NCBI RefSeq assembly: GCF_002706425.1
Contig: NZ_CP017713.1
Location: 1,674,001 to 1,738,000 of the forward strand
Length of the DNA stretch: 64,000 nucleotides
Reading direction: 5' to 3'
DNA from: Loigolactobacillus coryniformis subsp. coryniformis KCTC 3167 = DSM 20001
GTDB taxonomy: Bacteria; Bacillota; Bacilli; Lactobacillales; Lactobacillaceae
Part shown: positions 1-64,000 of the stretch, in pieces
How positions within the stretch are numbered: the first letter of the stretch is position 1
Layout: every line of letters starts with the position of its first letter
The notes under the pieces: generated by a model
What the model saw: only the letters and a program-made list of their open reading frames with translations
Database searches by the model: none
What the model was told of the DNA's origin: nothing
Position numbers and translations under genes: made by a program

Positions 1-933
1 ATATGGGATATGTTAGCTACCAAAGGTAGTCAACAAACGTACATCCGTACAGTCAGGGCCTTAATTCTAAAAGAGTTAAGTGAATCAAGATATCTAACTG
101 CAGAATTATTAGCAACTCGTATTAATAATAATCGTATTAATAGCAAGAGAGTTTTAAACGGTGAGTTAGTAACTGCTGATGAAATTATTGATCACATTAC
201 TGGTCTCAATGGCATTGGTTTAGAAATCACAAGTAGCCATCGTGGTTTTATACTTAAAGATAAAATCAGTGATTTTGAAATTCCAGTTTTGGCAACTGAC
301 TTGCCACATAAGGACAATGTAATAAAGCAACAAGACGAGTTACGGCCAATGCTCAAACATGTAAATCATAAATATTTACAACTTGTTGAGCTTGCATTCG
401 AATCATCTCGAAATAGTGAATATTCACAGTTTGAAACACTTACTATGGAATTAGTATTAAAATACCTTGACTTTTCAGGTAAGTCATTAGGTGGTGCAAA
501 TAAACCGGATGGCATTGCTTGGGATCCTCTCGGTAACTTTTTAATCTTTGATACTAAGGCCTATAAACATGGATATACCTTATCTAACAATACTGATAGG
601 GTTGCACGTTATATTAACGATGTGCGCGATAAAGATATACAAAGAATATCTCGTTGGTGGCAAAGTATTCCAACATATATTGATGTAAAAAATAAATTAC
701 AATTCGTATATATTTCTGGCAGCTTTACAGGTCACTATTTACGACTTCTAAATGACTTACGATCTCGTACTAGAGCAAAAGGTGGTTTGGTGACTGTCGA
801 AAAATTACTATTAACGACTGAGCGCTACTTAGCCGAAGCTGATTACACTCATAAAGAACTATTTGACGATTGGATGGATGATAATATTGAACATGAAGAG
901 TATTTTTATTCCCTACAGGATGCACTAAAATAG
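1..933 (+). CDS. FokI-like type IIS restriction endonuclease, C-terminal part (cut by window edge)
   Basis: The reading frame is open to base 1, so the ATG at 10 is probably internal and the recognition half lies upstream. From memory of FokI, the resemblance covers its third recognition subdomain (WDMLAT, then YIRTVRALIL) and the whole cleavage domain (LKHVNHKY, SLGGANKPDG, FDTKAYKHGY, YISGSFTGHY). Counting from the ATG at 10, D167, D181 and K183 sit where FokI D450, D467 and K469 form the PD-(D/E)XK catalytic site. FokI-type enzymes bind an asymmetric site and cut outside it after the cleavage domains dimerise; a cognate methyltransferase should be upstream, outside this window. The gene looks more AT-rich than the housekeeping genes, which fits transfer. 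It is followed after 68 bp by the SRA-like gene. Confidence 0.85.
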   Translation: MWDMLATKGSQQTYIRTVRALILKELSESRYLTAELLATRINNNRINSKRVLNGELVTADEIIDHITGLNGIGLEITSSHRGFILKDKISDFEIPVLATDLPHKDNVIKQQDELRPMLKHVNHKYLQLVELAFESSRNSEYSQFETLTMELVLKYLDFSGKSLGGANKPDGIAWDPLGNFLIFDTKAYKHGYTLSNNTDRVARYINDVRDKDIQRISRWWQSIPTYIDVKNKLQFVYISGSFTGHYLRLLNDLRSRTRAKGGLVTVEKLLLTTERYLAEADYTHKELFDDWMDDNIEHEEYFYSLQDALK

Positions 934-1001
934 CACTGGAATTAATAAAAAAGATCATTAATCAAATGCTGAACTTACTTAATATAATCGAGGTCCCCCA
1001 C

Positions 1002-1418
1002 ATGACTAATTTCACCGTCAACCTAACACCTGGCAACACCTATACCAACAAAGAACTGTCTGCCGCTTTCAACGTCAGTAATATGGGCGGTATGCGTTAC
1101 TCAAAAAAAAATAACGCGCTAGTTCTGATCTCCGACCACACCAAAGGTTACGACGACCACCGCGAGCACGATATTCTCTACTATACTGGTATGGGTAAAT
1201 ATGGCGATCAATCGCTGGACTTCGGTCAAAACAAACGACTGCAAAGTGTTTCAATTGCTACTGCCACCAATATTTATCTGTTTGAAGTGTTGAAGAAGAC
1301 GGAATACATTTATCGCGGGCCAGTCACTCTTTGTCAGGAACCCTTTCAAGAACAACAGCTTGATTTTGACGAAAAACCGCGCAAAGTTTGGATTTTCCCG
1401 TTAAAAGTTAATCAGTAA
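1002..1418 (+). CDS. Stand-alone SRA-like (ScoMcrA-type) modified-DNA reader protein
   Basis: About 138 aa. The stretch with YYTGMGKYGDQSL, QNKRL, LFEV, YIYRGPV, EPFQEQQ and the terminal RKVWIFPLKV matches, from memory, the SRA-like domain that precedes an HNH nuclease in ScoMcrA-type proteins. That domain reads modified bases or phosphorothioated DNA. Here no nuclease domain follows, so the protein is only the reader module. The start at 1002 is chosen because a GAGG lies 8 bp upstream; an in-frame ATG at 966 has no good site. It sits 68 bp after the FokI-like gene on the same strand and converges on mcrC across a shared hairpin terminator. Function in defence is inferred from domain and context; it could also be a remnant of a larger enzyme. 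Confidence 0.6.
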   Translation: MTNFTVNLTPGNTYTNKELSAAFNVSNMGGMRYSKKNNALVLISDHTKGYDDHREHDILYYTGMGKYGDQSLDFGQNKRLQSVSIATATNIYLFEVLKKTEYIYRGPVTLCQEPFQEQQLDFDEKPRKVWIFPLKVNQ

Positions 1419-1427
1419 GAGCAGCAA

Positions 1428-1464
1428 AAGACACGTAGAAGCTAAATTCCACGCGTCTTTTTAA
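1428..1464. terminator. Bidirectional terminator between SRA-like gene and mcrC
   Basis: An 11-bp hairpin (AAAAGACACGT at 1428 pairing with ACGCGTCTTTT ending 1463) has one A-C mismatch on the plus strand and only a G-U on the minus strand. A T-run flanks each side, so it can end both converging transcripts. Confidence 0.65.
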
Positions 1465-1496
1465 CTGCATTTCTTTCCACCAACTCACGCCACACC

Positions 1497-2822
1497 CTAA
1501 TTCAGAATCGTCTGCTTAAAAATTGCCTCATTTTGCGTCATGGCCATTTTAAATTCACCATAATCTTCAATATCATAGGGAATTTTTAGCCCACATTTAA
1601 TCAGCAGAATATCAGAACGCGCCACGACATTATCATCATAAGTCGAACCACTATTCAAGAACAGCTTCAAATCGTTAGTCTCGCTACTTTCTGGATACAG
1701 ATAGAACCCCTTCTTAGCATCAAATCTGAACATATAAGCTAGAACTTGCAAGTAGTCTTTATTACCAATATTATTCTGGGGTTTATATTTCGTATCAGCG
1801 ATAACCCGTGACGTCGAATTTTGGCTAATAAAATCGGGATAGATCAAACCAATTTGCCCACCATCATCCTTATTAAATAGTTCTTGGGCACCCTCGCCAC
1901 CTTTATTTCGTGGATGGTGGAACGAATCGCCGATTAACAAATTAACGTATTCTTCCCATAACCAGGCACCATCAAACAAAATACCTTGAACCTGATGAAC
2001 GCCCAAACCGATTTGGTATTTATCATGCTGTAAAATCATAAGACAGAGTTTTTGCAGCATACCATATTCGTGATAATAAGCATGACGCACCGGATTTTTT
2101 TTATTTATAGCAATCACTTTAGTACGCGCATAGAATTCATACTTATTCGTTGCAGCAATAATTGCCCCAACTTCCATTTTAACCGATCGTAACAGCCGTT
2201 GACCATAGGGCTTAGCTTTTATAAATTCAATGGTGTGCCGAATCAATTCAGTTAACTGATTATCATACGCAAATTCCCTTTGATTATAGGCAACTTTACC
2301 TATAAATGGTGTATTCGTTCTAACATGGCGAGCAACGTCGATAACGCCTTTAACATGATTATCATTATATTGGTGTCGTACATAAGTTTTAAAAACACCT
2401 TTACGCATCGCCTTTTTCAAAAAATACGGCAACAAAAGTGCTGACCAATCAAATAAGTGGTACTCCTGACTGGCATTCGTATTTAGATTGACCACATTAG
2501 GCAGAGCAAGCACCTTTTCAAGTAGATACTGAAAAAAATTATCTCGTCTACCAGTTGAAAAGCGTGATTCGATTATTAAATGTTCCTGACCATAACCAAG
2601 GAACCCCATTACATTACAGGTGCAGTAACAATTATTCTTACTTCTTAGCACCATCTGTTCATTAGTGATATCGGCAGCGGATGTAATTGTTTCTGGAAAT
2701 ACGAAGATACCTTCTCGTTCTAGTTGTCCTAATGTTTGATCAGCAATTTTCTTTGTCACTGACTGCACAGTCGTAAAAGTGTCTTTTGCATAGGTCGTAT
2801 TATCTTTAATTCTCAATACCAT
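1497..2822 (-). CDS. mcrC: McrC-like nuclease subunit of a modification-dependent restriction system
   Basis: 441 aa, close to the usual McrC/LlaJI-R2 size. The C-terminal half carries a PD-(D/E)XK signature: P329-D330 followed by D343-T344-K345, just after the conserved W-L-W-E-E-Y-V-N segment (about 288-295). In the family McrC binds and stimulates the McrB GTPase ring and cuts DNA between modified recognition sites. It overlaps the upstream mcrB-like gene by 17 bp, which indicates translational coupling, and ends at a bidirectional terminator. The N-terminal half (about 1-200) has the usual poorly conserved McrC region. LlaJI family membership is possible and cannot be separated from McrBC here. 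Confidence 0.85.
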   Translation of the reverse strand: MVLRIKDNTTYAKDTFTTVQSVTKKIADQTLGQLEREGIFVFPETITSAADITNEQMVLRSKNNCYCTCNVMGFLGYGQEHLIIESRFSTGRRDNFFQYLLEKVLALPNVVNLNTNASQEYHLFDWSALLLPYFLKKAMRKGVFKTYVRHQYNDNHVKGVIDVARHVRTNTPFIGKVAYNQREFAYDNQLTELIRHTIEFIKAKPYGQRLLRSVKMEVGAIIAATNKYEFYARTKVIAINKKNPVRHAYYHEYGMLQKLCLMILQHDKYQIGLGVHQVQGILFDGAWLWEEYVNLLIGDSFHHPRNKGGEGAQELFNKDDGGQIGLIYPDFISQNSTSRVIADTKYKPQNNIGNKDYLQVLAYMFRFDAKKGFYLYPESSETNDLKLFLNSGSTYDDNVVARSDILLIKCGLKIPYDIEDYGEFKMAMTQNEAIFKQTILN

Positions 2823-4809
2823 GATCAGTACTACCTACCTTAGAATGGTCATATGCTTGCGCAAGTCGCACCATGATTTTAGTTTCATCTTGCATTCCAT
2901 GAATATAGTCTTGTAACAGCGGTTCTAAATAGTCAGTCCATAATTGATCAAAGGTCAATGTTTTTAATTTCAAAAAATAAGCGGCCCCAATTTGATAATT
3001 TTCATTAAGTTCCTCAACCATAGCAATCGCATTGTTCAATGCATTCATGCGCTGTTTTGCTTCAGCTGCATTTTCGAGTGAATCCAACATCTCGATTCGT
3101 TCACCTGCTTTGATTTCAATGAAGCGGAAACGACGGCGCATGGCAAAGTCAAACGTATCAACTGAACGGTCAATATCATTCATTGTACCAACAATATAGA
3201 CATTTTCCGGGATAAAGAATTTTTCTTCGTGGTCGTCGTGCAAACTGGCATATTGAGTAGTAACTTCACCAGCAGGACCACGATAACCTGGGTCAATTGA
3301 AAAGAAAAGTTCACCGAAGATTTTAGCAATCTCGCCACGATTGATTTCATCGATGATAAAGATATAGGGTTTTAATTTTTCCGGTTGTACTGTCGGTTTA
3401 GCCAACGATGTTTGGGTTGCTTTAATTGCCTTAAAAATAGCCAGATCATAAGAATAGCTTTGCGTACCATTTAATTTTCCAAAGAATCCGGTAACGTCTG
3501 TAACCTGTTTAAATTTTCGCCCAGATGTCAGCATTTGCTTGATAGTATCGACACTTAAACTAAGCTTATCAGCTATTGCATTTTCTGGTATGGAAACATT
3601 GATATGATTTTCATCAACATCAGTAATGTAAAATTTCGTACCGCGAGTCGTGGTTAATTCATCGACGCCTAATTCAATATTGGCAAAATAATCGGTTATC
3701 ATTTCTTGCACGGAGACTTCTTTTTCGATCGCTGACTTCGATTTTTTTGAATTAATAAGGTTCTTTTGCGCGCGGCCAACAAATTTTTTAAAAATACCAT
3801 CTTGCAATTCAAAACCCATTGAGCCATCCGCATTGGTTCTTGGACGTAAGCCTTCGACAAAATCGGTGTAATCATAACTCGGGTGGAACTGAACGAATTC
3901 AATTTGCTGTTTTTGTTCTGCAGTTAATTGTGTGTAATCAGTAAACTGACCTGCACTGATGATATCCGTTGCAATTTCTTTAGCCAGATAAGATTTACCC
4001 GTTCCTGGGGCACCGTGAAAGATAATGTTCTTGCTTGTTAATAAAGCTGATGTGTACTTATTTTTAAAATCGGTTTTAGCCTTCAAATTCACGACCTCCT
4101 TTTCTTGCGCATTAACATCTAGACTCGCATTCCGATACCACCATAGTAATGAGCTAAGCAAGGCGCCATCAAGTTGCGGATACTTTTCCGAAATTAAGCG
4201 CGTCAGCTCATAATTTTGTTTATAAACGCCGCCTTGCGCTTCAAGCGAGAGCATGGGTCCCCAAACCGTTTTCTGATCTTTATTCAGGTTAATACCCGAA
4301 AAAACCGGCGTCGCTGAATAAGCACACAATAGCTTAGTTACCATTGCCGAACGGCCAAAGAAAGAATTAGTTGATTGCCTGCTCTGGAAAACCGGATCAG
4401 AAAACTCAGCATTAATTCCCTTAGTGACGATTGCAACTAGATCTGCCTTTAATCGAGAAAACTGCTGGTTGAGCTCATTTTCAGCAATTACTTGGTTGTT
4501 CTGATCACAATAGGCGTGATACTTTTTACTCCAGTAAATTCCAAATTTGCCGGCCGTACCACCGCGAATTCCTAGATACAGATCACGATATTTGCCACTC
4601 TCAATTTCATAACAAAAGGACTTATTTTGTGGGCCTTTACCAGTAACATACTCATCCAATGCCAATGATTTTAAGCGTTCCAGCGGCCAATCGATTAAGA
4701 ATTTTGCGCCAAGCCGCTTATTTTTCTCCTTATCCTGCTCTGCTTGAGCGAGTAGCTCCTTTTGATTTTGTTCATACCATTGTGTAAATTGTGTTAAGTT
4801 GGCACCCAT
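2806..4809 (-). CDS. mcrB: McrB-like AAA+ GTPase subunit
   Basis: 667 aa. A unique N-terminal region (about 1-235) is followed by a McrB-type AAA+ motor: Walker A GAPGTGKS at 266-273, Walker B with IIDEIN at about 485-490, the McrB-specific TMNDIDRS at 542-549 and arginines RRR at 558-560. McrB forms a hexamer that hydrolyses GTP and translocates DNA with McrC; the N-terminal part normally decides which modified base or sequence is bound. Here it has residues such as YLGIRGGTAGKFGIYW (about 78-93), which I do not recognise as a known reader fold, so the target is open. The start is supported by AGGGGTG upstream of the ATG at 4809. It is the first gene of the mcrBC pair. Confidence 0.87.
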   Translation of the reverse strand: MGANLTQFTQWYEQNQKELLAQAEQDKEKNKRLGAKFLIDWPLERLKSLALDEYVTGKGPQNKSFCYEIESGKYRDLYLGIRGGTAGKFGIYWSKKYHAYCDQNNQVIAENELNQQFSRLKADLVAIVTKGINAEFSDPVFQSRQSTNSFFGRSAMVTKLLCAYSATPVFSGINLNKDQKTVWGPMLSLEAQGGVYKQNYELTRLISEKYPQLDGALLSSLLWWYRNASLDVNAQEKEVVNLKAKTDFKNKYTSALLTSKNIIFHGAPGTGKSYLAKEIATDIISAGQFTDYTQLTAEQKQQIEFVQFHPSYDYTDFVEGLRPRTNADGSMGFELQDGIFKKFVGRAQKNLINSKKSKSAIEKEVSVQEMITDYFANIELGVDELTTTRGTKFYITDVDENHINVSIPENAIADKLSLSVDTIKQMLTSGRKFKQVTDVTGFFGKLNGTQSYSYDLAIFKAIKATQTSLAKPTVQPEKLKPYIFIIDEINRGEIAKIFGELFFSIDPGYRGPAGEVTTQYASLHDDHEEKFFIPENVYIVGTMNDIDRSVDTFDFAMRRRFRFIEIKAGERIEMLDSLENAAEAKQRMNALNNAIAMVEELNENYQIGAAYFLKLKTLTFDQLWTDYLEPLLQDYIHGMQDETKIMVRLAQAYDHSKVGSTDHGIEN

Positions 4810-4939
4810 TAGTTCACCCCTACTTACTCTATCCTATAAGATTTTACAATTATCTCATAAGAATTGTAGCATAGACAAATCACTAAATATTAATTAATCA
4901 TAAATTAAAGTCATTGTTACGTCATTTGATTGAATCACA

Positions 4940-4976
4940 AAAAGCCGCGCAGAAAATCAATTTCCGCGCGGCTTTT
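4940..4976. terminator. Strong hairpin downstream of the small membrane gene
   Basis: A 16-bp stem with one mismatch (AAAAGCCGCGC at 4940 pairing up to 4976) and a 5-base loop. It carries T-rich ends on both sides. It lies just after the stop of the minus-strand gene at 5002-5292 and insulates mcrB. Confidence 0.8.
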
Positions 4977-5001
4977 CCTATATCCTAGCATCTACCCGAC
5001 C

Positions 5002-5292
5002 CTACTTTGACCGCACTACCGATTTAACCTCATAGGCGCAAAAATCAACAGCCAAACAATAAAACACCGTGTTGACCACGTTCAGCCGGGCACCGCCGTA
5101 GAAAAATAGCGAGCAAAAGCCAATTGTGATCACAACCACACCGAACGCCAGCATTCCATTATGATAGTAATGGACCCATTTGGCTTCCTGGCCATGGCCA
5201 CTGATTCGCTGATTGCGCCGATATAACAGCCAAAAAATCACCGCTTGCCCCAGTAGGAAAAGCGTCATAATAATTGTCACTAATAAATTCAT
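5002..5292 (-). CDS. Small hypothetical membrane protein
   Basis: 96 aa, family not recognised. Three hydrophobic segments are visible: about 3-23 (after a short MNLLV start, so also signal-like), 47-66 and 74-88. A basic loop RRNQR follows the first, and the protein ends in KSVVRSK, giving a positive-inside pattern. A purine-rich GTGAGTGA precedes the ATG at 5292, a weak ribosome-binding site. It stands alone between the mcrB gene and the beta-glucoside operon, with its own terminator at 4940-4976. No function is proposed. Confidence 0.6.
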   Translation of the reverse strand: MNLLVTIIMTLFLLGQAVIFWLLYRRNQRISGHGQEAKWVHYYHNGMLAFGVVVITIGFCSLFFYGGARLNVVNTVFYCLAVDFCAYEVKSVVRSK

Positions 5293-5612
5293 TTATTTGT
5301 TCACTCACTTTGTTAGTTTTTAAGCTGATTTTTCCATTATAAAAATCCTGTCTAACAAAAGCAAGCAATCATAATCATAACTTATCGATTGATTTACAGA
5401 CACTTTCATGAAAGTAGATAACCGATTACTTAAAATGCAGGTAGCAATTAAAAATCCTGCTCACTGGCACAAACAGGAGATCGCAGATAACTAAACATCA
5501 TCATTGGCTTTGATCGCCTTCCTCATATTTAAATGACATAAAATTCCAATCTATTTTTCGTCCCAATAAAAAAACGAGCCACACCCCGATCAGATGTGGC
5601 TCGTCCTACAAA
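5293..5612. other. 320-bp intergenic stretch without a gene
   Basis: Holds the bglA terminator at its right end and presumably the promoter of the small membrane gene at the left. A 12-bp palindrome CTTTCATGAAAG (about 5403-5414) is present. I see no open frame with a ribosome-binding site and no RNA gene. Confidence 0.5.
5573..5605 (-). terminator. Terminator of the licT-bglP-bglA operon
   Basis: Inverted repeat ACGAGCCACA (5574-5583) with TGTGGCTCGT (5595-5604), followed on the minus strand by a run of T. It begins 8 bases after the bglA stop. Confidence 0.85.
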
Positions 5613-7222
<1,610 letters not shown>

Positions 7223-7225
7223 TCT

Positions 7226-9109
7226 CTAGATCACATACAGTGCAACGTCATCTTTGGTCACCACCGTTTTATCGGTAGCTTCGACCGCGACAAAGTCTTT
7301 GGTATTGGTGACAACAAGTGGTGTGGTGGTGTCGTAACCAGCCTGTTTGATCTGTTCTAGATCAGCTTCCATTAATAGCTCACCTTGGGCCACACGTTGG
7401 TCCGTTTGTACGTGCTGGGTGAATGGTGCCCCTTTTAAGTTTACCGTATCCAAGCCGCAATGAATCAACAATTCGACGCCGGAATCGCTTTTCAGGCCGA
7501 TCGCGTGTTTTGTTGGGAAAACAGTCATCACAGTGCCAGCAAATGGCGCGTAGATTTTGCCGTCTTGAGGGATGATTGCCACGCCATCACCGAGCATTTT
7601 TTGGGCAAACGTAGCATCAGCCACGCTGTCCAAGTTGATCACTTCACCGGCCATGGGGCTGTAAATTTTTGTCGTTGTTTGGCTACCAGAAGCCACGTTA
7701 TCGTCTGGTGTCTCAGCAACAGGTGCGGCTGTAGCAGCAACGGGTTCAGGTTCTTCATCGATGCCGAAAAGCCAAGTTAAGACAAAGGTGATGACAAATG
7801 ATACCACTAAGACAATCAGCGCGTTGATAAAGTTAGCACTAGCGGCTTTATTGATAAATTGTGGAATCGAGATCAACGATGGTACGGCAAAGGCAAATGA
7901 TTTCAAATTGACGATGCCCATGAACAAACCAGTGACGCCACCGGCGATCATTGCAGCATATAATGGTTTTTTGTATTTCAAAGTCACACCGTACAATGCA
8001 GGTTCAGTTACACCGGCTAATAATGCGGAAATACTTGCAGCACCGGCAATTTGTTTAGTATTTTTATTTTTAGCTTTGAACATCACCGCCAAACTAGCAG
8101 CACCTTGGGCAACGTTAGCGGCTAACATAGCAGGCAAGATCAAGGAATCGGGATGGGCGATCGATGCCGCCAAGAAAATTGGTGAAAAGGCCCAGTGCAT
8201 CCCAGTCATGACGATCAATGGCATGAAGGCCGCCATTAACGGCATCGCCAACCAACTAGCTTTGCCTTGAATGAATAAAATGATTGCGGACAATAAATCG
8301 CCGGCGTAAGTGCCTAAAGGTCCCACGACAACTAACGCCAAAGTGCCGGAAATGAAGATCACCAATAATGGTTTCAGAATACTTTTAAGCGAGGTTGGGC
8401 AAACTTTTTCCACACCTTTTTCAATATATTTCATCAACCAAACCATGATCAGGATCGGAATAACCGATGACGAATAGTTGGCTAAAGTTACCGGCAAGCC
8501 CATAAACGAAACACTTTTGCCGGCGGTGACCATTGCAGTGAAGTTCGGATGGATCATGATCGCCCCGATCGTAACTGCTAACATTGGCGTAACTTTAAAG
8601 TATTGCGCCGCTGTGTACGCTAACATGATCGGTAAGAAATAAAATGGTGCATCACCGAAAATGCTTAAGATCGCGTAGGTCTGGCCTTTGGTACTCAACC
8701 AACCTAATAAAGGCAGTAAGATCAGGATAACTTTGATCATCCCACCACCGATCAAGGCGGGAATCAAGGGTGACATACAAGAAGAAATAAAGCTGGCGAA
8801 ACGGCTGAACCAATTAACTTTTTCACCTGTTTTTTCTGGTTCGGCATCGTCATTATCATCAGTAAAGTTACCTAACTTAGCCAGTTCATTATAATAATTA
8901 GCCACGTCATTACCGATGATCACTTGATATTGCCCTGATTGATGATTAACGCCAACGACGCCAGGAATTTGTTTGACCGCCGCATCATCAACGCTACTTT
9001 CATCGCGTAATTTAAAGCGCAAGCGCGTCATACAGTGGATCAACGATACGATATTTTTTTCTGTGCCCACCGCGTCATAGATTGCCTGGGCAGATTCTTT
9101 GTAATTCAT
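7226..9109 (-). CDS. bglP: Beta-glucoside PTS transporter, EIIBCA fusion
   Basis: 627 aa from the ATG at 9109, chosen because GGAGG lies 8 bp upstream; a TTG five codons earlier overlaps that site. Domain order is EIIB (about 1-85, phospho-cysteine C26 in LIHCMTRLRFKL), EIIC with about ten membrane segments (about 95-445), a linker rich in P, A and E, then EIIA (about 475-627, active histidine near 550 in LLIHCGLD). It imports and phosphorylates aryl-beta-glucosides or cellobiose-type sugars using HPr-phosphate. Expression depends on LicT acting at the RAT site directly upstream. By analogy with BglF, it also controls LicT by phosphorylation. Confidence 0.93.
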   Translation of the reverse strand: MNYKESAQAIYDAVGTEKNIVSLIHCMTRLRFKLRDESSVDDAAVKQIPGVVGVNHQSGQYQVIIGNDVANYYNELAKLGNFTDDNDDAEPEKTGEKVNWFSRFASFISSCMSPLIPALIGGGMIKVILILLPLLGWLSTKGQTYAILSIFGDAPFYFLPIMLAYTAAQYFKVTPMLAVTIGAIMIHPNFTAMVTAGKSVSFMGLPVTLANYSSSVIPILIMVWLMKYIEKGVEKVCPTSLKSILKPLLVIFISGTLALVVVGPLGTYAGDLLSAIILFIQGKASWLAMPLMAAFMPLIVMTGMHWAFSPIFLAASIAHPDSLILPAMLAANVAQGAASLAVMFKAKNKNTKQIAGAASISALLAGVTEPALYGVTLKYKKPLYAAMIAGGVTGLFMGIVNLKSFAFAVPSLISIPQFINKAASANFINALIVLVVSFVITFVLTWLFGIDEEPEPVAATAAPVAETPDDNVASGSQTTTKIYSPMAGEVINLDSVADATFAQKMLGDGVAIIPQDGKIYAPFAGTVMTVFPTKHAIGLKSDSGVELLIHCGLDTVNLKGAPFTQHVQTDQRVAQGELLMEADLEQIKQAGYDTTTPLVVTNTKDFVAVEATDKTVVTKDDVALYVI

Positions 9110-9126
9110 ATAAATAGCCTCCAATA

Positions 9127-9185
9127 ATAAAAATGAGCATGGCCTTAAACTGCCGTTATTTCACGGTAGCTTTAGGTCATGCTCA
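9127..9185 (-). terminator. LicT-controlled terminator between licT and bglP
   Basis: On the minus strand TGAGCATGACCTAAA pairs with TTTAAGGCCATGCTCA and is followed by TTTTT. Its 5' arm is shared with the RAT sequence, so folding of RAT and terminator should exclude each other. Confidence 0.8.
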
Positions 9186-9202
9186 ATTAAGATCACATTC
9201 CT
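9171..9202 (-). promoter_or_regulatory. RAT antiterminator site 2 (before bglP)
   Basis: Starts inside the licT stop codon. On the minus strand it reads AGGAATGTGATC, then a short spacer, then GAGCATGACCTAAA, which follows the spacing of the ribonucleic antiterminator bound by BglG/LicT proteins (GGA-TGT-A...GCA-ACC-AAA). It overlaps the terminator 5' arm. It shares TTGAGCATGAC with RAT site 1. Confidence 0.75.
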
Positions 9203-10040
9203 ATAGATTTTTAATTAAACGATTGATATGAACCGTTAGATACAATAATTCAGTCCCACTGATCGCATAGTTATAATTAGTTTTGACAAAGGCTTGCACT
9301 TGCTGGGCACAGGCAAAGGCGCGGGTGTAACGCTGCTTGATTACCACTAGTAAGTCATCATCATCGTCTTCATAGTGCTTGCCCGCCAATAATCGTTGCG
9401 CGAAAAACTTCAAATGCGTGATGAACCGGTAATAATTCAATGACGTTTCGTCAAATTCAGTGTGAAAATAGTTTTTGACCGTATCTTCAACTTCCTTGAC
9501 GATCCGCGTCACGTCATAAGCCAAATTCTGACCGTTACCGTTTTCAACTTCAGCGTTTACAAAATGTAAAGCGATAAAAGCCGCTTCGTCATCTTCTAAT
9601 TCAGTTCCCAGATCATTTTTGACCACGGCCAACGCTTTTTGCCCCACCGCGTACTCATCAGGATAAAAGCGCGCGATATCCCATTTCAACGGATTCCGTA
9701 ACGTGATACCCTCATGCGCCTGTGCAATCGCATTATGCATATGATCGGTCAAATTAACGTAGATAATTTCGTTGAACTGCTTACCGAGTTTTAGCTTAGC
9801 AAAATTGATCACCTTTTCCGCCACTAAAATTTCGGTCATCGGCACATCGATCACTAAATCAGTAAACTTATTCAAAGTCGCCTTATCCTTAATAATAAAC
9901 GTTTTTTCGACTTTGTCTAAGCGCACATCCTGACCTTGCTTTTTGCCAAAAGCGATCCCCGGACCCATCAGCAAAACATCTAAGCCATTTTGATTAACTG
10001 AGATCGCAGTATTATTATTTAGTACTCGTTTTATTTTCAC
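9201..10040 (-). CDS. licT: BglG/LicT-family transcriptional antiterminator
   Basis: 279 aa from a GTG at 10040. This start gives the family N-terminus VKIKRVLNNNTAI and has GGAG six bases upstream; the in-frame ATGs further out fall in the terminator leader. Domains are the RNA-binding CAT domain (about 1-58), PRD1 (about 65-170, with NLTDHMHNA) and PRD2 (about 172-279, with YLTVHINRL). When substrate is present and PRDs are suitably phosphorylated, the dimer binds RAT RNA and prevents termination. RAT/terminator pairs lie both before its own gene and before bglP, so it likely activates its own synthesis as well. Confidence 0.92.
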   Translation of the reverse strand: MKIKRVLNNNTAISVNQNGLDVLLMGPGIAFGKKQGQDVRLDKVEKTFIIKDKATLNKFTDLVIDVPMTEILVAEKVINFAKLKLGKQFNEIIYVNLTDHMHNAIAQAHEGITLRNPLKWDIARFYPDEYAVGQKALAVVKNDLGTELEDDEAAFIALHFVNAEVENGNGQNLAYDVTRIVKEVEDTVKNYFHTEFDETSLNYYRFITHLKFFAQRLLAGKHYEDDDDDLLVVIKQRYTRAFACAQQVQAFVKTNYNYAISGTELLYLTVHINRLIKNL

Positions 10041-10055
10041 GCTTAGCTCCGCTCC

Positions 10056-10110
10056 AAAAAAAGACCTACCTGCCATTAGGCGCTCAAAAACGCCTAGCAA
10101 CAAATAAGTC
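10056..10110 (-). terminator. LicT-controlled terminator in the licT leader
   Basis: On the minus strand GACTTA pairs with TAGGTC, with further G-U-rich pairing and an inner TAGGCG/CGCCTA stem, and is followed by seven T. The 5' arm overlaps RAT site 1. Confidence 0.65.
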
Positions 10111-10135
10111 ATGCTCAAAAATTTGATAACACCTT
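10105..10135 (-). promoter_or_regulatory. RAT antiterminator site 1 (licT leader)
   Basis: On the minus strand AAGGTGTTATC, an A/T spacer and TTGAGCATGACTTA follow the same pattern as the site before bglP. It is less like the consensus than site 2. The promoter must lie further upstream; I could not assign it with confidence. Confidence 0.6.
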
Positions 10136-10321
10136 ATAATATGCAATTAAGATCTAACTATGAATTTCGCTCGTGCTTACCATGACGTAATCACACTGCG
10201 ACTATAAATAATATGCTATCAATTAATGTATGCGTTGTCAACCCTATTTATCGCTTTTTGATCTACACCAATAAAAAAAGCCCCCAGCCAACGCCAGAAA
10301 CTCACCTAAAACACTCTTCAA

Positions 10322-10621
10322 TTATGACTCGACTCTCGGCGTTGAACAATGATCATCGTCAGATTGTTGGCACTGTGTCTGCTTCAAATAAGCGAAATAA
10401 CGTTCACGAACTAAGCGACGCCCACTAGCCGGGAGATCAGCGTAACAAACGGAAGCCCGATACAGATCACGATCACCCACAAATCTTTCAACCCGATACT
10501 CGGCCACCGCGGTGATCAATTTAGCGATCGCCGCCAGTGGATCTGTGTTATGCTGCGCGCATAAATAGTCGACCACGGTGTTGATTGCCAAGTAATCCAG
10601 TAATTCGTCATTTTCGTGCAT
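10322..10621 (-). CDS. Hypothetical protein
   Basis: 99 aa from the ATG at 10621, which has GGGGTGG nine bases upstream; 16 codons of open frame before it look untranslated. The family is not recognised. The N-terminus is acidic and probably helical (HENDELLDYLAINTVVDYLC), the middle is alanine-rich and helical, and a basic stretch RRLVRERYFAYLK follows. Three cysteines are scattered. No signal peptide or membrane segment. It stands alone between the licT leader and the immunity-like gene, all on the minus strand. I propose no function. Confidence 0.55.
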   Translation of the reverse strand: MHENDELLDYLAINTVVDYLCAQHNTDPLAAIAKLITAVAEYRVERFVGDRDLYRASVCYADLPASGRRLVRERYFAYLKQTQCQQSDDDHCSTPRVES

Positions 10622-10757
10622 ATTATTTTCCACCCCTTCCCACAAATTGCCGTAATTAATATAGCACATTAATTGGGTGGGTCAATAGAAAATTTGAAAT
10701 AACGGTTCCAAAATTACTGATTAGCCGCGAGTTTCATGAAAAAAGCGCTTATTTACT

Positions 10758-11063
10758 CTAAAACCAAACCGGCAGCAAAAAGGCCGCCGCAGCTGTCGCA
10801 TCATATTTGACGGCTTCACCTTTTAATTGTTGATGTAAGCGACCGACTGCCGGCGGGAAGTCTTGTTGGTGCGTCCAATAATATAAGGCGATCGTTTTGC
10901 ATAGTTTAGTTGCGGTCAATGCGTAGTCACCAGTTTTGTCCAATTCAGTCGCTGCTTTTAACAGCAACTGCCGCAATTCTGGCCGTGCTTTCACCGCCGC
11001 ATCGCCGTAGGCCGCACTGATCTGATCCAGCATCTGTTCCACCTTTTCCTGCCGCTTTTTCAT
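10758..11063 (-). CDS. Bacteriocin immunity-like protein (EntA_Immun type), orphan
   Basis: 101 aa. Length, predicted all-helical character and the pattern PELRQLLLKAATELDK...ALTATKLCKTIALYYW resemble enterocin A-type immunity proteins, which protect cells from class IIa bacteriocins by guarding the mannose PTS. Similarity is recognised from memory and is moderate. The start is supported by GGAGGG just upstream. No bacteriocin precursor, leader peptide with double glycine, or ABC exporter is nearby, so it is an orphan immunity gene. An insertion sequence begins 24 bp upstream of its ATG and separates it from its original upstream DNA. Confidence 0.5.
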   Translation of the reverse strand: MKKRQEKVEQMLDQISAAYGDAAVKARPELRQLLLKAATELDKTGDYALTATKLCKTIALYYWTHQQDFPPAVGRLHQQLKGEAVKYDATAAAAFLLPVWF

Positions 11064-11078
11064 TAAACTCCCTCCTCA

Positions 11079-11086
11079 CTGACCAA
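11079..11086. repeat. Target site duplication, left copy (CTGACCAA)
   Basis: 8-bp direct repeat bordering the left end of the insertion sequence; identical to 12883-12890. Confidence 0.85.
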
Positions 11087-12882
11087 GGTACTGTCAAACG
11101 TACCCGATTTTGTCTAGTTTTAATTATTGTTTCTAATGGTTTTGTATTATCTAAGTGAAATTAAAAAACACCCGGACCAATTCTTCTGTTATCCTTGGTG
11201 TGCAACCAACAAGAATTCCAAGAAAGAAGGAGATCCGAGTGCTTACACCATTATTAACTTATTTAGTCCAAATAATCAAGTTCCAACGTGCATTGATCAT
11301 CTTTTTGTTGGCCCAGCTGATTGATATTTTTGACCATTCGCGCTTGCCCAGCACCGATAAACCAACCTATAAACGCTTTAATCAATTTCAAGTTGACGAT
11401 AAATTACCAATTTTAGCAGCCGATATTGGTCCAGAATCACTTAATTATGAGCAACTGATCATTGACTACATGACCAAAACCGGCAAAGATCTAAAACCAA
11501 TTCGGCGCCGACAAGGCACCGTGATCACGTTCCAGAACCAACGTTGCCCACGCTGTAATGCCCCAAGCGACTATCTATACGCTAATAACGGTAAAGGTAA
11601 TCAGCTTAAGTGTAAGATCTGCGCTTTTAGCTTCCAAAATGGTGATGCGCAGAAGAAGAAAGCGGTGGTACTTCGTTGCCCATACTGCCAACATCGATTG
11701 GAAGCTCATCACCACCGTAGTAACTTCGATGTGTTACGTTGTCCTAATGACCAATGTTCATTTCGTTTAAAACAAATCAAGCAGTTATCCGTAGCTGAAG
11801 CCAAACAATTCAAGGAACAGCCATCTAGCTTCAAAGTACGCTACACTTTCCGTAACTTTAAATTCGATCTCAAAGGCTTAGCGGCTAGTTCGCCAGTTCA
11901 AGCCAAGGTCGATTTGAGTAAGATCCAAGCCAGCCCTGAGGTTTTAGGGCTTGCCCTGACCTATCACATTAACTATGGCCTGTCGGCCCGTCGTACCGCA
12001 GCCATCATGTACGACGTTCACGGCGTTAAGATCTCCCACCAAACCATTCACAACTACGAAGAGGCGGTAGCGACCGTTATTCGACCATTCTGGGCTAACT
12101 ATCCTTACGAACTTTCCAACCAATTAGTTGGTGATGAGACTTACGTCAAGGTCAAAGGTAAGTGGAACTATATCTTTTACTTTTACGACGCGGTTAAAAA
12201 GCTAATTCTAGCCGACTATATAACGCCCAACCGCACAACTGAATCAGCGGTCGTTGCCATCAATCAAGTCCTACAGAAGATGTCCGAACGTCCAGCCGAC
12301 CTACAGTTCGTAGTCGACGCCAATCCCATTTATCAAGTAGCACAACTTTATTTTGCTCAACAAGGGATCAATTTTAAAATCAAGCAAGTAGTAGGGTTGA
12401 CCAACAAAGATCCAATCAGTAAAGAGTATCGTTTCTTGAAACAAACAATTGAGCGTTTAAACCGTAGTTTTAAGGGCAATTATCGGTCGGCCACTGGTTT
12501 TAACTCACCAACCGGTTCAGCCAGTTATACCGCCTTATATTCAGCGGCTTATAACTTTTTACGCCCGCACGAAGCGCTAGATTATAAGGTGCCGGTACAC
12601 CTACCAGAGCTGGACAATAAACCGCGCATGTACGATAAATGGTTGGCCTTGATTGATCTAGCACAAAGCCAATTACCAACTGCATAAGCAAGCATTAGTT
12701 TAGGACTAGAATCAAACTTGTCTAAGCTGACTTTGTGTTGCCTCGAAACGGGCGATTGGCCGGATTAATACTGTGCGCGTACAGAACTAACCAACTAGAC
12801 CACTCAATCCTTAAGTCGATTTCTACAGTTGCATCTACACCACCTTCTGAACCACGGTTTTCATAGAACTTTTGACGTTACC
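11087..12882 (+). mobile_element. Insertion sequence, IS6-like ends, 1796 bp
   Basis: Imperfect terminal inverted repeats: GGTACTGTCAAACGT at 11087 and, read inward from 12882, GGTAACGTCAAAAGT. It is flanked by identical 8-bp duplications CTGACCAA, so both ends are certain and the insertion is recent. The element holds one transposase gene, a 152-bp left leader and about 195 non-coding bp at the right end. End sequence and 8-bp duplication fit the IS6 family, but the element is about twice the usual size. Confidence 0.85.
11239..12687 (+). CDS. DDE transposase with N-terminal zinc-ribbon region
   Basis: 482 aa from a GTG at 11239 with AAGGAG six bases upstream; the ATG at 11155 lies in the IS leader. 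The N-terminal half has paired cysteines (CPRCNAPSDYL, LKCKIC; then CPYCQHRL, RCPNDQC) that would bind zinc. The C-terminal catalytic core has D in VGDETYVKVKG, D in FVVDANPIY and E in KQTIERLNRSFKG, a DDE triad. The core resembles IS6/IS26-type enzymes but with a long N-terminal extension. The gene appears intact. It could be classed in a neighbouring DDE family; a database search would decide. Confidence 0.85.
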   Translation: MLTPLLTYLVQIIKFQRALIIFLLAQLIDIFDHSRLPSTDKPTYKRFNQFQVDDKLPILAADIGPESLNYEQLIIDYMTKTGKDLKPIRRRQGTVITFQNQRCPRCNAPSDYLYANNGKGNQLKCKICAFSFQNGDAQKKKAVVLRCPYCQHRLEAHHHRSNFDVLRCPNDQCSFRLKQIKQLSVAEAKQFKEQPSSFKVRYTFRNFKFDLKGLAASSPVQAKVDLSKIQASPEVLGLALTYHINYGLSARRTAAIMYDVHGVKISHQTIHNYEEAVATVIRPFWANYPYELSNQLVGDETYVKVKGKWNYIFYFYDAVKKLILADYITPNRTTESAVVAINQVLQKMSERPADLQFVVDANPIYQVAQLYFAQQGINFKIKQVVGLTNKDPISKEYRFLKQTIERLNRSFKGNYRSATGFNSPTGSASYTALYSAAYNFLRPHEALDYKVPVHLPELDNKPRMYDKWLALIDLAQSQLPTA

Positions 12883-12890
12883 CTGACCAA
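12883..12890. repeat. Target site duplication, right copy (CTGACCAA)
   Basis: 8-bp direct repeat at the right IS border, identical to 11079-11086. Immediately after it AGTATA reads TATACT on the minus strand, a possible -10 of the displaced immunity-gene promoter. Confidence 0.85.
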
Positions 12891-12900
12891 AGTATAACAC

Positions 12901-12929
12901 ACCCCGCTAGGTAGCTGCCATAGCGGGGT
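12901..12929 (-). terminator. Hairpin downstream of the ferritin-like gene
   Basis: ACCCCGCTA (12901-12909) pairs with TAGCGGGGT (12921-12929). The following minus-strand sequence is only moderately T-rich (GTGTTATACTTT), so termination may be partial. Confidence 0.6.
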
Positions 12930-12937
12930 GCACAAGT

Positions 12938-13396
12938 CTACAACATTTTAGTCAAATAATTTTGCTGGCCGATCAATGTGATCAGATCAAGTTGTTGTTG
13001 CGTCCAATTCAAATCTTCCACTTCGTCTTCAATGTAAGCTTTGACCAAGTCATAACTGGTGATATCCAACAGTTGATGATCCAATAGCGGCGTCAATGCG
13101 GCGATGCCTTTTTGTGAAATGTCCGCTTCGGCTTGCATATAAGCCTTGATGTCGGTGAATACCTGCTGTGCGGGTTGGGCTTCGTGTTGCAACTGCCCAT
13201 CCAGATCCAGGATCCGCGCCATAAATTGGCCGGCAAAATCACGTTCTTCGGTGGCGTGACCTGTGTATTTATCGCTTAACTTAGTAAAACCTTGACTGGC
13301 AAAAATCTGCGCCGCAATACCACGGTGCGTGGCTTGTCCCGTTGCACCTGTTGCTAATGTTTGTAGCGTTGCGACCACTTTTTCTGTTTGGCTCAT
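12938..13396 (-). CDS. Ferritin-like / Dps-like protein
   Basis: 152 aa, the usual Dps/bacterioferritin size, predicted to be a four-helix bundle. The segment HATEERDFAGQFMARILDLDG (about 47-67) has the H..EE..FA..F pattern of ferritin-like iron ligands, and EDEVEDLNWTQQQLDLI near the C-terminus matches the fourth helix. Such proteins oxidise and store iron and protect DNA from peroxide. AGGAG precedes the ATG at 13396. It is monocistronic with its own hairpin. Whether it is a DNA-binding Dps or a mini-bacterioferritin cannot be told here. The IS lies directly downstream. Confidence 0.65.
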   Translation of the reverse strand: MSQTEKVVATLQTLATGATGQATHRGIAAQIFASQGFTKLSDKYTGHATEERDFAGQFMARILDLDGQLQHEAQPAQQVFTDIKAYMQAEADISQKGIAALTPLLDHQLLDITSYDLVKAYIEDEVEDLNWTQQQLDLITLIGQQNYLTKML

Positions 13397-13481
13397 TTTA
13401 CCGCTCCTATCTTTTTAGTCTTCCCAAAAATTCTAGCAGTTGCGCCAAGAAAGCGCAGCCAAAGTTGCCCAGCAAAATAAC

Positions 13482-13510
13482 TTGCCAAATTCATCAGTTT
13501 GTATTATAGT
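13482..13510 (+). promoter_or_regulatory. Promoter of the gntR-ABC operon
   Basis: -35 TTGCCA (13482-13487), 17-bp spacer, -10 TATAGT (13505-13510). The -10 is overlapped by the dyad operator. The leader to the GntR start is about 160 bp and contains the short copy of the palindromic repeat. Confidence 0.65.
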
Positions 13511-13533
13511 GTAATAGAAAGCTAATACACTAT
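13506..13533. promoter_or_regulatory. Dyad operator, likely GntR (YtrA-type) autoregulation
   Basis: ATAGTGTAATAG, 4-bp centre, CTAATACACTAT: 12-bp arms with 11 of 12 complementary positions. It overlaps the -10 of the gntR promoter. YtrA-subfamily regulators are known to bind AT-rich dyads of this kind and repress their own ABC operon; binding here is inferred. Confidence 0.75.
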
Positions 13534-13584
13534 TAACGTATTAAACTAGATCAGGTTTAGTAAATTGTTCGGTTAGTTTTTAAC

Positions 13585-13654
13585 GTGATTGAAAAAGCAG
13601 CTACTTCCGCGCCACTAGGCTGATACGCAGAAGCTAACCGCTTGTCCAAATACA
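13585..13654. repeat. Palindromic dispersed element, internally deleted copy
   Basis: About 70 bp in the gntR leader. It shares GTGATTGAAAAAGCAG at the left, then GCGCC, CTAGGCT and CTAACCGCTT at the right with the 112-bp copy at 7111-7222, and lacks that copy's centre. It lies just before the gntR ribosome-binding site. Confidence 0.5.
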
Positions 13655-13674
13655 CACGACTAAGGAGGGTCAAC

Positions 13675-14049
13675 ATGCAATTCGATGATAAAGTGCCAAT
13701 CTATTATCAAATCAAGCAATATATTTACCGTGAGCTGATCGTGGAACACCTACGCGCCGGCGATAAATTACCAGCGATCCGCGAATTAGCGGTCACACTG
13801 ACCGTCAACGTCAACACGATCCAGCGCGCCCTCAGCGAACTGATCAGTGAAGGGGTGATCATCTCCCAGCGTGGCAAAGGTAATTTTGTCACCACGGACC
13901 TCAAAATCTTGGTGGCATTAAAGCAACGGGTCCTGACCGCCGAATTCAGTGAGCTTTACGATCATCTCACGGCGCTGAACATTAGCCCGACTGAGATGGT
14001 CCAGTACCTGGAAGACTACATTGCCCAACGAAAGGATGACGCAAAATGA
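13675..14049 (+). CDS. GntR-family regulator, YtrA subfamily
   Basis: 124 aa; the start at 13675 has AAGGAGGG seven bases upstream, while an earlier in-frame codon at 13642 has none. The N-terminal winged helix-turn-helix (about 8-75) contains PIYYQIKQYIYRELI, LPAIRELA and NVNTIQRALSELISEG, typical of GntR. The short C-terminal tail (about 45 aa) lacks an effector domain, as in YtrA-type repressors of ABC transporters. The gene overlaps the ATPase gene by 4 bp (ATGA), so the operon is coupled. It probably represses its own promoter at the dyad upstream, in response to a cell-envelope or antimicrobial signal. Confidence 0.85.
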   Translation: MQFDDKVPIYYQIKQYIYRELIVEHLRAGDKLPAIRELAVTLTVNVNTIQRALSELISEGVIISQRGKGNFVTTDLKILVALKQRVLTAEFSELYDHLTALNISPTEMVQYLEDYIAQRKDDAK

Positions 14050-14759
14050 CTGACGTTTTAAATATCCAAAATGTAACTTATAAACTAAATCTCGCTAGTA
14101 TTCTTGATGGCGTGACCTGCGTAGTACCTGAAGGCAAGATCGTCGGCCTGCTCGGCGCAAACGGTGCCGGTAAAACGACCCTGATGCGCTTGATCAGCGG
14201 CGTGGCCAAAGGTTATCACGGTGAGATCACCGTCAACGGCGCCACCGCCGCCGCCCAACGGAAACAATTTGTCAGCTTTAGCCACCAACTAGATGGCGTC
14301 AGCGACCGTGCCCGTTTGGACAAAATCGTCCGCGACTACCGCGTCTTGTACCCTGATTTTGCCAATGATGAATTCGAACAACTGGCCGCTTTTCTTGAAT
14401 TGGACCTAACCAAGCGCCTCAACCAGTTATCCAAAGGTAACCGCAAGAAAATGATCGTTGCTCTGACCTTGTCCCGCCAAGTGCCACTATACCTACTAGA
14501 CGAACCGTTTGACGGTATCGATGGCATGAGCCGCAAAAAGATCATCGCCAGTATTTTAAAGTGGAAGCCAGACGCAGCCACGATCCTGATCAGCGACCAC
14601 CATGTCGACGACATCGCCAACCTGCTGGACAGCGTGATCGTGCTCAAAGACCAACGCGTGGCTGCCAGTGAACAAGCCGATACCATCCGCGAAAAATACG
14701 GCCAAAGCATCGAAGACTATTACGAAACTATTTATACCGGAGGCGAGCAACATGACTAA
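14046..14759 (+). CDS. ABC transporter ATP-binding protein
   Basis: 237 aa with all ABC motifs: Walker A GANGAGKTT (about 36-44), signature LSKGNRKKM (about 130-138), Walker B LYLLDEPFDGID (about 151-162) and the switch histidine in ISDHHVDD. It belongs to the single-domain ATPases that pair with a separate permease for export or resistance. It overlaps gntR by 4 bp and the permease start by 8 bp. The substrate is unknown. The GntR-ATPase-permease layout suggests a stress- or antibiotic-inducible exporter. Confidence 0.9.
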   Translation: MTDVLNIQNVTYKLNLASILDGVTCVVPEGKIVGLLGANGAGKTTLMRLISGVAKGYHGEITVNGATAAAQRKQFVSFSHQLDGVSDRARLDKIVRDYRVLYPDFANDEFEQLAAFLELDLTKRLNQLSKGNRKKMIVALTLSRQVPLYLLDEPFDGIDGMSRKKIIASILKWKPDAATILISDHHVDDIANLLDSVIVLKDQRVAASEQADTIREKYGQSIEDYYETIYTGGEQHD

Positions 14760-15498
14760 ATTCTGGCCACTTGGCAGCACCTTATTCAAAAAGAAAAGCA
14801 ACAGCGTTCACCTGATCGTCGGCCTACAACTGATCGCTGTGGTGATCACGGTCATCATGGCACTATGGAAACAACAATATGACAGTACGATCTTGTTAGG
14901 CAGCCTTTTAGGCTACGGCTTTTTCGGCGGCATGATCCTATTTATCTTATTGGCACGCCACACCGAACAAGTTTGGACCAACAATTTTTATCGTCTACTA
15001 CCGACCACCGACCTGCAGTTGTACGTGGCTAATCTAGTGTCTACGTTATTAGGCTACGTTTACTTTATCGTGATCGAAGCAATTCTTAGTGGCCTCGCGC
15101 TATTGACCGTACCTAACGTCAGCATCCCCAGTGACAGTTACCGCTACGCTGGGTCCGGCATGCTCGCCTTTTTTGCCCTAGTATTGTACGGCTGGGTCTT
15201 CATCAGCTTAGTTCATCTGATTGGCCGCACCATCAGCAGTTGGCTACCAGAAATGCGTTCAAAATTCGTTTACTTCCTATTTTATGTGATCGTTGGTGTG
15301 ATCTTGATCCGCATTTTAAACACCGTCGGCGACTTGTTGGGTAAACTGATCGCGCCACTAGTTACCGGTCAACTCGATCCCGATGTCCTCCCTGGGACCT
15401 TAGCCTTTAGCGGTGCGCTAGCCGTGATCATTCTGATTTTTTCAGCGATCAATATCTACCTCTTAAAATACCGCGTTGAAACCAAGCAAACAGCGTAA
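14752..15498 (+). CDS. ABC transporter permease
   Basis: 248 aa from the ATG at 14752, with GGAGG eight bases upstream; a longer in-frame start at 14668 would lie deep in the ATPase gene. About six hydrophobic segments: roughly 21-40, 49-67, 94-120, 136-160, 176-198 and 217-238. No conserved motif beyond ABC-2-type membrane architecture. It is the last gene of the operon and is followed by a hairpin terminator six bases after the stop. It is the membrane partner of the preceding ATPase. Confidence 0.8.
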   Translation: MTKFWPLGSTLFKKKSNSVHLIVGLQLIAVVITVIMALWKQQYDSTILLGSLLGYGFFGGMILFILLARHTEQVWTNNFYRLLPTTDLQLYVANLVSTLLGYVYFIVIEAILSGLALLTVPNVSIPSDSYRYAGSGMLAFFALVLYGWVFISLVHLIGRTISSWLPEMRSKFVYFLFYVIVGVILIRILNTVGDLLGKLIAPLVTGQLDPDVLPGTLAFSGALAVIILIFSAINIYLLKYRVETKQTA

Positions 15499-15503
15499 AC
15501 CAC

Positions 15504-15537
15504 AAGGAGTTGTGACAGCAATTATGTCCAGCTCCTT
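15504..15537 (+). terminator. Terminator of the gntR-ABC operon (TGACA...TGTC hairpin type)
   Basis: AAGGAGTTG pairs with CAGCTCCTT (one G-U), with an inner GACA/TGTC stem, followed by CTTTG. It is nearly the same hairpin as the one at the end of csbD (21937-21980). Confidence 0.7.
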
Positions 15538-15602
15538 CTTTGTATGGTCCAACTTGCCACAAAAAAAAGATGCGCCCCTAACTGGCACATCCCCTTACTT
15601 TT

Positions 15603-15890
15603 CTAGCCCGCTAACGCTAAAGAATGAAATTGGTGTAACAACTGATAAGTTGCTTGGTAAGCCTCGCAACCATCGGCGGGAACCTCATAATTATTGGTGA
15701 CGGCTGCTAATTGCGTTAATTCAGGTGTGAGATCAGCATTGGCAGTCGTCGCCACTTTTTCTTGCATCGTGACAAATAAATCACGCACGACCGCTAGTTC
15801 CGGATGATGAGCGCCATGGACTTTTAAGATCTGGCTCGTATAGAAATTTAACTTAGCAAATTCAGCGTCGATAAAAGTTTGTGTGGTCAT
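15603..15890 (-). CDS. Short hemerythrin/Ric-like protein
   Basis: 95 aa. The segment KVHGAHHPELAVVRDLF (about 23-39) is typical of the Ric/ScdA iron-sulfur-cluster repair family, where the histidines bind a di-iron centre, and PADGCEAYQATYQLLHQF (about 71-88) matches the next conserved block. The usual final part with DLH.HI..EN is absent, since the protein stops at ALAG. Short forms of this type exist in lactobacilli as far as I recall, so truncation is not proven. AAGGAAG precedes the ATG. Proposed role is repair of oxidised iron-sulfur or di-iron centres; it sits near a HesB-type gene. Confidence 0.5.
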   Translation of the reverse strand: MTTQTFIDAEFAKLNFYTSQILKVHGAHHPELAVVRDLFVTMQEKVATTANADLTPELTQLAAVTNNYEVPADGCEAYQATYQLLHQFHSLALAG

Positions 15891-15970
15891 AATGGCTTCC
15901 TTCTTTCATTTGATAGCCTTAGCATACCGGAAACCACCCTAACAAAACTTAACCGCGGTCAAGTTTTAGC

Positions 15971-16018
15971 TAAAAAAAGCGGCGTGACATAATGGATTTA
16001 TGCCGCACCGCTTTTTTT
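15971..16018. terminator. Long bidirectional hairpin, HesB gene terminator
   Basis: About 20-bp stem: AAAAAAAGCGG at 15972 and its partner CCGCTTTTTTT near 16018, with TGACATAA / TTATGCC close to the loop and two mismatches. T-runs on both sides. It ends the tetR-hesB transcript and has the same TGACATAAT core as two other terminators. Confidence 0.75.
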
Positions 16019-16071
16019 GTACTTGCGAACGATCGATTCAAACCGTACGTCACCAGTCACCCGCTATTAAA

Positions 16072-16476
16072 TTAGCAAATCTTGCCACCTAAAGCTTGCA
16101 TTTCAGCCTTCAGTGCTTGTTCGTCTGCAGTTGGCGCCACATAATCAGCCACGCTAACGGCACCATCCAAAACACCACTGTCATCAGTTAATTTCAACAA
16201 GCCGTTGTTATAGTCCAAAGCCAAACCGCTGCCTAGGAAAGCCATTTCTGGTGTTGCACTGGTCAAATTCAACCCTGCTTTATTGTCCAAGACAACATCG
16301 TATTCTGCATCCGCCTGATCAGCGATAACTAATTGGAACTTATTGCCGATCGCACATGAACCACCTAATTTGGAAAACTTATTAGAACCGTCGTCTAGCG
16401 CTAAAAAAACGTGCTTGCCGGCGGGAATTTTATTTGCTAAATAAGTTGCTGCCGCTGCTTTAATATTAATGTTCAT
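16072..16476 (-). CDS. HesB-like iron-sulfur cluster biosynthesis family protein
   Basis: 134 aa. It has the fold-type sequence of the HesB/YadR branch found in lactobacilli: a short N-terminal helix, HVFLALDDGSNKFSKLGGSCAIG (about 22-44), a beta-rich middle with YDVVLDN and LTSATPEM, and a terminal GGKIC. Only two cysteines remain (C41 and C134), unlike classical A-type carriers with CXnCGC. AAGGAG precedes the ATG. It follows the TetR gene after 12 bp and shares its terminator. A role in metal or iron-sulfur handling is family knowledge, not shown here. Confidence 0.65.
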   Translation of the reverse strand: MNINIKAAAATYLANKIPAGKHVFLALDDGSNKFSKLGGSCAIGNKFQLVIADQADAEYDVVLDNKAGLNLTSATPEMAFLGSGLALDYNNGLLKLTDDSGVLDGAVSVADYVAPTADEQALKAEMQALGGKIC

Positions 16477-16488
16477 TATAATCGCTCC

Positions 16489-17067
16489 TTATCGAGATGC
16501 TTCAAGTTGTAAAACCGACTGCCGTAAATAATTAACGGCCTGTTCCAATGGCGCAATATCTTGGTGTACTTTGATCAACAAGATCGCCCCTTGTAATGTG
16601 GCGATGATCGTTTGTGCTTTGACCTGTGCTTCCTTGGCGGCAATCACTGGCGTTAATTGTTGTAATTTAACCGCCAATGCCGTTGTCCATGCCGTCATCA
16701 ATTGATCTAGCAAAACACGAAAATCTTCATCCTTAGTCGACATTTCGCTGATCACCTTCCCGATCGGACAGCCATAATGCTCATCCTGCTGGCGATGAAA
16801 ATCCAACACCCAAGCCAACATCGCTGTCAACGCCGGTGCCGTCGGCTGATCAGCCGCCAAAATACCGTGGACCAATTGCTGATCCCATTCGGCGACGATC
16901 TGCTGCAAAACGGCTAAGCCAATGTCTTTTTTCGACTTAAAATAATAATATAATTGGCCTTTACCGACCGCGGCCGCCGCCATAATGTCACTGATCGAGG
17001 TCGCTTCATAACCATTTTGGTAAATCAATTGCCGCGCTGCTGTAATAATTTTTGCCTTACTGTCCAT
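16489..17067 (-). CDS. TetR/AcrR-family regulator
   Basis: 192 aa. N-terminal TetR helix-turn-helix (about 1-50): AARQLIYQNGYEATSISDIMAAAAVGKGQLYYYFKSK in family order (shown here in parts: YEATSISDI, GQLYYYF). The C-terminal ligand domain (about 70-192) includes HYGCPIGKV, a motif of the YxaF/LmrA-like subgroup. It is the first gene of a two-gene unit with the HesB-like gene. A palindrome TACCAGTTGGTA lies in its promoter region and is a likely autoregulatory operator. The ligand is unknown. Confidence 0.88.
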   Translation of the reverse strand: MDSKAKIITAARQLIYQNGYEATSISDIMAAAAVGKGQLYYYFKSKKDIGLAVLQQIVAEWDQQLVHGILAADQPTAPALTAMLAWVLDFHRQQDEHYGCPIGKVISEMSTKDEDFRVLLDQLMTAWTTALAVKLQQLTPVIAAKEAQVKAQTIIATLQGAILLIKVHQDIAPLEQAVNYLRQSVLQLEASR

Positions 17068-17103
17068 TTACATCAGCCTCAAAATTTATTTAAAATAAAA
17101 ACC

Positions 17104-17115
17104 TACCAGTTGGTA
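17104..17115. promoter_or_regulatory. Putative TetR operator
   Basis: TACCAGTTGGTA has inverted arms TACCA/TGGTA with a 2-bp centre. On the minus strand it lies just after TTGTAC, a possible -35 of tetR, so a bound repressor would block the promoter. Confidence 0.5.
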
Positions 17116-17344
17116 CAATTAATAGTTTAGCACTTCGCTGAATTTAAGCAAGTGTTTAGCTCACAATTAAGTTGTATGCAATTAAAAGCATTTTTTTAAG
17201 AAACTACCCGCCACTCTAGGTCACCACCAACTGCTTGCAATAAGCGCCGTAACCGCGGCAAACTAACTTCAACTAACTGCAATTTTCATAAACGCCACAC
17301 CTTCCCGTACTTTATGCGACCAAGCACAATTCCAGTATAAACTA

Positions 17345-17372
17345 AAAAGCCGCCCATTTCTGGACGACTTTT
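17345..17372 (-). terminator. rplS operon terminator
   Basis: On the minus strand AAAAGTCGTCCA pairs with TGGGCGGCTTTT (two G-U pairs), 4-base loop, then T-rich sequence. It starts 12 bases after the rplS stop. Confidence 0.8.
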
Positions 17373-17383
17373 GTAAATAAAGC

Positions 17384-17731
17384 CTAGCGACGGATTTCTT
17401 TGATCCGAGCTGCTTTACCATGCAATGCACGTAAGTAGTACAATTTAGCACGACGTACCTTACCAAAGCGAATAACTTCGATTTTGGCAACACGTGGTGT
17501 GTGGATTGGGAATGTCCGTTCAACGCCGACACCGTTACTTACTTTGCGAACCGTGTAAGTTTCGCTGATGCCTTCGCCGCGACGTTTGATAACAACGCCT
17601 TCGAACAACTGGATACGTTCGCGAGTGCCTTCAACGACACGAGCGTGAACACGTACTGTATCACCAGGACGAAATGCTGGGATATCAGAACGTAATTGTT
17701 CTTTAGTGATTTCTGCAATTAATGGATTCAT
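17384..17731 (-). CDS. rplS: Ribosomal protein L19
   Basis: 115 aa, the standard bacterial length. Family stretches are [43 protein letters not shown] (in two parts around residues 45-70) and the basic tail [22 protein letters not shown]. It sits at the 30S-50S interface of the large subunit. AAGGAG precedes the ATG. It has its own promoter (TTTACA-17-TAAAAT at 17817-17845) and a structured leader in addition to lying downstream of trmD. Confidence 0.97.
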
Positions 17732-17812
17732 GAAAATTTCTCCTTTTCTACAGACACTCTTGCCGCAACCGCAGCAGCGGAATATCGTGATCAGTGACTC
17801 TTCATCACAAAG
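17732..17812 (-). ncRNA. Putative L19 leader (autoregulatory 5' UTR)
   Basis: About 80 nt between the mapped promoter and rplS. The minus-strand RNA contains a GC-rich CCGC...GCGG hairpin followed by GTTGCGGCAAGAG before AAGGAG. L19 leader RNAs are known upstream of rplS in Firmicutes; assignment is by position and structure only. Confidence 0.45.
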
Positions 17813-17816
17813 TTAA

Positions 17817-17845
17817 ATTTTAGCACACTCAATTCAGCCTGTAAA
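17817..17845 (-). promoter_or_regulatory. Promoter of rplS
   Basis: On the minus strand: -35 TTTACA (17845-17840), 17-bp spacer, -10 TAAAAT (17822-17817). It lies between trmD and rplS. Confidence 0.7.
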
Positions 17846-17856
17846 GGGGAAATCCT

Positions 17857-18603
17857 TTACTTAGCGTCTTCCTCGGTTTTAACTTCGGCTAATAGTTTTT
17901 GTTGCTGCTCAGTTAAAGTAACTTTTTGCAACAGATCAGGCCGGCGTAAATAAGTCCGCCGTAGTGATTCTTTCTCCTGCCATTGGGCAATGAGCTGGTG
18001 GTTCCCGTTGGTCAGTACTGGTGGCACTTGCATACCGTTAAAATCAGCTGGCCGTGTGTACTGCGGGTGCTCGAGCAACCCATCAGAAAACGAGTCATTG
18101 TCGGCAGAACTTTCATTCCCCAGCACGCCTGGCAATAAACGAACCGTGGTATCGATCACCACCATCGCCCCCAGCTCACCGCCGGTCAACACGTAATCGC
18201 CGAGTGAAATTTCGTCGGTCACTAAATGACGGATCCGTTCATCGTAACCTTCATAATGACCGCAAATAAAGACCAAGTGATCACTAGCTGATAAATCTGC
18301 CGCGACACTTTGATCAAATTTTTTACCAGCGGGATCCAGTAAAATAACGCGCTTGGGCCCAGGCTGTTTCTGCTCTAAGTCAGCCATGGCTGCGAAAATC
18401 GGCTGAGGCTTCAGCAACATCCCCTCGCCACCGCCATAGGGATAATCATCAACGGTATGGTGCTTAACATCATCAGAGTAAGCACGAAAATCCGTCACTT
18501 CAATATCTAATAAATGCCGTTCCTGCGCCTTACCGATGATCGATTGTTCAAACACACCGGTAAACATACTAGGAAACAAACTGAGGACATCAATCCGCAT
18601 CAT
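17857..18603 (-). CDS. trmD: tRNA (guanine-N1)-methyltransferase
   Basis: 248 aa. SPOUT-fold methyltransferase that makes m1G37 in tRNAs with G36, using S-adenosylmethionine. Visible motifs are [10 protein letters not shown] at the N-terminus, [24 protein letters not shown] (about 37-60), HYEGYDERI and the knot loop [16 protein letters not shown] (about 131-147). It overlaps rimM by 14 bp, so translation is coupled; two adjacent ATGs are possible starts. Part of the rimM-trmD-rplS unit. Confidence 0.96.
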
Positions 18604-19120
18604 CGATCAATCCTTCCGGTAAATCAACTATCGCCTTTTTAGCCGCTAAATTAACGTCTAAAACAACTTGTTTGATGTAAGGCAGCAGCCAATCTTTTTT
18701 GCCTGGCCGCGCCACGACCCAAACATCATTGGCACCAGGACTGAGAATCTCCTTAACCGTCCCTAAATCAGCGCCAGTGGTCTGATCAACGATTTTAAGA
18801 CCAATGATATCACGATAGTAGAAACCTTCGTCAGCGGCCAATTGATGCTGATCTTCACCAGCAACATAAAGCATTTGCCCCTTCAAAGGTTCAACCGCCG
18901 TCAAATCAGGTAGCTCGGTAAATGATAGCAAATTGAAATTTTTATGCCGCCGATGTGTTTTCACCGTTAAAGCTTGCGTTTTACCTGCTGGTTTGACGTA
19001 CAATTTCGCCCCAGGCTGAAAACGTTCCTCTGGAAAATCAGTTGTCGCCATTACTCGGACTTCCCCGCGGATACCGTGCGTATTGACGATTTTACCGACC
19101 GTATAATATTTTTCGCTCAT
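18590..19120 (-). CDS. rimM: 16S rRNA processing protein
   Basis: 176 aa, expected length. The N-terminal RimM barrel has [19 protein letters not shown] (about 4-22) and the C-terminal PRC barrel has [27 protein letters not shown] and [13 protein letters not shown]. It binds S19 and helps mature the 30S head. It is followed by trmD with a 14-bp overlap and preceded by a terminator after khpA, so rimM-trmD probably has its own promoter in the 188-bp gap. Confidence 0.95.
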
Positions 19121-19260
19121 GCTTGATCCTTTCTAAGACAATTATAAAAGGCAATCGTGCGTTTTATAACCCATTTTAGTCAAGTTGCTGGTGACCTCAT
19201 TACATATTATTCAAACGGAAAGGTGCTCGAAAAAGCTTTTTCAACACACGCTTTCCAAAG

Positions 19261-19298
19261 AAAAACACCTCATAAAACATCACTGTCTTATTGAGGCG
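19261..19298 (-). terminator. Terminator after khpA
   Basis: CACCTCA (19266-19272) and TGAGGCG (19292-19298) form a 7-bp stem with one G-U on the minus strand, followed by GTGTTTTTCTTT. A second perfect palindrome GAAAAAGCTTTTTC lies further on near 19230. Confidence 0.65.
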
Positions 19299-19308
19299 TT
19301 TAGCTGTT

Positions 19309-19551
19309 TTATTCAATAATGTTGAGACGCACCCGTTTGTTACCCGGTACTTTCACACTATAAACGATTGTTCGAATCGCCTGTGCCACACGACCTTGTT
19401 TACCAATGATGCGACCAATATCTTCATGGTTGACATGGAGATCATATTCGTGAAACCGTTCTGTTTCGTGAACAGTAACCTTAATGTCATCAGGATAGGT
19501 GACGAGTGGTTGAACAATCGTAATAATCAGTTCTTTCACATCTGTCATCAT
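19309..19551 (-). CDS. khpA: KH-domain RNA-binding protein KhpA
   Basis: 80 aa, a single type II KH domain with the GRIIGKQGRVAQAIRTIV motif (about 47-64). KhpA pairs with KhpB and binds many RNAs, with effects on cell elongation and division in Firmicutes. It follows rpsP after 7 bp in the conserved rpsP-khpA-rimM-trmD-rplS order. The first or second ATG may be used; the ribosome-binding site is weak, which fits coupling to rpsP. Confidence 0.93.
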   Translation of the reverse strand: MMTDVKELIITIVQPLVTYPDDIKVTVHETERFHEYDLHVNHEDIGRIIGKQGRVAQAIRTIVYSVKVPGNKRVRLNIIE

Positions 19552-19558
19552 TTAATCC

Positions 19559-19834
19559 CTATTTCTTAGCAAATTTTGCTTCGTGCAATTTTTGCATAAT
19601 GCCATGATTGGATAAAATGTTCCGTACTGTATCAGAAGGTTGCGCACCTTTTTGTAACCAATCAAGGATTGTTTCTTCTTCTAATTTAACTTCGGCGGGA
19701 TTAACTAATGGGTTATATGTGCCGACTGTTTCGATGAAACGGCCATCACGAGGTGAACGTGAATCTGCCACAACGATACGGTAGAATGGGCGCTTCTTAG
19801 AACCCATCCGCTTTAAACGAATTTTAACTGCCAT
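19559..19834 (-). CDS. rpsP: Ribosomal protein S16
   Basis: 91 aa. Family stretches are [39 protein letters not shown] and [16 protein letters not shown]. An early-binding protein of the small subunit body. AAGGAGGTG precedes the ATG. Its own promoter (TTTACA-17-TATATT) lies at 19868-19896. In most relatives ffh reads directly into rpsP; here an IS4-type element and csbD sit in between, so this promoter is now the only source for the downstream genes. Confidence 0.97.
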
Positions 19835-19867
19835 TTCTGCACCTCCTTAACTTATTCAACGCTAATA

Positions 19868-19896
19868 AATATACCAGTTATTTGCAGCGTTGTAAA
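19868..19896 (-). promoter_or_regulatory. Promoter of rpsP-khpA
   Basis: Minus strand: -35 TTTACA (19896-19891), 17-bp spacer, -10 TATATT (19873-19868), about 30 bp before the rpsP start. Confidence 0.75.
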
Positions 19897-20000
19897 GTGT
19901 TTTTTCTTTACACGATAAAATGCCTATCTTATCGCGTTTATGATCATAATCAACAGTTAAACCACTGTATTTCGTGTCAAACTAAGTAAATCTTTTTAAA

Positions 20001-21570
20001 CTAAACCGTGAAAGTTCAAAACCCAGCTAAACCCTGATTGCACTAAGTTATTTTAGCCCAAAATTAAACACAAGCAGCTCCTTGAAGTATACTTGAGTCG
20101 TCTAAACCACGATACAAAGGAGTGCTTGTGCTATGGCTAGTATACCGCAAAATAAAATTGAAAAATCAAGTTTTAAAATAATTACCCAATTTTGTGCCTT
20201 GGCGCACCTACCAGCTTTGGTCCGCTTGCTCAATGATCACCGCCATTCTAACGTTTCACTAACTGCAATCTTGATTTGGTTACTCAAGGTTATTTTCCAG
20301 CGGCGGACACTTTACCGAGCAGAAGCACCAGGCATGTGTACCAAACGCACGGTCTACAATATCTTGAATGACGGTCGGATCAATTGGCAACGGCTTAGTT
20401 GTTTATTGGCACAACGGGTGATTACTGGCCTAGCACAGTGGCTCGACGCTCGCAAAAGTGGTGCGCTGATCATTGATGACACCCTGATCTCACGACTGAA
20501 TGCGAAACAAACCGAGCTTTTAGCCAACACCTTCGATCATGATCGGCAACGCTACTTAAAAGGTTACCGTGGTTTGACCTTGGCTTGGAGTAACGGCCAG
20601 CTCGTGTTGCCAGTCACGACGGCAGTTTTGTCGTCACAGAAAGCACGTAATCGGGTGGGCACACCAGCTAAAACTTTAGATCAACGCACCTTAGCCGGAC
20701 AACGGCGGGCCCAAGCGATGCGGCCAATGCCAGCGGTCGCACTAGAACTGATCAAGCAAGCGCGGGCAAATGGGCTCAAAGCTAAATATGTGCTATTCGA
20801 TAGTTGGTTTACCTCGCCTAAAATGTTTGCGGCGTTAAACGACCAAAAGTTGATCGGTATTGGCATGCTTAAACGGACCAAGAAGATCTATTACCGCTAT
20901 CGTGGCCGCCAATACACCGTCAAAACGCTCTATCAGTACTTACGTCAGTCGCATCGTCAACCACGAGCCGACTATTTATATAGTTGCGTGGTTCAGACCG
21001 CTACCGCAAAGTTACCGTTACGCTTAGTTTTTGTCGCTAAACGCCATTGCGCCAACGACTACCTGGTGTTAGCGACCACAAAAACCAATCTGACCCCGGC
21101 AGCGATCATTCAACTTTATAGTCGCCGTTGGCAGATTGAGAACTATTTTAAGGCCGCCAAACAATATTTACGCCTTGATCAGACTCAGATCCAGGATTAT
21201 GACGGGCTTTGTGCGCATATGGCTGTGACCATGATGACCTATGATCTGTTGGCTTGGCAACAGCGGCGCCAACCAGGCGACCCAACGATTGGCGATATTT
21301 TCTATCAATTGGATACCTTACTGCCGATCATTGATCTGGCGACTGCAATCGGCCAGTTACTAGGTGAGTTGACTAACCTAAAGGTGACTAAATCACCTGC
21401 AAAAATGACTGCGCAGATCAAGACACTGATTGACCAATTTTTAAATGGCTTATCGATTCAAACTTCGGCGCTGATCACGCTGAGCATGAGCAATAGTTGA
21501 AGGTTAATTTTCAGGCTGTAAAGCTTGGTGGACTAAGGGATTACTCGAATTGGAACTTTCACGACTTAGT
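20001..21570 (+). mobile_element. IS4-type insertion sequence, 1570 bp
   Basis: Terminal inverted repeats: ACTAAACCGTGAAAGTTCAAA at 20001 (first 19 shown as ACTAAACCGTGAAAGTTCA) and, read inward from 21570, ACTAAGTCGTGAAAGTTCC; about 16 of the first 19 positions match. Both borders have TTTTAA directly outside (19995-20000 and 21571-21576), a likely short target duplication in AT-rich DNA. One intact transposase gene. It separates ffh/csbD from rpsP. Confidence 0.8.
20133..21500 (+). CDS. IS4-family DDE transposase
   Basis: 455 aa, apparently intact. Catalytic residues: D in IIDDTLIS (about 114-121), D in YVLFDSWFTSPK (about 222-233), and the IS4 Y-2-R-3-E-6-K signature in YSRRWQIENYFKAAK (about 330-344). 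It cuts and joins the element ends. GGAG precedes the ATG at 20133. It is transcribed away from rpsP and towards csbD. Confidence 0.92.
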   Translation: MASIPQNKIEKSSFKIITQFCALAHLPALVRLLNDHRHSNVSLTAILIWLLKVIFQRRTLYRAEAPGMCTKRTVYNILNDGRINWQRLSCLLAQRVITGLAQWLDARKSGALIIDDTLISRLNAKQTELLANTFDHDRQRYLKGYRGLTLAWSNGQLVLPVTTAVLSSQKARNRVGTPAKTLDQRTLAGQRRAQAMRPMPAVALELIKQARANGLKAKYVLFDSWFTSPKMFAALNDQKLIGIGMLKRTKKIYYRYRGRQYTVKTLYQYLRQSHRQPRADYLYSCVVQTATAKLPLRLVFVAKRHCANDYLVLATTKTNLTPAAIIQLYSRRWQIENYFKAAKQYLRLDQTQIQDYDGLCAHMAVTMMTYDLLAWQQRRQPGDPTIGDIFYQLDTLLPIIDLATAIGQLLGELTNLKVTKSPAKMTAQIKTLIDQFLNGLSIQTSALITLSMSNS

Positions 21571-21740
21571 TTTTAAATTTGTCGTCAAATTAATTTGCTC
21601 ACTTTAAAATATTCCGTACCTACCCCAAAACTTTCATCAGCCGCTTTTTCACTAGCATATTTCTCGCACTATTACCACTTTCTTGCGATAATTAAATTAG
21701 GAAAAGATCAGTCAGAACCACCGGTAAAGGAGGTTTGTCC

Positions 21741-21953
21741 ATGAATAGTAAATTCGATAAGTTAAAAGGTAAAATCAAAGAGGCAACGGGCAAATTGGTC
21801 GACAATGACGAATTAGAAGCCAAAGGCCAACAGGAACAGGATCAGGCTAAAGCTAAGGAAGATGCTAAACACCATGCCGAAGGTAAAACCCAAGAAAAGC
21901 GTGAAGAAATTCAGCGTGATGCAATCGATGAAGACGAAACGAAGGAGTTGTGA
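21741..21953 (+). CDS. csbD: CsbD-family stress protein
   Basis: 70 aa, hydrophilic and highly charged. The N-terminal NSKFDKLKGKIKEATGKLVDNDELEAKG (in family order, GKIKEATGKL being the core) is the CsbD signature; the rest is K/E/A-rich and probably helical. CsbD proteins belong to general-stress regulons; their biochemical role is unknown. AAAGGAGG precedes the ATG at 21741. The last codons and the TGA stop are part of a terminator hairpin, so the C-terminal KEL is dictated by that structure. It was probably brought between ffh and rpsP by local rearrangement near the IS. Confidence 0.85.
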   Translation: MNSKFDKLKGKIKEATGKLVDNDELEAKGQQEQDQAKAKEDAKHHAEGKTQEKREEIQRDAIDEDETKEL

Positions 21954-21980
21954 CATAATTTATGTCCAACTCCTTCGTTT
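21937..21980 (+). terminator. Terminator overlapping the csbD stop codon
   Basis: AAACGAAGGAGTTG (21937-21950) pairs perfectly with CAACTCCTTCGTTT (21967-21980), with inner GACATA/TATGTC. The csbD stop TGA (21951-21953) lies in the stem. Nearly identical to the hairpin at 15504-15537. Confidence 0.85.
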
Positions 21981-22156
21981 TACTTCTGAACAATATAGCT
22001 AAAACGTATGCCATAAGGCAACCTTTTTCACTTGCTAGCGGTTTTCGCCTTGCTATGTCTCCTGCGGTATGATTTTTACCACAGAAATAGTCAGCGTCCG
22101 GAAAATCGACTGCTACTGTGAAGTAGTAGCTGGACACCTTATGTTACACTTGACTT

Positions 22157-23593
22157 TTATTTACGCCGTTTCCGTGCTTGCTTTAACCGTTTTTGTTTTT
22201 GCTTCTTTTGTTTACGGACCATGGAGCCCATAGCCATCTTGCCTAAACGACCCGAGATACCTTGGCCAAACATCTGATCCATCCCCGCAAAGTTCCCATT
22301 GGACATTTTGCTCATCATTTTCCGCGATTCTTTAAATTGCTTGATCATACGGTTGACTTCTTGGATCGGCCGGCCAGCACCAGCGGCGATCCGCCGCCGC
22401 CGACTTGGATTCAATAAATCCGGGTTGGTGCGTTCACTTGGCGTCATTGAATAAACGACTGCCTTCATGTGCCCCATTTCTTTCGGTCCCATTTGGATCT
22501 TATCTAGGCCGGGTACGTTGTTCATCCCTGGCATCATTTTCAAAATGTCTTGGATACCACCCATTTTTTGAACTTGATCAAGTTGATCGATGAAGTCATT
22601 AAAATCAAAGGTGTTCTCCTGCATTTTTTCGGCCAACTCGTTGGCCTTTTTCTCGTCATAATCAGTTTGTGCTTTTTCGATCAAGGTCAGCATATCACCC
22701 ATGCCGAGAATCCGATCAGCCATACGATCTGGATGGAAAACATCCAAATCAGTTAGCTTTTCGCCCTGGCCGGTGAACTTAATTGGCTTACCGGTGACGG
22801 CACGAATCGATAATGCCGCCCCACCACGCGTATCGCCGTCTAATTTAGTTAAGACGACCCCGGTGATATCTAATTGCTGATTAAAACTTTCGGCAACGTT
22901 AACGGCATTTTGCCCGGTCATGGCATCGACCGTCAGCAAAATTTCGTTAGGCTGCGCGAGTTCCTTGATATCAGCAAGTTCTTGCATCAACTTTTCATCG
23001 ATCTGTAACCGACCGGCGGTATCAATGATCACATAGTCATTTTTATTTTCGGCGGCCTGAGCTAACCCTTGACGCACGATCTCGCGCGGATCAACGTCAG
23101 TCCCTAATTGGAAAACGGGGGCGCCGACTTGTTGCGCAACGACTTGTAACTGATCGATTGCGGCGGGCCGATAAACGTCGGCGGCGATGAATAACGGCCG
23201 GCCGTGTTCATTTTCCTTTAACCGGTAAGCTAATTTACCCGCTGTCGTCGTTTTACCAGCCCCTTGCAGCCCGACCATCATGATGATCGTCGGAATGTGT
23301 GGTGCTTTATTTAACGGAACGGCCTCTTCACCCATGACCTTCGTCAATTCTTCATCAACGATCTTGACGATCTGTTGCGCTGGAGTCAAGCTTTCTAAAA
23401 CTTCAGACCCAATTGCCCGCTCGCGCACCGTTTTAACGAAATCCTTGACCACGCCAAAGTTAACGTCGGCTTCTAATAATGCTAGCCGGATCTCGCGCAT
23501 TGCATCACGGACATCAGATTCCGTGATCTTACCTTTACGCCGTAATTTACTCATTGCATTTTGTAAACGCTCAGTTAAGCCCTCAAATGCCAT
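22157..23593 (-). CDS. ffh: Signal recognition particle GTPase Ffh
   Basis: 478 aa. Helical N domain, then the G domain with G1 GLQGAGKTTTAGKLA (about 107-121), DTAGRLQ (about 190), TKLDGDTRGGAALS (about 247-260), and the methionine-rich M domain (about 310-478: MGGIQDILKMMPGM, SRRRRIAAGAG, MSKMSNGNFAGMDQMFGQG). Binds signal sequences and 4.5S RNA and delivers ribosomes to FtsY. It follows ylxM. Its leader carries the recurrent pre-Shine-Dalgarno motif at 23604-23644. Confidence 0.97.
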   Translation of the reverse strand: MAFEGLTERLQNAMSKLRRKGKITESDVRDAMREIRLALLEADVNFGVVKDFVKTVRERAIGSEVLESLTPAQQIVKIVDEELTKVMGEEAVPLNKAPHIPTIIMMVGLQGAGKTTTAGKLAYRLKENEHGRPLFIAADVYRPAAIDQLQVVAQQVGAPVFQLGTDVDPREIVRQGLAQAAENKNDYVIIDTAGRLQIDEKLMQELADIKELAQPNEILLTVDAMTGQNAVNVAESFNQQLDITGVVLTKLDGDTRGGAALSIRAVTGKPIKFTGQGEKLTDLDVFHPDRMADRILGMGDMLTLIEKAQTDYDEKKANELAEKMQENTFDFNDFIDQLDQVQKMGGIQDILKMMPGMNNVPGLDKIQMGPKEMGHMKAVVYSMTPSERTNPDLLNPSRRRRIAAGAGRPIQEVNRMIKQFKESRKMMSKMSNGNFAGMDQMFGQGISGRLGKMAMGSMVRKQKKQKQKRLKQARKRRK

Positions 23594-23603
23594 TTATTTC
23601 ACC

Positions 23604-23644
23604 CTCTACTCCACAATAGTGGATAATTTTTGTATCAAAAGTTT
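23604..23644 (-). repeat. Recurrent leader motif, ffh copy
   Basis: Reads CTCTACTCCACAATAGT then TAATTTTTGT on the plus strand, directly upstream of the ffh ribosome-binding site. About 34 of 41 positions match the copy before the Asp23-like gene at 37197-37237. Confidence 0.6.
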
Positions 23645-23777
23645 CTAATGTTACGGACGACGTCCATTCTTGTGGCAAAGGTTAAAGGGCGTAGTTGCAC
23701 AGTCCGCAACTGCGTTTCCTCAACTCAAACCGTTTCGGTCACCGCAAGAAACATGGCTCTAATTGTTTTTTGTTTAA

Positions 23778-24119
23778 TTAATCTGCTTCGTCTTGCTCTA
23801 ATTCACTGATCAATTGCATCAATTGCTGATCCTGGGCATAATGCTGCTGTACATAGGCTTGCAAGCGATCAGTGGCGTTGTTACGTACCTGAAAATTCCG
23901 ATACAGTTGTAACTTCTGTTCATAGTCTTCCAGGATTTTTTCTGTCCGTTTTATATTATCATAAACTGCCTGCCGACTGACACTGAATTCTTCAGCAATT
24001 TCACCTAAGGAATAGTCGTCCGCGTAATACAACTGCAGGTAATGATATTGTTTTTTAGTCAATAACGGCGCATAAAATTCAAACAGCGAATTGACGCGAT
24101 TATTTTTTTCAATTTCCAT
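23778..24119 (-). CDS. ylxM: YlxM, sigma-like helix-turn-helix protein
   Basis: 113 aa from the ATG at 24119, which gives the family N-terminus [20 protein letters not shown] and has GGTGG seven bases upstream. The sigma-70 region 4-like HTH is [23 protein letters not shown] (about 37-59; core [13 protein letters not shown]). In streptococci YlxM modulates SRP activity by acting on Ffh and 4.5S RNA. Adjacent to ffh, as expected. Confidence 0.94.
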
Positions 24120-24309
24120 GTTAAAGTCCACCGTTTCATTTTCTGCATACTTGTTAAGCGTAACCTAACCGCACTATAAAATCAATTATCTTACGGGCGT
24201 TTTTTGTTCATGTGTAAACATTAACAATTTTAACTGCTTTTTCAGTCAAAATCTGCTAGAATAAAATTAATCAGGCTGTGTGATGCAGTCCACCTTTAGG
24301 GAGGTAATG

Positions 24310-24639
24310 ATGATGGTACCTGTTATTATTTATTGGGGCGCCGTTCTAGTTTTAGCCGTTTGGTTGATCTGGAACGTCGGTTTTTCACTCAAGTATTTAG
24401 CCAACGGCGAACGCGGTAACTTATGGGCATTTATGTTGCTCAATGTTTTTGCATTGATTGCTGGCTTATTAGTCGTTTGGGCTTATGGCGACAACGGCTT
24501 TATTCAATGGGCTTTGGGTTCCGCATCTAGCAAAGTTCCCCAGACTGGTTGGTTAATGATCAACAACTGGATCAACGTTGTTTTGATCGTGGCACAATTC
24601 TTTCTTGGCCGCGTTCGTTCCCCACAAGCAGCTAAATAA
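24310..24639 (+). CDS. Small membrane protein, unknown function
   Basis: About 109 aa; three consecutive ATGs (24307, 24310, 24313) follow AGGGAGG, so the exact start is uncertain. Three hydrophobic segments: about 3-24, 37-58 and 79-98, with WLIWNVGFSLKYLANGERGNLWAF between the first two (core LANGERGNLW). The C-terminus is basic (GRVRSPQAAK). Not recognised. It is inserted on the opposite strand between ftsY and ylxM, which are normally neighbours, and shares a bidirectional terminator with ftsY. Confidence 0.65.
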   Translation: MMVPVIIYWGAVLVLAVWLIWNVGFSLKYLANGERGNLWAFMLLNVFALIAGLLVVWAYGDNGFIQWALGSASSKVPQTGWLMINNWINVVLIVAQFFLGRVRSPQAAK

Positions 24640-24651
24640 ATAGCTAACAAG

Positions 24652-24697
24652 AAAGTCTCAGTAAAATGGCACAGACCACTTTACTAAGACTTTTTTG
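24652..24697. terminator. Bidirectional terminator between the small membrane gene and ftsY
   Basis: AAAGTCTCAGTAAAATGG and CCACTTTACTAAGACTTTT form a long stem with two imperfect positions; T6 on the plus strand and A-rich sequence on the other side serve both converging genes. Confidence 0.85.
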
Positions 24698-24706
24698 TTA
24701 CCCTAA

Positions 24707-25717
24707 TTATTCTGTTTTATCTGTATCTTGGATCAAATCTTTAAACAGACCGTAGACAAAGGCGTTGGCATCAAATGGTTGTAGATCATTGATCTGTTCG
24801 CCTAAGCCAACTAATTTAACCGGCACCTTTAATTCACTGCGAATCGCCAGCACAATGCCGCCTTTAGCGGTGCCATCCAATTTAGTCAACACGATACCGC
24901 TAACCGCAGTCGTTTCTTTAAATTGTTTAGCCTGAATCAGCGCATTTTGGCCGGTCGTTGAGTCAAGCACCAACAACACTTCATGCGGTGCATCAGGAAT
25001 TTCCCGAGCAATCACCCGCTTGATTTTTTCCAACTCGTTCATCAAGTTTACTTTATTTTGCAGGCGGCCGGCAGTATCAACCAATAAAACATCGTCATGA
25101 TCACGTTTAGCCTTCTGCACGGCATCATAAACCACTGCCGCCGGATCACTTTGCGCCTTACCAGCAACCACTGGCACACCCGCACGTTCGCCCCAGACTT
25201 GCAACTGTTCGATCGCTCCAGCACGGAAAGTATCGGCAGCGGCCAAGACCACTTTTTTACCTTCTTCTTTATACTGATGGGCTAATTTACCAACGGTGGT
25301 CGTTTTACCAACACCGTTGACCCCGACGAACAAGATCACGGTTGGTCCTTCCGGCGCAAAATTGATCTCATTATTTTCGTCAGCACCTTCGGCTTCGTAA
25401 ATATTGACTAACTTTTCAACAATCGTTTGCGCCACTTCTTGCTGGCTTTTGGCGTTACGTAGCTTCACTTCATCGCGTAACTCATCGCTAAGCTTGACCG
25501 CCATTTCATAGCCCACATCGGCGCCGATCAAGGTTTCCTCCAGATCATCAAAGAAATCTTCATCAACGGTCCGAAAATTAGCAAATAACGCATTTAAGCG
25601 ATCGCCAAATGTTTTCCGACTTTTCTCTAAGCCTTTATCGTATTTTTCTTCCGCTGCCGTTTCTTCCGGCTTAGCCCCGCCGGTGAACGCCTGCTTGATT
25701 TTATCAAATAATCCCAT
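24707..25717 (-). CDS. ftsY: SRP receptor FtsY
   Basis: 336 aa from the ATG at 25717 ([14 protein letters not shown]), preceded by GAGAGGTG; 22 further codons upstream overlap the HAD gene and look untranslated. Short A region, helical N domain, then the G domain: [15 protein letters not shown] (about 141-155), [19 protein letters not shown] and [13 protein letters not shown]. It docks SRP at the membrane and forms a twin GTPase dimer with Ffh. Fourth gene of rnc-smc-HAD-ftsY. Confidence 0.97.
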
Positions 25718-25733
25718 TTGTACACCTCTCGTT

Positions 25734-26543
25734 TTATAACTTAAAATAGTCCTGCAAAAAGCGTGCGACCCCGTCATGCTCATTATCGACGCTAGTAATC
25801 TGATCAGCGGCTGCCTTGATTGCCGGTACGCCGTTTTGCATCGCTACGCCGACCCCCGCCGCTTGCAACATTGATAGATCGTTTAGCTGATCGCCAAACG
25901 CCATCAAATTGGCCCGCTGCCAACCAAATCGTTGTAACAATACATCCAACGCTGTCGCTTTCGTGACTGTTTTCGGACTAAATTCCAATAAATTATCCCG
26001 TGATGAAGCGATATTAAACGCGGTACTGAACGTAGCTGGTAATTGTTGTTGGCCTAAAACCAATAATTCATGATCAGCGGCAACGACCGCCTTACTATAT
26101 TGTAGATCAACTGCCAAGTCGGCAAAAGTCTGCGGCACAAATTTTAATTTAGGATTCATTTGCTGATATAGTGAAGTGGGCAGTTCCGTCAGTGGATACA
26201 CTTGTTCAAAGTCCAAAATATCCAGTGGCCATGCGACCGTGTGGGCAAAATCAACTAGTGGCGCCAAAGCAGCTTTAGTCAAGCTTTGCTGCGCCAAAAT
26301 TTGCCGGCTCGCGACTTGTTGGACTAAGGCGCCATTAAAGGTCACCACATAATTATTTGCCCCAGTCAATTCTAGTTGGGCTAAATAAGGCCAGATCGCG
26401 TTGATCGGCCGCCCTGTACATAAGACTAATTGAATATCTTGATGCGCCAATTGTTGCAATGTTGCCACCGTCAGTGGCGTCAACGTTTTCTGATCATTCA
26501 ACAAGGTGCCATCAAGATCAAAAGCAATCATTTGAATACTCAT
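25734..26543 (-). CDS. Cof-type HAD-IIB phosphatase
   Basis: 269 aa. HAD motifs: nucleophile in IAFDLDGTLLND (about 6-17), motif II in LVLCTGRP, motif III lysine in KATALDVLLQRFG and motif IV in MAFGDQLNDLSML (about 219-231). The cap is type IIB. Such enzymes remove phosphate from small metabolites such as sugar phosphates or pyridoxal phosphate; the substrate cannot be predicted. It overlaps smc by 4 bp (ATGA) and precedes ftsY by 16 bp, a common arrangement in lactobacilli. Confidence 0.9.
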   Translation of the reverse strand: MSIQMIAFDLDGTLLNDQKTLTPLTVATLQQLAHQDIQLVLCTGRPINAIWPYLAQLELTGANNYVVTFNGALVQQVASRQILAQQSLTKAALAPLVDFAHTVAWPLDILDFEQVYPLTELPTSLYQQMNPKLKFVPQTFADLAVDLQYSKAVVAADHELLVLGQQQLPATFSTAFNIASSRDNLLEFSPKTVTKATALDVLLQRFGWQRANLMAFGDQLNDLSMLQAAGVGVAMQNGVPAIKAAADQITSVDNEHDGVARFLQDYFKL

Positions 26544-29500
26544 GCATGTGCCTCCGTTTTTACATCTTCCAGCGCAACCGAAACCATATGCGATACGCCT
26601 GATTCCTGCATGGCAACGCCGAACAATACATCCATCGCCATCATTGTACCTTTACGGTGGGTGATGACAACAAACTGGGTTTGCTGATCATAACGCTGTA
26701 GGAAGCGACCAAAGCGCTCAACGTTAGCTTCGTCTAACGCCGCTTCGACCTCATCCAAAATACATAATGGTACTGGACGTACATGAATGATGGCAAATAA
26801 CAGCGTAATGGCTGTCAATGCGCGTTCACCGCCAGATAACAAGCTCAGTTGTTGCAGCTTCTTACCCGGTGGCTGCGCGGTAATTTCAATGCCGGTGGTT
26901 AAAAGGTTGGCTGGGTCAGTTAAACTCAAGCTAGCCTGACCACCACCAAACATTTGTGGAAAAATCGTTGCAAACGCTTTGGCAGTTGCTTCAAAAGTGG
27001 CCTTGAACCGTTGACTAACTTCCTGGTCCATTTCAGTCATTGTCGTTGTCAATTGTTCGCGGGCACTTAATAGATCTTCCCGCTGGGCCAATAAGAATTC
27101 ATAGCGTTGACTGACCCGTTCGTATTCAGCAATCGCACCAATATTGACCTCACCCAGATCGGCTAGACCTAATTTAAGTAACTTTTGTTGCTGCTGTAAT
27201 TCAGCTACGTCCGTTGGTAAAGCAGCTTGTTTTGCGGCTTCGAAGCTCAGGTTATAATCACTTTCTAACTGAGTCAAAGCGTGATTCAAACTATCATTAA
27301 GACTGGCTAAGGTTGCTTCGATTCGCTGTTGAGCTGCCGTTTGTTGCTGATAAACCGCTTGTGCATGTGCCAACTGCTGTTCCTGTTGTTGTAGCGTAGC
27401 GGCTAGCACTTCACGTTGTTCTTTGACCGTTTTGATCTGAACATCGATCTGTGCCAACTGTTCGGCCGCACGTTTTAAATCAGCTGCGTTACTGGCATGA
27501 TCCTTAGTCTGCGTGTTAAGCCGTTGCGTCAATTGATCACATTGCTGCTGGTTTCTGACCATTGCTGCTTGCAAAATACTTTGTTGCTCAACATGCTCGC
27601 GGTTAGTCTGTTGTCGCTGTTTTTGTTGTTCTTGGGCTACAGCCAAGTCGGTTTGCGCCTGTTGTCGCTGACTGGCAGTTGCCGCCTGATTTTCTTGCCA
27701 ACTGGCTAAGGCCGCTTGTTGCGCCGCTAGATCAGCCTGAATTTGCTCAATCGTAGCGGCAACTTTTTTAGCCTGTTGCTGATTTGCCAGATATTTTTGC
27801 TGCTGATCAGCCGTGGCATCATTTTGCTGTTGACTTGTATAAGCGACCGCTTGCTGCTGCCGGACTAACTGGGCTTGTTGCCGCGTTAGATCCTTCAAAA
27901 TGGCTTGATTTTCCAGCTCTTGCCGTGCCAGCTGTTGCAGCTGTTCATCAGTGGTGGACAACTGTTGATTAGCAGCTTCGATCTGCGCCTTTAAGGCTTG
28001 CAGTGCTTGCTCTTTAGTTGCCAATTGTTGTTTCATTTTGGCTAATTGTGCCGTTAAGTCACGTTGCTCTTGTTCGCGCGCTAATAGGCCATTTTGTTTG
28101 GTGCGGCCGCCACCAGTCATGGCACCACCAGGGTTGAGAATGTCACCTTCTAGCGTAACGATGCGCACACGATGCTGTAGTAGCGCCGCTAACTTGATTG
28201 CCGCCGTTAAATCAGTAGCAATCACGATGCGGCCTAATAAATGGCGCATTACGTTAGCGTGCTCTGGCGCGAATTTAACCAAATCAGCTGCTACGCCAAT
28301 AAAGCCAGGCTGCTGCGCAATTTGCTGCATTTGAGTACTATTCAATTGCTGCGGCTGCATCACCGATAACGGTAAAAAGGTGGCCCGACCTAAGTGCTGT
28401 TGTTTCAAATAATTGATACTGCGCTTACCCGCTGCCTCATCACTAACCACGACTGCCTGTAGTTGGCCACCTAAAATAGCTTCCAACGCTTGATTGTATT
28501 TCGCTGGCACCGTCAATAATTCAGCCACCGCACCGATCACACCGGTTAGCTGTGTCTTGTGCTGTAAAATACTGCGCACGCCTGCATAAAAGCCACTATA
28601 ATCCTCTTTCATTTCAGCTAAACTGGCTTGTTTGGCTTCAACCTTTTGCATGATAGCTAAAGCCTGATACCACTGTTGCTGCTGTTGATCATATTGCTGC
28701 TGATCATGCTGAACCTGTGTCGTTAACTGCTGTTGCTGTTGCTGCTGTTGGGTCCGCTGTTTTTTCAGTTGAGTTGCGGTTTTTTCAGCCGTTTTGACTT
28801 GTGCCGCTAACTCAGCTGTTTGCTGCGCTAAGGCCGCTTGTTCTGCTTGTTGCTTCTCATCGCGCACTTTAGTCTGCTGCTGTTCCCGCGCCAAATAGGC
28901 AGCTTCATTGTGCAAAGTTGTTTGCTGCTGTAGTTGATCAATATACTGCTGCCGTAGTGCTTCCACCTTACGCTTGATCGTGGCTTCATCGACCTGCTGC
29001 GCCTGCGTATAGTTTTGCACCAATTGTTGTTTTTGTTTTAAGTCAGCGTCAGCTTGTTGTAACGCTGTTTTTTCAGTGGTTAAAACCTGCTGCAATTCAG
29101 CTAATTGCTGTTGCTGCGTTTTCAGTTCAGCCGTTAAATCAGCTAATTTATCTTGAGCAACCCGCCGCCGTTCGCCAGCTAACTCGGCCTGACCCGATAA
29201 TTCTGCTTGTTGTTTGGTGATTCGCAGTTGATCCTGCTGCAAAATATCCAGTCGTTGCGTGTTCTTTTGCTGTTGCTCTTTTTGGGCAGTCACTTTAGTC
29301 TGAAAGTCAGTTTGGTTCCGTCGAGCCAAGATCACATTTTCTTGAGCAGTTTTTAGTGCCTGCTGCTGTTCTTTCTTGGCCGCAGCTCGTGACTCGATCT
29401 GACGGACTAATAAGGTTTTAGTGATCTGATCAAGTTGCTTTTTTTGCTGTAGATAATCTTTGGCCAAGCTACTTTGTTCTTTTAATGGCTCGACCTGCTG

Positions 29501-30097
29501 AGCTAATTCGGCGATAATGTCGGAAACCCGATGTAAATTATCGGCCGTGGCGCTTAGTTGACTATCCGCTTCTTTTTTACGTTGCTTATATTTGACCACG
29601 CCAGCGGCTTCTTCAATAATGCCGCGGCGGTCCTCTGGTTTACTATTAAAAATTGCCGCAATTTTTCCCTGTGAAATAATGGAAAAGGATTCTCGCCCCA
29701 GGCCAGAATCCATGAATAAATTAACGATATCCTTTAAGCGACAACTTTTTTGATTTAAATAAAAGGCAGAAGTGCCATCCCGATATAGAATCCGAGTCAC
29801 GCTGACCTCATCATAATCTGACTTTAATTGATGATCAGAATTATCGAAAGTCAACGTGACTTCAGCACGGTTTAATGGTTTACGTTCACTGGAACCAGCA
29901 AAAATAATATCAGGCATTTTACCACCGCGAAGGCTCTTGGCTGATTGTTCACCCAGTGCCCAGCGAATCGCTTCTGTAATATTACTTTTACCACTACCAT
30001 TAGGACCAACGATCCCCGTGATACCATGATCAAATTGGATCACGGTTTTATCGGCGAAGGACTTGAAGCCATTAATTTCTAACGTTTTAAGTTGCAC
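26540..30097 (-). CDS. smc: Chromosome segregation ATPase SMC
   Basis: 1185 aa, full length, GTG start at 30097 with AGGAG upstream. Walker A GPNGSGKSN (about 32-40) in the N-terminal head, long coiled coils (about 170-500 and 670-1010), a hinge near 510-660 (YSGFYAGVRSIL, LEAILGGQLQAVVV, GGAMTGGG), and the C-terminal head with signature LSLLSGGERALTA and Walker B CILDEVEAALDEANV. It compacts and segregates DNA with ScpA/B. The coiled coils are very glutamine-rich, including one run of eight or more Q. Second gene of the rnc-smc-HAD-ftsY unit. Confidence 0.97.
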   Translation of the reverse strand: MQLKTLEINGFKSFADKTVIQFDHGITGIVGPNGSGKSNITEAIRWALGEQSAKSLRGGKMPDIIFAGSSERKPLNRAEVTLTFDNSDHQLKSDYDEVSVTRILYRDGTSAFYLNQKSCRLKDIVNLFMDSGLGRESFSIISQGKIAAIFNSKPEDRRGIIEEAAGVVKYKQRKKEADSQLSATADNLHRVSDIIAELAQQVEPLKEQSSLAKDYLQQKKQLDQITKTLLVRQIESRAAAKKEQQQALKTAQENVILARRNQTDFQTKVTAQKEQQQKNTQRLDILQQDQLRITKQQAELSGQAELAGERRRVAQDKLADLTAELKTQQQQLAELQQVLTTEKTALQQADADLKQKQQLVQNYTQAQQVDEATIKRKVEALRQQYIDQLQQQTTLHNEAAYLAREQQQTKVRDEKQQAEQAALAQQTAELAAQVKTAEKTATQLKKQRTQQQQQQQQLTTQVQHDQQQYDQQQQQWYQALAIMQKVEAKQASLAEMKEDYSGFYAGVRSILQHKTQLTGVIGAVAELLTVPAKYNQALEAILGGQLQAVVVSDEAAGKRSINYLKQQHLGRATFLPLSVMQPQQLNSTQMQQIAQQPGFIGVAADLVKFAPEHANVMRHLLGRIVIATDLTAAIKLAALLQHRVRIVTLEGDILNPGGAMTGGGRTKQNGLLAREQEQRDLTAQLAKMKQQLATKEQALQALKAQIEAANQQLSTTDEQLQQLARQELENQAILKDLTRQQAQLVRQQQAVAYTSQQQNDATADQQQKYLANQQQAKKVAATIEQIQADLAAQQAALASWQENQAATASQRQQAQTDLAVAQEQQKQRQQTNREHVEQQSILQAAMVRNQQQCDQLTQRLNTQTKDHASNAADLKRAAEQLAQIDVQIKTVKEQREVLAATLQQQEQQLAHAQAVYQQQTAAQQRIEATLASLNDSLNHALTQLESDYNLSFEAAKQAALPTDVAELQQQQKLLKLGLADLGEVNIGAIAEYERVSQRYEFLLAQREDLLSAREQLTTTMTEMDQEVSQRFKATFEATAKAFATIFPQMFGGGQASLSLTDPANLLTTGIEITAQPPGKKLQQLSLLSGGERALTAITLLFAIIHVRPVPLCILDEVEAALDEANVERFGRFLQRYDQQTQFVVITHRKGTMMAMDVLFGVAMQESGVSHMVSVALEDVKTEAHA

Positions 30098-30413
30098 ACC
30101 GGTAAGCTCCTATTCCACAATTAAGGTGTTTTATCAGCAAAAAGCACTGATAAATATTGATGTTTCAGACAGTGCGACTTGGACTTAGCCGAGTTGCGGC
30201 TTTAGTCCAATCGACATCGACAAGTCAGCTCTGTTTCACGAATATGCTCAATACCAAATGCTGGCCAATTTGGTGTTGGCAAAAACGAGCGACAGTGTCC
30301 ATTCAACTAAGGCAAATATCGCCAAGTTGAAACATGGCCCTATTCCACAATTAAGGTGTTTTATCCTGCTGAATGATGCTATTTCATTCGCATCAGCCTT
30401 ATCTATACCAGCC
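30098..30413. other. 316-bp smc-rnc intergenic region with a 27-bp direct repeat
   Basis: A perfect 27-bp direct repeat (CCTATTCCACAATTAAGGTG plus GTTTTATC minus overlap; copies at 30109-30135 and 30339-30365) brackets about 200 bp. Between them: a strong hairpin TTGGACTTAGCCG / CGGCTTTAGTCCAA near 30188-30220 and outer inverted words ATGTTTCA / TGAAACAT. No open frame with a ribosome-binding site. One repeat copy sits immediately before the smc ribosome-binding site, the other about 50 bp after the rnc stop. Confidence 0.65.
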
Positions 30414-31106
30414 TTAATCTTGTAATTTACGTAACGCCACTTCAGCTGCTGCTTGTTCAGCGGCTTTTTTCGTGTGGCCAGTGCCTTGACCTAAGACTTC
30501 GCCACGAGCGACGACTTGGACGGTAAATTGCGCATCGTTAGCCGGGCCAGCTTCAGCAACCAATGGATAGCTGATCTCAACTTCACCATCTTTTTGCAAA
30601 AATTCTTGTAAATTGGTTTTGTGATCCATGACGTAGGAAAAAGCACCTTGTTCAACTTTAGGAAAGACGACCTGCGCCACAAAACGTTGTACCGCTTCCT
30701 TACCTTGATCTAAGTACAAGGAACCGACAAAACTTTCAAAAATATCGCAAAGTAATGAATTACGATCACGCGCCCCATTTTTTTCTTCACCTTTACCGAG
30801 CTTAATGTATCGGTCAAAATGGCATTCACGCGCAAAAGCACTAAAACTATCCTCACAGACAATTGCCGCCCGTAATCGGGTCAATTTACCTTCAGGATAA
30901 TTTGGGTACTTGGCATATAAATATTCAGATACGGTCAACTCCATCACCGCATCACCAAGAAATTCAATGCGCTGATAATCTTGCAACTTTAAGTTTGGGT
31001 GTTCATTAACGTATGAGGACTGCGTGAACGCTTCAGATAATAAATCGACATTCTGATACTCAATGCCAAAACGGTCACGTAACTCATTTAAAAATACTTG
31101 CTCCAC
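30414..31106 (-). CDS. rnc: Ribonuclease III
   Basis: 230 aa from a GTG at 31106 (VEQVFLNELRDRFG), chosen because AAGGGG lies seven bases upstream; the open frame before it is leader. The nuclease domain has the signature RIEFLGDAVMEL (about 46-57) and the catalytic D/E of LCDIFESFVGSLYLD (about 116-130); the dsRNA-binding domain is at about 160-228 (KTNLQEFLQK, GTGHTKKAAEQAAAE). It processes rRNA and cleaves structured mRNAs. Head of the rnc-smc-ftsY group, with the recurrent leader motif upstream. Confidence 0.96.
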   Translation of the reverse strand: MEQVFLNELRDRFGIEYQNVDLLSEAFTQSSYVNEHPNLKLQDYQRIEFLGDAVMELTVSEYLYAKYPNYPEGKLTRLRAAIVCEDSFSAFARECHFDRYIKLGKGEEKNGARDRNSLLCDIFESFVGSLYLDQGKEAVQRFVAQVVFPKVEQGAFSYVMDHKTNLQEFLQKDGEVEISYPLVAEAGPANDAQFTVQVVARGEVLGQGTGHTKKAAEQAAAEVALRKLQD

Positions 31107-31344
31107 AACTGAGCCCCTTTCTACTACAAAACAATTAAGGTCGATTACTAGCAGCATTCACTAGTAATTTTTAATGTCACTTACAAATGATACTGCCTAA
31201 AATTTACCACACGACACGTCAATATTAGGCAGCACTTCTAATAAAACTTGCTTTAATCACACCAGCGTATTATACAGGTTTTCCTAGGAAAAGACTAGCG
31301 CTTAGTCAGTTACTATATATTGTGTCAAAAATAGGCGCCAACAA

Positions 31345-31386
31345 CAAAAAATGAGTTAACATTATTCGTCTGAATAACGCCAACTC
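31345..31386 (-). terminator. acpP terminator
   Basis: On the minus strand GAGTTGGCGTTATTC pairs with GAATAATGTTAACTC (three G-U pairs), 4-base loop, then ATTTTTTG. It begins 11 bases after the acpP stop. Confidence 0.85.
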
Positions 31387-31396
31387 ACTCGCTTAT

Positions 31397-31636
31397 TTAT
31401 TGATGGTTTTTGATGTAAGTGACTGCGTCGCCCACTGTCGCTAATTTTTCTGCATCTTCATCCGAAATCTCAGCACCGAATGTATCTTCCAATTCCAAGA
31501 TAAATTCGACAATGTCGATCGAATCAGCGTTTAAATCTTTCTTAAAATCAAGTGACTGACTAACTTTGTCAGCTGATAATTCAAACCGTTCTTCAATCAA
31601 TTGTGCGATCTTATCGTAGATCTCTTGCTCAGACAT
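31397..31636 (-). CDS. acpP: Acyl carrier protein
   Basis: 79 aa, acidic and helical. The phosphopantetheine serine is in LNADSIDIVEFILELED (about 34-50). It carries fatty acyl chains and donates them, with PlsX, to phospholipid synthesis. AAGGGGGG precedes the ATG. It lies 241 bp after plsX on the same strand and ends at a strong terminator. Confidence 0.95.
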   Translation of the reverse strand: MSEQEIYDKIAQLIEERFELSADKVSQSLDFKKDLNADSIDIVEFILELEDTFGAEISDEDAEKLATVGDAVTYIKNHQ

Positions 31637-31877
31637 CTAATCCCCCCTTGCTTGGTCAACACGCTGACCAATAGTTTTGCGCCGGACAAATCAAATTCGT
31701 CGCTGCTTATTTTTACTAACAACGCTTCAAATGTAGATCACTGGTAAAAATTAGCCTGTTGTATCGATTCACAAATACACATTCAGTGAATCTGACCGCA
31801 CACTTTTCTTCACTAGTAGTCGATTTCAAGGTTCAAATAGTAGTGTAATGGTTTTAACCGCCATTGTCTAGCCCAAT

Positions 31878-32900
31878 TTAATCGTTTTTTTCTGGGCGCC
31901 GTGCGAGTTCATTTCGGCTAAAATAATCAACTACATCTGCGACTACTTGCTTAGAAACCATGTCGTGAATTTGGCTGATCGTATAATAAACGGCGTCTGG
32001 ACTAGCTGTACCATGCGTTTTGACTACTGGTGCCTTCAAGCCAAGTAAAACAGCGCCACCGTAACGTGAATAGTCAAAGTTATCACGTAATGTCCCTAAA
32101 CTACCCTTTAGCAAAGCGCCACCGAGCTTGGCTTTAACGCCGCCATTCATGATGCTATCTTTCAATAAATGTAAGATGGAAATAGCCGTACCTTCAATTG
32201 ATTTCAATGCAGCATTACCAGTAAAGCCATCCGTGACGACTACATCGGCGCGACCATTTAAAAGTTCACGCGCTTCGATATTACCAATAAAATTAAAATC
32301 TTTTTCTGCCGCGATCAGTTGGTAAGCCGCTTTATGTGTCAAGTCACCCTTATCCGGTTCAGTCCCATTATTTAGCAAGGCGATCCGCGGCCGTTCAATG
32401 CCCCGCATATTTTTGGCATAATAATTTCCTAGGACCGCAAATTGATACAAGTTTTCTGGTTTGCTATCGGCATTGGCACCAATATCTAAAATATTAAATT
32501 GGCTACCTGTCCGAAAATCAGGTAATGTCGGCATTAAGCCTGGGCGATCAATACCTTTGATTCGACCAATGATAAATAAACCTGCAGCTAACAACGCCCC
32601 AGTACTACCAGCAGAGAAAATTGCATCCGCTTCACCGTCTTTAACCGCATGGGCAGCAACGACCATCGAAGCATCTTTTTTGCGTCGAACTGCTTTAACT
32701 GGCTCTTCGTCAGCTAAAATCTCTTCACTAGTGGCAACGATCGTTAAGCGCTGATCATTTTTGATCTCAGCGCGAATTTTAGCTTCGTCTCCATAAAGTA
32801 AAAATTCAATATCGGGGAACTGATCACGGGCGCGCTCAACACCAGGAATGATCGTTGTTGGGCCATTATCGCCGCCCATTGCGTCTACTGCAATTTTCAT
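31878..32900 (-). CDS. plsX: Phosphate acyltransferase PlsX
   Basis: 340 aa from the ATG at 32900 ([17 protein letters not shown]), the family N-terminus; the short upstream extension of the frame is discarded. Conserved stretches include [36 protein letters not shown] and [21 protein letters not shown] in family order (cores [26 protein letters not shown]). It turns acyl-ACP and phosphate into acyl-phosphate for PlsY. Coupled to recG upstream (gap about 21 bp). No fapR gene precedes it here. Confidence 0.95.
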
Positions 32901-32921
32901 GGCTGATTCCTCTTTCCTCAC

Positions 32922-34967
32922 TCAATCTAAATTCTGATAATTTTGCTCTTGCTGAGCTAAATAATTGGCTAAAGGCCGATTTTCTGGTTGTTGCCAGGCA
33001 CCAGTCGTCACTAATTCTTGTGCTTCGATCTGCGCCGTTTCCAATGCGCGGTAATCGGCTACTGGATCAGCGACTTTGAATTCAGGCATCCCTGACTGTT
33101 TTTCACCGAGCACATCCCCTGGGCCACGCAACTCCAGATCTTTTTGCGATACCTGAAAACCATCAGTAGTCGCCACCATTGTTTCCATTCGCTCAATACC
33201 ATTTTGATTTTTAGGATCGGCCACTAGGATACAAAAGGATGCTTCTTGTCCCCGACCAATCCGTCCGCGCAGCTGGTGCAACTGGGATAAACCAAAACGA
33301 TCGGCATCAAAAATCAGCATTGCGGTGGCATTAGGTACATCCACACCGACTTCGATCACTGTGGTTGCCACCAAGACTTGAAACTCGTTGGCTTTAAACG
33401 CCTGCATAATTTGATCTTTATCTTCATTTTTCAGCTGACCATGAAGCAAGCCAACCTGATAAGTCGGCGCAAAAGCTGCCTGCATTTTCGCAAAGACGGC
33501 TTGAGCATTTTTCAAGTCCATACTCTCTGATTCCTCAATCAACGGCGTGACCACGTAAGCTTGGCGGCCTTTAGCTAATTCTTTTTGAATAAAGCTTAAC
33601 GCATTGGCCACTTGGTTACCCCGGATCCAACTTGTTTTGATTGGGATTCGGCCAGCCGGTAATTCATCGATGGTTGAGACATCCATTTCGCCAAATGCGG
33701 TGATTGCTAGCGTCCGTGGAATTGGTGTTGCCGTCATTGCTAAAATATCCGGCCGATAGCCTTTTTCACGCAAAACACGGCGCTGATTGACCCCAAAACG
33801 ATGTTGTTCATCAGTAATCGCCAAACCTAATTTGGCAAAGTCAACGCCATCCTGGATCAACGCGTGTGTACCGATGATCAAGTCGATCTTACCAGCAGCC
33901 AAATCGCTGAGGATTGCTTGTCGCGCTTTGCCTTTGATTGAACCCGTTAATAAAGCTACTTGGACATCAAAATCAGCAAACAGCCGCTGTAAGTTCTTAT
34001 AGTGCTGTTCCGCCAGAATTTCGGTTGGCGCCATCAGCGCTGCTTGATAACCAGCTGTAACTGCAGCATACATGACTAAGGCCGCAACGATCGTTTTACC
34101 ACTACCAACATCACCTTGCAGCAATCGATTCATGTGCCGCGGGCTTTTTAAATCACGACAAATTTCATTGACAACTCTTTTTTGCGCTTTGGTCAACTCA
34201 AACGGCAAGGTTTGAATAAAGGCGCGTAATTTTTGATTATCGTAGTGTAACGCTAACCCTTGTTCTGGCGCTTGTTCACGCTTTTTCAGTAACTGGATCG
34301 CCATTTGAAATAAGAAAAATTCCTCAAAAATAGCTGTACGACGAGCCGCATTAGCTTCAGTTTGCGTCTTAGGGAAATGCATGCCATGGATTACTTGCCG
34401 CTCCGTCACCAATCGGTATTTGTCGATCAAGGCTTGCGGTAAAATATTGACGATCAGATCCGCATAGGCATCATAAGCAGTTCGAATCAGCTTGACCAAT
34501 GTCGTTTGGCGAATACTTTTCGATGCGCTATAAATTGATGCAAATTCTGGGCTAGTATCATTCTTGATGGCAAGAACTTTCATTCCGGTCATGCTTTTAC
34601 GCTTAGCATCCCATTTACCATAAACTGCAACTTCTGCACCGGTTTCAAACTTATCTTTCAACCATGGTTGGTTAAAAAAGGTCACCATGATCACAGCTTG
34701 ATCAATCAAGAGCCGAACATTGAGCCGATTTTTGCCGCGGCCAAAGCGACTGACAACTGGCGGCCCGACAACGACCCCCTTCAAGGTTACTTTTTCTTGA
34801 TCGATCACTTCATCCAATGACTTAACCTTTAGATCTTCATAGCGAAAGGGAAAATAATGCAGCAAGTCGTTGATCGTATTAATTTTTAATTCATGTAGCG
34901 CTTGGACTTTTTTAGGACCAACCCCTGGTAACACCGCCACCGGATCAAGTAAACTTTTACTGGTCAT
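32922..34967 (-). CDS. recG: ATP-dependent DNA helicase RecG
   Basis: 681 aa. The N-terminal wedge/OB domain (about 1-200) includes GVGPKK and FPFRYED; the helicase core has Walker A QGDVGSGKT (about 283-291), ITDEQHRFG (DEQH box), MTATPIPRTLA and the RecG motifs DRFGLSQLHQLRGRIGRG (about 560-577). It remodels stalled forks and branched DNA. Gene order fakA-recG-plsX-acpP is typical. GGTGGTGG near the ATG at 34967 is the likely ribosome-binding site. Confidence 0.96.
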   Translation of the reverse strand: MTSKSLLDPVAVLPGVGPKKVQALHELKINTINDLLHYFPFRYEDLKVKSLDEVIDQEKVTLKGVVVGPPVVSRFGRGKNRLNVRLLIDQAVIMVTFFNQPWLKDKFETGAEVAVYGKWDAKRKSMTGMKVLAIKNDTSPEFASIYSASKSIRQTTLVKLIRTAYDAYADLIVNILPQALIDKYRLVTERQVIHGMHFPKTQTEANAARRTAIFEEFFLFQMAIQLLKKREQAPEQGLALHYDNQKLRAFIQTLPFELTKAQKRVVNEICRDLKSPRHMNRLLQGDVGSGKTIVAALVMYAAVTAGYQAALMAPTEILAEQHYKNLQRLFADFDVQVALLTGSIKGKARQAILSDLAAGKIDLIIGTHALIQDGVDFAKLGLAITDEQHRFGVNQRRVLREKGYRPDILAMTATPIPRTLAITAFGEMDVSTIDELPAGRIPIKTSWIRGNQVANALSFIQKELAKGRQAYVVTPLIEESESMDLKNAQAVFAKMQAAFAPTYQVGLLHGQLKNEDKDQIMQAFKANEFQVLVATTVIEVGVDVPNATAMLIFDADRFGLSQLHQLRGRIGRGQEASFCILVADPKNQNGIERMETMVATTDGFQVSQKDLELRGPGDVLGEKQSGMPEFKVADPVADYRALETAQIEAQELVTTGAWQQPENRPLANYLAQQEQNYQNLD

Positions 34968-35011
34968 GTCAGACCACCACCTTTATTCTGACCAAATTCA
35001 CCATACTAAAC

Positions 35012-35035
35012 AAGCTGAGGCACCTACCTCAGCTT
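35012..35035 (-). terminator. Hairpin between fakA and recG
   Basis: AAGCTGAGG (35012-35020) pairs perfectly with CCTCAGCTT (35027-35035). The minus-strand sequence after it is weakly T-rich (GTTTAG), so it probably attenuates rather than stops transcription into recG. Confidence 0.55.
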
Positions 35036-35056
35036 GCCTGGGTCACACTATTCACA

Positions 35057-36727
35057 CTATTCAACGGAAACCAGATATGGATAAACTGGCTGACCGCCAT
35101 CATGTAATTCAACTTCTAATTCATCATCAATTGCCATGACTGCATCGGCAATCGCTTGGGCTTCTTGGCGAGTTCCACCTTCGCCGATCAAAATCGTCAC
35201 GATCTCACTATCATCATCAAGCATCGCTTTGATCATATCGACTGTCGCTGTTTGCCGCTCAGATGCCGTCACCTTGATCTTACCATCGATGATCCCCATG
35301 TAATCGTCCTTCTTGATTGCTAAACCATCAATGGTTGTATCACGGATTGATTGTGTCACTTGACCGCTAATAACATCCTTCAAGCCAGCCGTCATCTGCG
35401 CCTCATTATCAGCCAATGAGTTATCTGGATTAAATGAAAGTAATGACGTCATCCCTTGGGAGATCGTTTTACTTGGCACGATTGCTACTGGGATATCAGC
35501 CACTTTTGCTGCTTCTTGTGCGGCCAAAATAATGTTACCGTTGTTCGGTAAAATTAAGGCTTGCTTGGCATTAGCTGACTTGATCGCATCCAAAATATCT
35601 TGTGTACTTGGATTCATTGTTTGCCCACCATTTAAGATCGTTGTAGCGCCTAAACTCTTGAACAATGTCCCGACACCTTTACCAGAAGCAATCGCGATAA
35701 TGCCAAAATCAATCGGTTCTTGAGCTTCAGCTTCGTTAGCTTGATCTTGTTCTAGAATGGTTTCATGTTGTAACCGCATATTATCGATCTTGATCTTCAA
35801 CATCGAACCATATTCATGGCCATAGGCTAAAACCGTGCCCGGATGTTCCGTATGCACATGGACTTTGACCACTTCATCATCATTGACCACTAGTAATGAA
35901 TCACCTAAACCATCTAAATGATTACGGAATTCTTCATAGTCAAATTTAGCCGTTGCACCATCTTGGCCTAACCCGACCATCATTTCTGTACAATAACCGA
36001 AAGTAATGTCTTCCGTGGCAATTTGGCTTTGGACACTTTGATGATGCATGGCATTAACCATCTCGTCCATTTCAGAACCATCTGGCTGATAAGTATCATC
36101 GTCAACCACTTCACCAGAAAGACCTTCTAAAAAGCCTTCATAAATGAAAACTAGTCCTTGACCACCAGAATCAACGACACCCACTTCTTTTAAAACGGGT
36201 AACAAATCAGGCGTTTTTGCCAACGCTTTTTTAGCAGCCGCAACAACGGCTTGTAAAATAACGACGGCGTCAGTTGTTTCTTTACTTTGCTTATTAGCAG
36301 CACGCGCCGCCTCACGGGCAACCGTTAAGATCGTACCTTCAACGGGTTTCATCACTGCCTTATAGGCCGTTTCTACACCGCTCATCAACGCTGCAGTTAG
36401 ATCTTGAGCCGTCAGTGCTTCTTTACCAGCTACACTACTAGCAAAACCACGGAATAATTGTGAAGTGATCACCCCGGAATTACCGCGGGCACCCATCAAT
36501 AATCCTTTAGCCAGTGACTGTGCTAATTCACCAACATTAGTGGCATTAGATTCGTTGACCGCTTTAGCACCACTACCAAAAGATAGCCCCATATTCGTTC
36601 CGGTATCACCGTCAGGGACAGGGAAAACATTTAATGAATTGACAAATTCAGCATTTTTGGTCAGCCGATGCGCGCCGATGCGCACCATATCTTGAAATTT
36701 TGCTGCCGTTATTTCTGTTACTTCCAA
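35057..36727 (-). CDS. fakA: Fatty acid kinase catalytic subunit FakA (YloV, DAK2 domain)
   Basis: 556 aa from a TTG at 36727 (then EVTEITAAKFQ) with AAGGAGG six bases upstream; no ATG has a good site. The N-terminal DhaL-type kinase domain (about 1-200) has SLNVFPVPDGDTGTNM (core PVPDGDTGTNM), MGARGNSGVI and VDSGGQGL; the middle and C-terminal parts belong to DUF1949/DegV-like regions. It phosphorylates exogenous fatty acids bound to FakB, feeding the PlsX/PlsY pathway; plsX is two genes downstream. It follows the Asp23-like gene. Confidence 0.92.
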   Translation of the reverse strand: MEVTEITAAKFQDMVRIGAHRLTKNAEFVNSLNVFPVPDGDTGTNMGLSFGSGAKAVNESNATNVGELAQSLAKGLLMGARGNSGVITSQLFRGFASSVAGKEALTAQDLTAALMSGVETAYKAVMKPVEGTILTVAREAARAANKQSKETTDAVVILQAVVAAAKKALAKTPDLLPVLKEVGVVDSGGQGLVFIYEGFLEGLSGEVVDDDTYQPDGSEMDEMVNAMHHQSVQSQIATEDITFGYCTEMMVGLGQDGATAKFDYEEFRNHLDGLGDSLLVVNDDEVVKVHVHTEHPGTVLAYGHEYGSMLKIKIDNMRLQHETILEQDQANEAEAQEPIDFGIIAIASGKGVGTLFKSLGATTILNGGQTMNPSTQDILDAIKSANAKQALILPNNGNIILAAQEAAKVADIPVAIVPSKTISQGMTSLLSFNPDNSLADNEAQMTAGLKDVISGQVTQSIRDTTIDGLAIKKDDYMGIIDGKIKVTASERQTATVDMIKAMLDDDSEIVTILIGEGGTRQEAQAIADAVMAIDDELEVELHDGGQPVYPYLVSVE

Positions 36728-36821
36728 AATTATCCTCCTTGCTGTTTTGCCTGCTTTTAGCGCAAAACAAAACCAGCGGGACACATTCGTATCCGCATTA
36801 TACGACTTTATTTTAGTTTAA

Positions 36822-37184
36822 TTAGTCAGCTAATACTCGTACACCTTGTACGAAAACATTAACCGAATTGGCGGTAACGCCAAGCATTGTTTCTAAATTG
36901 TACTTTACTTTTGATTGTACATTCCGGCAAACTTCGGAAATTTTTGTTCCGTAGCCGACAATAATATAAACATCAATTGCCACGCCATTTTCTTCTTGGC
37001 GCACAACAACACCGCGCGCATAATTTTCTTTACGTAAAATATCATTTAAGTTATCACGAATTTGATTTTTACTTGCCATTCCGATGATGCCATAAACGTC
37101 AGTCGCCGCACCACCGACAACTGTGGCGATCACTGCGTTAGCAATATCGATTGTACCGTATTGGGTTTTAATGTGTACAGCCAT
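36822..37184 (-). CDS. Asp23/Gls24-family protein (YloU type)
   Basis: 120 aa from the ATG at 37184 (MAVHIKTQYGTIDIANAVI), with GAGG seven to ten bases upstream. The Asp23 domain has VIATVVGGAATDVYGIIGM (cores VVGGAAT, VYGIIGM) and VDVYIIVGYGTKISEV (here IDVYIIVGYG). YloU-type members sit before fakA; related Asp23 proteins form membrane-associated assemblies in cell-envelope stress. Its promoter is at 37348-37376, and its leader carries the recurrent motif. Confidence 0.9.
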   Translation of the reverse strand: MAVHIKTQYGTIDIANAVIATVVGGAATDVYGIIGMASKNQIRDNLNDILRKENYARGVVVRQEENGVAIDVYIIVGYGTKISEVCRNVQSKVKYNLETMLGVTANSVNVFVQGVRVLAD

Positions 37185-37196
37185 TAAAAGAACCTC

Positions 37197-37237
37197 CTCT
37201 ATTCCACAATAGTAGCTAATTTTTGTTCCAAAAACTT
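37197..37237 (-). repeat. Recurrent leader motif, Asp23-like gene copy
   Basis: CTCTATTCCACAATAGT followed by TAATTTTTGT and CAAAAA, matching the ffh copy at about 34 of 41 positions. It ends at the ribosome-binding site of the gene. Confidence 0.6.
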
Positions 37238-37347
37238 TTGCAGTTGCTGTTTGGACCATTAGACGGCCGCACACAGCCAGCAAAAATCTGGCTCATTTTC
37301 ACTCTGCGTATCAAAATTGGTACGTTTTAAAAAAACTTCTACACGCC

Positions 37348-37376
37348 ATTCTATCATAGCCTGAAAATATTGAAAA
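37348..37376 (-). promoter_or_regulatory. Promoter of the asp23-like/fakA operon
   Basis: Minus strand: -35 TTTTCA (37376-37371), 17-bp spacer, -10 TAGAAT (37353-37348). It gives a leader of about 155 nt containing the recurrent motif. Confidence 0.6.
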
Positions 37377-37478
37377 GTTATCTTCCATTAGATAACGCTA
37401 ATTAAGCAGTAGATTTGCGTATTTATTGCGCATAATCAACCTATCCCCGTACACTAGAAGTAAACGGAGGTGCCCGCT

Positions 37479-37994
37479 ATGACTACTATAACCATAATCG
37501 TTGGCGATAAAAAATACAAACCTACTGCTGATTATACCGCAAGCGACCAAATTGCTTACTATCCATTTAATACAGCCGCCTTTATTCCGACACCCCTGAC
37601 TCCACAAACAAAATCATATCGCCGACTGATGGCCTTCTTACTTGGTCGTCCGCAAATCGAAGCTAAGTTACGCCATATTGAACGTAATTTCACCACAGGT
37701 CAATTACTACGGCATTTTAAACGCCAAAATATTTACTTTGCTCTGGCTAGTGACCGCGAACAAATCCACAACTTTTTAGCCCAGCATCCAGAAGATACGA
37801 TCACCTTATTATTACTGGGTAAAAAAACTTGGTCCTGCGCCACTGAGTTTACGCATCCCCAATTAGAAACCTTATTATTTACCGCACCACACAAAAAAGA
37901 TAGCTTTTGGTGCAGCCTAGATTATCAGGATCAATCCGGCATTGCCTCAACCAGCACGATGCAAAAATTGATTCAACCAAAAATTCGGTTATAG
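37479..37994 (+). CDS. Hypothetical protein
   Basis: 171 aa from the ATG at 37479 (MTTITIIVGDKKYKP), with GGAGG eight bases upstream. No family recognised. No signal peptide or membrane segment. It is basic in the middle (RRLMAFLLGRPQIEAKLRHIER, core LLGRPQIEAKLRH) and has paired aromatic/tryptophan motifs (KTWSCATEF, DSFWCSLDY). It is divergent from the asp23-like/fakA operon across 294 bp and has no downstream partner except the decayed nucleoside phosphorylase. Composition resembles its surroundings. Confidence 0.6.
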   Translation: MTTITIIVGDKKYKPTADYTASDQIAYYPFNTAAFIPTPLTPQTKSYRRLMAFLLGRPQIEAKLRHIERNFTTGQLLRHFKRQNIYFALASDREQIHNFLAQHPEDTITLLLLGKKTWSCATEFTHPQLETLLFTAPHKKDSFWCSLDYQDQSGIASTSTMQKLIQPKIRL

Positions 37995-38106
37995 ATGCAC
38001 ACCTATTTTTGATATTGCACTAGGCAAATAACTAATTAGGTTATAAACTAGATGATACCTAAGTGTTATTGAAGCGTTCGTTTTAGTCATTAAGTTAGTT
38101 CATATT

Positions 38107-38714
38107 TTGGGTGGACTGATTACGACCATGCGCGCAATGCAATTCAAATATAGTGAGGCGACTTTGATGGACCAATTACCTTTTTTAGATTACGATCGCA
38201 CGCCAAAAGCGCTTTTAAATCCTGATCATGATCTACCCGCACTTAAAAACTTCCCGCAATTAGTTTTATTGGCTTTTTTAACCCGAGAAACGATCGATAA
38301 ATTTGTGACCACACACAATGGTCAACAAATCGCGGTGATTGAAACCGTTGCGGCGACAACGCCAATTTTTCAAATTTCATGGGCAGGTACAACCAATTAG
38401 CACAGGTGATTCAAGCCCAACAATTAACGCCACAATTTGTTAAGACTTGGACGACTGACGGCTATTTTCGTGAGACACAACAATTGGTCCAGCAGCGCAC
38501 GCAAGCTGGTTACACCGTTGTTGAAATGGAGTGCGCTGCACTAGCAGCTTGCGCGCAATTCAGGCAAGTTGCTTTCGGTCAGTTATTGTTCACCGCTGAC
38601 ACAATGACCGACTTAAACAATTGGCAACCACGCGATTTTGGCCGTTCTGCACACGCAAAAGTAGCTAAACACTTAAGTATTCAGTGTTTAGCTACTTTTG
38701 CTGAATCGATTTAA
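38107..38714 (+). pseudogene. Nucleoside phosphorylase, core deleted and frame-shifted
   Basis: Two fragments in different frames. The first (to the stop at 38398-38400) matches the N-terminus of the lactobacillar nucleoside phosphorylase family: LPFLDYDRTPKALLNPDHD, then QLVLLAFLTRETIDKF and IAVIETVAATTPIFQ. The second (38379-38714) matches the C-terminus: KTWTTDGYFRETQQ, TVVEMECAALAA and FRQVAFGQLLF. About 100 residues of the glycine-rich centre, which holds the phosphate and ribose site, are missing at a junction near 38375-38400. The product cannot be active. The final codons lie in a perfect 17-bp hairpin. Confidence 0.8.
38657..38699 (+). terminator. 17-bp perfect hairpin inside the pseudogene 3' end
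   Basis: AAAAGTAGCTAAACACT (38657-38673) and AGTGTTTAGCTACTTTT (38683-38699) with a 9-base loop. It lies within the coding frame just before the stop, and acts as a terminator with the final T4. Confidence 0.75.
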
Positions 38715-38879
38715 ATACTGCTTTTTAAGCTAAATTTTTGGCGTTCACCTACCTCAATTTTACCCTGTCAAGCAAATTTACTTGAAAGAAAAGTATTGCA
38801 ATCAAGGGGCTATTATGATAAATTAAATCAGGTAAGTGTTAACGAGCAGCATGTAAAAATGCTTAAGGGAGGACTAGAC

Positions 38880-39065
38880 ATGGCTAAAGATTTCATTACC
38901 GGCAAGGGTACAACCTTCGGTAACAAGCGTTCACACGCGTTAAACCATAGCCGTCGCAGCTGGAAAGCTAACTTGCAAAAAGTACGCATCCTAGTTGATG
39001 GCAAGCCAAAACGTGTATGGGTATCTGCACGGACATTAAAATCCGGTAAGGTTACTCGCGTTTAA
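38880..39065 (+). CDS. rpmB: Ribosomal protein L28
   Basis: 61 aa from the ATG at 38880 with AAGGGAGG eight bases upstream. It is the short, lysine/arginine-rich L28: [20 protein letters not shown] (core [12 protein letters not shown]) and [17 protein letters not shown]. No zinc-binding cysteines, so it is the zinc-free form. Single-gene unit divergent from the thiN operon with which it shares a terminator; as in Bacillus it faces the yloU-fakA operon region. Confidence 0.96.
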
Positions 39066-39080
39066 TTAAATTAGACGATT

Positions 39081-39113
39081 AAAAAAGAGCTTGGGGCAAC
39101 CCAAGCTCTTTTT
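39081..39113. terminator. Bidirectional terminator of rpmB and the thiN operon
   Basis: AAAAAGAGCTTGGG pairs perfectly with CCCAAGCTCTTTTT around GCAA. It lies 15 bp after rpmB and 4 bp from the thiN stop. Confidence 0.9.
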
Positions 39114-39117
39114 GTAT

Positions 39118-39762
39118 CTAATCATGACTTTGGATCACCGCAACCACCCCAGTACGAAAGCTAAAGGTCGCACTTTTTTTAGTGAATTGATTGCTGGCAA
39201 ACATGATTGGTTGTGCGTAATCTGCGTTAGTCAATTTATATTTAGTATCATACAACGTTAAGCCCGTCACCGCCGTCAACGGTGCAAAAGCTAAATACTG
39301 CTGCCTTGCCTCCTGCGTGATCGTATGCACGCCCGGTAAAAACAGACGCAAACTATTTTGACGATCTAATAACCGTACGCGTTGACAGTAAGGTAAAAAA
39401 CGCGGCTGTAATAGCATGAATAAATTATCTAACAAATGATCTAAACGCCCACCAGTAGCACCATAAATAGTTACTCGTGTCGCTTGACCTTCCGTTAACG
39501 CAATATTTAAGGCCAATTCAGTATCCGTTTCATCCTTATCTGCTACCGCATAGCGAATATCCGCCACCTGCGTCTGCACCCGTTTCAGTTCAGCCGTGCT
39601 CAACGAATCAAAATCACCGACGGCAACCTGCGGCGTGATCCCTAACTCAAGTAAACGCAAGGCCCCACGATCAGCGGCAATCCACGGAACCGCCGTTTGC
39701 TGCGCAAGTTCGGCCGGCCACATCGCCGGAGGCCCCCCCACTAATAAATTAAACTCAGTCAT
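39118..39762 (-). CDS. thiN: Thiamine diphosphokinase
   Basis: 214 aa from the ATG at 39762 (MTEFNLLVGGPPAMWP), overlapping the rpe stop by 8 bp. Motifs: WIAADRGALRLLELGI, VGDFDSLS (catalytic, about 49-56), ADKDETDTELALN (about 78-90) and YGATGGRLDHLL (about 100-111). Transfers pyrophosphate from ATP to thiamine. It is the last gene of the gmk-to-thiN run; the order prpC-prkC-rsgA-rpe-thiN is conserved in Firmicutes. No TPP riboswitch is visible. Confidence 0.95.
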   Translation of the reverse strand: MTEFNLLVGGPPAMWPAELAQQTAVPWIAADRGALRLLELGITPQVAVGDFDSLSTAELKRVQTQVADIRYAVADKDETDTELALNIALTEGQATRVTIYGATGGRLDHLLDNLFMLLQPRFLPYCQRVRLLDRQNSLRLFLPGVHTITQEARQQYLAFAPLTAVTGLTLYDTKYKLTNADYAQPIMFASNQFTKKSATFSFRTGVVAVIQSHD

Positions 39763-40417
39763 TGGTTGCAGCAATATTACGCAAAGTCTGAATCTGTTGT
39801 GCTGGATCAGCCGTACCATAAACGTACGAACCAGCAACAAAGACGTCGGTCCCAGCATCAGCGCACGCTTTGACCGTTTGATCACTGACCCCGCCATCGA
39901 CTTCAATATCAAAATGATAGTCATTGGTTTGCCGCAATTGATCTAGCCGTTTAACCTTGCTTAACATCGCCGGAATAAATTTCTGACCACCAAAGCCAGG
40001 ATTGACCGTCATCACTAACACTTGATCGACTAATGGTAAAACATTTTTGATTTGTTCCAGTGGTGTGCCAGGATTTAATACAACCCCCGCTTTAACACCT
40101 GCATCTTTGACCATTTGTAGTGCCCGATAGATATGTGGCGTACTTTCGACGTGTAACGTCAAAATATCGGCCCCAGCCTTAGCAAAATCAGCAACAAAGC
40201 GTTCTGGCGCTTCGATCATCAAATGACAATCTAAGACTAACTTAGTCACTGGCCGCAACGCCGCCACCATACTCGGACCAAAAGTAATATTAGGAACAAA
40301 CTGACCATCCATCACGTCCACGTGTAAGTAATCAGCGCCACCTAATTCAACTGTTTGAACATCTTGTGCCAAATTTGCAAAATCAGCACTTAAAATTGAA
40401 GGTGCAATTTTCATCAT
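39755..40417 (-). CDS. rpe: Ribulose-phosphate 3-epimerase
   Basis: 220 aa TIM barrel. Motifs: KIAPSILSADFANL with catalytic S/D, HVDVMDGQFVPN (about 33-44), DCHLMIEAPE (about 67-76), MTVNPGFGGQKF (about 138-149) and EVDGGV (about 177-182). Interconverts ribulose-5- and xylulose-5-phosphate in the pentose phosphate/phosphoketolase route. Overlaps rsgA by 4 bp and thiN by 8 bp, so the three are translationally coupled. Confidence 0.96.
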   Translation of the reverse strand: MMKIAPSILSADFANLAQDVQTVELGGADYLHVDVMDGQFVPNITFGPSMVAALRPVTKLVLDCHLMIEAPERFVADFAKAGADILTLHVESTPHIYRALQMVKDAGVKAGVVLNPGTPLEQIKNVLPLVDQVLVMTVNPGFGGQKFIPAMLSKVKRLDQLRQTNDYHFDIEVDGGVSDQTVKACADAGTDVFVAGSYVYGTADPAQQIQTLRNIAATND

Positions 40418-41319
40418 TTTTTGCCTCGCTTTCCATTATACTTCGGCTTTTCTGCCTTTTTCTCAGTTCGAAATTGTAAATAATTCGCGTAGCGGCTGGC
40501 GAGTATCTGCCCCGTTTCCACCTGTTGCTTAACGGCACAACCAGGCTCCTGATCATGTTGGCACGCCCGAAAACGGCATTCAGCAGACGCAGCGACAAAT
40601 TCAGGAAAAAGTAATGGCAATTCAGTTAACTCAAATTCACTTAAATTTAATGAAGAAAAACCTGGCGTATCCGCCACTAAGCCACCAAACAATGGCAACA
40701 ACTCCACATGTCGCGTGGTGTGTTTACCTCGACTTAAGCTTTCCGATACCGCGGCGGTTTTCAACTGTAATTCAGGGTCAATATGATTCAGCAAAGTTGA
40801 TTTGCCAGCACCCGATTGCCCCATAAATACCGTCAACTGATCAGCAAAGTACGTCGTCAATTGCTTGACTTGCGCCGGTGCAAATGGTTCCGCATCAAAA
40901 AATGTCGGATAGCCCAACTGCTGATAGTACGCCACGATTGGTGCTAGCTTAGCCCGTGCTGCCTCATCCAAGAGATCACCCTTAGTAAAGTAGATCAAAG
41001 GCCGAATCTTTTTCTTTTCCAGGGTCATCAAAAAACGATCCAATAAATTACTAGAAAAGTCTGGCTTAACGCAAGACGTAACGACCACCGCTTGATCAAC
41101 GTTGACCACTTGAGGACGGACTAAAGCATTTTTACGTGGTAGTAGCTTCAACACGTAGCCTTCTGTTTGATTAGTACTCTCAAATTCAACATAATCACCG
41201 ACCAACGGCGTTAACTGACGTTTGCGGAAATTACCTCGCCCACGTGTTTGAAACGTTTGTTGATCTGAATAAACGTAATAAAACCCACTTAATGCTTTCC
41301 GAATCTGTCCTTGTGCCAA
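40414..41319 (-). CDS. rsgA: Ribosome small-subunit GTPase RsgA
   Basis: 301 aa, TTG start at 41319 with GGAGG six bases upstream. OB fold at the N-terminus, circularly permuted GTPase domain (G1 in GQSGAGKSTLLN, about 165-176; DTPGFSSLNL after it), and a C-terminal zinc site from C...C..H......C (CRFRACQHDQEPGC, about 254-267). Helps 30S maturation. Downstream of prkC by about 40 bp, with the recurrent leader motif between. Confidence 0.95.
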   Translation of the reverse strand: MAQGQIRKALSGFYYVYSDQQTFQTRGRGNFRKRQLTPLVGDYVEFESTNQTEGYVLKLLPRKNALVRPQVVNVDQAVVVTSCVKPDFSSNLLDRFLMTLEKKKIRPLIYFTKGDLLDEAARAKLAPIVAYYQQLGYPTFFDAEPFAPAQVKQLTTYFADQLTVFMGQSGAGKSTLLNHIDPELQLKTAAVSESLSRGKHTTRHVELLPLFGGLVADTPGFSSLNLSEFELTELPLLFPEFVAASAECRFRACQHDQEPGCAVKQQVETGQILASRYANYLQFRTEKKAEKPKYNGKRGKK

Positions 41320-41358
41320 ACTGTCGCCTCCACTTTCTACTTCACCATTAAGGTCATT

Positions 41359-43089
41359 TTATTCTGGTACTTCGCTACCGCGCGAGATAACCACCGTTAT
41401 TTTTGCACTGTGCGGTACTGCAGTTCCTGCTTTAGGCGATTGTGACATCACCGAACCAGCTTGGACCGCAGCCGAATAATCATATTTTAGATTAAGGGTA
41501 AAACCCATACTATTTGCATACTGACGTACACTTGCTTGCGACCAATTAGTCATATCCAATAAGCTGAAACCATTAGCACCTACACTAACTGTTAGCGTGA
41601 TTGTTTTACCCTTGGGAACTAGGCGTGTGCCAGCATCGCGACTTTGTTGGACAATTTGACCATTAGTATAACTGCGTGAAACAATGGTTGTTCGTTTCAC
41701 CTTAAAGCCGGCCTTACGCAATTCAGCTGCGACTGAGGAATAGGATCGTGCCGTATAATCCTTCAATGTATATTCCTTTTTCCCAGTACTGATGCGCATT
41801 TTGACCACTGACTGACGCTTAGCCTTTTCTCCTTTTACCGGCGTTGTACTGATCACGCGACCTGCTTTAACGTGGTCATCATGTACCTTGGTAGCTGAAC
41901 CAACCTTAAACTGAGCGGCCATCAAAGTTGACTGTGCTTTACTTTGAGTCATTCCCGCCACATTAGGTACCGCTACCGGCTGCAATTGATTAGCAACGAA
42001 AAAGCCTACAACCACCAAAACGACTAAAACAAGCAACGTTGTGATCACGACCCAAGGCCGAGCGAGCCGTTTCTTGGGGGTCGGTGCTGGCTCATTAGTC
42101 GCTGCCGCCGATACGGTTTTCGTTGTTACCGTCGTAGTATTAGCGCTTGCCGGTGCCGCTTCAGACGTTGCCGAACTAGTTGCAAACTGTTCAGCGTCGA
42201 TCCGCGGTAAGATCTTAGTTTCTTCATTATTGATTTGTGACACAAATTTAGGCTCACCGACACGCAACGGTGACAGCGTCGTTTTTAAATCAGCCGTCAT
42301 AGCGGCAACAGACTCATAACGTTCAGCTGGTTCCTTAGCTGTTGCGCGTAAGATCACATTTTCTAACGCTTGGGGAATATTCGGGTCGATTTTCCGTACT
42401 GAAGGAATCTCGCTTTGAAAGTGTTTCAAAGCAATACTCACCGCTGTTTCGCCTTCAAACGGTACCTTGCCGGTCAACATCTCGTATAAAATGATCCCCA
42501 ACGAGTAAATATCGGATTGTTTAGTCGCAATACTGCCTCGTGCTTGTTCTGGTGATAAATAATGCACGGAACCTAACATTGAATTGGTTTGGGTGATCGA
42601 ATTTTCCGATAAAGCCACGGCGATACCAAAATCGGTGATTTTTAAATGACCCGACGGCGCCACTAAAATATTTTGCGGTTTCAGATCACGATGAATAATA
42701 CCGTGTGCATGGGCTTGCTGTACTGCCGCTAAAATTTCCGTCATCATCCGCACCACTTCAGCATACGGAATTGGGTAATGGTCAGCAATATATTGCTTCA
42801 AATCATTGCCCGAAACATATTCCATTACAATGTATTGTAACCCGCTATCTTCACCAACATCATAAACGGAAACGATATTAGGATGAACCAATTCAGTCGC
42901 AGCTAACTCTTCACGCTGAAAACGGCGAATCGTATCTGGATCATTTTGTAGGTCTAGCCGTAATACTTTGATTGCGACTTCACGATTTAAAATTAGATCC
43001 TGAGCCAAATAAACATTGGCCATGCCACCTTCGCCAACCGGACGGATCACGCGATAGCGACCGCCTAACTTATATCCTGCTTCCATCAT
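41359..43089 (-). CDS. prkC: Ser/Thr protein kinase with PASTA domains
   Basis: 576 aa. Cytoplasmic Hanks kinase domain (about 1-275): glycine loop GEGGMANVYLA, catalytic HRDLKPQNIL (about 134-143), DFG (about 154-156) and GSVHYLSPEQA. A linker rich in A/T/S, one membrane helix (about 349-369, PWVVITTLLVLVVLVVVGFF), then three extracellular PASTA repeats (about 372-440, 441-508, 509-575). PASTA repeats sense muropeptides or lipid II. It overlaps the phosphatase gene by 4 bp, the standard kinase/phosphatase pair controlling envelope growth. Confidence 0.96.
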   Translation of the reverse strand: MMEAGYKLGGRYRVIRPVGEGGMANVYLAQDLILNREVAIKVLRLDLQNDPDTIRRFQREELAATELVHPNIVSVYDVGEDSGLQYIVMEYVSGNDLKQYIADHYPIPYAEVVRMMTEILAAVQQAHAHGIIHRDLKPQNILVAPSGHLKITDFGIAVALSENSITQTNSMLGSVHYLSPEQARGSIATKQSDIYSLGIILYEMLTGKVPFEGETAVSIALKHFQSEIPSVRKIDPNIPQALENVILRATAKEPAERYESVAAMTADLKTTLSPLRVGEPKFVSQINNEETKILPRIDAEQFATSSATSEAAPASANTTTVTTKTVSAAATNEPAPTPKKRLARPWVVITTLLVLVVLVVVGFFVANQLQPVAVPNVAGMTQSKAQSTLMAAQFKVGSATKVHDDHVKAGRVISTTPVKGEKAKRQSVVKMRISTGKKEYTLKDYTARSYSSVAAELRKAGFKVKRTTIVSRSYTNGQIVQQSRDAGTRLVPKGKTITLTVSVGANGFSLLDMTNWSQASVRQYANSMGFTLNLKYDYSAAVQAGSVMSQSPKAGTAVPHSAKITVVISRGSEVPE

Positions 43090-43832
43090 TGTGCGGTCAC
43101 CCCACGATCCTCATATAATAGTAACGCCGTAATATTATCTAGCCCGCCAGCTGCATTCGCCGCGTCGATCAAGGCCTGACACTTTAACTCTAATGACCGA
43201 GGGCTGGCTAAGATCGTACTGATCTCATCGTCAGACACCATATTAGTCAAACCATCGGAACATAATAAAATATAATCACCGTGCTGCGCACGCCGCACGA
43301 CCACATCAGCATCGGCTTGCTCGGATACGCCCAGCGTGCGGGTAATAATATTCTTTTGGGGATGGTGTTTAGCCGCTTCCGCACTTAACTGGCCATGCTT
43401 AACTAACTCATTGACCAACGAATGATCCTCGGTCATTTGACTTAGTTTCTGTTCTCGAAATAAATAAGCACGACTATCGCCAATATTGGCAATGATGAAC
43501 TCATTTTGATAATAAATAGCCGCCACAAAAGTCGTGCCCATCCCTGACAAGTCAGGATACTGCTGTGACTTATTCAAAATATGCTCATTTTCCTTTTGTA
43601 GCTCCGCCACCAGCCAAGAGATGATCGGTTCTACTTTATCAAACTCTGTCTGCTCAAAATCATAGCCAATATGTAAAACGGCCATGGCCGAAGCCACATC
43701 ACCGCCTAAATGACCGCCCATGCCATCCGCAACGATTGCGAATTGAACCCCAGCTATATTTTGATAGACGCTTACATAATCCTCGTTGTTGGCCCGGCGT
43801 TGACCAACATCCGTCCGGTAAGCGAATTTCAT
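43086..43832 (-). CDS. prpC: PP2C-type protein phosphatase
   Basis: 248 aa. Metal-binding motifs of the PPM family: RRANNEDY (about 12-19), VADGMGGHLGGDVAS (about 34-48), GMGTTFVAA, NIGDSRAYL (about 116-124) and SDGLTNMVSDDE (about 191-202). Removes phosphate from PrkC and its targets. AGG sites lie before the ATG. It follows rsmB by 5 bp and overlaps prkC by 4 bp. Confidence 0.96.
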   Translation of the reverse strand: MKFAYRTDVGQRRANNEDYVSVYQNIAGVQFAIVADGMGGHLGGDVASAMAVLHIGYDFEQTEFDKVEPIISWLVAELQKENEHILNKSQQYPDLSGMGTTFVAAIYYQNEFIIANIGDSRAYLFREQKLSQMTEDHSLVNELVKHGQLSAEAAKHHPQKNIITRTLGVSEQADADVVVRRAQHGDYILLCSDGLTNMVSDDEISTILASPRSLELKCQALIDAANAAGGLDNITALLLYEDRGVTAQ

Positions 43833-43837
43833 CCTTT

Positions 43838-45190
43838 TTACCTCGTTTTCCGTTTCAGATTACAAATGAAGAAGCCGTCCGTCCCGTAATCATCTGGATA
43901 AAGGCGCAAATACGGTGTTGTAGCCACTTTGAGCGCTTTATCTGTGTGCACGGGAATCGGTTCGAACTCTGCGTGTTTTGCGAGAAACTGCTTGATCACG
44001 TCCTGATTTTCTTCATTAACAATTGTACACGTACTGTAGGTCAAAATGCCACCAGGTTTTACCTTAATTGCGACACTATCCAAAATTTCTAATTGAATTT
44101 TCTGTAAATTCAATAGATCCTCTGGCTGACGGGTATACTTGATCTCTGGTTTGCGCCGCATTAGACCTAAGCCAGAACATGGTGCATCGACTAATACACG
44201 ATCAAATGACTTATTTGCCACCACATCACGCAGTTTACGCGCATCAAATGCACGTGCATTGACCACATCAGCAACGTGCAATCGCTTAGCATTATCTTTG
44301 ATCAATTTTACCTTATGTGGATGTAAATCAAAAGCCTCAACGTGACCACCAGCCTCAGCAGACAAGTAACTAGCAATATGCGTGGTCTTACCACCGGGCG
44401 CAGCACAGGCATCCAGTACTTGATGTTGTGGTTCAATCTGCATACTAGCTGCAACTAACATTGAACTTTCATCCTGCACCGTATATTGACCATAAGCAAA
44501 GGCAGTCGTCCCCGCTAAAAAGCCACCCTGGCGAACTAACCCAACTGGTGATAATTCACTAGGGGTTGTTTCCAATCCTAATTCAGCTAATTCTGCTTGC
44601 ACCTCGTCAACCGTAGCAATAGCCGTATTAACGCGGATCGATGCCGCAGCAGGCTGATTGATTGTTTGTAAAATCGCTTCCGTCTTCTTTTCACCAAGCT
44701 GATCGATCAGTTTGGCAACTAACCATTCCGGCACGCTAGCGCTGATGCTTAATCGTTTTAACGGCTCACTAATTGTTGTCAATTGCGGTACGCCTTGACG
44801 TTCGATCTGACGTAAAATTGCCGTCATTAAACCGGCGACCCCGCGATTACCCATCTTTTTAGCTATCTCCGTAGCTTCATAAAAAATTGCTCGATTAGGG
44901 ATCTTGTCCAAATAAACCATTTGATAGACAGCGACCCGCAAGTTTTGCCGCGCCCAACGTTCTAAGCGTTGCGGTTTTTTAATGAATGGCTTTAAATAAA
45001 AATCTAACGTCAATTGGCGCTGGATCACACCATAAACCAAGTTAGTCAGCAAGCTAGCATCAGCCGGTTGCAATTGTTCTTTTTCAATGGTTTGGTCCAA
45101 CGTAATATTGGCGTAACTGCCTGAATCAGCGACCCGATCCAGTAATTTGACCGCTAAATAACGCGGTGAATGCTTTATGTTAGTCTTCAA
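43838..45190 (-). CDS. rsmB: 16S rRNA (cytosine-967-C5)-methyltransferase
   Basis: About 450 aa from a TTG at 45190, which has GGAAGG ten bases upstream and overlaps the fmt stop by 11 bp; an ATG at 45217 has only a poor site, so the exact start is not certain. The N-terminal NusB-like domain (about 1-150) is followed by the Rossmann methyltransferase: VLDACAAPGGKTTHIA (about 250-265), DAPCSGLGLMRRKPE with the catalytic-loop cysteine, and STCTIVNEENQ with the second cysteine. Methylates 16S rRNA C967. Part of the fmt-rsmB-prpC-prkC run. Confidence 0.94.
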   Translation of the reverse strand: MKTNIKHSPRYLAVKLLDRVADSGSYANITLDQTIEKEQLQPADASLLTNLVYGVIQRQLTLDFYLKPFIKKPQRLERWARQNLRVAVYQMVYLDKIPNRAIFYEATEIAKKMGNRGVAGLMTAILRQIERQGVPQLTTISEPLKRLSISASVPEWLVAKLIDQLGEKKTEAILQTINQPAAASIRVNTAIATVDEVQAELAELGLETTPSELSPVGLVRQGGFLAGTTAFAYGQYTVQDESSMLVAASMQIEPQHQVLDACAAPGGKTTHIASYLSAEAGGHVEAFDLHPHKVKLIKDNAKRLHVADVVNARAFDARKLRDVVANKSFDRVLVDAPCSGLGLMRRKPEIKYTRQPEDLLNLQKIQLEILDSVAIKVKPGGILTYSTCTIVNEENQDVIKQFLAKHAEFEPIPVHTDKALKVATTPYLRLYPDDYGTDGFFICNLKRKTR

Positions 45191-46127
45191 TGAGTTGTTG
45201 CCCTTCCTTAAGGCCATGTCCTTGGCCGTTTAAATACGCAGTGATGTTCATTTTAGCTTTACCAGCAGGCTGAATCTCTTCAATATAAAACACTTTATGA
45301 TCAGCTGCGGCGATACCCAATTGGTGCTTACTAATGACAGCAACTTGCCCAGCTGCCAACATTGTTGTTTCAGCGGTTGGCCGAACTTGCCATAATTTCG
45401 TCCGTTGACCGCCAATTTTAACAAACGCTCCAGGTTGTGGCCGTAACGCCCGTACCTTGTAGTCAATTGCTGCCGCTGACATATCTAAAGTGATTTGTTC
45501 TTCCCCCGGCTTGATCGTTGGTGAAAAAGTAACTTGGCTTTCGTCCTGCGGTTGTGGGGTAATTTTACCCGCTAATAGATCCGGTAATGTCGCTAACAGC
45601 AACTTTTCGCCAACCTGACTTAATTTAGCAAACAACGTCCCATTATCATCGTCGGCTGTAATCGGAATTGCCTGTTGCCGTAAAATATCTCCGGCATCCA
45701 TTTTCATGACCATTTTCATGATCGTCACCCCAGTTTCAGCCTCACCATTTAAAATGGCATACTGAATTGGCGCACCACCACGATATTTTGGTAACAATGA
45801 AGCATGCACATTGATTGCAGCGATCTTAGCTGCAGCCAAAACTTTCTTGGGTAAAAATTGACCAAAAGCAGCCGTTACGATCAGATCTGGCGCTAATGTC
45901 ACCACTTTTTCTGCTTCGGGACTGCCGCTTAATTTTTCTGGTTGTAACACCGGAATATCATGTGCTAACGCTACTTCTTTAACTGGCGATGGCGTTAACA
46001 CGTGTTTGCGTCCGACTGGCCGATCTGGCTGCGTCACCGCCGCCAAAACTTCGTAGCCATTAGTGATCAAGCTTTCTAAAATTGGTGCCGAAAATGCCGG
46101 CGTGCCCATAAATACAATTGAAGTCAC
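45180..46127 (-). CDS. fmt: Methionyl-tRNA formyltransferase
   Basis: 315 aa, GTG start at 46127 with AGAGGAG upstream. Formyltransferase domain: IVFMGTPAFSAPIL, QPDRPVGRKHVL and the folate/catalytic segment INVHASLLPKYRGGAPIQYAIL (cores NVHASLLPKYRGGAPI, about 107-122), then a C-terminal tRNA-binding OB domain (about 205-315). Formylates initiator Met-tRNA using 10-formyl-THF, supplied by FolD. Between priA and rsmB. Confidence 0.95.
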   Translation of the reverse strand: MTSIVFMGTPAFSAPILESLITNGYEVLAAVTQPDRPVGRKHVLTPSPVKEVALAHDIPVLQPEKLSGSPEAEKVVTLAPDLIVTAAFGQFLPKKVLAAAKIAAINVHASLLPKYRGGAPIQYAILNGEAETGVTIMKMVMKMDAGDILRQQAIPITADDDNGTLFAKLSQVGEKLLLATLPDLLAGKITPQPQDESQVTFSPTIKPGEEQITLDMSAAAIDYKVRALRPQPGAFVKIGGQRTKLWQVRPTAETTMLAAGQVAVISKHQLGIAAADHKVFYIEEIQPAGKAKMNITAYLNGQGHGLKEGQQLIED

Positions 46128-46172
46128 GTACTTCTCCTCTTTCTATTGTTAATTAACTTTGATTCAAAAAAG

Positions 46173-48587
46173 CTATATAAAGCTAAGCGGTTCGCGGTCG
46201 ATCGAAATCTGAATACCATTACGCGCTTGATTTTCTTGCATGATCTGGGTTAGTAATTTTTGTAACTGCGTTTCATGCTTGTACTTGATCACCATCTGAT
46301 AATAATAGCGTTTATTAACCCGAGCGATGGCGCGCGGTGTCGGCCCCAGTAAGACCGCCTGTGGTGATAAAACCGGCTTCACTTGATTCATTAATTGAAA
46401 AATCTTCTTCGCCGCTTCATTTTCTTCTTCATGGCTAGCCGTCACCAAAATCGTATAGTAATACGGTGGATAGCCGCCTTGATGACGTAAAGTCATTTCA
46501 CGCTGATAGAAACCTTCATAATCATGGTGCCGCGCCAAGCGAATCGCATAGTGTTCTGGATTGTAAGTCTGCACGATCACTTCGCCTTTTTTTTCAGCAC
46601 GACCGGCGCGACCGCTGACCTGCGTCAGTAATTGGAAGGTTCGTTCACTCGCTCGAAAATCCGGTAGGCCTAAGGCAGTGTCCGCATTGAGCACCCCAAC
46701 CAAAGTCACATCAGGAAAATCCAAACCTTTAGCAATCATTTGTGTGCCTAACAAAATATCAGCCTCGTGCCGACCAAACTGCCGTAAAATCTTCGCGTGA
46801 GCACCTTTACGCCGAGTTGTATCTACGTCCATTCGTAATATACGGGCTTCTGGTAGCAAGCCTTGCAACTCACTTTCCACCTTTTGCGTTCCAGTACCGT
46901 AATAGCGGATCTTACGACTTTGACAGTTCGGGCAAACCTGGGGAATTGCTTCTTCATGACCACAATAATGACACTTCATCGAGTGAGTGTCCATATGCAA
47001 GGTCAATGAAATATCGCAATTGGGACATTTCAAGACAAAGCCACAATCACGACACATCACAAACGATGAAAAACCACGCCGATTAAGCATCAACACACTT
47101 TGCTCTTTATGCAACACACGTTTCCGCAATTCCCGCATCAATAAACTAGAAAAATTGTCCTCTTTAGTTTTTTTCAATTCATTTTTCATATCAACCACCG
47201 TCACTTCTGGCAATGGCTGATGATTGGCCCGTTCCTTGAGCCGAATCAATTGATAGACCCCTTTTTGAGCACGGGCCCGTGATTCCAGCGATGGCGTGGC
47301 ACTACCTAAAACCACTGGGCAGTGATGATATTTGGCCCGCCAAAGCGCCACATCACGAGCATGGTAACGCGGCATTTCATCCTGTTTATAACTACCTTCA
47401 TGTTCCTCATCCATAATGATCAAACCGATATTCGTCAACGGCGCAAAAATGGCTGAACGGGCACCGACAACAACTTGGGCTTCTCCACGTTCAATGCGGC
47501 GCCATTCGTCATAGCGCTCACCGTTAGATAAGCCACTGTGTAATACCGCTACGTGAGCACCAAAACGTCCACGAACCCGGGCCACCATTTGCGGTGTTAA
47601 GCCAATTTCTGGCACCAACATTAATGCGGTTCGACCACTATTGAGCGCGGCTTGGATCGATTGCAAGTAAATTTCCGTTTTACCGCTGCCGGTTACGCCT
47701 TCCACTAGAAAAACTTGATCACGTTGCTGCTGACCAGCAGTCGTGATCTGATGCACTGCATTAGCTTGCTCTTTCGTCAAAGTCAGCGGTTGGGTCCGTG
47801 GCGCACTAGCTAATTCAGCGTAAGGATCACGATAAGTTTCGAGTTCAATTAAACGTAGCCACCCTTTGGCAGCACCAGTTTGTACATGCGTTAACGTCAA
47901 CTGCGTCTCTGCCGTCACTTGCTGCATCGTAATTGGTTCTTGTGCAGTTGTATGGGCCGCTAAATAAGTCAACAATTCATGTTGACGCTTCGCATTAGCC
48001 GGAACTTGCGCTGCAATAGTCGTATAGTCGGCTGCCGCCAATAACGGCTTGATTGCTTTGATTGTTTTAACTTTTGCTCGATCATGCACCTGGTAAACAA
48101 CCTCAACAAGCTGTTCTTGTTGTAATTTTAGTAATTGTTTGATCGTCTCTGGTGCTAAATCAGCAAAATCCAATTCAGTTTGGTCATGAAAAATTGCAGT
48201 GGTCGCTGGTGTAGGCGCACCAAGTAAACGAACTTTTTTACTATAGCTAGCTTTCATCACACTAGGCAACATCGTCTGCATACAACTAATTTGAAAAGCA
48301 AAAGTCCATTGCGCCAGCCACTTTGCTAACGCCAGCAACTCCGGATTCAAAACTGGCTGTAGATCCAATACTTGTGTGATTGCTTTCAGTTCACCCGTAT
48401 AATCCGGAGCCGTATCAGTGATCCCGACTACAAACCCTTGAATTTGCCGCTGCCCCTTACCAAAAGGCACAACGACGCGCATACCAGCACGTAATTGTGC
48501 CTGCCAAATTGCTGGAATAACGTAGTCATAGGGTCGATTTGTTTGTAAAGTGGGCACATCAACGATCACTTGCGCAAATTGCACCAT
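46173..48587 (-). CDS. priA: Primosomal protein N' (replication restart helicase PriA)
   Basis: 804 aa. N-terminal 3'-binding domain (ANDVIVDVPTL-like start FAQVIVDVPT), helicase core with Walker A VTGSGKTE (about 299-306), DEEH box IIMDEEHEGSYKQ, LGSATPSLES, and the PriA zinc clusters CRDCG..CPNCD...CHYCGHEE..CPNCQS (about 522-570). Loads the replisome at forks rebuilt after damage. AAAGGTGG precedes the ATG. Placed between coaBC and fmt as in many Firmicutes. Confidence 0.97.
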   Translation of the reverse strand: MVQFAQVIVDVPTLQTNRPYDYVIPAIWQAQLRAGMRVVVPFGKGQRQIQGFVVGITDTAPDYTGELKAITQVLDLQPVLNPELLALAKWLAQWTFAFQISCMQTMLPSVMKASYSKKVRLLGAPTPATTAIFHDQTELDFADLAPETIKQLLKLQQEQLVEVVYQVHDRAKVKTIKAIKPLLAAADYTTIAAQVPANAKRQHELLTYLAAHTTAQEPITMQQVTAETQLTLTHVQTGAAKGWLRLIELETYRDPYAELASAPRTQPLTLTKEQANAVHQITTAGQQQRDQVFLVEGVTGSGKTEIYLQSIQAALNSGRTALMLVPEIGLTPQMVARVRGRFGAHVAVLHSGLSNGERYDEWRRIERGEAQVVVGARSAIFAPLTNIGLIIMDEEHEGSYKQDEMPRYHARDVALWRAKYHHCPVVLGSATPSLESRARAQKGVYQLIRLKERANHQPLPEVTVVDMKNELKKTKEDNFSSLLMRELRKRVLHKEQSVLMLNRRGFSSFVMCRDCGFVLKCPNCDISLTLHMDTHSMKCHYCGHEEAIPQVCPNCQSRKIRYYGTGTQKVESELQGLLPEARILRMDVDTTRRKGAHAKILRQFGRHEADILLGTQMIAKGLDFPDVTLVGVLNADTALGLPDFRASERTFQLLTQVSGRAGRAEKKGEVIVQTYNPEHYAIRLARHHDYEGFYQREMTLRHQGGYPPYYYTILVTASHEEENEAAKKIFQLMNQVKPVLSPQAVLLGPTPRAIARVNKRYYYQMVIKYKHETQLQKLLTQIMQENQARNGIQISIDREPLSFI

Positions 48588-48650
48588 GACTAACCACCTT
48601 TCTACTACATGAGCTTGCTTGACTGGCTACGTTACAAAAACACGCACAAC

Positions 48651-48689
48651 AGTAGCCATCTATATGCCTGTAAGCAACAGATGGCTACT
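48651..48689 (-). terminator. Hairpin overlapping the coaBC stop codon
   Basis: AGTAGCCATCT (48651-48661) pairs with AGATGGCTACT (48679-48689); the coaBC stop at 48685-48687 is inside the stem. No T-run follows directly, so it may stabilise or attenuate the transcript. Confidence 0.55.
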
Positions 48690-49902
48690 TTTGCAGTTTA
48701 TCTTGCCGCGTAGCCAAAGCAATTTGTAAAATTTGCTGTGCGATGACTTGCTTACTGGCTAACGGTAATGTTTGTGGTTCTACATTCGGCTGTAGAATCG
48801 TCACTTCATTAGTATCGTGATTAAACCCAGCATGAGCGCTAGCAACATCATTAGCAACGATCATGTCAACCCGTTTACTAGCCAGCTTCTTTTGCGCATA
48901 AGTTAATAAATGCTGTGTTTCCGCCGCAAAGCCGATCAAAAATTGTTGTTGTTTTTGTTGACCTAATTCCGCTAAAATATCTGGATTTTTCGTTAAGGTC
49001 AACGTATAGTCTGCAGTTGTCTTTTTGATTTTATTATCCGCCACTGTTACAGGCCGGAAATCCGCCACTGCTGCTGCCATGATCACCATTTGGGCCGTCT
49101 GATAACGCGCTAATAACGCAGACCGCATTGCTTCGGCTGAATCAACACCAACATAGGCAACACCAGCAGGTACAGTGAGCATCGTTGGTGCACTGATCAA
49201 GGTCACTTGCGCCCCTAAGTCGCGCGCAGCAGTAGCCAAAGCGTAACCCATTTTCCCTGATGAATCATTGGTCAAATAACGCACCGGATCCAAGCGTTCA
49301 CGCGTTCCGCCAGCAGTGACCAAAACTGATTGTCCATGTAATGGTAGATCGGTAGCCTGAGCCAATAATTTAGCCGTAACCGCGGCAACAATTGCAGTTG
49401 GTTCTGGGAAACGGCCTTTACCACTATAACCTTCTGCTAAAAAGCCAGTTGCGGGCTCAATAATTTCGACGCCATCGGCCTTTAAAGTGGCCACATTGCG
49501 TTGCGTCGCGGGATTTTCCCACATATGCACATTCATGGCCGGTGCAACAAATTTTGGTGCGGTGGTCGCCAATAAAGCCGTACTAGCAAAATCATCCGCT
49601 AGACCCTGTGCCATTTTAGCGATTAAGTCAGCGGTAGCCGGTGCAACCAAGGCAATTTCGGTCCAATCAGCTAACTCAATATGCGCGACTTCGTCTGGTG
49701 CGAGTTGGGCGAAACGGTCCGTATAAACCGCATGCTTACTCAAAGTTTGGAAAGTCAGTGGAGTCACAAATGCTTGTGCCCCTGCTGTTTCCACAACGCG
49801 TACCTCAGCACCTTGGCGAATCAATTCACGCACTAAATAAGCCGCCTTATATGCTGCAATGCCGCCACTGACGTACAGCGCAACGTGTTTTCCAGCCAAC
49901 AA
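48685..49902 (-). CDS. coaBC: Bifunctional phosphopantothenoylcysteine decarboxylase / phosphopantothenate-cysteine ligase
   Basis: 405 aa, TTG start at 49902 with GGGGG upstream. The N-terminal CoaC flavoprotein (about 1-185) has VSGGIAAYKAAYLVREL, APATADLIAKMAQGLADDF and PAMNVHMWENPATQRN (core PAMNVHMW); the C-terminal CoaB ligase (about 190-400) has VLVTAGGTRERLDPVRYLTN and KIKK near 280. Makes 4'-phosphopantetheine for coenzyme A, which also supplies the ACP prosthetic group. Between rpoZ and priA. Confidence 0.95.
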   Translation of the reverse strand: MLAGKHVALYVSGGIAAYKAAYLVRELIRQGAEVRVVETAGAQAFVTPLTFQTLSKHAVYTDRFAQLAPDEVAHIELADWTEIALVAPATADLIAKMAQGLADDFASTALLATTAPKFVAPAMNVHMWENPATQRNVATLKADGVEIIEPATGFLAEGYSGKGRFPEPTAIVAAVTAKLLAQATDLPLHGQSVLVTAGGTRERLDPVRYLTNDSSGKMGYALATAARDLGAQVTLISAPTMLTVPAGVAYVGVDSAEAMRSALLARYQTAQMVIMAAAVADFRPVTVADNKIKKTTADYTLTLTKNPDILAELGQQKQQQFLIGFAAETQHLLTYAQKKLASKRVDMIVANDVASAHAGFNHDTNEVTILQPNVEPQTLPLASKQVIAQQILQIALATRQDKLQK

Positions 49903-50001
49903 AATAGTTTCCCCCTCAGCAATGATCTTAATATAGCTATTGTAGCAGAAAATACAGGCTAAATCAGCGTCCTAGCTGACAATAATTATCACGTTAAGTA
50001 T

Positions 50002-50036
50002 AAAAAAAGAGTTCGCGGTCATCACCAGCCGAACCC
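50002..50036 (-). terminator. gmk-rpoZ terminator
   Basis: On the minus strand GGGTTCGG...CCGCGAACTC forms an imperfect stem with inner GGT/ACC pairs, followed by seven T. It starts about 16 bases after the rpoZ stop. Confidence 0.7.
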
Positions 50037-50052
50037 ATAATCTGACAACAAT

Positions 50053-50313
50053 TTATTTTTCGTGTTTGTCTGCTTGATCTTGTGCTTCAGCTTCACGTTC
50101 AGTCATCAATGAAGCAGGATCAACAACTACATCACCATCGGCAATTTCTTCCAATGCTTGACCCACGGTTTGTGGTGAATGATAATCGCCATCTGGTAAC
50201 ATCTTAATGCTGCCAGCTTCGATCTCATGCGCACGTTTTGCTGATAAAACCGCTAATGAGTAACGTGAATCTACTTTGTCTAATAATTTATCGATCGATG
50301 GATATAAAATCAT
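50053..50313 (-). CDS. rpoZ: RNA polymerase omega subunit
   Basis: 86 aa. Conserved block [31 protein letters not shown] at the N-terminus (cores [21 protein letters not shown]), then [10 protein letters not shown]. Stabilises the beta-prime subunit in RNA polymerase. It overlaps gmk by 4 bp (ATGA), the usual gmk-rpoZ pair, and ends at its own terminator. Confidence 0.95.
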
Positions 50314-50930
50314 TTTTCGACAACTCCTATCATTTTTTCATACTGCGAGATCACCCGTGGGACACGAAGATGTTCACTTTCAATAATGTTTTCGATCCGT
50401 TGAACGGCATTTGCCACCGTATCGTTAACCACTGCATAATCATATTGCTGCATCATTTTAATTTCGTCAACCGCTTTAAGCATCCGCTTATCGATTGTCT
50501 GCATATCTTCCGAACCACGACCCTTGATTCGTTGCTTCAATGAAGATAAGTCTGGCGGCGTCAGGAAAATGAAGACCCCATCAGGACATTTTTTACGAAC
50601 TTGCATCGCACCATTAACTTCGATCTCTAAGAAAACATCCTTACCCGAATCTAAGGTTTGATTGACGTATTTAAGCGGTGTGCCATAAAAGTTGTCGACG
50701 TACTGCGCGTACTCCAACATCCCGTCATTAGCGATCTCCTGCTTAAATTCTTCTTTACTGACAAAATAGTAATCTACCCCATTAACTTCTCCTGGGCGTG
50801 GTTGCCGTGTTGTCATTGAAATCGAGTATACGAAATCTCGTTGTTGATCCTGAAACATTGCCTTACGAACTGTTCCCTTACCTACACCGGAAGGGCCAGA
50901 TAAAACGATTAACATCCCGCGTGTCGCCAT
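50310..50930 (-). CDS. gmk: Guanylate kinase
   Basis: 206 aa. P-loop GPSGVGKGT (about 12-20), [20 protein letters not shown] (cores [16 protein letters not shown]), and [16 protein letters not shown] of the lid. Phosphorylates GMP to GDP with ATP. AAGGAG-like site upstream of the ATG at 50930. First gene of the gmk-rpoZ-coaBC-priA-fmt run. Confidence 0.97.
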
Positions 50931-51107
50931 CGGTCAATTCTCCTTCTGCTCTGATAATTTTAATCTCTATTCTGCACTTTTTCTTAGTGTTTTTCAAGTC
51001 TAGCGTACGTTGGGGAAAACTTTCTGATTATGAAATTACGCTTAGCTAGAATTTTTCAACCTGCTTAGACTAGATTAGTGCCGCAAATAGTAATCGCCAA
51101 ATATAAT

Positions 51108-51335
51108 TTAGTCACTGACCATGCTATCAAGTAGTTGCCGCAACTGCTCGATTTCTTCATTGGTCAACGTTAACCCTTTTCCCATCTTACTATGGTCTGG
51201 TGACCAATCACGCAGATCGAACTTCGCTGGTCGACCATTCCAACTAACTAAATTTAATTCGCGCGTCCAACCACTTTTACTGGTGCTTAACACGCCAATG
51301 GTCTCTTCAATCGTAAATTCCAACGGTGCTGCCAT
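51108..51335 (-). CDS. YdbC-family PC4-like protein
   Basis: 75 aa. The pattern FTIEETIGVLSTSKSGWTRELNLVSWNGRPAKFDLRDWSPDHSKMGKGLTL (cores SGWTRELNLVSWNG, KFDLRDWSP, MGKGLTL) is the YdbC family, whose structure is like the eukaryotic coactivator PC4 and binds single-stranded DNA. A basic/aromatic surface is visible. Its precise role is unknown. Monocistronic, convergent on nothing and divergent from the SOS-type gene at 51576. Confidence 0.85.
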   Translation of the reverse strand: MAAPLEFTIEETIGVLSTSKSGWTRELNLVSWNGRPAKFDLRDWSPDHSKMGKGLTLTNEEIEQLRQLLDSMVSD

Positions 51336-51513
51336 TACTATTACCTCCCGCTATCATAAACTAATCTAAGAATTAACAAGCAATTATTTCAGACAAAAGT
51401 GCTACAAAGTAGTAACATAGAATGCTGCAGCAATTGCTCGTTTTGCATATTCTATCTATTTTAGCATAACTCCGCTAAGAGCTCGATGAATTTCCATCTA
51501 AATGAAAAAAGCA

Positions 51514-51542
51514 TTGCAATTTAGAACGGTTGTTCGTATAAT
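51514..51542 (+). promoter_or_regulatory. Promoter of the gene at 51576
   Basis: -35 TTGCAA (51514-51519), 17-bp spacer, -10 TATAAT (51537-51542). The spacer holds the LexA/DinR-type box. Confidence 0.8.
51524..51535. promoter_or_regulatory. LexA/DinR-type SOS box
   Basis: GAACGGTTGTTC: perfect GAAC-N4-GTTC, the core of Gram-positive LexA operators, ending one base before the -10. Position is ideal for repression. One such core can occur by chance; the placement makes it credible. Confidence 0.65.
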
Positions 51543-51575
51543 GAAGACACAAACAAATGTTCGGAGGCAAACATT

Positions 51576-51926
51576 ATGGAATTTAACCAAGCAACGTTAA
51601 AACAATTTGGCACTCATTTACAGGCATCTTACCAAAAAATGGTTGATTTCGAGGTTCCTGCAGCGGACCCAGTCTCAACTGCTGCGCTACCGCAAATGCC
51701 TCACTTTCAAATCAAAAACTTTCTCGAACAAGCCTTAACAAAAGACTTAAACGTCACTGTCCAATTTAACGATTTTGATCATGGCGGTCAAACGACGATC
51801 AAAGGCCATTTTAAACAACGCCACAATGATCGGATTATCTTCACTGCTGATGATCACAAACTAATTCATCTTGTGACTGCGAATGCAATTCGTTACATTG
51901 CTATCACACCCCAAAAACAATCGTAA
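51576..51926 (+). CDS. Hypothetical protein, likely SOS-regulated
   Basis: 116 aa; GGAGG eight bases before the ATG at 51576. Not recognised. Soluble, no signal peptide. The N-terminal part is helical (FNQATLKQFGTHLQASYQKM), a proline-rich spacer (VPAADPVSTAALPQMPHF) follows, then a beta-rich C-terminal region (VTVQFNDFDHGGQTTIKGHF, RIIFTADDHKLIHLV). The promoter carries a LexA/DinR-type box, and recN, a classical SOS gene, is its convergent neighbour sharing the terminator. A damage-induced role is inferred from the operator only. Confidence 0.65.
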   Translation: MEFNQATLKQFGTHLQASYQKMVDFEVPAADPVSTAALPQMPHFQIKNFLEQALTKDLNVTVQFNDFDHGGQTTIKGHFKQRHNDRIIFTADDHKLIHLVTANAIRYIAITPQKQS

Positions 51927-51936
51927 GCAAACAACA

Positions 51937-51984
51937 AAATACGGTAATGATCAATTTACATAACTTGATCATTACCGTATTTTT
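51937..51984. terminator. Bidirectional terminator between the SOS-type gene and recN
   Basis: AATACGGTAATGATCAA (51938-51954) pairs perfectly with TTGATCATTACCGTATT (51965-51981), with TTTTA on one side and AAA on the other. Confidence 0.92.
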
Positions 51985-51992
51985 ATAGTCTT

Positions 51993-53708
51993 TTAAGCTG
52001 GGGTGACCGCTTCCCGTAAGCGCTTCTTTTCAGCCGCAGCTAATTTAAGTAATTCACTAGCGTGCTCGCGTGTCAGTTTAGTTACCGCTGTCCCAGAAAG
52101 CATCCGGGCTAGCTCATCCACCCGCTGGGCAGGTTCAAGCCGTGTTAAGGTTGTTTTAGTCCGCTGGCCGCTGATTTGTTTACGAATAAAGAAATGCTGA
52201 TCACTCATTGCAGCAACTTGCGGTAAATGAGTAATACATAAAACCTGTGAGAACCGCGCAATTGCCGAGATCTTATCCGCAATTGCTTGCGCCACCCGGC
52301 CACTAACACCAGTGTCAACTTCATCGAAAATAATACTAGTAATGCCCTGACTACGGGTAAAAATTGTTTTTAAAGCCAACATCATCCGTGAAAGCTCACC
52401 ACCAGAAGCAATTTTAGCTAATGGTCCAGCCGCTTCGCCTGGATTCGTTTGAATATAAAATTCGACGTCATCTAACCCTGTTGGATAAAAATGCACCGTT
52501 GAAGTCGCTTTAAAATGCACTGAGAAAACGGTTTTTTCCATGTACAAAGCCGCTAATTGTTGATGAATCGCTTGGCTTAGCTTTTTAGCGCCTTGTTGGC
52601 GAGTCTTGGACAATTGCTGCCCAAGATCTAGCAAAGTTTGTTTAGCCTGATCAACTTGTTCTGCCAGTTGATCTTCATTATCCTCGGTAGCCACCATTTG
52701 TTCTAATTCAGCTTTGATTTTGGCGTAATAATTAAGAATTTGGGCGATGCTATCACCATATTTACGCTTTAACTGTTGTATCAATTCTAAGCGCTTTTCG
52801 ATCTCATCTAACCGACCTTCATCCCATTCCATTAAATCAGCCTGGCGTAATAACTCCGATGCCGCATCCTGCAGTGTATAATACGCCGTCTGCACATTAT
52901 CCGCTAATTCTTGGTAAGCATGATCCAGTGGCGTGATCTGCTGTAATTCATTCATAGCACCACCGATATGATCCATTGTCCCCGCTGCATCACCGGCCAA
53001 AGCTTCATAACTATTTTGTAAGGCCGTGGTGATCCGCTGAAAATTACTGAGCCGTGCCCGTTCACTGTCTAATTCGCTTTCTTCATTGGGTTTTAATTGC
53101 GCCGCTTCAATTTCATCGACTTGAAACCGTAGCATATCCAAACGCTGGGCCCATTCCTTAGCGTGGGCCATACGCTCCTGATAAGCTTTGTTTAAGCGCA
53201 TATACTCATCATAAGCTTGTGCATACTTGGCACGTTGCGGATTGACCTTAGCTTTATAGAATTCATCCAATAAAGCTAAATGTTTTTCTGGATGCATCAA
53301 TTCCTGATGTTCATTTTGACCATGAATATCAACGATCGTTTCACCGATCTCTTTTAAAGTTGTCGTGTTGACTAACTGGCCATTGACGCGACAGACATTA
53401 CGACCAGTCCGGTACAGATCTCGCTGTAATAAAATATCATCATCGGCGTGTTCGATTCCATAATGATCTAAAACAGCAAAGGTTGCTGCATTATCTGGTA
53501 AATGAAATAAGCCCTGCAGGCGCATTTTGCTCGCGCCTTTACGAATGAACTCCTGTGACCCTCGGCCACCAGCTAACACGCCGACCGCATCGATGATAAT
53601 TGACTTACCGGCACCTGTTTCCCCAGTCAGAACAGTCATTCCAGATTGAAAAGCAATATTCAATTTTTCAATGATCGCAAAATCACGAATATCCAACTCT
53701 TGTAACAC
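51993..53708 (-). CDS. recN: DNA repair ATPase RecN
   Basis: 571 aa from a GTG at 53708 (then LQELDIRDFAIIEKL), preceded by GGAGG six bases upstream; the ATG two codons earlier touches that site. SMC-like: Walker A LTGETGAGKSI (about 27-37), coiled coil (about 150-370), signature ASGGELSRMMLALK (about 438-451), Walker B IIFDEVDTGVSG and ITHLPQVAA. It holds broken DNA ends for recombination. It follows argR by about 35 bp. Confidence 0.95.
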   Translation of the reverse strand: MLQELDIRDFAIIEKLNIAFQSGMTVLTGETGAGKSIIIDAVGVLAGGRGSQEFIRKGASKMRLQGLFHLPDNAATFAVLDHYGIEHADDDILLQRDLYRTGRNVCRVNGQLVNTTTLKEIGETIVDIHGQNEHQELMHPEKHLALLDEFYKAKVNPQRAKYAQAYDEYMRLNKAYQERMAHAKEWAQRLDMLRFQVDEIEAAQLKPNEESELDSERARLSNFQRITTALQNSYEALAGDAAGTMDHIGGAMNELQQITPLDHAYQELADNVQTAYYTLQDAASELLRQADLMEWDEGRLDEIEKRLELIQQLKRKYGDSIAQILNYYAKIKAELEQMVATEDNEDQLAEQVDQAKQTLLDLGQQLSKTRQQGAKKLSQAIHQQLAALYMEKTVFSVHFKATSTVHFYPTGLDDVEFYIQTNPGEAAGPLAKIASGGELSRMMLALKTIFTRSQGITSIIFDEVDTGVSGRVAQAIADKISAIARFSQVLCITHLPQVAAMSDQHFFIRKQISGQRTKTTLTRLEPAQRVDELARMLSGTAVTKLTREHASELLKLAAAEKKRLREAVTPA

Positions 53709-53742
53709 AACCATCCTCCATTCAGTAAAACAAAGAACCTGC

Positions 53743-54198
53743 TTAACGCTCAAGCAAGTTCGTTAATGTTTGATATAGATCCTGCGCTGCCGCCGGTGTT
53801 TTGGCAATGATCAACACCGTATCATCGCCACCGATCGTGCCAAAAGTATCCGAAAAATCCATTTGGTCGATCAAAGTTGCGATTGCAGTGCCATTACCAG
53901 GTAAAGCTTTTAAAACAATAAAATAGTCTTGGACGTCCATTGAAACATAGGCATCAAATAACACCCGTTTCAACTTCTTCTCCGTATCAACAGTCTGCTG
54001 TGCCGGCAAACTATAGCGATAACCGCCACTTGGTGACGGTACCTTAATCAATTGCATATCCTTAATATCTCGCGAAATCGTCGCTTGGGTCACATTGACA
54101 CCTGCACCCTCAAGCAATGCAACAAAATCTTCTTGCTTCTGGATATCATGCTCATTCATCAATTTTTTGATTAAACGTTGTCGTTCAGATTTTCGCAT
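53743..54198 (-). CDS. argR: Arginine repressor ArgR/AhrC family
   Basis: 151 aa from the ATG at 54198 (MRKSERQRLIKKLMNE), with AAGGTG upstream. N-terminal winged HTH (about 1-70: VNVTQATISRDIKDMQLIKVP, core TQATISRDI) and C-terminal oligomerisation/arginine domain (about 80-151: GNGTAIATLIDQ, GTIGGDDTVLIIAK). Controls arginine biosynthesis and the deiminase pathway; in this conserved location it lies next to recN and tlyA. Confidence 0.95.
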   Translation of the reverse strand: MRKSERQRLIKKLMNEHDIQKQEDFVALLEGAGVNVTQATISRDIKDMQLIKVPSPSGGYRYSLPAQQTVDTEKKLKRVLFDAYVSMDVQDYFIVLKALPGNGTAIATLIDQMDFSDTFGTIGGDDTVLIIAKTPAAAQDLYQTLTNLLER

Positions 54199-54312
54199 AC
54201 CGTCACCTTGCTTTCCACATTCTAACTTCATAATAGCTTATTCGCTACTAAAATTAAAGCGTTATCTGTTAGATTATGCATAAACGTTGCATAGGTGTGC
54301 CATCACAGGTGG

Positions 54313-55140
54313 TTACTCTTTAGCCGCATTCAGCGATTGATAGGCCGCTTTTAATGTGGCGGCAATCGATACATTAGCAGCCATTTGCCCATCTGCATCT
54401 AAATTCAAACGTAAATGAGTGATAAACTCGATATTACCTTCGCCACCTTTGATCGGTGAAAAATCTAGATTCAATACATCATAATGATGGGCAACAGCAA
54501 AGTCTAAAATTGTTTGCAAAACCATTTCGTGTACTTTAGGATCACGTACGATGCCGCCTTTGCCCACATTTTCTGGGCCGGCCTCAAATTGGGGCTTGAT
54601 CAAAGCAACCACATCGCCACCAGGTTGTAAAATTGTCGCCAAGTTAGGCAAGATCAGCCGCAGCGAAATAAAAGAAACATCAATTGAGGCAAAACTAGGT
54701 TGGCCTTCCGTAAAATCAGCCAACTTGCTGTAACGAAAATTCGTTTGCTCCATTACAGTGACGCGCGGGTCCTCGCGCAATTTCCAGACTAATTGATTAG
54801 TCCCAACATCCAAGGCATAGCTACGTGCCGCACCATTTTGTAGCATAACATCAGTAAAACCACCCGTTGAGGAACCGATATCTAATACTGTTTTACCAGT
54901 GACATCCAGCTTAAATACCGCCAACGCTTTCGCTAACTTCAAGCCACCACGACTGACGTAAGGCATATGTTTACCTTTTAAATGTAAAATAGTATCATTG
55001 GGAATTTTGCTACCTGGCTTATCATAACGCTGGTTATTTTCGTCATAAACTTCACCGGCCATTACCGCACGTTTAGCTTGCTCCCGCGAATCAAAATAAC
55101 CTTGTTGTTGTAATAAGACATCAATTCGTTCTTTCTTCAT
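54313..55140 (-). CDS. tlyA: TlyA-family rRNA methyltransferase
   Basis: 275 aa. N-terminal S4 RNA-binding domain (RIDVLLQQQGYFDSREQAKRAVMAG, core QGYFDSREQAKRA) and an FtsJ-like methyltransferase: VLDIGSSTGGFTDVML (about 84-99), DVGTNQL and ALIKPQFEAGPENVGKGGIV (cores LIKPQFEAG, GKGGIV). By family it 2'-O-methylates 16S/23S rRNA. GGAGG precedes the ATG. Between ispA and argR. Confidence 0.93.
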   Translation of the reverse strand: MKKERIDVLLQQQGYFDSREQAKRAVMAGEVYDENNQRYDKPGSKIPNDTILHLKGKHMPYVSRGGLKLAKALAVFKLDVTGKTVLDIGSSTGGFTDVMLQNGAARSYALDVGTNQLVWKLREDPRVTVMEQTNFRYSKLADFTEGQPSFASIDVSFISLRLILPNLATILQPGGDVVALIKPQFEAGPENVGKGGIVRDPKVHEMVLQTILDFAVAHHYDVLNLDFSPIKGGEGNIEFITHLRLNLDADGQMAANVSIAATLKAAYQSLNAAKE

Positions 55141-55154
55141 TCAATTTGCCTCCG

Positions 55155-56033
55155 TTAATTTGCCAACTCAGTTAAAAATGCCGCCAATAAACTGATATCG
55201 GTTGACGCAACCAACGGATCAAGCGCACGCCGCGCCGCCGTAAGTTCAGTCGTCAGCGCTGTTTGGGCACCGTCTAAGCCTAATAAACCAGGATAAGTAT
55301 TTTTGTTAGCCGCCTGATCTTGATGAACAGGTTTACCTAACTCTGCAGCAGTGCTAGTCACATCAAGAATATCGTCTTTGATCTGAAAGGCTAGGCCTAA
55401 ATGGTCAGCAAAGTCACTTAAAGCAGCTGTCCGTTTGCTATCAAGCTCACTGATCACTGCACCCATCAATAGACTAGCTTTCAACAAAGCCCCAGTTTTA
55501 CGCCGATGCAACGCTTTTAATTCAGTTAAACTCAATGCTTTGTGCTCACCTTGCATATCAGCCACTTGCCCAGCAACCATATTCAGTGGGCCAGCACCTA
55601 AAGCTAATTCACGGATCAATTTAATTTTGACAGCATCAGTAAAGCGTAGATCACTTAGCCATTGAAAAGCTAAAGGCTGTAGACCATCACCAGCAAGAAT
55701 TGCCAGCGCTTCACCAAATTTTTTATGGTTAGTCGCCTGGCCGCGCCGTAGATCGTCGTTATCCATTGCCGGTAGATCATCATGGATCAGCGAGTACGTA
55801 TGGATCAATTCGATTGCAGCCGCCGCCGGTAAACTTTGTGGAATCAAACTAGCCTGAAAAGTTTGGACCACCGCTAATAGTAGCAGCGGCCGTACCCGCT
55901 TACCACCAGCCATAACTGAATAAGTCATCGCTGCTTGCAACGCTGGTTCCTTAATATCTTGGTGTAACTTCATTGACAATAGACTATCCAGTGCGGGGAC
56001 AAGTTCAGTCCGAAAATCTGTCAATTTAATCAT
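55155..56033 (-). CDS. ispA: Polyprenyl (farnesyl) diphosphate synthase
   Basis: 292 aa from the ATG at 56033, overlapping the xseB stop by 8 bp. First Asp-rich motif DDLPAMDND (about 83-91), upstream [14 protein letters not shown], and second Asp-rich motif [10 protein letters not shown] (about 222-231). Condenses isopentenyl diphosphate with allylic diphosphates to make farnesyl diphosphate for undecaprenyl and quinone synthesis. Follows xseA-xseB as in most Firmicutes. Confidence 0.95.
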
Positions 56034-56259
56034 CCGCGTCAGTTCCTTTTTCTTCAAACGGCACTTCGGTTCCATTTTCCGCCATCATTTTAGTTAATGT
56101 TTTTTCTGCATGTGTTAACGTATCTTGCAATGTTTTGCTCAGCGTCACACCTTTTTGAAATTCGGTTAATGCTTGTTCCAAAGGAATATCCCCTTGCTCC
56201 AAGTTAGTGACGATCGTATTCAATGCTTCCAAATTTTGTTCAAAAGTTGGTTCTGCCAT
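56026..56259 (-). CDS. xseB: Exodeoxyribonuclease VII small subunit
   Basis: 77 aa, helical. Family block [33 protein letters not shown] (cores [22 protein letters not shown]) at about 5-38, acidic tail. Binds XseA to form exonuclease VII, which degrades single-stranded DNA. GGAGG precedes the ATG; it lies 17 bp after xseA. Confidence 0.94.
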
Positions 56260-56276
56260 TAAAACGGCCTCCGTTC

Positions 56277-57632
56277 TTATTTATCTTGCTTTTGCGGTGT
56301 GACCGCAATGACTTTCGTTGTGACCACCGCATCGGTGACGTGCAACGCAACTTCCGCATTTGGCTGAAAATCAGTTGCTTGCTTCAATACATTACCTTGT
56401 TCATCCGTCACATAACTGTAGCCACGACCCATAATTTTTAGTGGGCTCAAATAGTCCAATGATTGAATGCGTTGCTGCACTATTTGTTGCTTGTTTGACA
56501 TATAGTGTTGCATCACGACGGTTAACTGCTGCTGTAAACGAGCTAAATCGCGCTGTCCCTGCTGAACCCGCGGTTGTAGTTGGTGTTGCTGCAAGTGACT
56601 TTCGGCCAACAAAGCTTGCTGACGTTTGACCTGCAATACTTGCTTAAAACTAGTTTGTAAACGCCGATTCAATTGATCAACGTTCTGTAAGTAACCGTCA
56701 TATAATCGCTGTGGTTGCCGAAAAACGTAAGATTGCCGCAAGCGTTCCACTTGTTTTTTAGCCAAACTAATCCGATTTTGCATTGCTTGCAGTAGCCGCA
56801 CCTGTTGTTGCTGCAATTTAACAACCTCATCACTTAATACGGGCACAGCTAATTCAGCAGCGGCCGTTGGCGTGGCAGCACGCACATCTGCTACTAAATC
56901 AGCGATCGTTGTATCGGTTTCGTGGCCGACTGAAGAAATCACCGGCACCTGACTTGCCGCGATCGCACGCGCCACAATCTCTTCATTAAACGGCCATAAA
57001 TCTTCGATCGAACCACCACCACGACCAACGATCAACGTGTCAAAATCGCCCTGCTGGTTCACCTGCTCAATTTTAGCCACAATATCTGCAGCGGCTTCAT
57101 TACCTTGAACTAAGGTTGGAAACAAGACCAGCTGCGCAATGGGGAACCGGCGGCGGGTTGTCGTAATAATATCACGGATCACCGCCCCACTAGGACTAGT
57201 GACTACCGCAATTCGCTTAGGAAAACGAACCAGTGGCCGTTTAGGTGCACTAAATAACCCTTCTTGCGCTAACTTCTTTTTCAGCTGTTCATAAGCTTGA
57301 TAGAAGGCACCAACACCATCTGGTTCCATGCGCTCAACATAAATCTGATAGCTGCCACTAGGCTCATATAATGAGATTCGACCGACAACTAAAACTTTCA
57401 TTCCTTCTTCTGGAGTGAACTTTACCTTATTGAACGCCGAGCGAAACATGATCGCATTGATCTTAGCGTGATCATCTTTTAAGCTAAAATATTGATGTGC
57501 ATTAGGCCGTAAACGAAAATTGGAAATTTCGCCAGTTAAATAAACCCGCTCCAAATACGGATCGCGTTCAAACTTGGCCCGTAAATATTTGGTCAACGTT
57601 GTGACCGTTAAATAATCTCTTTGTTCAGCCAT
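56277..57632 (-). CDS. xseA: Exodeoxyribonuclease VII large subunit
   Basis: 451 aa from the ATG at 57632 ([17 protein letters not shown]), with AAGGAG eleven bases upstream. N-terminal OB fold ([23 protein letters not shown]; core GEISNF), catalytic domain with [12 protein letters not shown] (about 153-164), [16 protein letters not shown] (about 216-231) and SSVGHETD, then a glutamine-rich coiled coil (about 280-400). Overlaps the folD stop by 8 bp. Confidence 0.95.
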
Positions 57633-58476
57633 GTTTTGTCTGACTCCTTGCAAATTGCACTGTTTGGTACAGTAACATTAGGCTCGTCATTGGACCAACA
57701 CCACCTGGTACCGGTGTGATCGCACCAGCTTTAGTTACCACACTGGCATAATCAACATCACCGACCAATTTGCCGTCTGCTAAACGATTCATCCCAACAT
57801 CGATCACGATTGCCCCAGGTTTAACCGCATCCGCGGCAATAAAATTAGCTCGACCAACAGCCACGACCAAAATATCGGCTTGTCGTGTCAGTTCCGCTAA
57901 ATTTTCAGTATAGCTATGCGCAATCGTAATCGTCGCATCTCGATTTAAAAGCAAAGCCGCTAGTGGTCGACCAACGACGACGCTACGACCAACAACGACC
58001 ACATTTTTATGCTTAACGGACAATTGATAATGATCTAGTAATTTTAGGATACCGTATGGGGTATTCGGAATCGCATGTGGTTGACCGCCAAATAAATAAC
58101 CTAAATTTAGTGGGTGAACCCCGTCCACATCTTTCGCTGGATCCAACGCTAAAATTGCTTGTTGACTGTCAATCTGCGCAGGTAAAGGCATTTCTAGCAT
58201 GATTGCGTGTACCCGCGGATCTTGATTTAATTGTTGTAGCACCACGATCAATTCTGCCGTTGTCGTTGTAGCTGGTAACGTAGTGGTCAACATACGTAAG
58301 CCAAATTTTGCCGCCCGTTTTTGCTTACTATGCAAATAAACCTGACTAGCCGGATCATCTCCGACTAACACCGCCGCTAATGTGGGCGTTACACCATCCG
58401 CTTTTAATTCAGCGATTTGTGTTTGTAACTCCGCACTTAACGCCTGCGACGCCACTTTTCCATCTAATATTGTCAC
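57625..58476 (-). CDS. folD: Methylene-THF dehydrogenase / methenyl-THF cyclohydrolase
   Basis: 283 aa from a GTG at 58476 (then TILDGKVASQAL), the family N-terminus. Motifs: VGDDPASQVYLHSKQKRAAKFG (core VGDDPASQVYLHSK, about 38-51), LPLPAQID, DPAKDVDGVHPLN (about 116-128), VVGRSVVVGRPLAALL (about 160-175) and TPVPGGVGPMT (about 263-273). Produces 10-formyl-THF for Fmt and purines. A hairpin terminator with T6 lies only about 20 bp before the start, so readthrough from nusB is limited or regulated. Confidence 0.94.
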   Translation of the reverse strand: MTILDGKVASQALSAELQTQIAELKADGVTPTLAAVLVGDDPASQVYLHSKQKRAAKFGLRMLTTTLPATTTTAELIVVLQQLNQDPRVHAIMLEMPLPAQIDSQQAILALDPAKDVDGVHPLNLGYLFGGQPHAIPNTPYGILKLLDHYQLSVKHKNVVVVGRSVVVGRPLAALLLNRDATITIAHSYTENLAELTRQADILVVAVGRANFIAADAVKPGAIVIDVGMNRLADGKLVGDVDYASVVTKAGAITPVPGGVGPMTSLMLLYQTVQFARSQTKHG

Positions 58477-58497
58477 CCCAACTCGCTCACTTTCTAA

Positions 58498-58533
58498 AAA
58501 AGCTGGACCCACAACCTAAGTCATGTTGCCCAG
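58498..58533 (-). terminator. Terminator/attenuator directly before folD
   Basis: On the minus strand GCTGG...CAAC pairs with GTTG...CCAGC, followed by TTTTTT and, 16 bases later, the folD GTG. Its position between nusB and folD suggests attenuation; no T-box or purine-riboswitch signature was found. Confidence 0.6.
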
Positions 58534-58554
58534 CCTGATTTTTTACTGATTCTC

Positions 58555-58971
58555 CTAAACCAACTCATGCTGGCGGACAATCGCTGATAAAACCCCATTA
58601 ATGAATTTGCGTGAACGCTCATCACTATATTTCTTAGCTAACTCTAATGCCTCGTTGACCGCAACTTTTGCGGGTACATCAGGGACTTCTAGTAATTCAT
58701 AAACTGCCACTCGTAAAATAACTAGATCAGTTTTAGCTAACCGATTCAGTGACCAATTAGCACTTAAATGCGCACTGATTGCTTCATCTAATTGTGGCGT
58801 ATGTTCACGCACGCCAGCCACTAAACTCAATAAATAAGCCGGTAGTTCAACTTCTTCACCCGGTGTCGCCGCTAACGATTCCATTAAAGCCTCAGTATCG
58901 ACTTCTGGATTGGCGTTGATTGCAAACAAAGTTTGAAAAGCAAACTCACGGATCTCATGTCGGTTAATCAC
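58555..58971 (-). CDS. nusB: Transcription antitermination factor NusB
   Basis: 138 aa, GTG start at 58971 overlapping the Asp23-like stop by 4 bp. All-helical NusB fold: REFAFQTLFAIN (about 7-18), WSLNRLAKTDLVILRVAVYELL (core RLAKTDLVILRVAVYEL, about 75-91), VAVNEALELAKKYSDERSRKFINGVL (core ALELAKKYSDE). Joins S10 on boxA in rRNA operons. Confidence 0.95.
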   Translation of the reverse strand: MINRHEIREFAFQTLFAINANPEVDTEALMESLAATPGEEVELPAYLLSLVAGVREHTPQLDEAISAHLSANWSLNRLAKTDLVILRVAVYELLEVPDVPAKVAVNEALELAKKYSDERSRKFINGVLSAIVRQHELV

Positions 58972-59399
58972 TCGTCTTCACCATCTTCAGCAAATAAATT
59001 ATTTGGATCTACTGCATTAACTAATTTTTCTGGGATCACACCCACTACGTGAATATTGACCTCAGTTAAATCTAAATCAGTCATAAATAATAATTGTTCC
59101 TTGATCGTATCTTGCATTTTTAAAGCGACTTGCGGTACTGAAACACCATAATTTAAATAAGCGTAAATATCTGCTTGGATCTGACCAGCGTCTACAGTCA
59201 ACTTAACGCCCTTGCCGCGATCTTCACGCCCAAGTAATTGACTGATACTTGAAGACAAAGTGCCACGCATTTTATAAACACCGTCAACCTGGCTAGCGGC
59301 AATGCCTAAAATAATTTCGATCACTTCAGGGGCAATTTCAATTTGTCCAAGCGATGTTTCTGTTTTACTGTCTAAAACAATATTTGTATCTTCAGCCAT
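58968..59399 (-). CDS. Asp23/Gls24-family protein (YqhY type)
   Basis: 143 aa. Asp23 domain from about 17 to 125: IEIAPEVIEIILGIAASQVDGVYKM (cores IAPEVIEIILGIAA, VDGVYKM) and IYAYLNYGVSVPQVALKMQ, with acidic ends. YqhY-type proteins sit before nusB; in Bacillus YqhY has been linked to fatty acid synthesis control. Second Asp23-like gene of the window; the other is at 36822-37184. The recurrent leader motif lies just upstream (59410-59425). Confidence 0.9.
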   Translation of the reverse strand: MAEDTNIVLDSKTETSLGQIEIAPEVIEIILGIAASQVDGVYKMRGTLSSSISQLLGREDRGKGVKLTVDAGQIQADIYAYLNYGVSVPQVALKMQDTIKEQLLFMTDLDLTEVNIHVVGVIPEKLVNAVDPNNLFAEDGEDE

Positions 59400-59519
59400 C
59401 TCATAAACCTCCTACTTCACAATTAACGTCTAATTCTCAACACACTCCGCTGATTAGCGCTGTTAAATGCACAAACCAGCGCGATCAGTTGACTAATAGG
59501 TTACTTTAATCAACAATAC

Positions 59520-60077
59520 TTAAGCCCGTGAAATATACGAGCCATCTTGAGTATTGATAATCAATTTATCACCATTATTAATAAAGAACGGTACTTGGAC
59601 GACTAAGCCAGTTTCCATTGTTGCTGGTTTAGGGCTGCTTGACTGCGTTGCACCGCGAATTCCCGGTTCTGTCTCCGCAACCGTCAATTCAACGGTATTC
59701 GGTAACTCTAAACCAAGCGTTTCGCTGCCATACATAATCACGCTGACCGTCATATTTTCTTTTAAATAATTCAGCTCGTCTTTGATTTGTTCAGCAGGTA
59801 AGGACAATTGTTCATAGGTATTATTATCCATGAATACATAATTGTCGCCATCTTGATACAAATATTGCATTTTTTTATTGTCGATCTGGGCCTTACCAAC
59901 TTTTTTACCGGCCGCGAACGTTTTCTCTTGTACTGCACCAGTCCGCAAATTTTTTAATTTTGAACGAACAAAGGCGCTGCCTTTGCCTGGCTTAACATGT
60001 TGAAATTCAACAACACGCCACAATTCACCTTCAACTTCGATTGTTAAACCATTTTTAAAATCATTTACTGAAATCAC
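59520..60077 (-). CDS. efp: Elongation factor P
   Basis: 185 aa, three beta-barrel domains. The tip loop [12 protein letters not shown] (about 27-38) carries the lysine that is modified in many species; the family signature [21 protein letters not shown] (cores [15 protein letters not shown]) is at about 123-143. Rescues ribosomes stalled at polyproline. GGAGG precedes the ATG. It lies between the M24 peptidase and the asp23-nusB genes, as usual. Confidence 0.96.
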
Positions 60078-60234
60078 TACTTATATTTCCTCCTCTACGT
60101 CATCGATCAAGTTCATTTTTACAGCATAAGCCGCCGTAAATCAGATCATCATACAATGACGGTTAAAAAGTACCACGCCACACTTAAATAGCATCAACTA
60201 ACTATAGCAAGCTATATCGCTAGTTGGCAAGCTT

Positions 60235-61311
60235 TTACACGATAATCAATTCTTTTTTTGGTGCATTATTTAGGACTTGACTGCCGGATGACATGATCAA
60301 TAAATCATCTTCGATCCGCACACCACCTAAACCAAGTAAATAAATACCCGGCTCATCGGTGATAATATTACCATCCACTAAGGTCACATCTTCTGAATTA
60401 GGTGTCGCCATAGGGCCTTCATGAATTTCTAAACCGATACCATGACCAGTGCCGTGACCAAAATAGTCACCATAACCAGCAGCAGTGATCACTTGGCGAG
60501 CCACATGATCAAATTGGTGACCCGTTAAACCAGCTCGCGCATTCTTAATCACTTGCTCCTGAGCTGCTAGAACGACCTGGTAGATATGTTTTAATTCCGT
60601 ATCGGGCTCACCAACTGCAAAAGTCCGCGTCAGATCAGAAACATAGCCTTGATAGTAACAGCCGAAATCTAATGTCACTAGTTCATGCGGTGCAATGGCT
60701 TTATCCGTTGCGACCCCATGGGGCATCGCTGACCGTGCACCACTAGCCACAATAGTTTCGAAAGAAACCCCACTAGCCCCTAATTTCCGCATGTAAAAAT
60801 CAAGTTCATTAGCAACTTGCCGTTCAGTCATACCAGGATGAACCATATTTAAAATATGTTGGTAAGCTTGATCGGCAATAGCTGCGGCCTCGCGAATCAA
60901 GCCAATTTCATCTGCATCTTTCACTTCGCGTAATTTTTCCACGATTCCTGATGTAGGGACTAAACCAACATCAAAAATATCCGCTAAATCATCATAAGTA
61001 TTAAATGAGATATGATCGGCTTCAAAACCTAAAGTGGTTAATTGTAATTTTTCTAATAAGTGGCTGATTTCCGTGAACAACGGACCTTTATTTTCTACAA
61101 TTGCAAAGCCCTGCGGTGCAACTTGCTGGTAGGCTTGTTGTGTATAGCGTGAATCGGTCACGAAAAAAGCGCTAGTTCGCGTGATCAAAGCTGCACCTGT
61201 TGTTCCCGTAAAACCAGTTAGGTAGCGCAAATTAGCCATATTAGTAATCATCATACCGTCTAATTCGATTGCGGCTAATTTGTCCCGTAAAGCTGCCAAT
61301 CTTTGTGCCAT
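60235..61311 (-). CDS. pepP: M24 family Xaa-Pro aminopeptidase
   Basis: 358 aa from the ATG at 61311 (MAQRLAALRDKL). Creatinase-type N-domain (about 1-130, NLRYLTGFTG) and pita-bread metallopeptidase domain with metal ligands in LDFGCYYQGYVSDLTRTFAVG (D, D), GHGTGHGIGLEIHEGP (H), DEPGIYL (E) and GVRIEDDLLI (E). Releases N-terminal residues before proline; could equally be called PepQ (prolidase), which cannot be separated by sequence reading alone. Next to efp, a conserved pair. Confidence 0.9.
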   Translation of the reverse strand: MAQRLAALRDKLAAIELDGMMITNMANLRYLTGFTGTTGAALITRTSAFFVTDSRYTQQAYQQVAPQGFAIVENKGPLFTEISHLLEKLQLTTLGFEADHISFNTYDDLADIFDVGLVPTSGIVEKLREVKDADEIGLIREAAAIADQAYQHILNMVHPGMTERQVANELDFYMRKLGASGVSFETIVASGARSAMPHGVATDKAIAPHELVTLDFGCYYQGYVSDLTRTFAVGEPDTELKHIYQVVLAAQEQVIKNARAGLTGHQFDHVARQVITAAGYGDYFGHGTGHGIGLEIHEGPMATPNSEDVTLVDGNIITDEPGIYLLGLGGVRIEDDLLIMSSGSQVLNNAPKKELIIV

Positions 61312-61449
61312 CGTTTGCCTCTTTTCTTGTTGCTTCAACTACTAGGCGCAAACTAAATTAATTTCTATTATAACAAAAAACCACCGTAAACAAAATGGCA
61401 CCGCACTTTACTTGCTTAAAAAACCTGATCAAGTCATGATGCACGGCAC

Positions 61450-61487
61450 AAAAAAAGCCCGGAACCCAACAAGTGTGTTCCGAACTT
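61450..61487 (-). terminator. Terminator of the rplU-prp-rpmA operon
   Basis: On the minus strand AAGTTCGGAAC pairs with GTTCCGGGCTT (two G-U), then seven T. It begins 12 bases after the rpmA stop. Confidence 0.88.
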
Positions 61488-61498
61488 CTTTAAAGGAC

Positions 61499-61792
61499 TT
61501 ATTTAGCAGCTGCTTCTGCAGGGTAAACAGAGACCTTTTTCTTGTTTTTACCGAAGCGTTCAAATTTAACAACGCCATCAGTTAAAGCGTACAAAGTATC
61601 ATCGCCGCCGATACCAACGTTAGCACCGGGATGAATCTTTGTGCCACGTTGCCGATAAAGGATTGAACCGCCTGTAACAGTTTGACCGTCAGCGCGTTTG
61701 CTACCCAAACGACGACCAGCAGAGTCACGACCGTTAGAAGTCGAGCCGCCCCCCTTATGATGAGAGAAGAATTGTAGATCCATTTTCAACAT
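61499..61792 (-). CDS. rpmA: Ribosomal protein L27 with cleavable N-terminus
   Basis: 97 aa. The N-terminal MLKMDLQFF is the Firmicute extension cut off by the Prp protease after the second F, leaving [15 protein letters not shown] at the mature end near the peptidyl transferase centre. Core: [29 protein letters not shown] (cores [17 protein letters not shown]). GGAGGTGC precedes the ATG. Last gene of rplU-prp-rpmA. Confidence 0.97.
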
Positions 61793-61822
61793 ATCCGTGC
61801 ACCTCCTATGCGTTTGAATTAC

Positions 61823-62155
61823 TTATTTTTTAATCATGACATAATCAGAATAATTTTCGGCAATACTTTCCAGGCTTAACAATAAGTTAGCTAAAATAAC
61901 TTGCGCTGTCTTAGCTTGCGCTGTGTTCATTTGACGAGGTAGACGACATTCTAAATGCCCCCCATTAACTGAATCAGCCTTGACCTTTGGCTTGACCGCC
62001 GCGATCTGCTCAATTCCATTCACCGCACCAATAGCAACTGCCGAAACCGCAGCACAAACGATATCACTACCGTAAGGCCCCGAATCCGCGTGCCCAGTTA
62101 GGCGAAAATAATGGATCACACCTGCCTGATCCCGTTCAAACTGCGCTTGGATCAT
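61823..62155 (-). CDS. prp: Ribosomal-processing cysteine protease Prp
   Basis: 110 aa. Catalytic histidine in LTGHADSGPYGSDIVCAAVSA (H22) and cysteine in DIVCAAVSA (C34), the YsxB/Prp signature. It cleaves the N-terminal extension of L27; both its substrate and its usual neighbours rplU and rpmA are present here. Located between them with gaps of 20 and 31 bp. Confidence 0.95.
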   Translation of the reverse strand: MIQAQFERDQAGVIHYFRLTGHADSGPYGSDIVCAAVSAVAIGAVNGIEQIAAVKPKVKADSVNGGHLECRLPRQMNTAQAKTAQVILANLLLSLESIAENYSDYVMIKK

Positions 62156-62174
62156 ATAACCACCTATTCTTTAA

Positions 62175-62486
62175 TTATGCGTTAACTGCGTTGATCAATA
62201 CACGTGTGTATGGTTGACGATGGCCAACTTTGTTGTGGCTATGCTTCTTAGGCTTGTACTTGTAAGTAACAACTTTCTTTTCCTTGCCTTGTTTTTCAAC
62301 CGTACCAATAACGGTAGCACCTGCTACTGTTGGTGTGCCGATTTTTGTTTCACCTTCACCACCAACTAAAACAACGTCGTCAAATGTAACTTCGTCGCCT
62401 TCTTTAGCATCCAACTTTTCGATCCAGATCTTTTGACCTGCTTCAACCTTAAGTTGTTTACCACCAGTTTTGATAATTGCGTACAT
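62175..62486 (-). CDS. rplU: Ribosomal protein L21
   Basis: 103 aa from the ATG at 62486 ([18 protein letters not shown]), with GAGGAGG eight bases upstream. Family end [24 protein letters not shown] (core [17 protein letters not shown]). Binds 23S rRNA domain II. First gene of rplU-prp-rpmA; preceded by a structured leader and its own promoter. Confidence 0.97.
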
Positions 62487-62585
62487 ATGCTGCACCTCCT
62501 CGTCTTAGACTCGCCGAAACCAAGTGCGGTTACCCGACTTAAACTCGTTCCGAGCGGTTGTAGCTGTGGCAGCCACAATTACAAC
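62487..62585 (-). ncRNA. L21 leader (autoregulatory 5' UTR)
   Basis: From the predicted start near 62585 to rplU. The RNA begins with a near-perfect hairpin GTTGTAATTGTGG / CCACAGCTACAAC, followed by a second GC-rich region before GAGGAGG. L21 leaders that bind L21 are known in Firmicutes; this is assigned by position and fold. Confidence 0.65.
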
Positions 62586-62591
62586 GCTAAT

Positions 62592-62620
62592 ATCATACCA
62601 ATAATTGCCGCAAGTTGCAA
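62592..62620 (-). promoter_or_regulatory. Promoter of rplU-prp-rpmA
   Basis: Minus strand: -35 TTGCAA (62620-62615), 17-bp spacer, -10 TATGAT (62597-62592). Transcription would start at the first leader hairpin. Confidence 0.75.
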
Positions 62621-62684
62621 ACTATTTATCACATCTTATTAATTTATCCGATAACATAGCGAAAAACACGCATCACATTTGTTA

Positions 62685-62714
62685 TTGACAGCAGTATTAA
62701 GTTTACTTTATAAT
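62685..62714 (+). promoter_or_regulatory. Promoter of tRNA-Arg
   Basis: -35 TTGACA (62685-62690), 18-bp spacer, -10 TATAAT (62709-62714), 13 bp before the tRNA. Confidence 0.85.
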
Positions 62715-62727
62715 CAATACTGTTGTT

Positions 62728-62801
62728 GTCTCGATAGCTCAGCTGGATAGAGCAACGGTCTTCTAAACCGTAGGCCGTGGGTTCGAATCCCACTCGGGGC
62801 A
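62728..62801 (+). tRNA. tRNA-Arg (anticodon UCU)
   Basis: 74 nt. Acceptor arms GTCTCGA / TCGGGGC (two G-U pairs), D arm GCTC...GAGC, anticodon stem ACGGT / ACCGT with loop CTTCTAA (anticodon TCT at its centre), T arm GTGGG-TTCGAAT-CCCAC. Discriminator A; CCA is not encoded. It has its own promoter and terminator. No att-like duplication of its 3' end is seen in the window. Confidence 0.95.
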
Positions 62802-62815
62802 TAATTTTAATTCTG

Positions 62816-62847
62816 CGTGTACCTAGATTCTAGGTACACGTTTTTTT
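62816..62847 (+). terminator. tRNA-Arg terminator
   Basis: CGTGTACCTA (62816-62825) pairs perfectly with TAGGTACACG (62831-62840), 5-base loop, then seven T. Confidence 0.93.
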
Positions 62848-62932
62848 GCATTTAATTATATTTCAATTAGTATTAATATATGTTATTTTTAGTGACGGTA
62901 TTGTTTTTTACCATCACAAGGAGGAGTTATTC

Positions 62933-63247
62933 ATGCGCGCTAATTTAACAAATCCACGAACCAACCAATTGAAACAAGTTAAGGTCGGCTTTTCGTGGAC
63001 AACATTTTTCTTTGGTTTTTGGCCAGCGTTATTTCGTGGCGATTGGTTATGGGCAGTAATCGGCTTAATTATCCAGCTCTTTATCGGTCTACCCTCATAC
63101 GGTATCGGCGCTAGTATTTATTCAATCATTTTCGCCTTTATTTATAATCGAATCTACATTAATAAGCTTTTAAGCCAAGGCTATCAAGCCGCTGACAGCG
63201 CATCAAAACAAATATTACTTAATCGTAATTTTACTTTACGCGATTAA
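62933..63247 (+). CDS. DUF2628-like small membrane protein
   Basis: 104 aa from the ATG at 62933, with AAGGAGGAG upstream. The FSWTTFFFGFWPALFRGDWLWAVIG stretch (cores WTTFFFGFWPALFRGDW) followed by a hydrophobic region with FIGLPSYGIGASIYSIIFAFIYN is the DUF2628/inner-membrane pattern with two to three membrane segments. C-terminus soluble: LLSQGYQAADSAS. Function unknown. Followed by a terminator shared with the converging gene. Confidence 0.75.
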   Translation: MRANLTNPRTNQLKQVKVGFSWTTFFFGFWPALFRGDWLWAVIGLIIQLFIGLPSYGIGASIYSIIFAFIYNRIYINKLLSQGYQAADSASKQILLNRNFTLRD

Positions 63248-63254
63248 TTCTAAT

Positions 63255-63283
63255 AAAAAAGCAGACTACGTGTCTGCTTTTTT
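63255..63283. terminator. Bidirectional terminator
   Basis: AAAAAAGCAGAC and GTCTGCTTTTTT form a perfect 12-bp stem with a 5-base loop. The stop codon region of the minus-strand gene at 63282 is at its edge. Confidence 0.88.
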
Positions 63284-63669
63284 AGTCCTCCGGTGTCACC
63301 TTAAGTAATTTAAATACCTGCTCGACACTGCCAAATCGCGCTGCCAATAATGCATCGGTGATGCCGTATTGCTGCAGTGAAGTTAAGCTCACTGGATCAT
63401 CAGCGAAAATCTCGCTGGCCATATTCAGTAGCTCGCCCGCTGATAACGATTGTGGTGCAAATGCCAAACCCGCCCCACGTTTAAGATTGTACCAACTTTT
63501 ATTATAGTGCTGCATAATTTCTTGGCGCGTGGGAAAATCTTGCGCATAACGGTCAAAGTCATCAACAACCGTGGGATCAACTTCCCGATAAGTTGCCGCA
63601 AATTCTGGTAAAAACGCAGAGTACTCTGGCCAGTCCCACTGTCCATTTGCTAATTTTTGAATAAGTCAT
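63282..63669 (-). pseudogene. Hypothetical gene disrupted by a +1 shift at an A5 tract
   Basis: The main frame reads continuously from a TGA at 63668-63666 down to 63282 and looks coding throughout (WDWPEYSAFLPEF, VDPTVVDDFDRYAQDFPTRQEI, GAGLAFAPQSLSAGELLNM), but has no usable start before the ATG at 63515. The only well-placed start is the ATG at 63669, with AAAGGA upstream, which encodes MTYSK in another frame. Removing one base from the A5 tract (TTTTT at 63654-63658 on the plus strand) joins them into about 128 aa. It is either a real mutation, slippage, or an assembly error. The family is not recognised; no membrane segment. Confidence 0.6.
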
Positions 63670-63794
63670 CATTCCTTTACTAAAACTTCCGGTTTAATTA
63701 TAACAGAATTCTCCTGAGATCCTTTATTTCATGTTTGTATTTTAGTGACACTTAATCAATAATAAAGGCAAACCTAATTTTGGGGGTCCTATTA

Positions 63795-64000
63795 TTGAAG
63801 ATCAATCAATTTGCACAAATTCATGTTGACGCCGAACAAGCGTTAGCTGAATTACAGACTATCGGCTTATTTACAGTCGGTGCAACAAAAAAACCGCTAG
63901 CCACCAATTTAGCGCACTTCCTACATTCGTGCTTTCCTGAAGCCACTACTAAAAGTGGTCAAGACGAAGCCATCGCTAAACTCTTACTTGATGGACAAAC
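63795..64000 (+). CDS. pepX: Xaa-Pro dipeptidyl-peptidase PepX-like, N-terminal start (cut by window end)
   Basis: Open from a TTG at 63795 to the window end, 68 codons. GGGGGT lies seven bases upstream. The translation begins MKINQFAQIHVDAEQALAEL and continues LQTIGLFTVGATKK, resembling from memory the N-terminal helical domain of lactobacillar PepX (NQFA...LAEL..IG). The catalytic alpha/beta hydrolase part lies outside. PepX removes X-Pro dipeptides from casein-type peptides. Identification rests on a short segment. Confidence 0.55.
   Translation, partial: MKINQFAQIHVDAEQALAELQTIGLFTVGATKKPLATNLAHFLHSCFPEATTKSGQDEAIAKLLLDGQ

What the first reader, a model, noticed from the sequence alone, without database searches (positions are those of the whole stretch)
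1..933. FokI relative with a conserved catalytic triad in a lactic acid bacterium defence island
Both the third recognition subdomain (WDMLAT...YIRTVRALIL) and the cleavage domain (KPDG, DTKAYKHGY, YISGSF) of FokI are recognisable, with D167, D181, K183 at the catalytic positions. FokI/StsI homologues are few; a new one may have a new recognition site. The recognition half is upstream.
Basis: partly seen in the sequence, partly recalled or inferred. Interest (0 to 1): 0.65.

Follow-up and report, generated by a model that had tools for sequence, protein, structure and literature searches.

The report
Two FokI enzymes sharing one methylase
The gene fragment is the second half of a complete FokI-like DNA-cutting enzyme that appears to share one protective methylase with a second, distantly related FokI-like enzyme; the two carry opposite charge patterns at the contact where FokI molecules pair, as in FokI variants that genome engineers designed to control pairing, and the methylase gene is preceded by two copies of the FokI site, as in nearly all its relatives examined.

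Summary
Confirmed, and more. Window 1-933 is the 3' half of an intact 637-aa FokI-family endonuclease (R2). Upstream, outside the window, lie a fused two-domain adenine methylase (M) and a second full-length FokI-family endonuclease (R1), 27% identical to R2. No other locus examined has two intact FokI-type enzymes. Endonuclease and methylase trees disagree, and L. sharpeae keeps the tail of a third FokI type beside its methylase and R2-type enzyme; I infer that endonucleases replace each other on a kept methylase.

Two results go further. (1) FokI's dimer contact pair D483/R487 is D/R in 58 of 60 aligned family members and reversed (R/D) in R1 and its Weissella relative; R2 is canonical. R1 and R2 should each self-pair and repel each other, like engineered FokI variants. 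(2) GGATG-N5-GGATG, two FokI sites one helical turn apart, lies 20-34 bp before the methylase start in 61 of 62 loci with a FokI-type enzyme trace, and nowhere else in the 80 loci. All clades therefore probably recognise GGATG, and the methylase probably controls its own gene. A new recognition site is not supported. Function is inferred from sequence throughout.

The parts
1..933 (+). R2: the window part of a FokI-family endonuclease of 637 aa, clade B1, whose gene begins upstream of the window at genome C1:1673020. The rest of the system also lies upstream, outside 1-64000, and is given here in genome C1 coordinates (window base 1 = 1674001): M, fused two-domain D12-class adenine methylase, 654 aa, 1670984-1672948 plus strand (71 bp before R2); tandem GGATG-N5-GGATG 1670962-1670976 plus strand, first G 22 bp before the M start, after an extended -10-like TGCTATACT at 1670943-1670951; R1, second FokI-family endonuclease, 1668967-1670784 minus strand (605 aa from the ATG of MGAHEFGWIQNP), clade A1, with the reversed dimer pair.
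   Evidence: R2; FokI D450/D467/K469 and D483/R487 correspond to D497/D511/K513 and D526/R530 of P0002, that is window residues D170/D184/K186 and D199/R203. M; 48% identical to the methylase of locus L075, Planomicrobium okeanokoites. Tandem. R1: (R524/D528 of P0001).
1497..4809 (-). Neighbouring McrC-like (1497-2822) and McrB-like (2806-4809) genes: a separate defence-type module, not assigned to the R1-M-R2 system

Best explanation
It is a complete type IIS restriction-modification locus, R1 (reverse strand) / M / R2, in which one two-domain adenine methylase guards GGATG/CATCC on both strands and two separately acquired FokI-family endonucleases cut unmethylated GGATG sites of incoming DNA. 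Each endonuclease binds its site through its recognition domains, releases its C-terminal nuclease domain and cuts after pairing with a second copy of itself. R1 carries the dimer contact pair in reversed charge order (R/D instead of D/R), so R1-R1 and R2-R2 contacts are satisfied while R1-R2 would set R against R and D against D; the two should work as separate homodimers. The locus is a stage in the replacement of endonucleases around a conserved methylase. M probably limits its own transcription through two copies of its recognition site, one helical turn apart, at the start of its transcript. Shown from sequence: gene content, intactness, homology, fold of the window part of R2, the charge pattern, tandem sites, tree conflict. 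Inferred: activity of all three proteins, GGATG specificity, insulation of the two dimers, autoregulation.
For: R1 and R2 both match the four FokI domain models and are unbroken; D450/D467/K469 kept in both. M has two D12 domains. 483/487: D/R in 58, R/D in 2 (R1 and Weissella L009), no residue in 1, of 61 rows; the swap is ungapped against FokI, with E484, M485 and Y488 kept. In the R2 model the equivalents D199/R203 (window numbering) lie in helix 198-210 and are invariant in 36 aligned rows, which hold neither R1 nor L009. Engineers treat these residues as the dimer switch: R487D with D483R gives obligate heterodimers (passages of PMC3789796). Tandem GGATG-N5-GGATG: 67 of 80 M genes with a located start, first G 20-34 bp before it; all 67 occurrences in 2,349,268 strand-bases of these loci are those; 61 of 62 loci with an R trace against 6 of 18 without, Fisher p 3.7e-9, rows not independent. 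Loci fetched after the rule was seen: 5 of 5 with an R and an M 5' end have it (L131 and L132 near-identical by their matching scores and upstream sequence, L133, L134, L216); their DNA is 66-79% identical to the best match among earlier loci. Methylomes elsewhere: a FokI-like M1-M2-R system of Prevotella intermedia goes with GGATG/CATCC m6A (passages of PMC5608340); GGATG/CATCC m6A in Streptococcus equi (passages of PMC8754150). R-M conflict: the four B1 endonucleases are one starred clade (quick tree), whereas one clade of their methylases is rejected (p-AU 0.019 without and 0.014 with the own M). L. sharpeae L019: C-terminal remnant 55% identical over 102 residues to the Lapidilactobacillus R, then M, then an R2-type gene.
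Against: Nothing shows that either enzyme is made or cuts. R1 and L009 also differ from FokI at 486, 490, 499, 537 and 538, positions that vary widely in the family, so 483/487 may not decide pairing. L009 has the swap with a single R in its plasmid, so the swap did not arise to insulate this pair. Outside the 61 rows, a distant homologue, L129, reads R/E and two more distant ones N/N. GGATG specificity of R1 and R2 is indirect: their D1 domains share 22 of 133 aligned positions, and position 13, recalled as a base contact, is N in R1 and D in R2 (D also occurs in other tandem-GGATG loci). FokI-type half methylases can have other targets or be silent: in Campylobacter coli one such gene is assigned GAATTC and another, predicted GGATG, showed no motif (passages of PMC4687069). 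The tandem is missing in two R-bearing loci, L080 and L014, and present in 6 loci without a FokI-type R. In some loci (for example L008, L009) the second GGATG lies where a ribosome-binding sequence would. The own chromosome has 6 further GGATG-N5-GGATG, so the bare pattern is not unique. The A/B split of M has more disjoint columns than average (18 against 12.1; 14 of 126 splits reach it). The R1-L009 join was flagged as long branches meeting, though they share 44% identity and the swap. A second R elsewhere in the genomes of the scanned contigs was not looked for beyond 8 kb.
Confidence: 0.68

Rival explanations
1. One of the two endonucleases is a leftover that no longer matters: a replacement in progress, with R1 or R2 due to decay, and no advantage in having both.
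For: Two intact R genes were seen in no other locus examined, and only the own genome had two matches in the genome samples; L. sharpeae shows a decayed tail of a third type; R is in pieces in 6 further loci (L012, L043, L058, L067, L071, L084). R1 has higher GC than M and R2 (0.365 against 0.324 and 0.338), as if it came separately.
Against: Both genes are full length with all catalytic residues.
Confidence: 0.4
2. R1 and R2 are two subunits of one heterodimeric enzyme (type IIT-like), each cutting one strand.
For: Two-subunit enzymes with two different catalytic sites exist (BbvCI, BtsI, BsrDI, BspD6I; passages of PMC4081073), and a shared methylase would fit.
Against: Relatives of R1 (L009) and of R2 (L112, L019, L020) occur as the only intact R beside a methylase; each of R1 and R2 has its own recognition domains; the contact pair would be like-charged across an R1-R2 dimer.
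Confidence: 0.08
3. R1 and R2 recognise different sites and M protects both, or one is protected by another methylase elsewhere in the chromosome.
For: Recognition domain D1 poorly conserved between them and an N/D difference at FokI position 13.
Against: Tandem GGATG before M in loci of both clades that have a single R; D at position 13 also in tandem-GGATG loci of other clades; no M column fixed between A- and B-associated loci. Other methylases of the genome were not surveyed.
Confidence: 0.12
4. The tandem GGATG is a conserved ribosome-binding or generic promoter element, not the enzyme's own site used for control.
For: In some loci (for example L008, L009) the second copy lies where a Shine-Dalgarno sequence would.
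Against: Several clostridial loci carry a separate GGAGG-type sequence after the tandem (L046, L053, L068); no pair with another spacing was found within 150 bp in the loci that lack the 10-bp pair; of 15 methylase frames without an R in the viral and phage set whose start was located, 14 lack the tandem (L141 has it); R genes show no such enrichment.
Confidence: 0.12

Closest known systems
FokI restriction-modification system (Planomicrobium okeanokoites; PDB 1fok, 2fok)
   Same: Four-domain order, catalytic triad, fused two-domain methylase, M before R on one strand as with R2, tandem GGATG before M in a P. okeanokoites genome (locus L075)
   Different: Two endonucleases instead of one; R1 has the reversed 483/487 pair; R1 is 33% and R2 30% identical to the L075 enzyme
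Weissella confusa plasmid p1 system (NZ_CP049098, L009)
   Same: Nearest relative of R1 (44%), same reversed pair, M 64% identical
   Different: One endonuclease only, M and R in one direction
Lacticaseibacillus sharpeae / porcinae and unnamed G146 systems (L019, L020, L112)
   Same: R2-type endonuclease 56-58% identical with a FokI-type M and tandem GGATG
   Different: One intact endonuclease; L. sharpeae also keeps a C-terminal remnant of an A2-type one
Engineered FokI dimer variants for ZFNs/TALENs (R487D 'DD', D483R 'RR'; passages of PMC3789796)
   Same: Charge changes at the same two residues control which domains pair
   Different: Natural; both changes sit in one protein (R1), which gives a self-compatible reversed pair. 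Engineered pairs of separate homodimers are recalled; that paper was not held
Type IIT heterodimeric enzymes (BbvCI, BtsI, BsrDI, BspD6I)
   Same: Two endonuclease polypeptides with one modification system
   Different: There the two polypeptides form one enzyme; here each is complete and their interface charges clash
FokI-like system of Prevotella intermedia, GGATG (PMC5608340, passages)
   Same: FokI-like R with methylases for GGATG/CATCC, supported by methylome data
   Different: Two separate methylases and one R; its sequence was not compared here
LlaKI of Lactococcus lactis (PMC4392985, abstract and passages)
   Same: A reported FokI isoschizomer in a lactic acid bacterium
   Different: 50 kDa protein, no sequence in the passages read; relation unknown

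Membership tests
FokI-family type IIS endonuclease (R1 and R2) | FokI recognition subdomains D1, D2, D3 plus FokI cleavage domain | tested here: met
   four models in each; for R2 the D3 match (22.8 bits) is under its cut-off of 29.2, while the window part fits 2fok 292-579
FokI-family type IIS endonuclease (R1 and R2) | PD-(D/E)XK catalytic D450, D467, K469 | tested here: met
FokI-family type IIS endonuclease (R1 and R2) | Recognition of GGATG | tested here: inconclusive
   indirect only: tandem GGATG before M across clades, no R-type-specific M columns; no cleavage data
FokI-family type IIS endonuclease (R1 and R2) | Cleavage 9/13 bases downstream | not testable with these tools
   needs digestion and end mapping
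FokI-family type IIS endonuclease (R1 and R2) | Dimerisation through the D483/R487 helix | tested here: inconclusive
   R2 canonical D/R, R1 reversed R/D; pairing itself not tested
M.FokI-type fused two-domain adenine methylase | Two D12-class methylase domains in one chain | tested here: met
   (two stretches)
Type IIT heterodimeric endonuclease | Two different subunits that form one enzyme, neither occurring alone | tested here: not met
   both have all FokI domains; relatives of each occur as the only intact R beside a methylase
Methylase controlled through its own recognition site | Copies of the recognition site at the methylase promoter | tested here: met
   61 of 62 loci with an R trace carry the FokI site pair; that the own M reads GGATG is inferred
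Methylase controlled through its own recognition site | Promoter output changes with methylase or methylation | not testable with these tools
   needs reporter assays

The most novel reading that the evidence does not exclude
A natural pair of mutually exclusive FokI enzymes: one cell runs two FokI-type nucleases on the same site whose dimer interfaces are charge-reversed relative to each other, the arrangement that genome engineers built by design; and throughout the FokI family the two-domain methylase senses its own supply by gripping two GGATG copies exactly one helical turn apart, one with each domain, at the start of its own transcript.
Probability: 0.4. Interest if true: 0.82.

Novelty: new variant of a known kind. 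Interest (0 to 1): 0.66.

Why it matters
FokI's nuclease domain is the cutting part of zinc-finger nucleases and TALENs, and its dimer contact was re-engineered to stop unwanted pairing. A natural enzyme with the reversed contact, coexisting with a canonical one, offers a candidate orthogonal domain and a test of how specific that contact really is. If the tandem-site rule holds, the recognition sequence of FokI-type systems can be read from the methylase promoter, and methylase self-control becomes directly testable. The R/M tree conflict with a two-enzyme stage and a decayed remnant suggests how a restriction system can change its endonuclease while keeping its methylase.

Tried and rejected
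Searching collections with the mixed R alignment A1 failed because no conserved stretch existed; the M alignment was used instead. R1 and R2 as single queries found no relatives in viral contigs, although the M query later found four contigs there with an R. A role of the McrBC-like genes in the same system was considered; rejected for now because a gene conserved in the genus (P0004) lies between, and none of the loci held other than the own ones matched P0005 or P0006. Rfam matches in L002:4800-11200: none. GGATG enrichment at R starts: not found, 1.49 against 1.16 per kb over 58 R genes; the GGATG...CATCC hairpin in R1's first codons is therefore taken as codon coincidence. The generic promoter scan found fewer sites than shuffles (9 against 13.4) and did not list the -10-like sequence named here. 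FokI position 13 as a sign of a different site: dropped because D occurs there in other tandem-GGATG clades. Base-contact residues of FokI and the facing of 483 and 487 across the dimer are recalled; the structure paper PMC27934 and one engineering paper were not held. Paper searches on the dimer pair, GGATG with StsI, R.FokI with M.FokI, FokI homologue interfaces, GGATG methylation and FokI methylase genes listed no title or abstract on the tandem sites or on natural reversed interfaces; most listed papers were not opened and the original FokI and StsI gene papers were not among them, so prior notice cannot be excluded.

Rows dropped before counts: L067 has no columns at 483/487; L067 and L093 have no located M start; frames covering 450 or fewer R positions, or 550 or fewer M positions or scoring 400 bits or less, were left out of the trees and, which removes the unfused methylases of L014. 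M starts were located by a sequence motif, not by evidence of translation. Near-copies remain in the counts (for example L017/L018, L027/L028, L055/L056, L036/L039, L011/L024, L074/L076); 61 distinct sequences were used for the consensus. Of 14 further rows, 10 are D/R (L119 and L126 from genomes already counted), L129 is R/E with T at the first catalytic position, L122 and L128 are N/N, L121 is a fragment. L217 has an R fragment and an M without its 5' end and was not counted. The R groups were defined from the R tree; the test was run after the quick M tree had been seen.

Full report
WHAT IS THERE. Window 1-933 is open from its first base. The window lies at C1:1674001-1738000 of a 2.95 Mb single-contig genome. 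The family is Lactobacillaceae by its nearest relatives; the genus may be Loigolactobacillus: 7 of 13 plasmid records that match part of the window are of that genus, mostly through a transposase, and the tool's genus group has 8 genomes while the taxonomy lists 8 named species (weak inference). All three are low in GC (0.365, 0.324, 0.338); of the other genes measured five have 0.43-0.50 and McrC and McrB 0.37 and 0.39. In G003 of the same genus a stretch whose ends match both sides of this region holds P0004 but none of R1, M, R2, McrC or McrB, so the region is variable.

IDENTITY. R1 and R2 each match FokI D1, D2, D3 and cleavage models and FokI in the PDB. They are 27% identical to each other over 560 aligned columns. 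M has two D12 methylase stretches and matches one PADLOC type II methylase model over its full length. The window part of R2 folds with mean pLDDT 94.3 and matches 2fok_A at Z 25.6 and Foldseek E 1.3e-18.

SURVEY. Plasmid records with FokI-like proteins: 13 of 72,556, one place each. Sampled genomes with a match: 4 of 100 relatives, 9 of 397 of the family, 7 of 395 of the order, two of them near the threshold, 4 of 398 of the class, 3 of 398 of the phylum; the own genome is in each count and alone had two matches; samples overlap. A methylase-anchored scan kept the best 80 of 275 relatives. Of the loci held, 69 have an R trace; two intact R genes occur only in the window's genome, L019 has one intact R plus a remnant, and 6 others have one R in pieces. 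Later loci show one R or R fragment each at most. Loci reach at most some 8-10 kb on each side, so a second R far away is not excluded.

TREES. R2 groups with L112, L019 and L020 (starred); R1 groups with Weissella L009 (starred but flagged as long branches meeting). The M tree breaks these groups: own M sits with L112 and then L009, while L019 and L020 sit with A2 loci (the own-L112 fork has 88/82 support, not starred). Holding the three B1 methylases together is rejected at p-AU 0.019, and with the own M at 0.014. L019 has about 100 codons of an A2-type C-terminus upstream of M, 55% identical to the Lapidilactobacillus R. The simplest account is that endonucleases have been exchanged around methylases, and that the window shows a stage with both present (inference).

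DIMER CONTACT. FokI numbering was set on L075, from Planomicrobium okeanokoites. At 483/487, 58 of 61 rows read D/R, R1 and L009 read R/D, one row has no residue. The region is ungapped between R1 and FokI, with E484, M485 and Y488 kept. In a dimer 483 of one chain faces 487 of the other (recalled); the paper read treats R487D and D483R as changes that block self-pairing and allow cross-pairing (PMC3789796 passages). R1 has both changes, so R1-R1 keeps an opposite-charge contact and R1-R2 does not. This is inference from charge; no complex was modelled. The swap is shared with a plasmid that has a single R, so it is independent of the pairing seen here. Among more distant proteins one reads R/E and two N/N.

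TANDEM SITE. Just before M lies GGATGTAATAGGATG, its first G 22 bp before the start codon, after an extended -10-like sequence. GGATG-N5-GGATG lies 20-34 bp before M in 67 of 80 loci with a located start, including L075 and loci from Treponema, Haemophilus, Pelistega, clostridia and lactobacilli. In those 80 loci, 2,349,268 strand-bases, the pattern occurs 67 times and all 67 are these. In the own chromosome it occurs 7 times, of which only the one before M has T after the first GGATG; at that density about 3 chance pairs would be expected in the 80 loci. With an R trace: 61 of 62; without: 6 of 18 (Fisher 3.7e-9; related rows are not independent). Loci fetched after the rule was seen: L131, L132, L133, L134 and L216, 5 of 5 with an R and an M start, 66-79% identical in DNA to their best match among earlier loci. 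Exceptions with an R: L080 and L014, with unfused methylases and no GGATG in 300 bp. Of 15 frames without an R in the viral and phage set whose start was located, 14 lack the tandem and L141 has it. The consensus is AAGGATGTnnnnGGATGTGA with a weak TATAAT-like block some 9-14 bp before the first G. Control of a methylase gene through cognate sites in its promoter is known in other systems (passage of PMC3874152).

SPECIFICITY. Because the tandem is the FokI site in loci with A1, A2, B1, B2 and FokI-near enzymes, M most likely reads GGATG throughout, and enzymes that coexist with it must be blocked by that mark. Methylome papers agree for other members: Prevotella intermedia FokI-like system, GGATG/CATCC (PMC5608340 passages), and GGATG/CATCC m6A in Streptococcus equi (PMC8754150 passages). 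Against: in Campylobacter coli one FokI-annotated methylase is assigned GAATTC and another, predicted GGATG, showed no motif (PMC4687069 passages). No M column is fixed differently between four A-associated and five B-associated loci of Lactobacillaceae, near-copies left out, one of the B loci (L012) having a split R; 18 columns are disjoint, against a mean of 12.1, reached by 14 of 126 splits, so a weak trend exists. R1 and R2 thus probably share GGATG while using rather different D1 domains (22 of 133 identical).

MECHANISM. Restriction: FokI-like, as in Best explanation (FokI site, cut positions and dimer cleavage from passages of PMC4081073 and PMC10201449). Control: M made in excess of its sites binds the tandem at the start of its transcript and lowers its own synthesis; its two domains could occupy the two sites on one face of the helix (inference, not tested). 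Neighbours: the McrBC-like pair lies across P0004 (93.6% identical over 140 residues in G003) and is treated as separate.

VERDICT. The interest lies outside the window: two FokI-type enzymes beside one methylase with opposite dimer contacts, and a tandem recognition site before the methylase across the family.

Noticed in passing
window 1497-4809: McrC-like and McrB-like genes (McrBC Pfam E 2.2e-46; AAA_5 2.2e-11), on the strand opposite to R2; no relative of either in the other loci held.
   Followed up: partly
window 966-1418: Small protein with a weak SAD/SRA match below the Pfam cut-off (E 4.9e-4), 93.6% identical over 140 residues in G003 and matched only in pieces in G006; the region around it differs between the genomes.
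   Followed up: partly
L074:9987-13485 and L066:9955-11388: FokI-type methylases beside a different endonuclease (PADLOC PDLC03445) and, in L074, a GmrSD protein. L074 and L076, which has frames at the same places (not scanned), carry the tandem GGATG; L066 does not.
   Followed up: partly
L013 (Staphylococcus plasmid) and seven further Staphylococcus plasmid records: N-terminal half of a FokI-like gene only; in L013 it ends next to an IS257 transposase.
   Followed up: no
L129, FokI positions 483/487: A distant FokI-like protein reads R/E at the dimer pair, another reversed-charge case, with T at the first catalytic position.
   Followed up: no
L141 and L216: Unfused FokI-type methylase halves with the tandem GGATG before the first; L216 with an R, L141 with none found in its locus.
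   Followed up: partly
window 11086-12882: A stretch 99.9% identical to a Pediococcus damnosus brewery plasmid, annotated there as a transposase; the frame 11155-12687 covers most of it.
   Followed up: no
L017: A contig labelled Coriobacteriaceae MAG carries an R 96% identical to that of Lapidilactobacillus bayanensis: recent transfer or misbinning.
   Followed up: no
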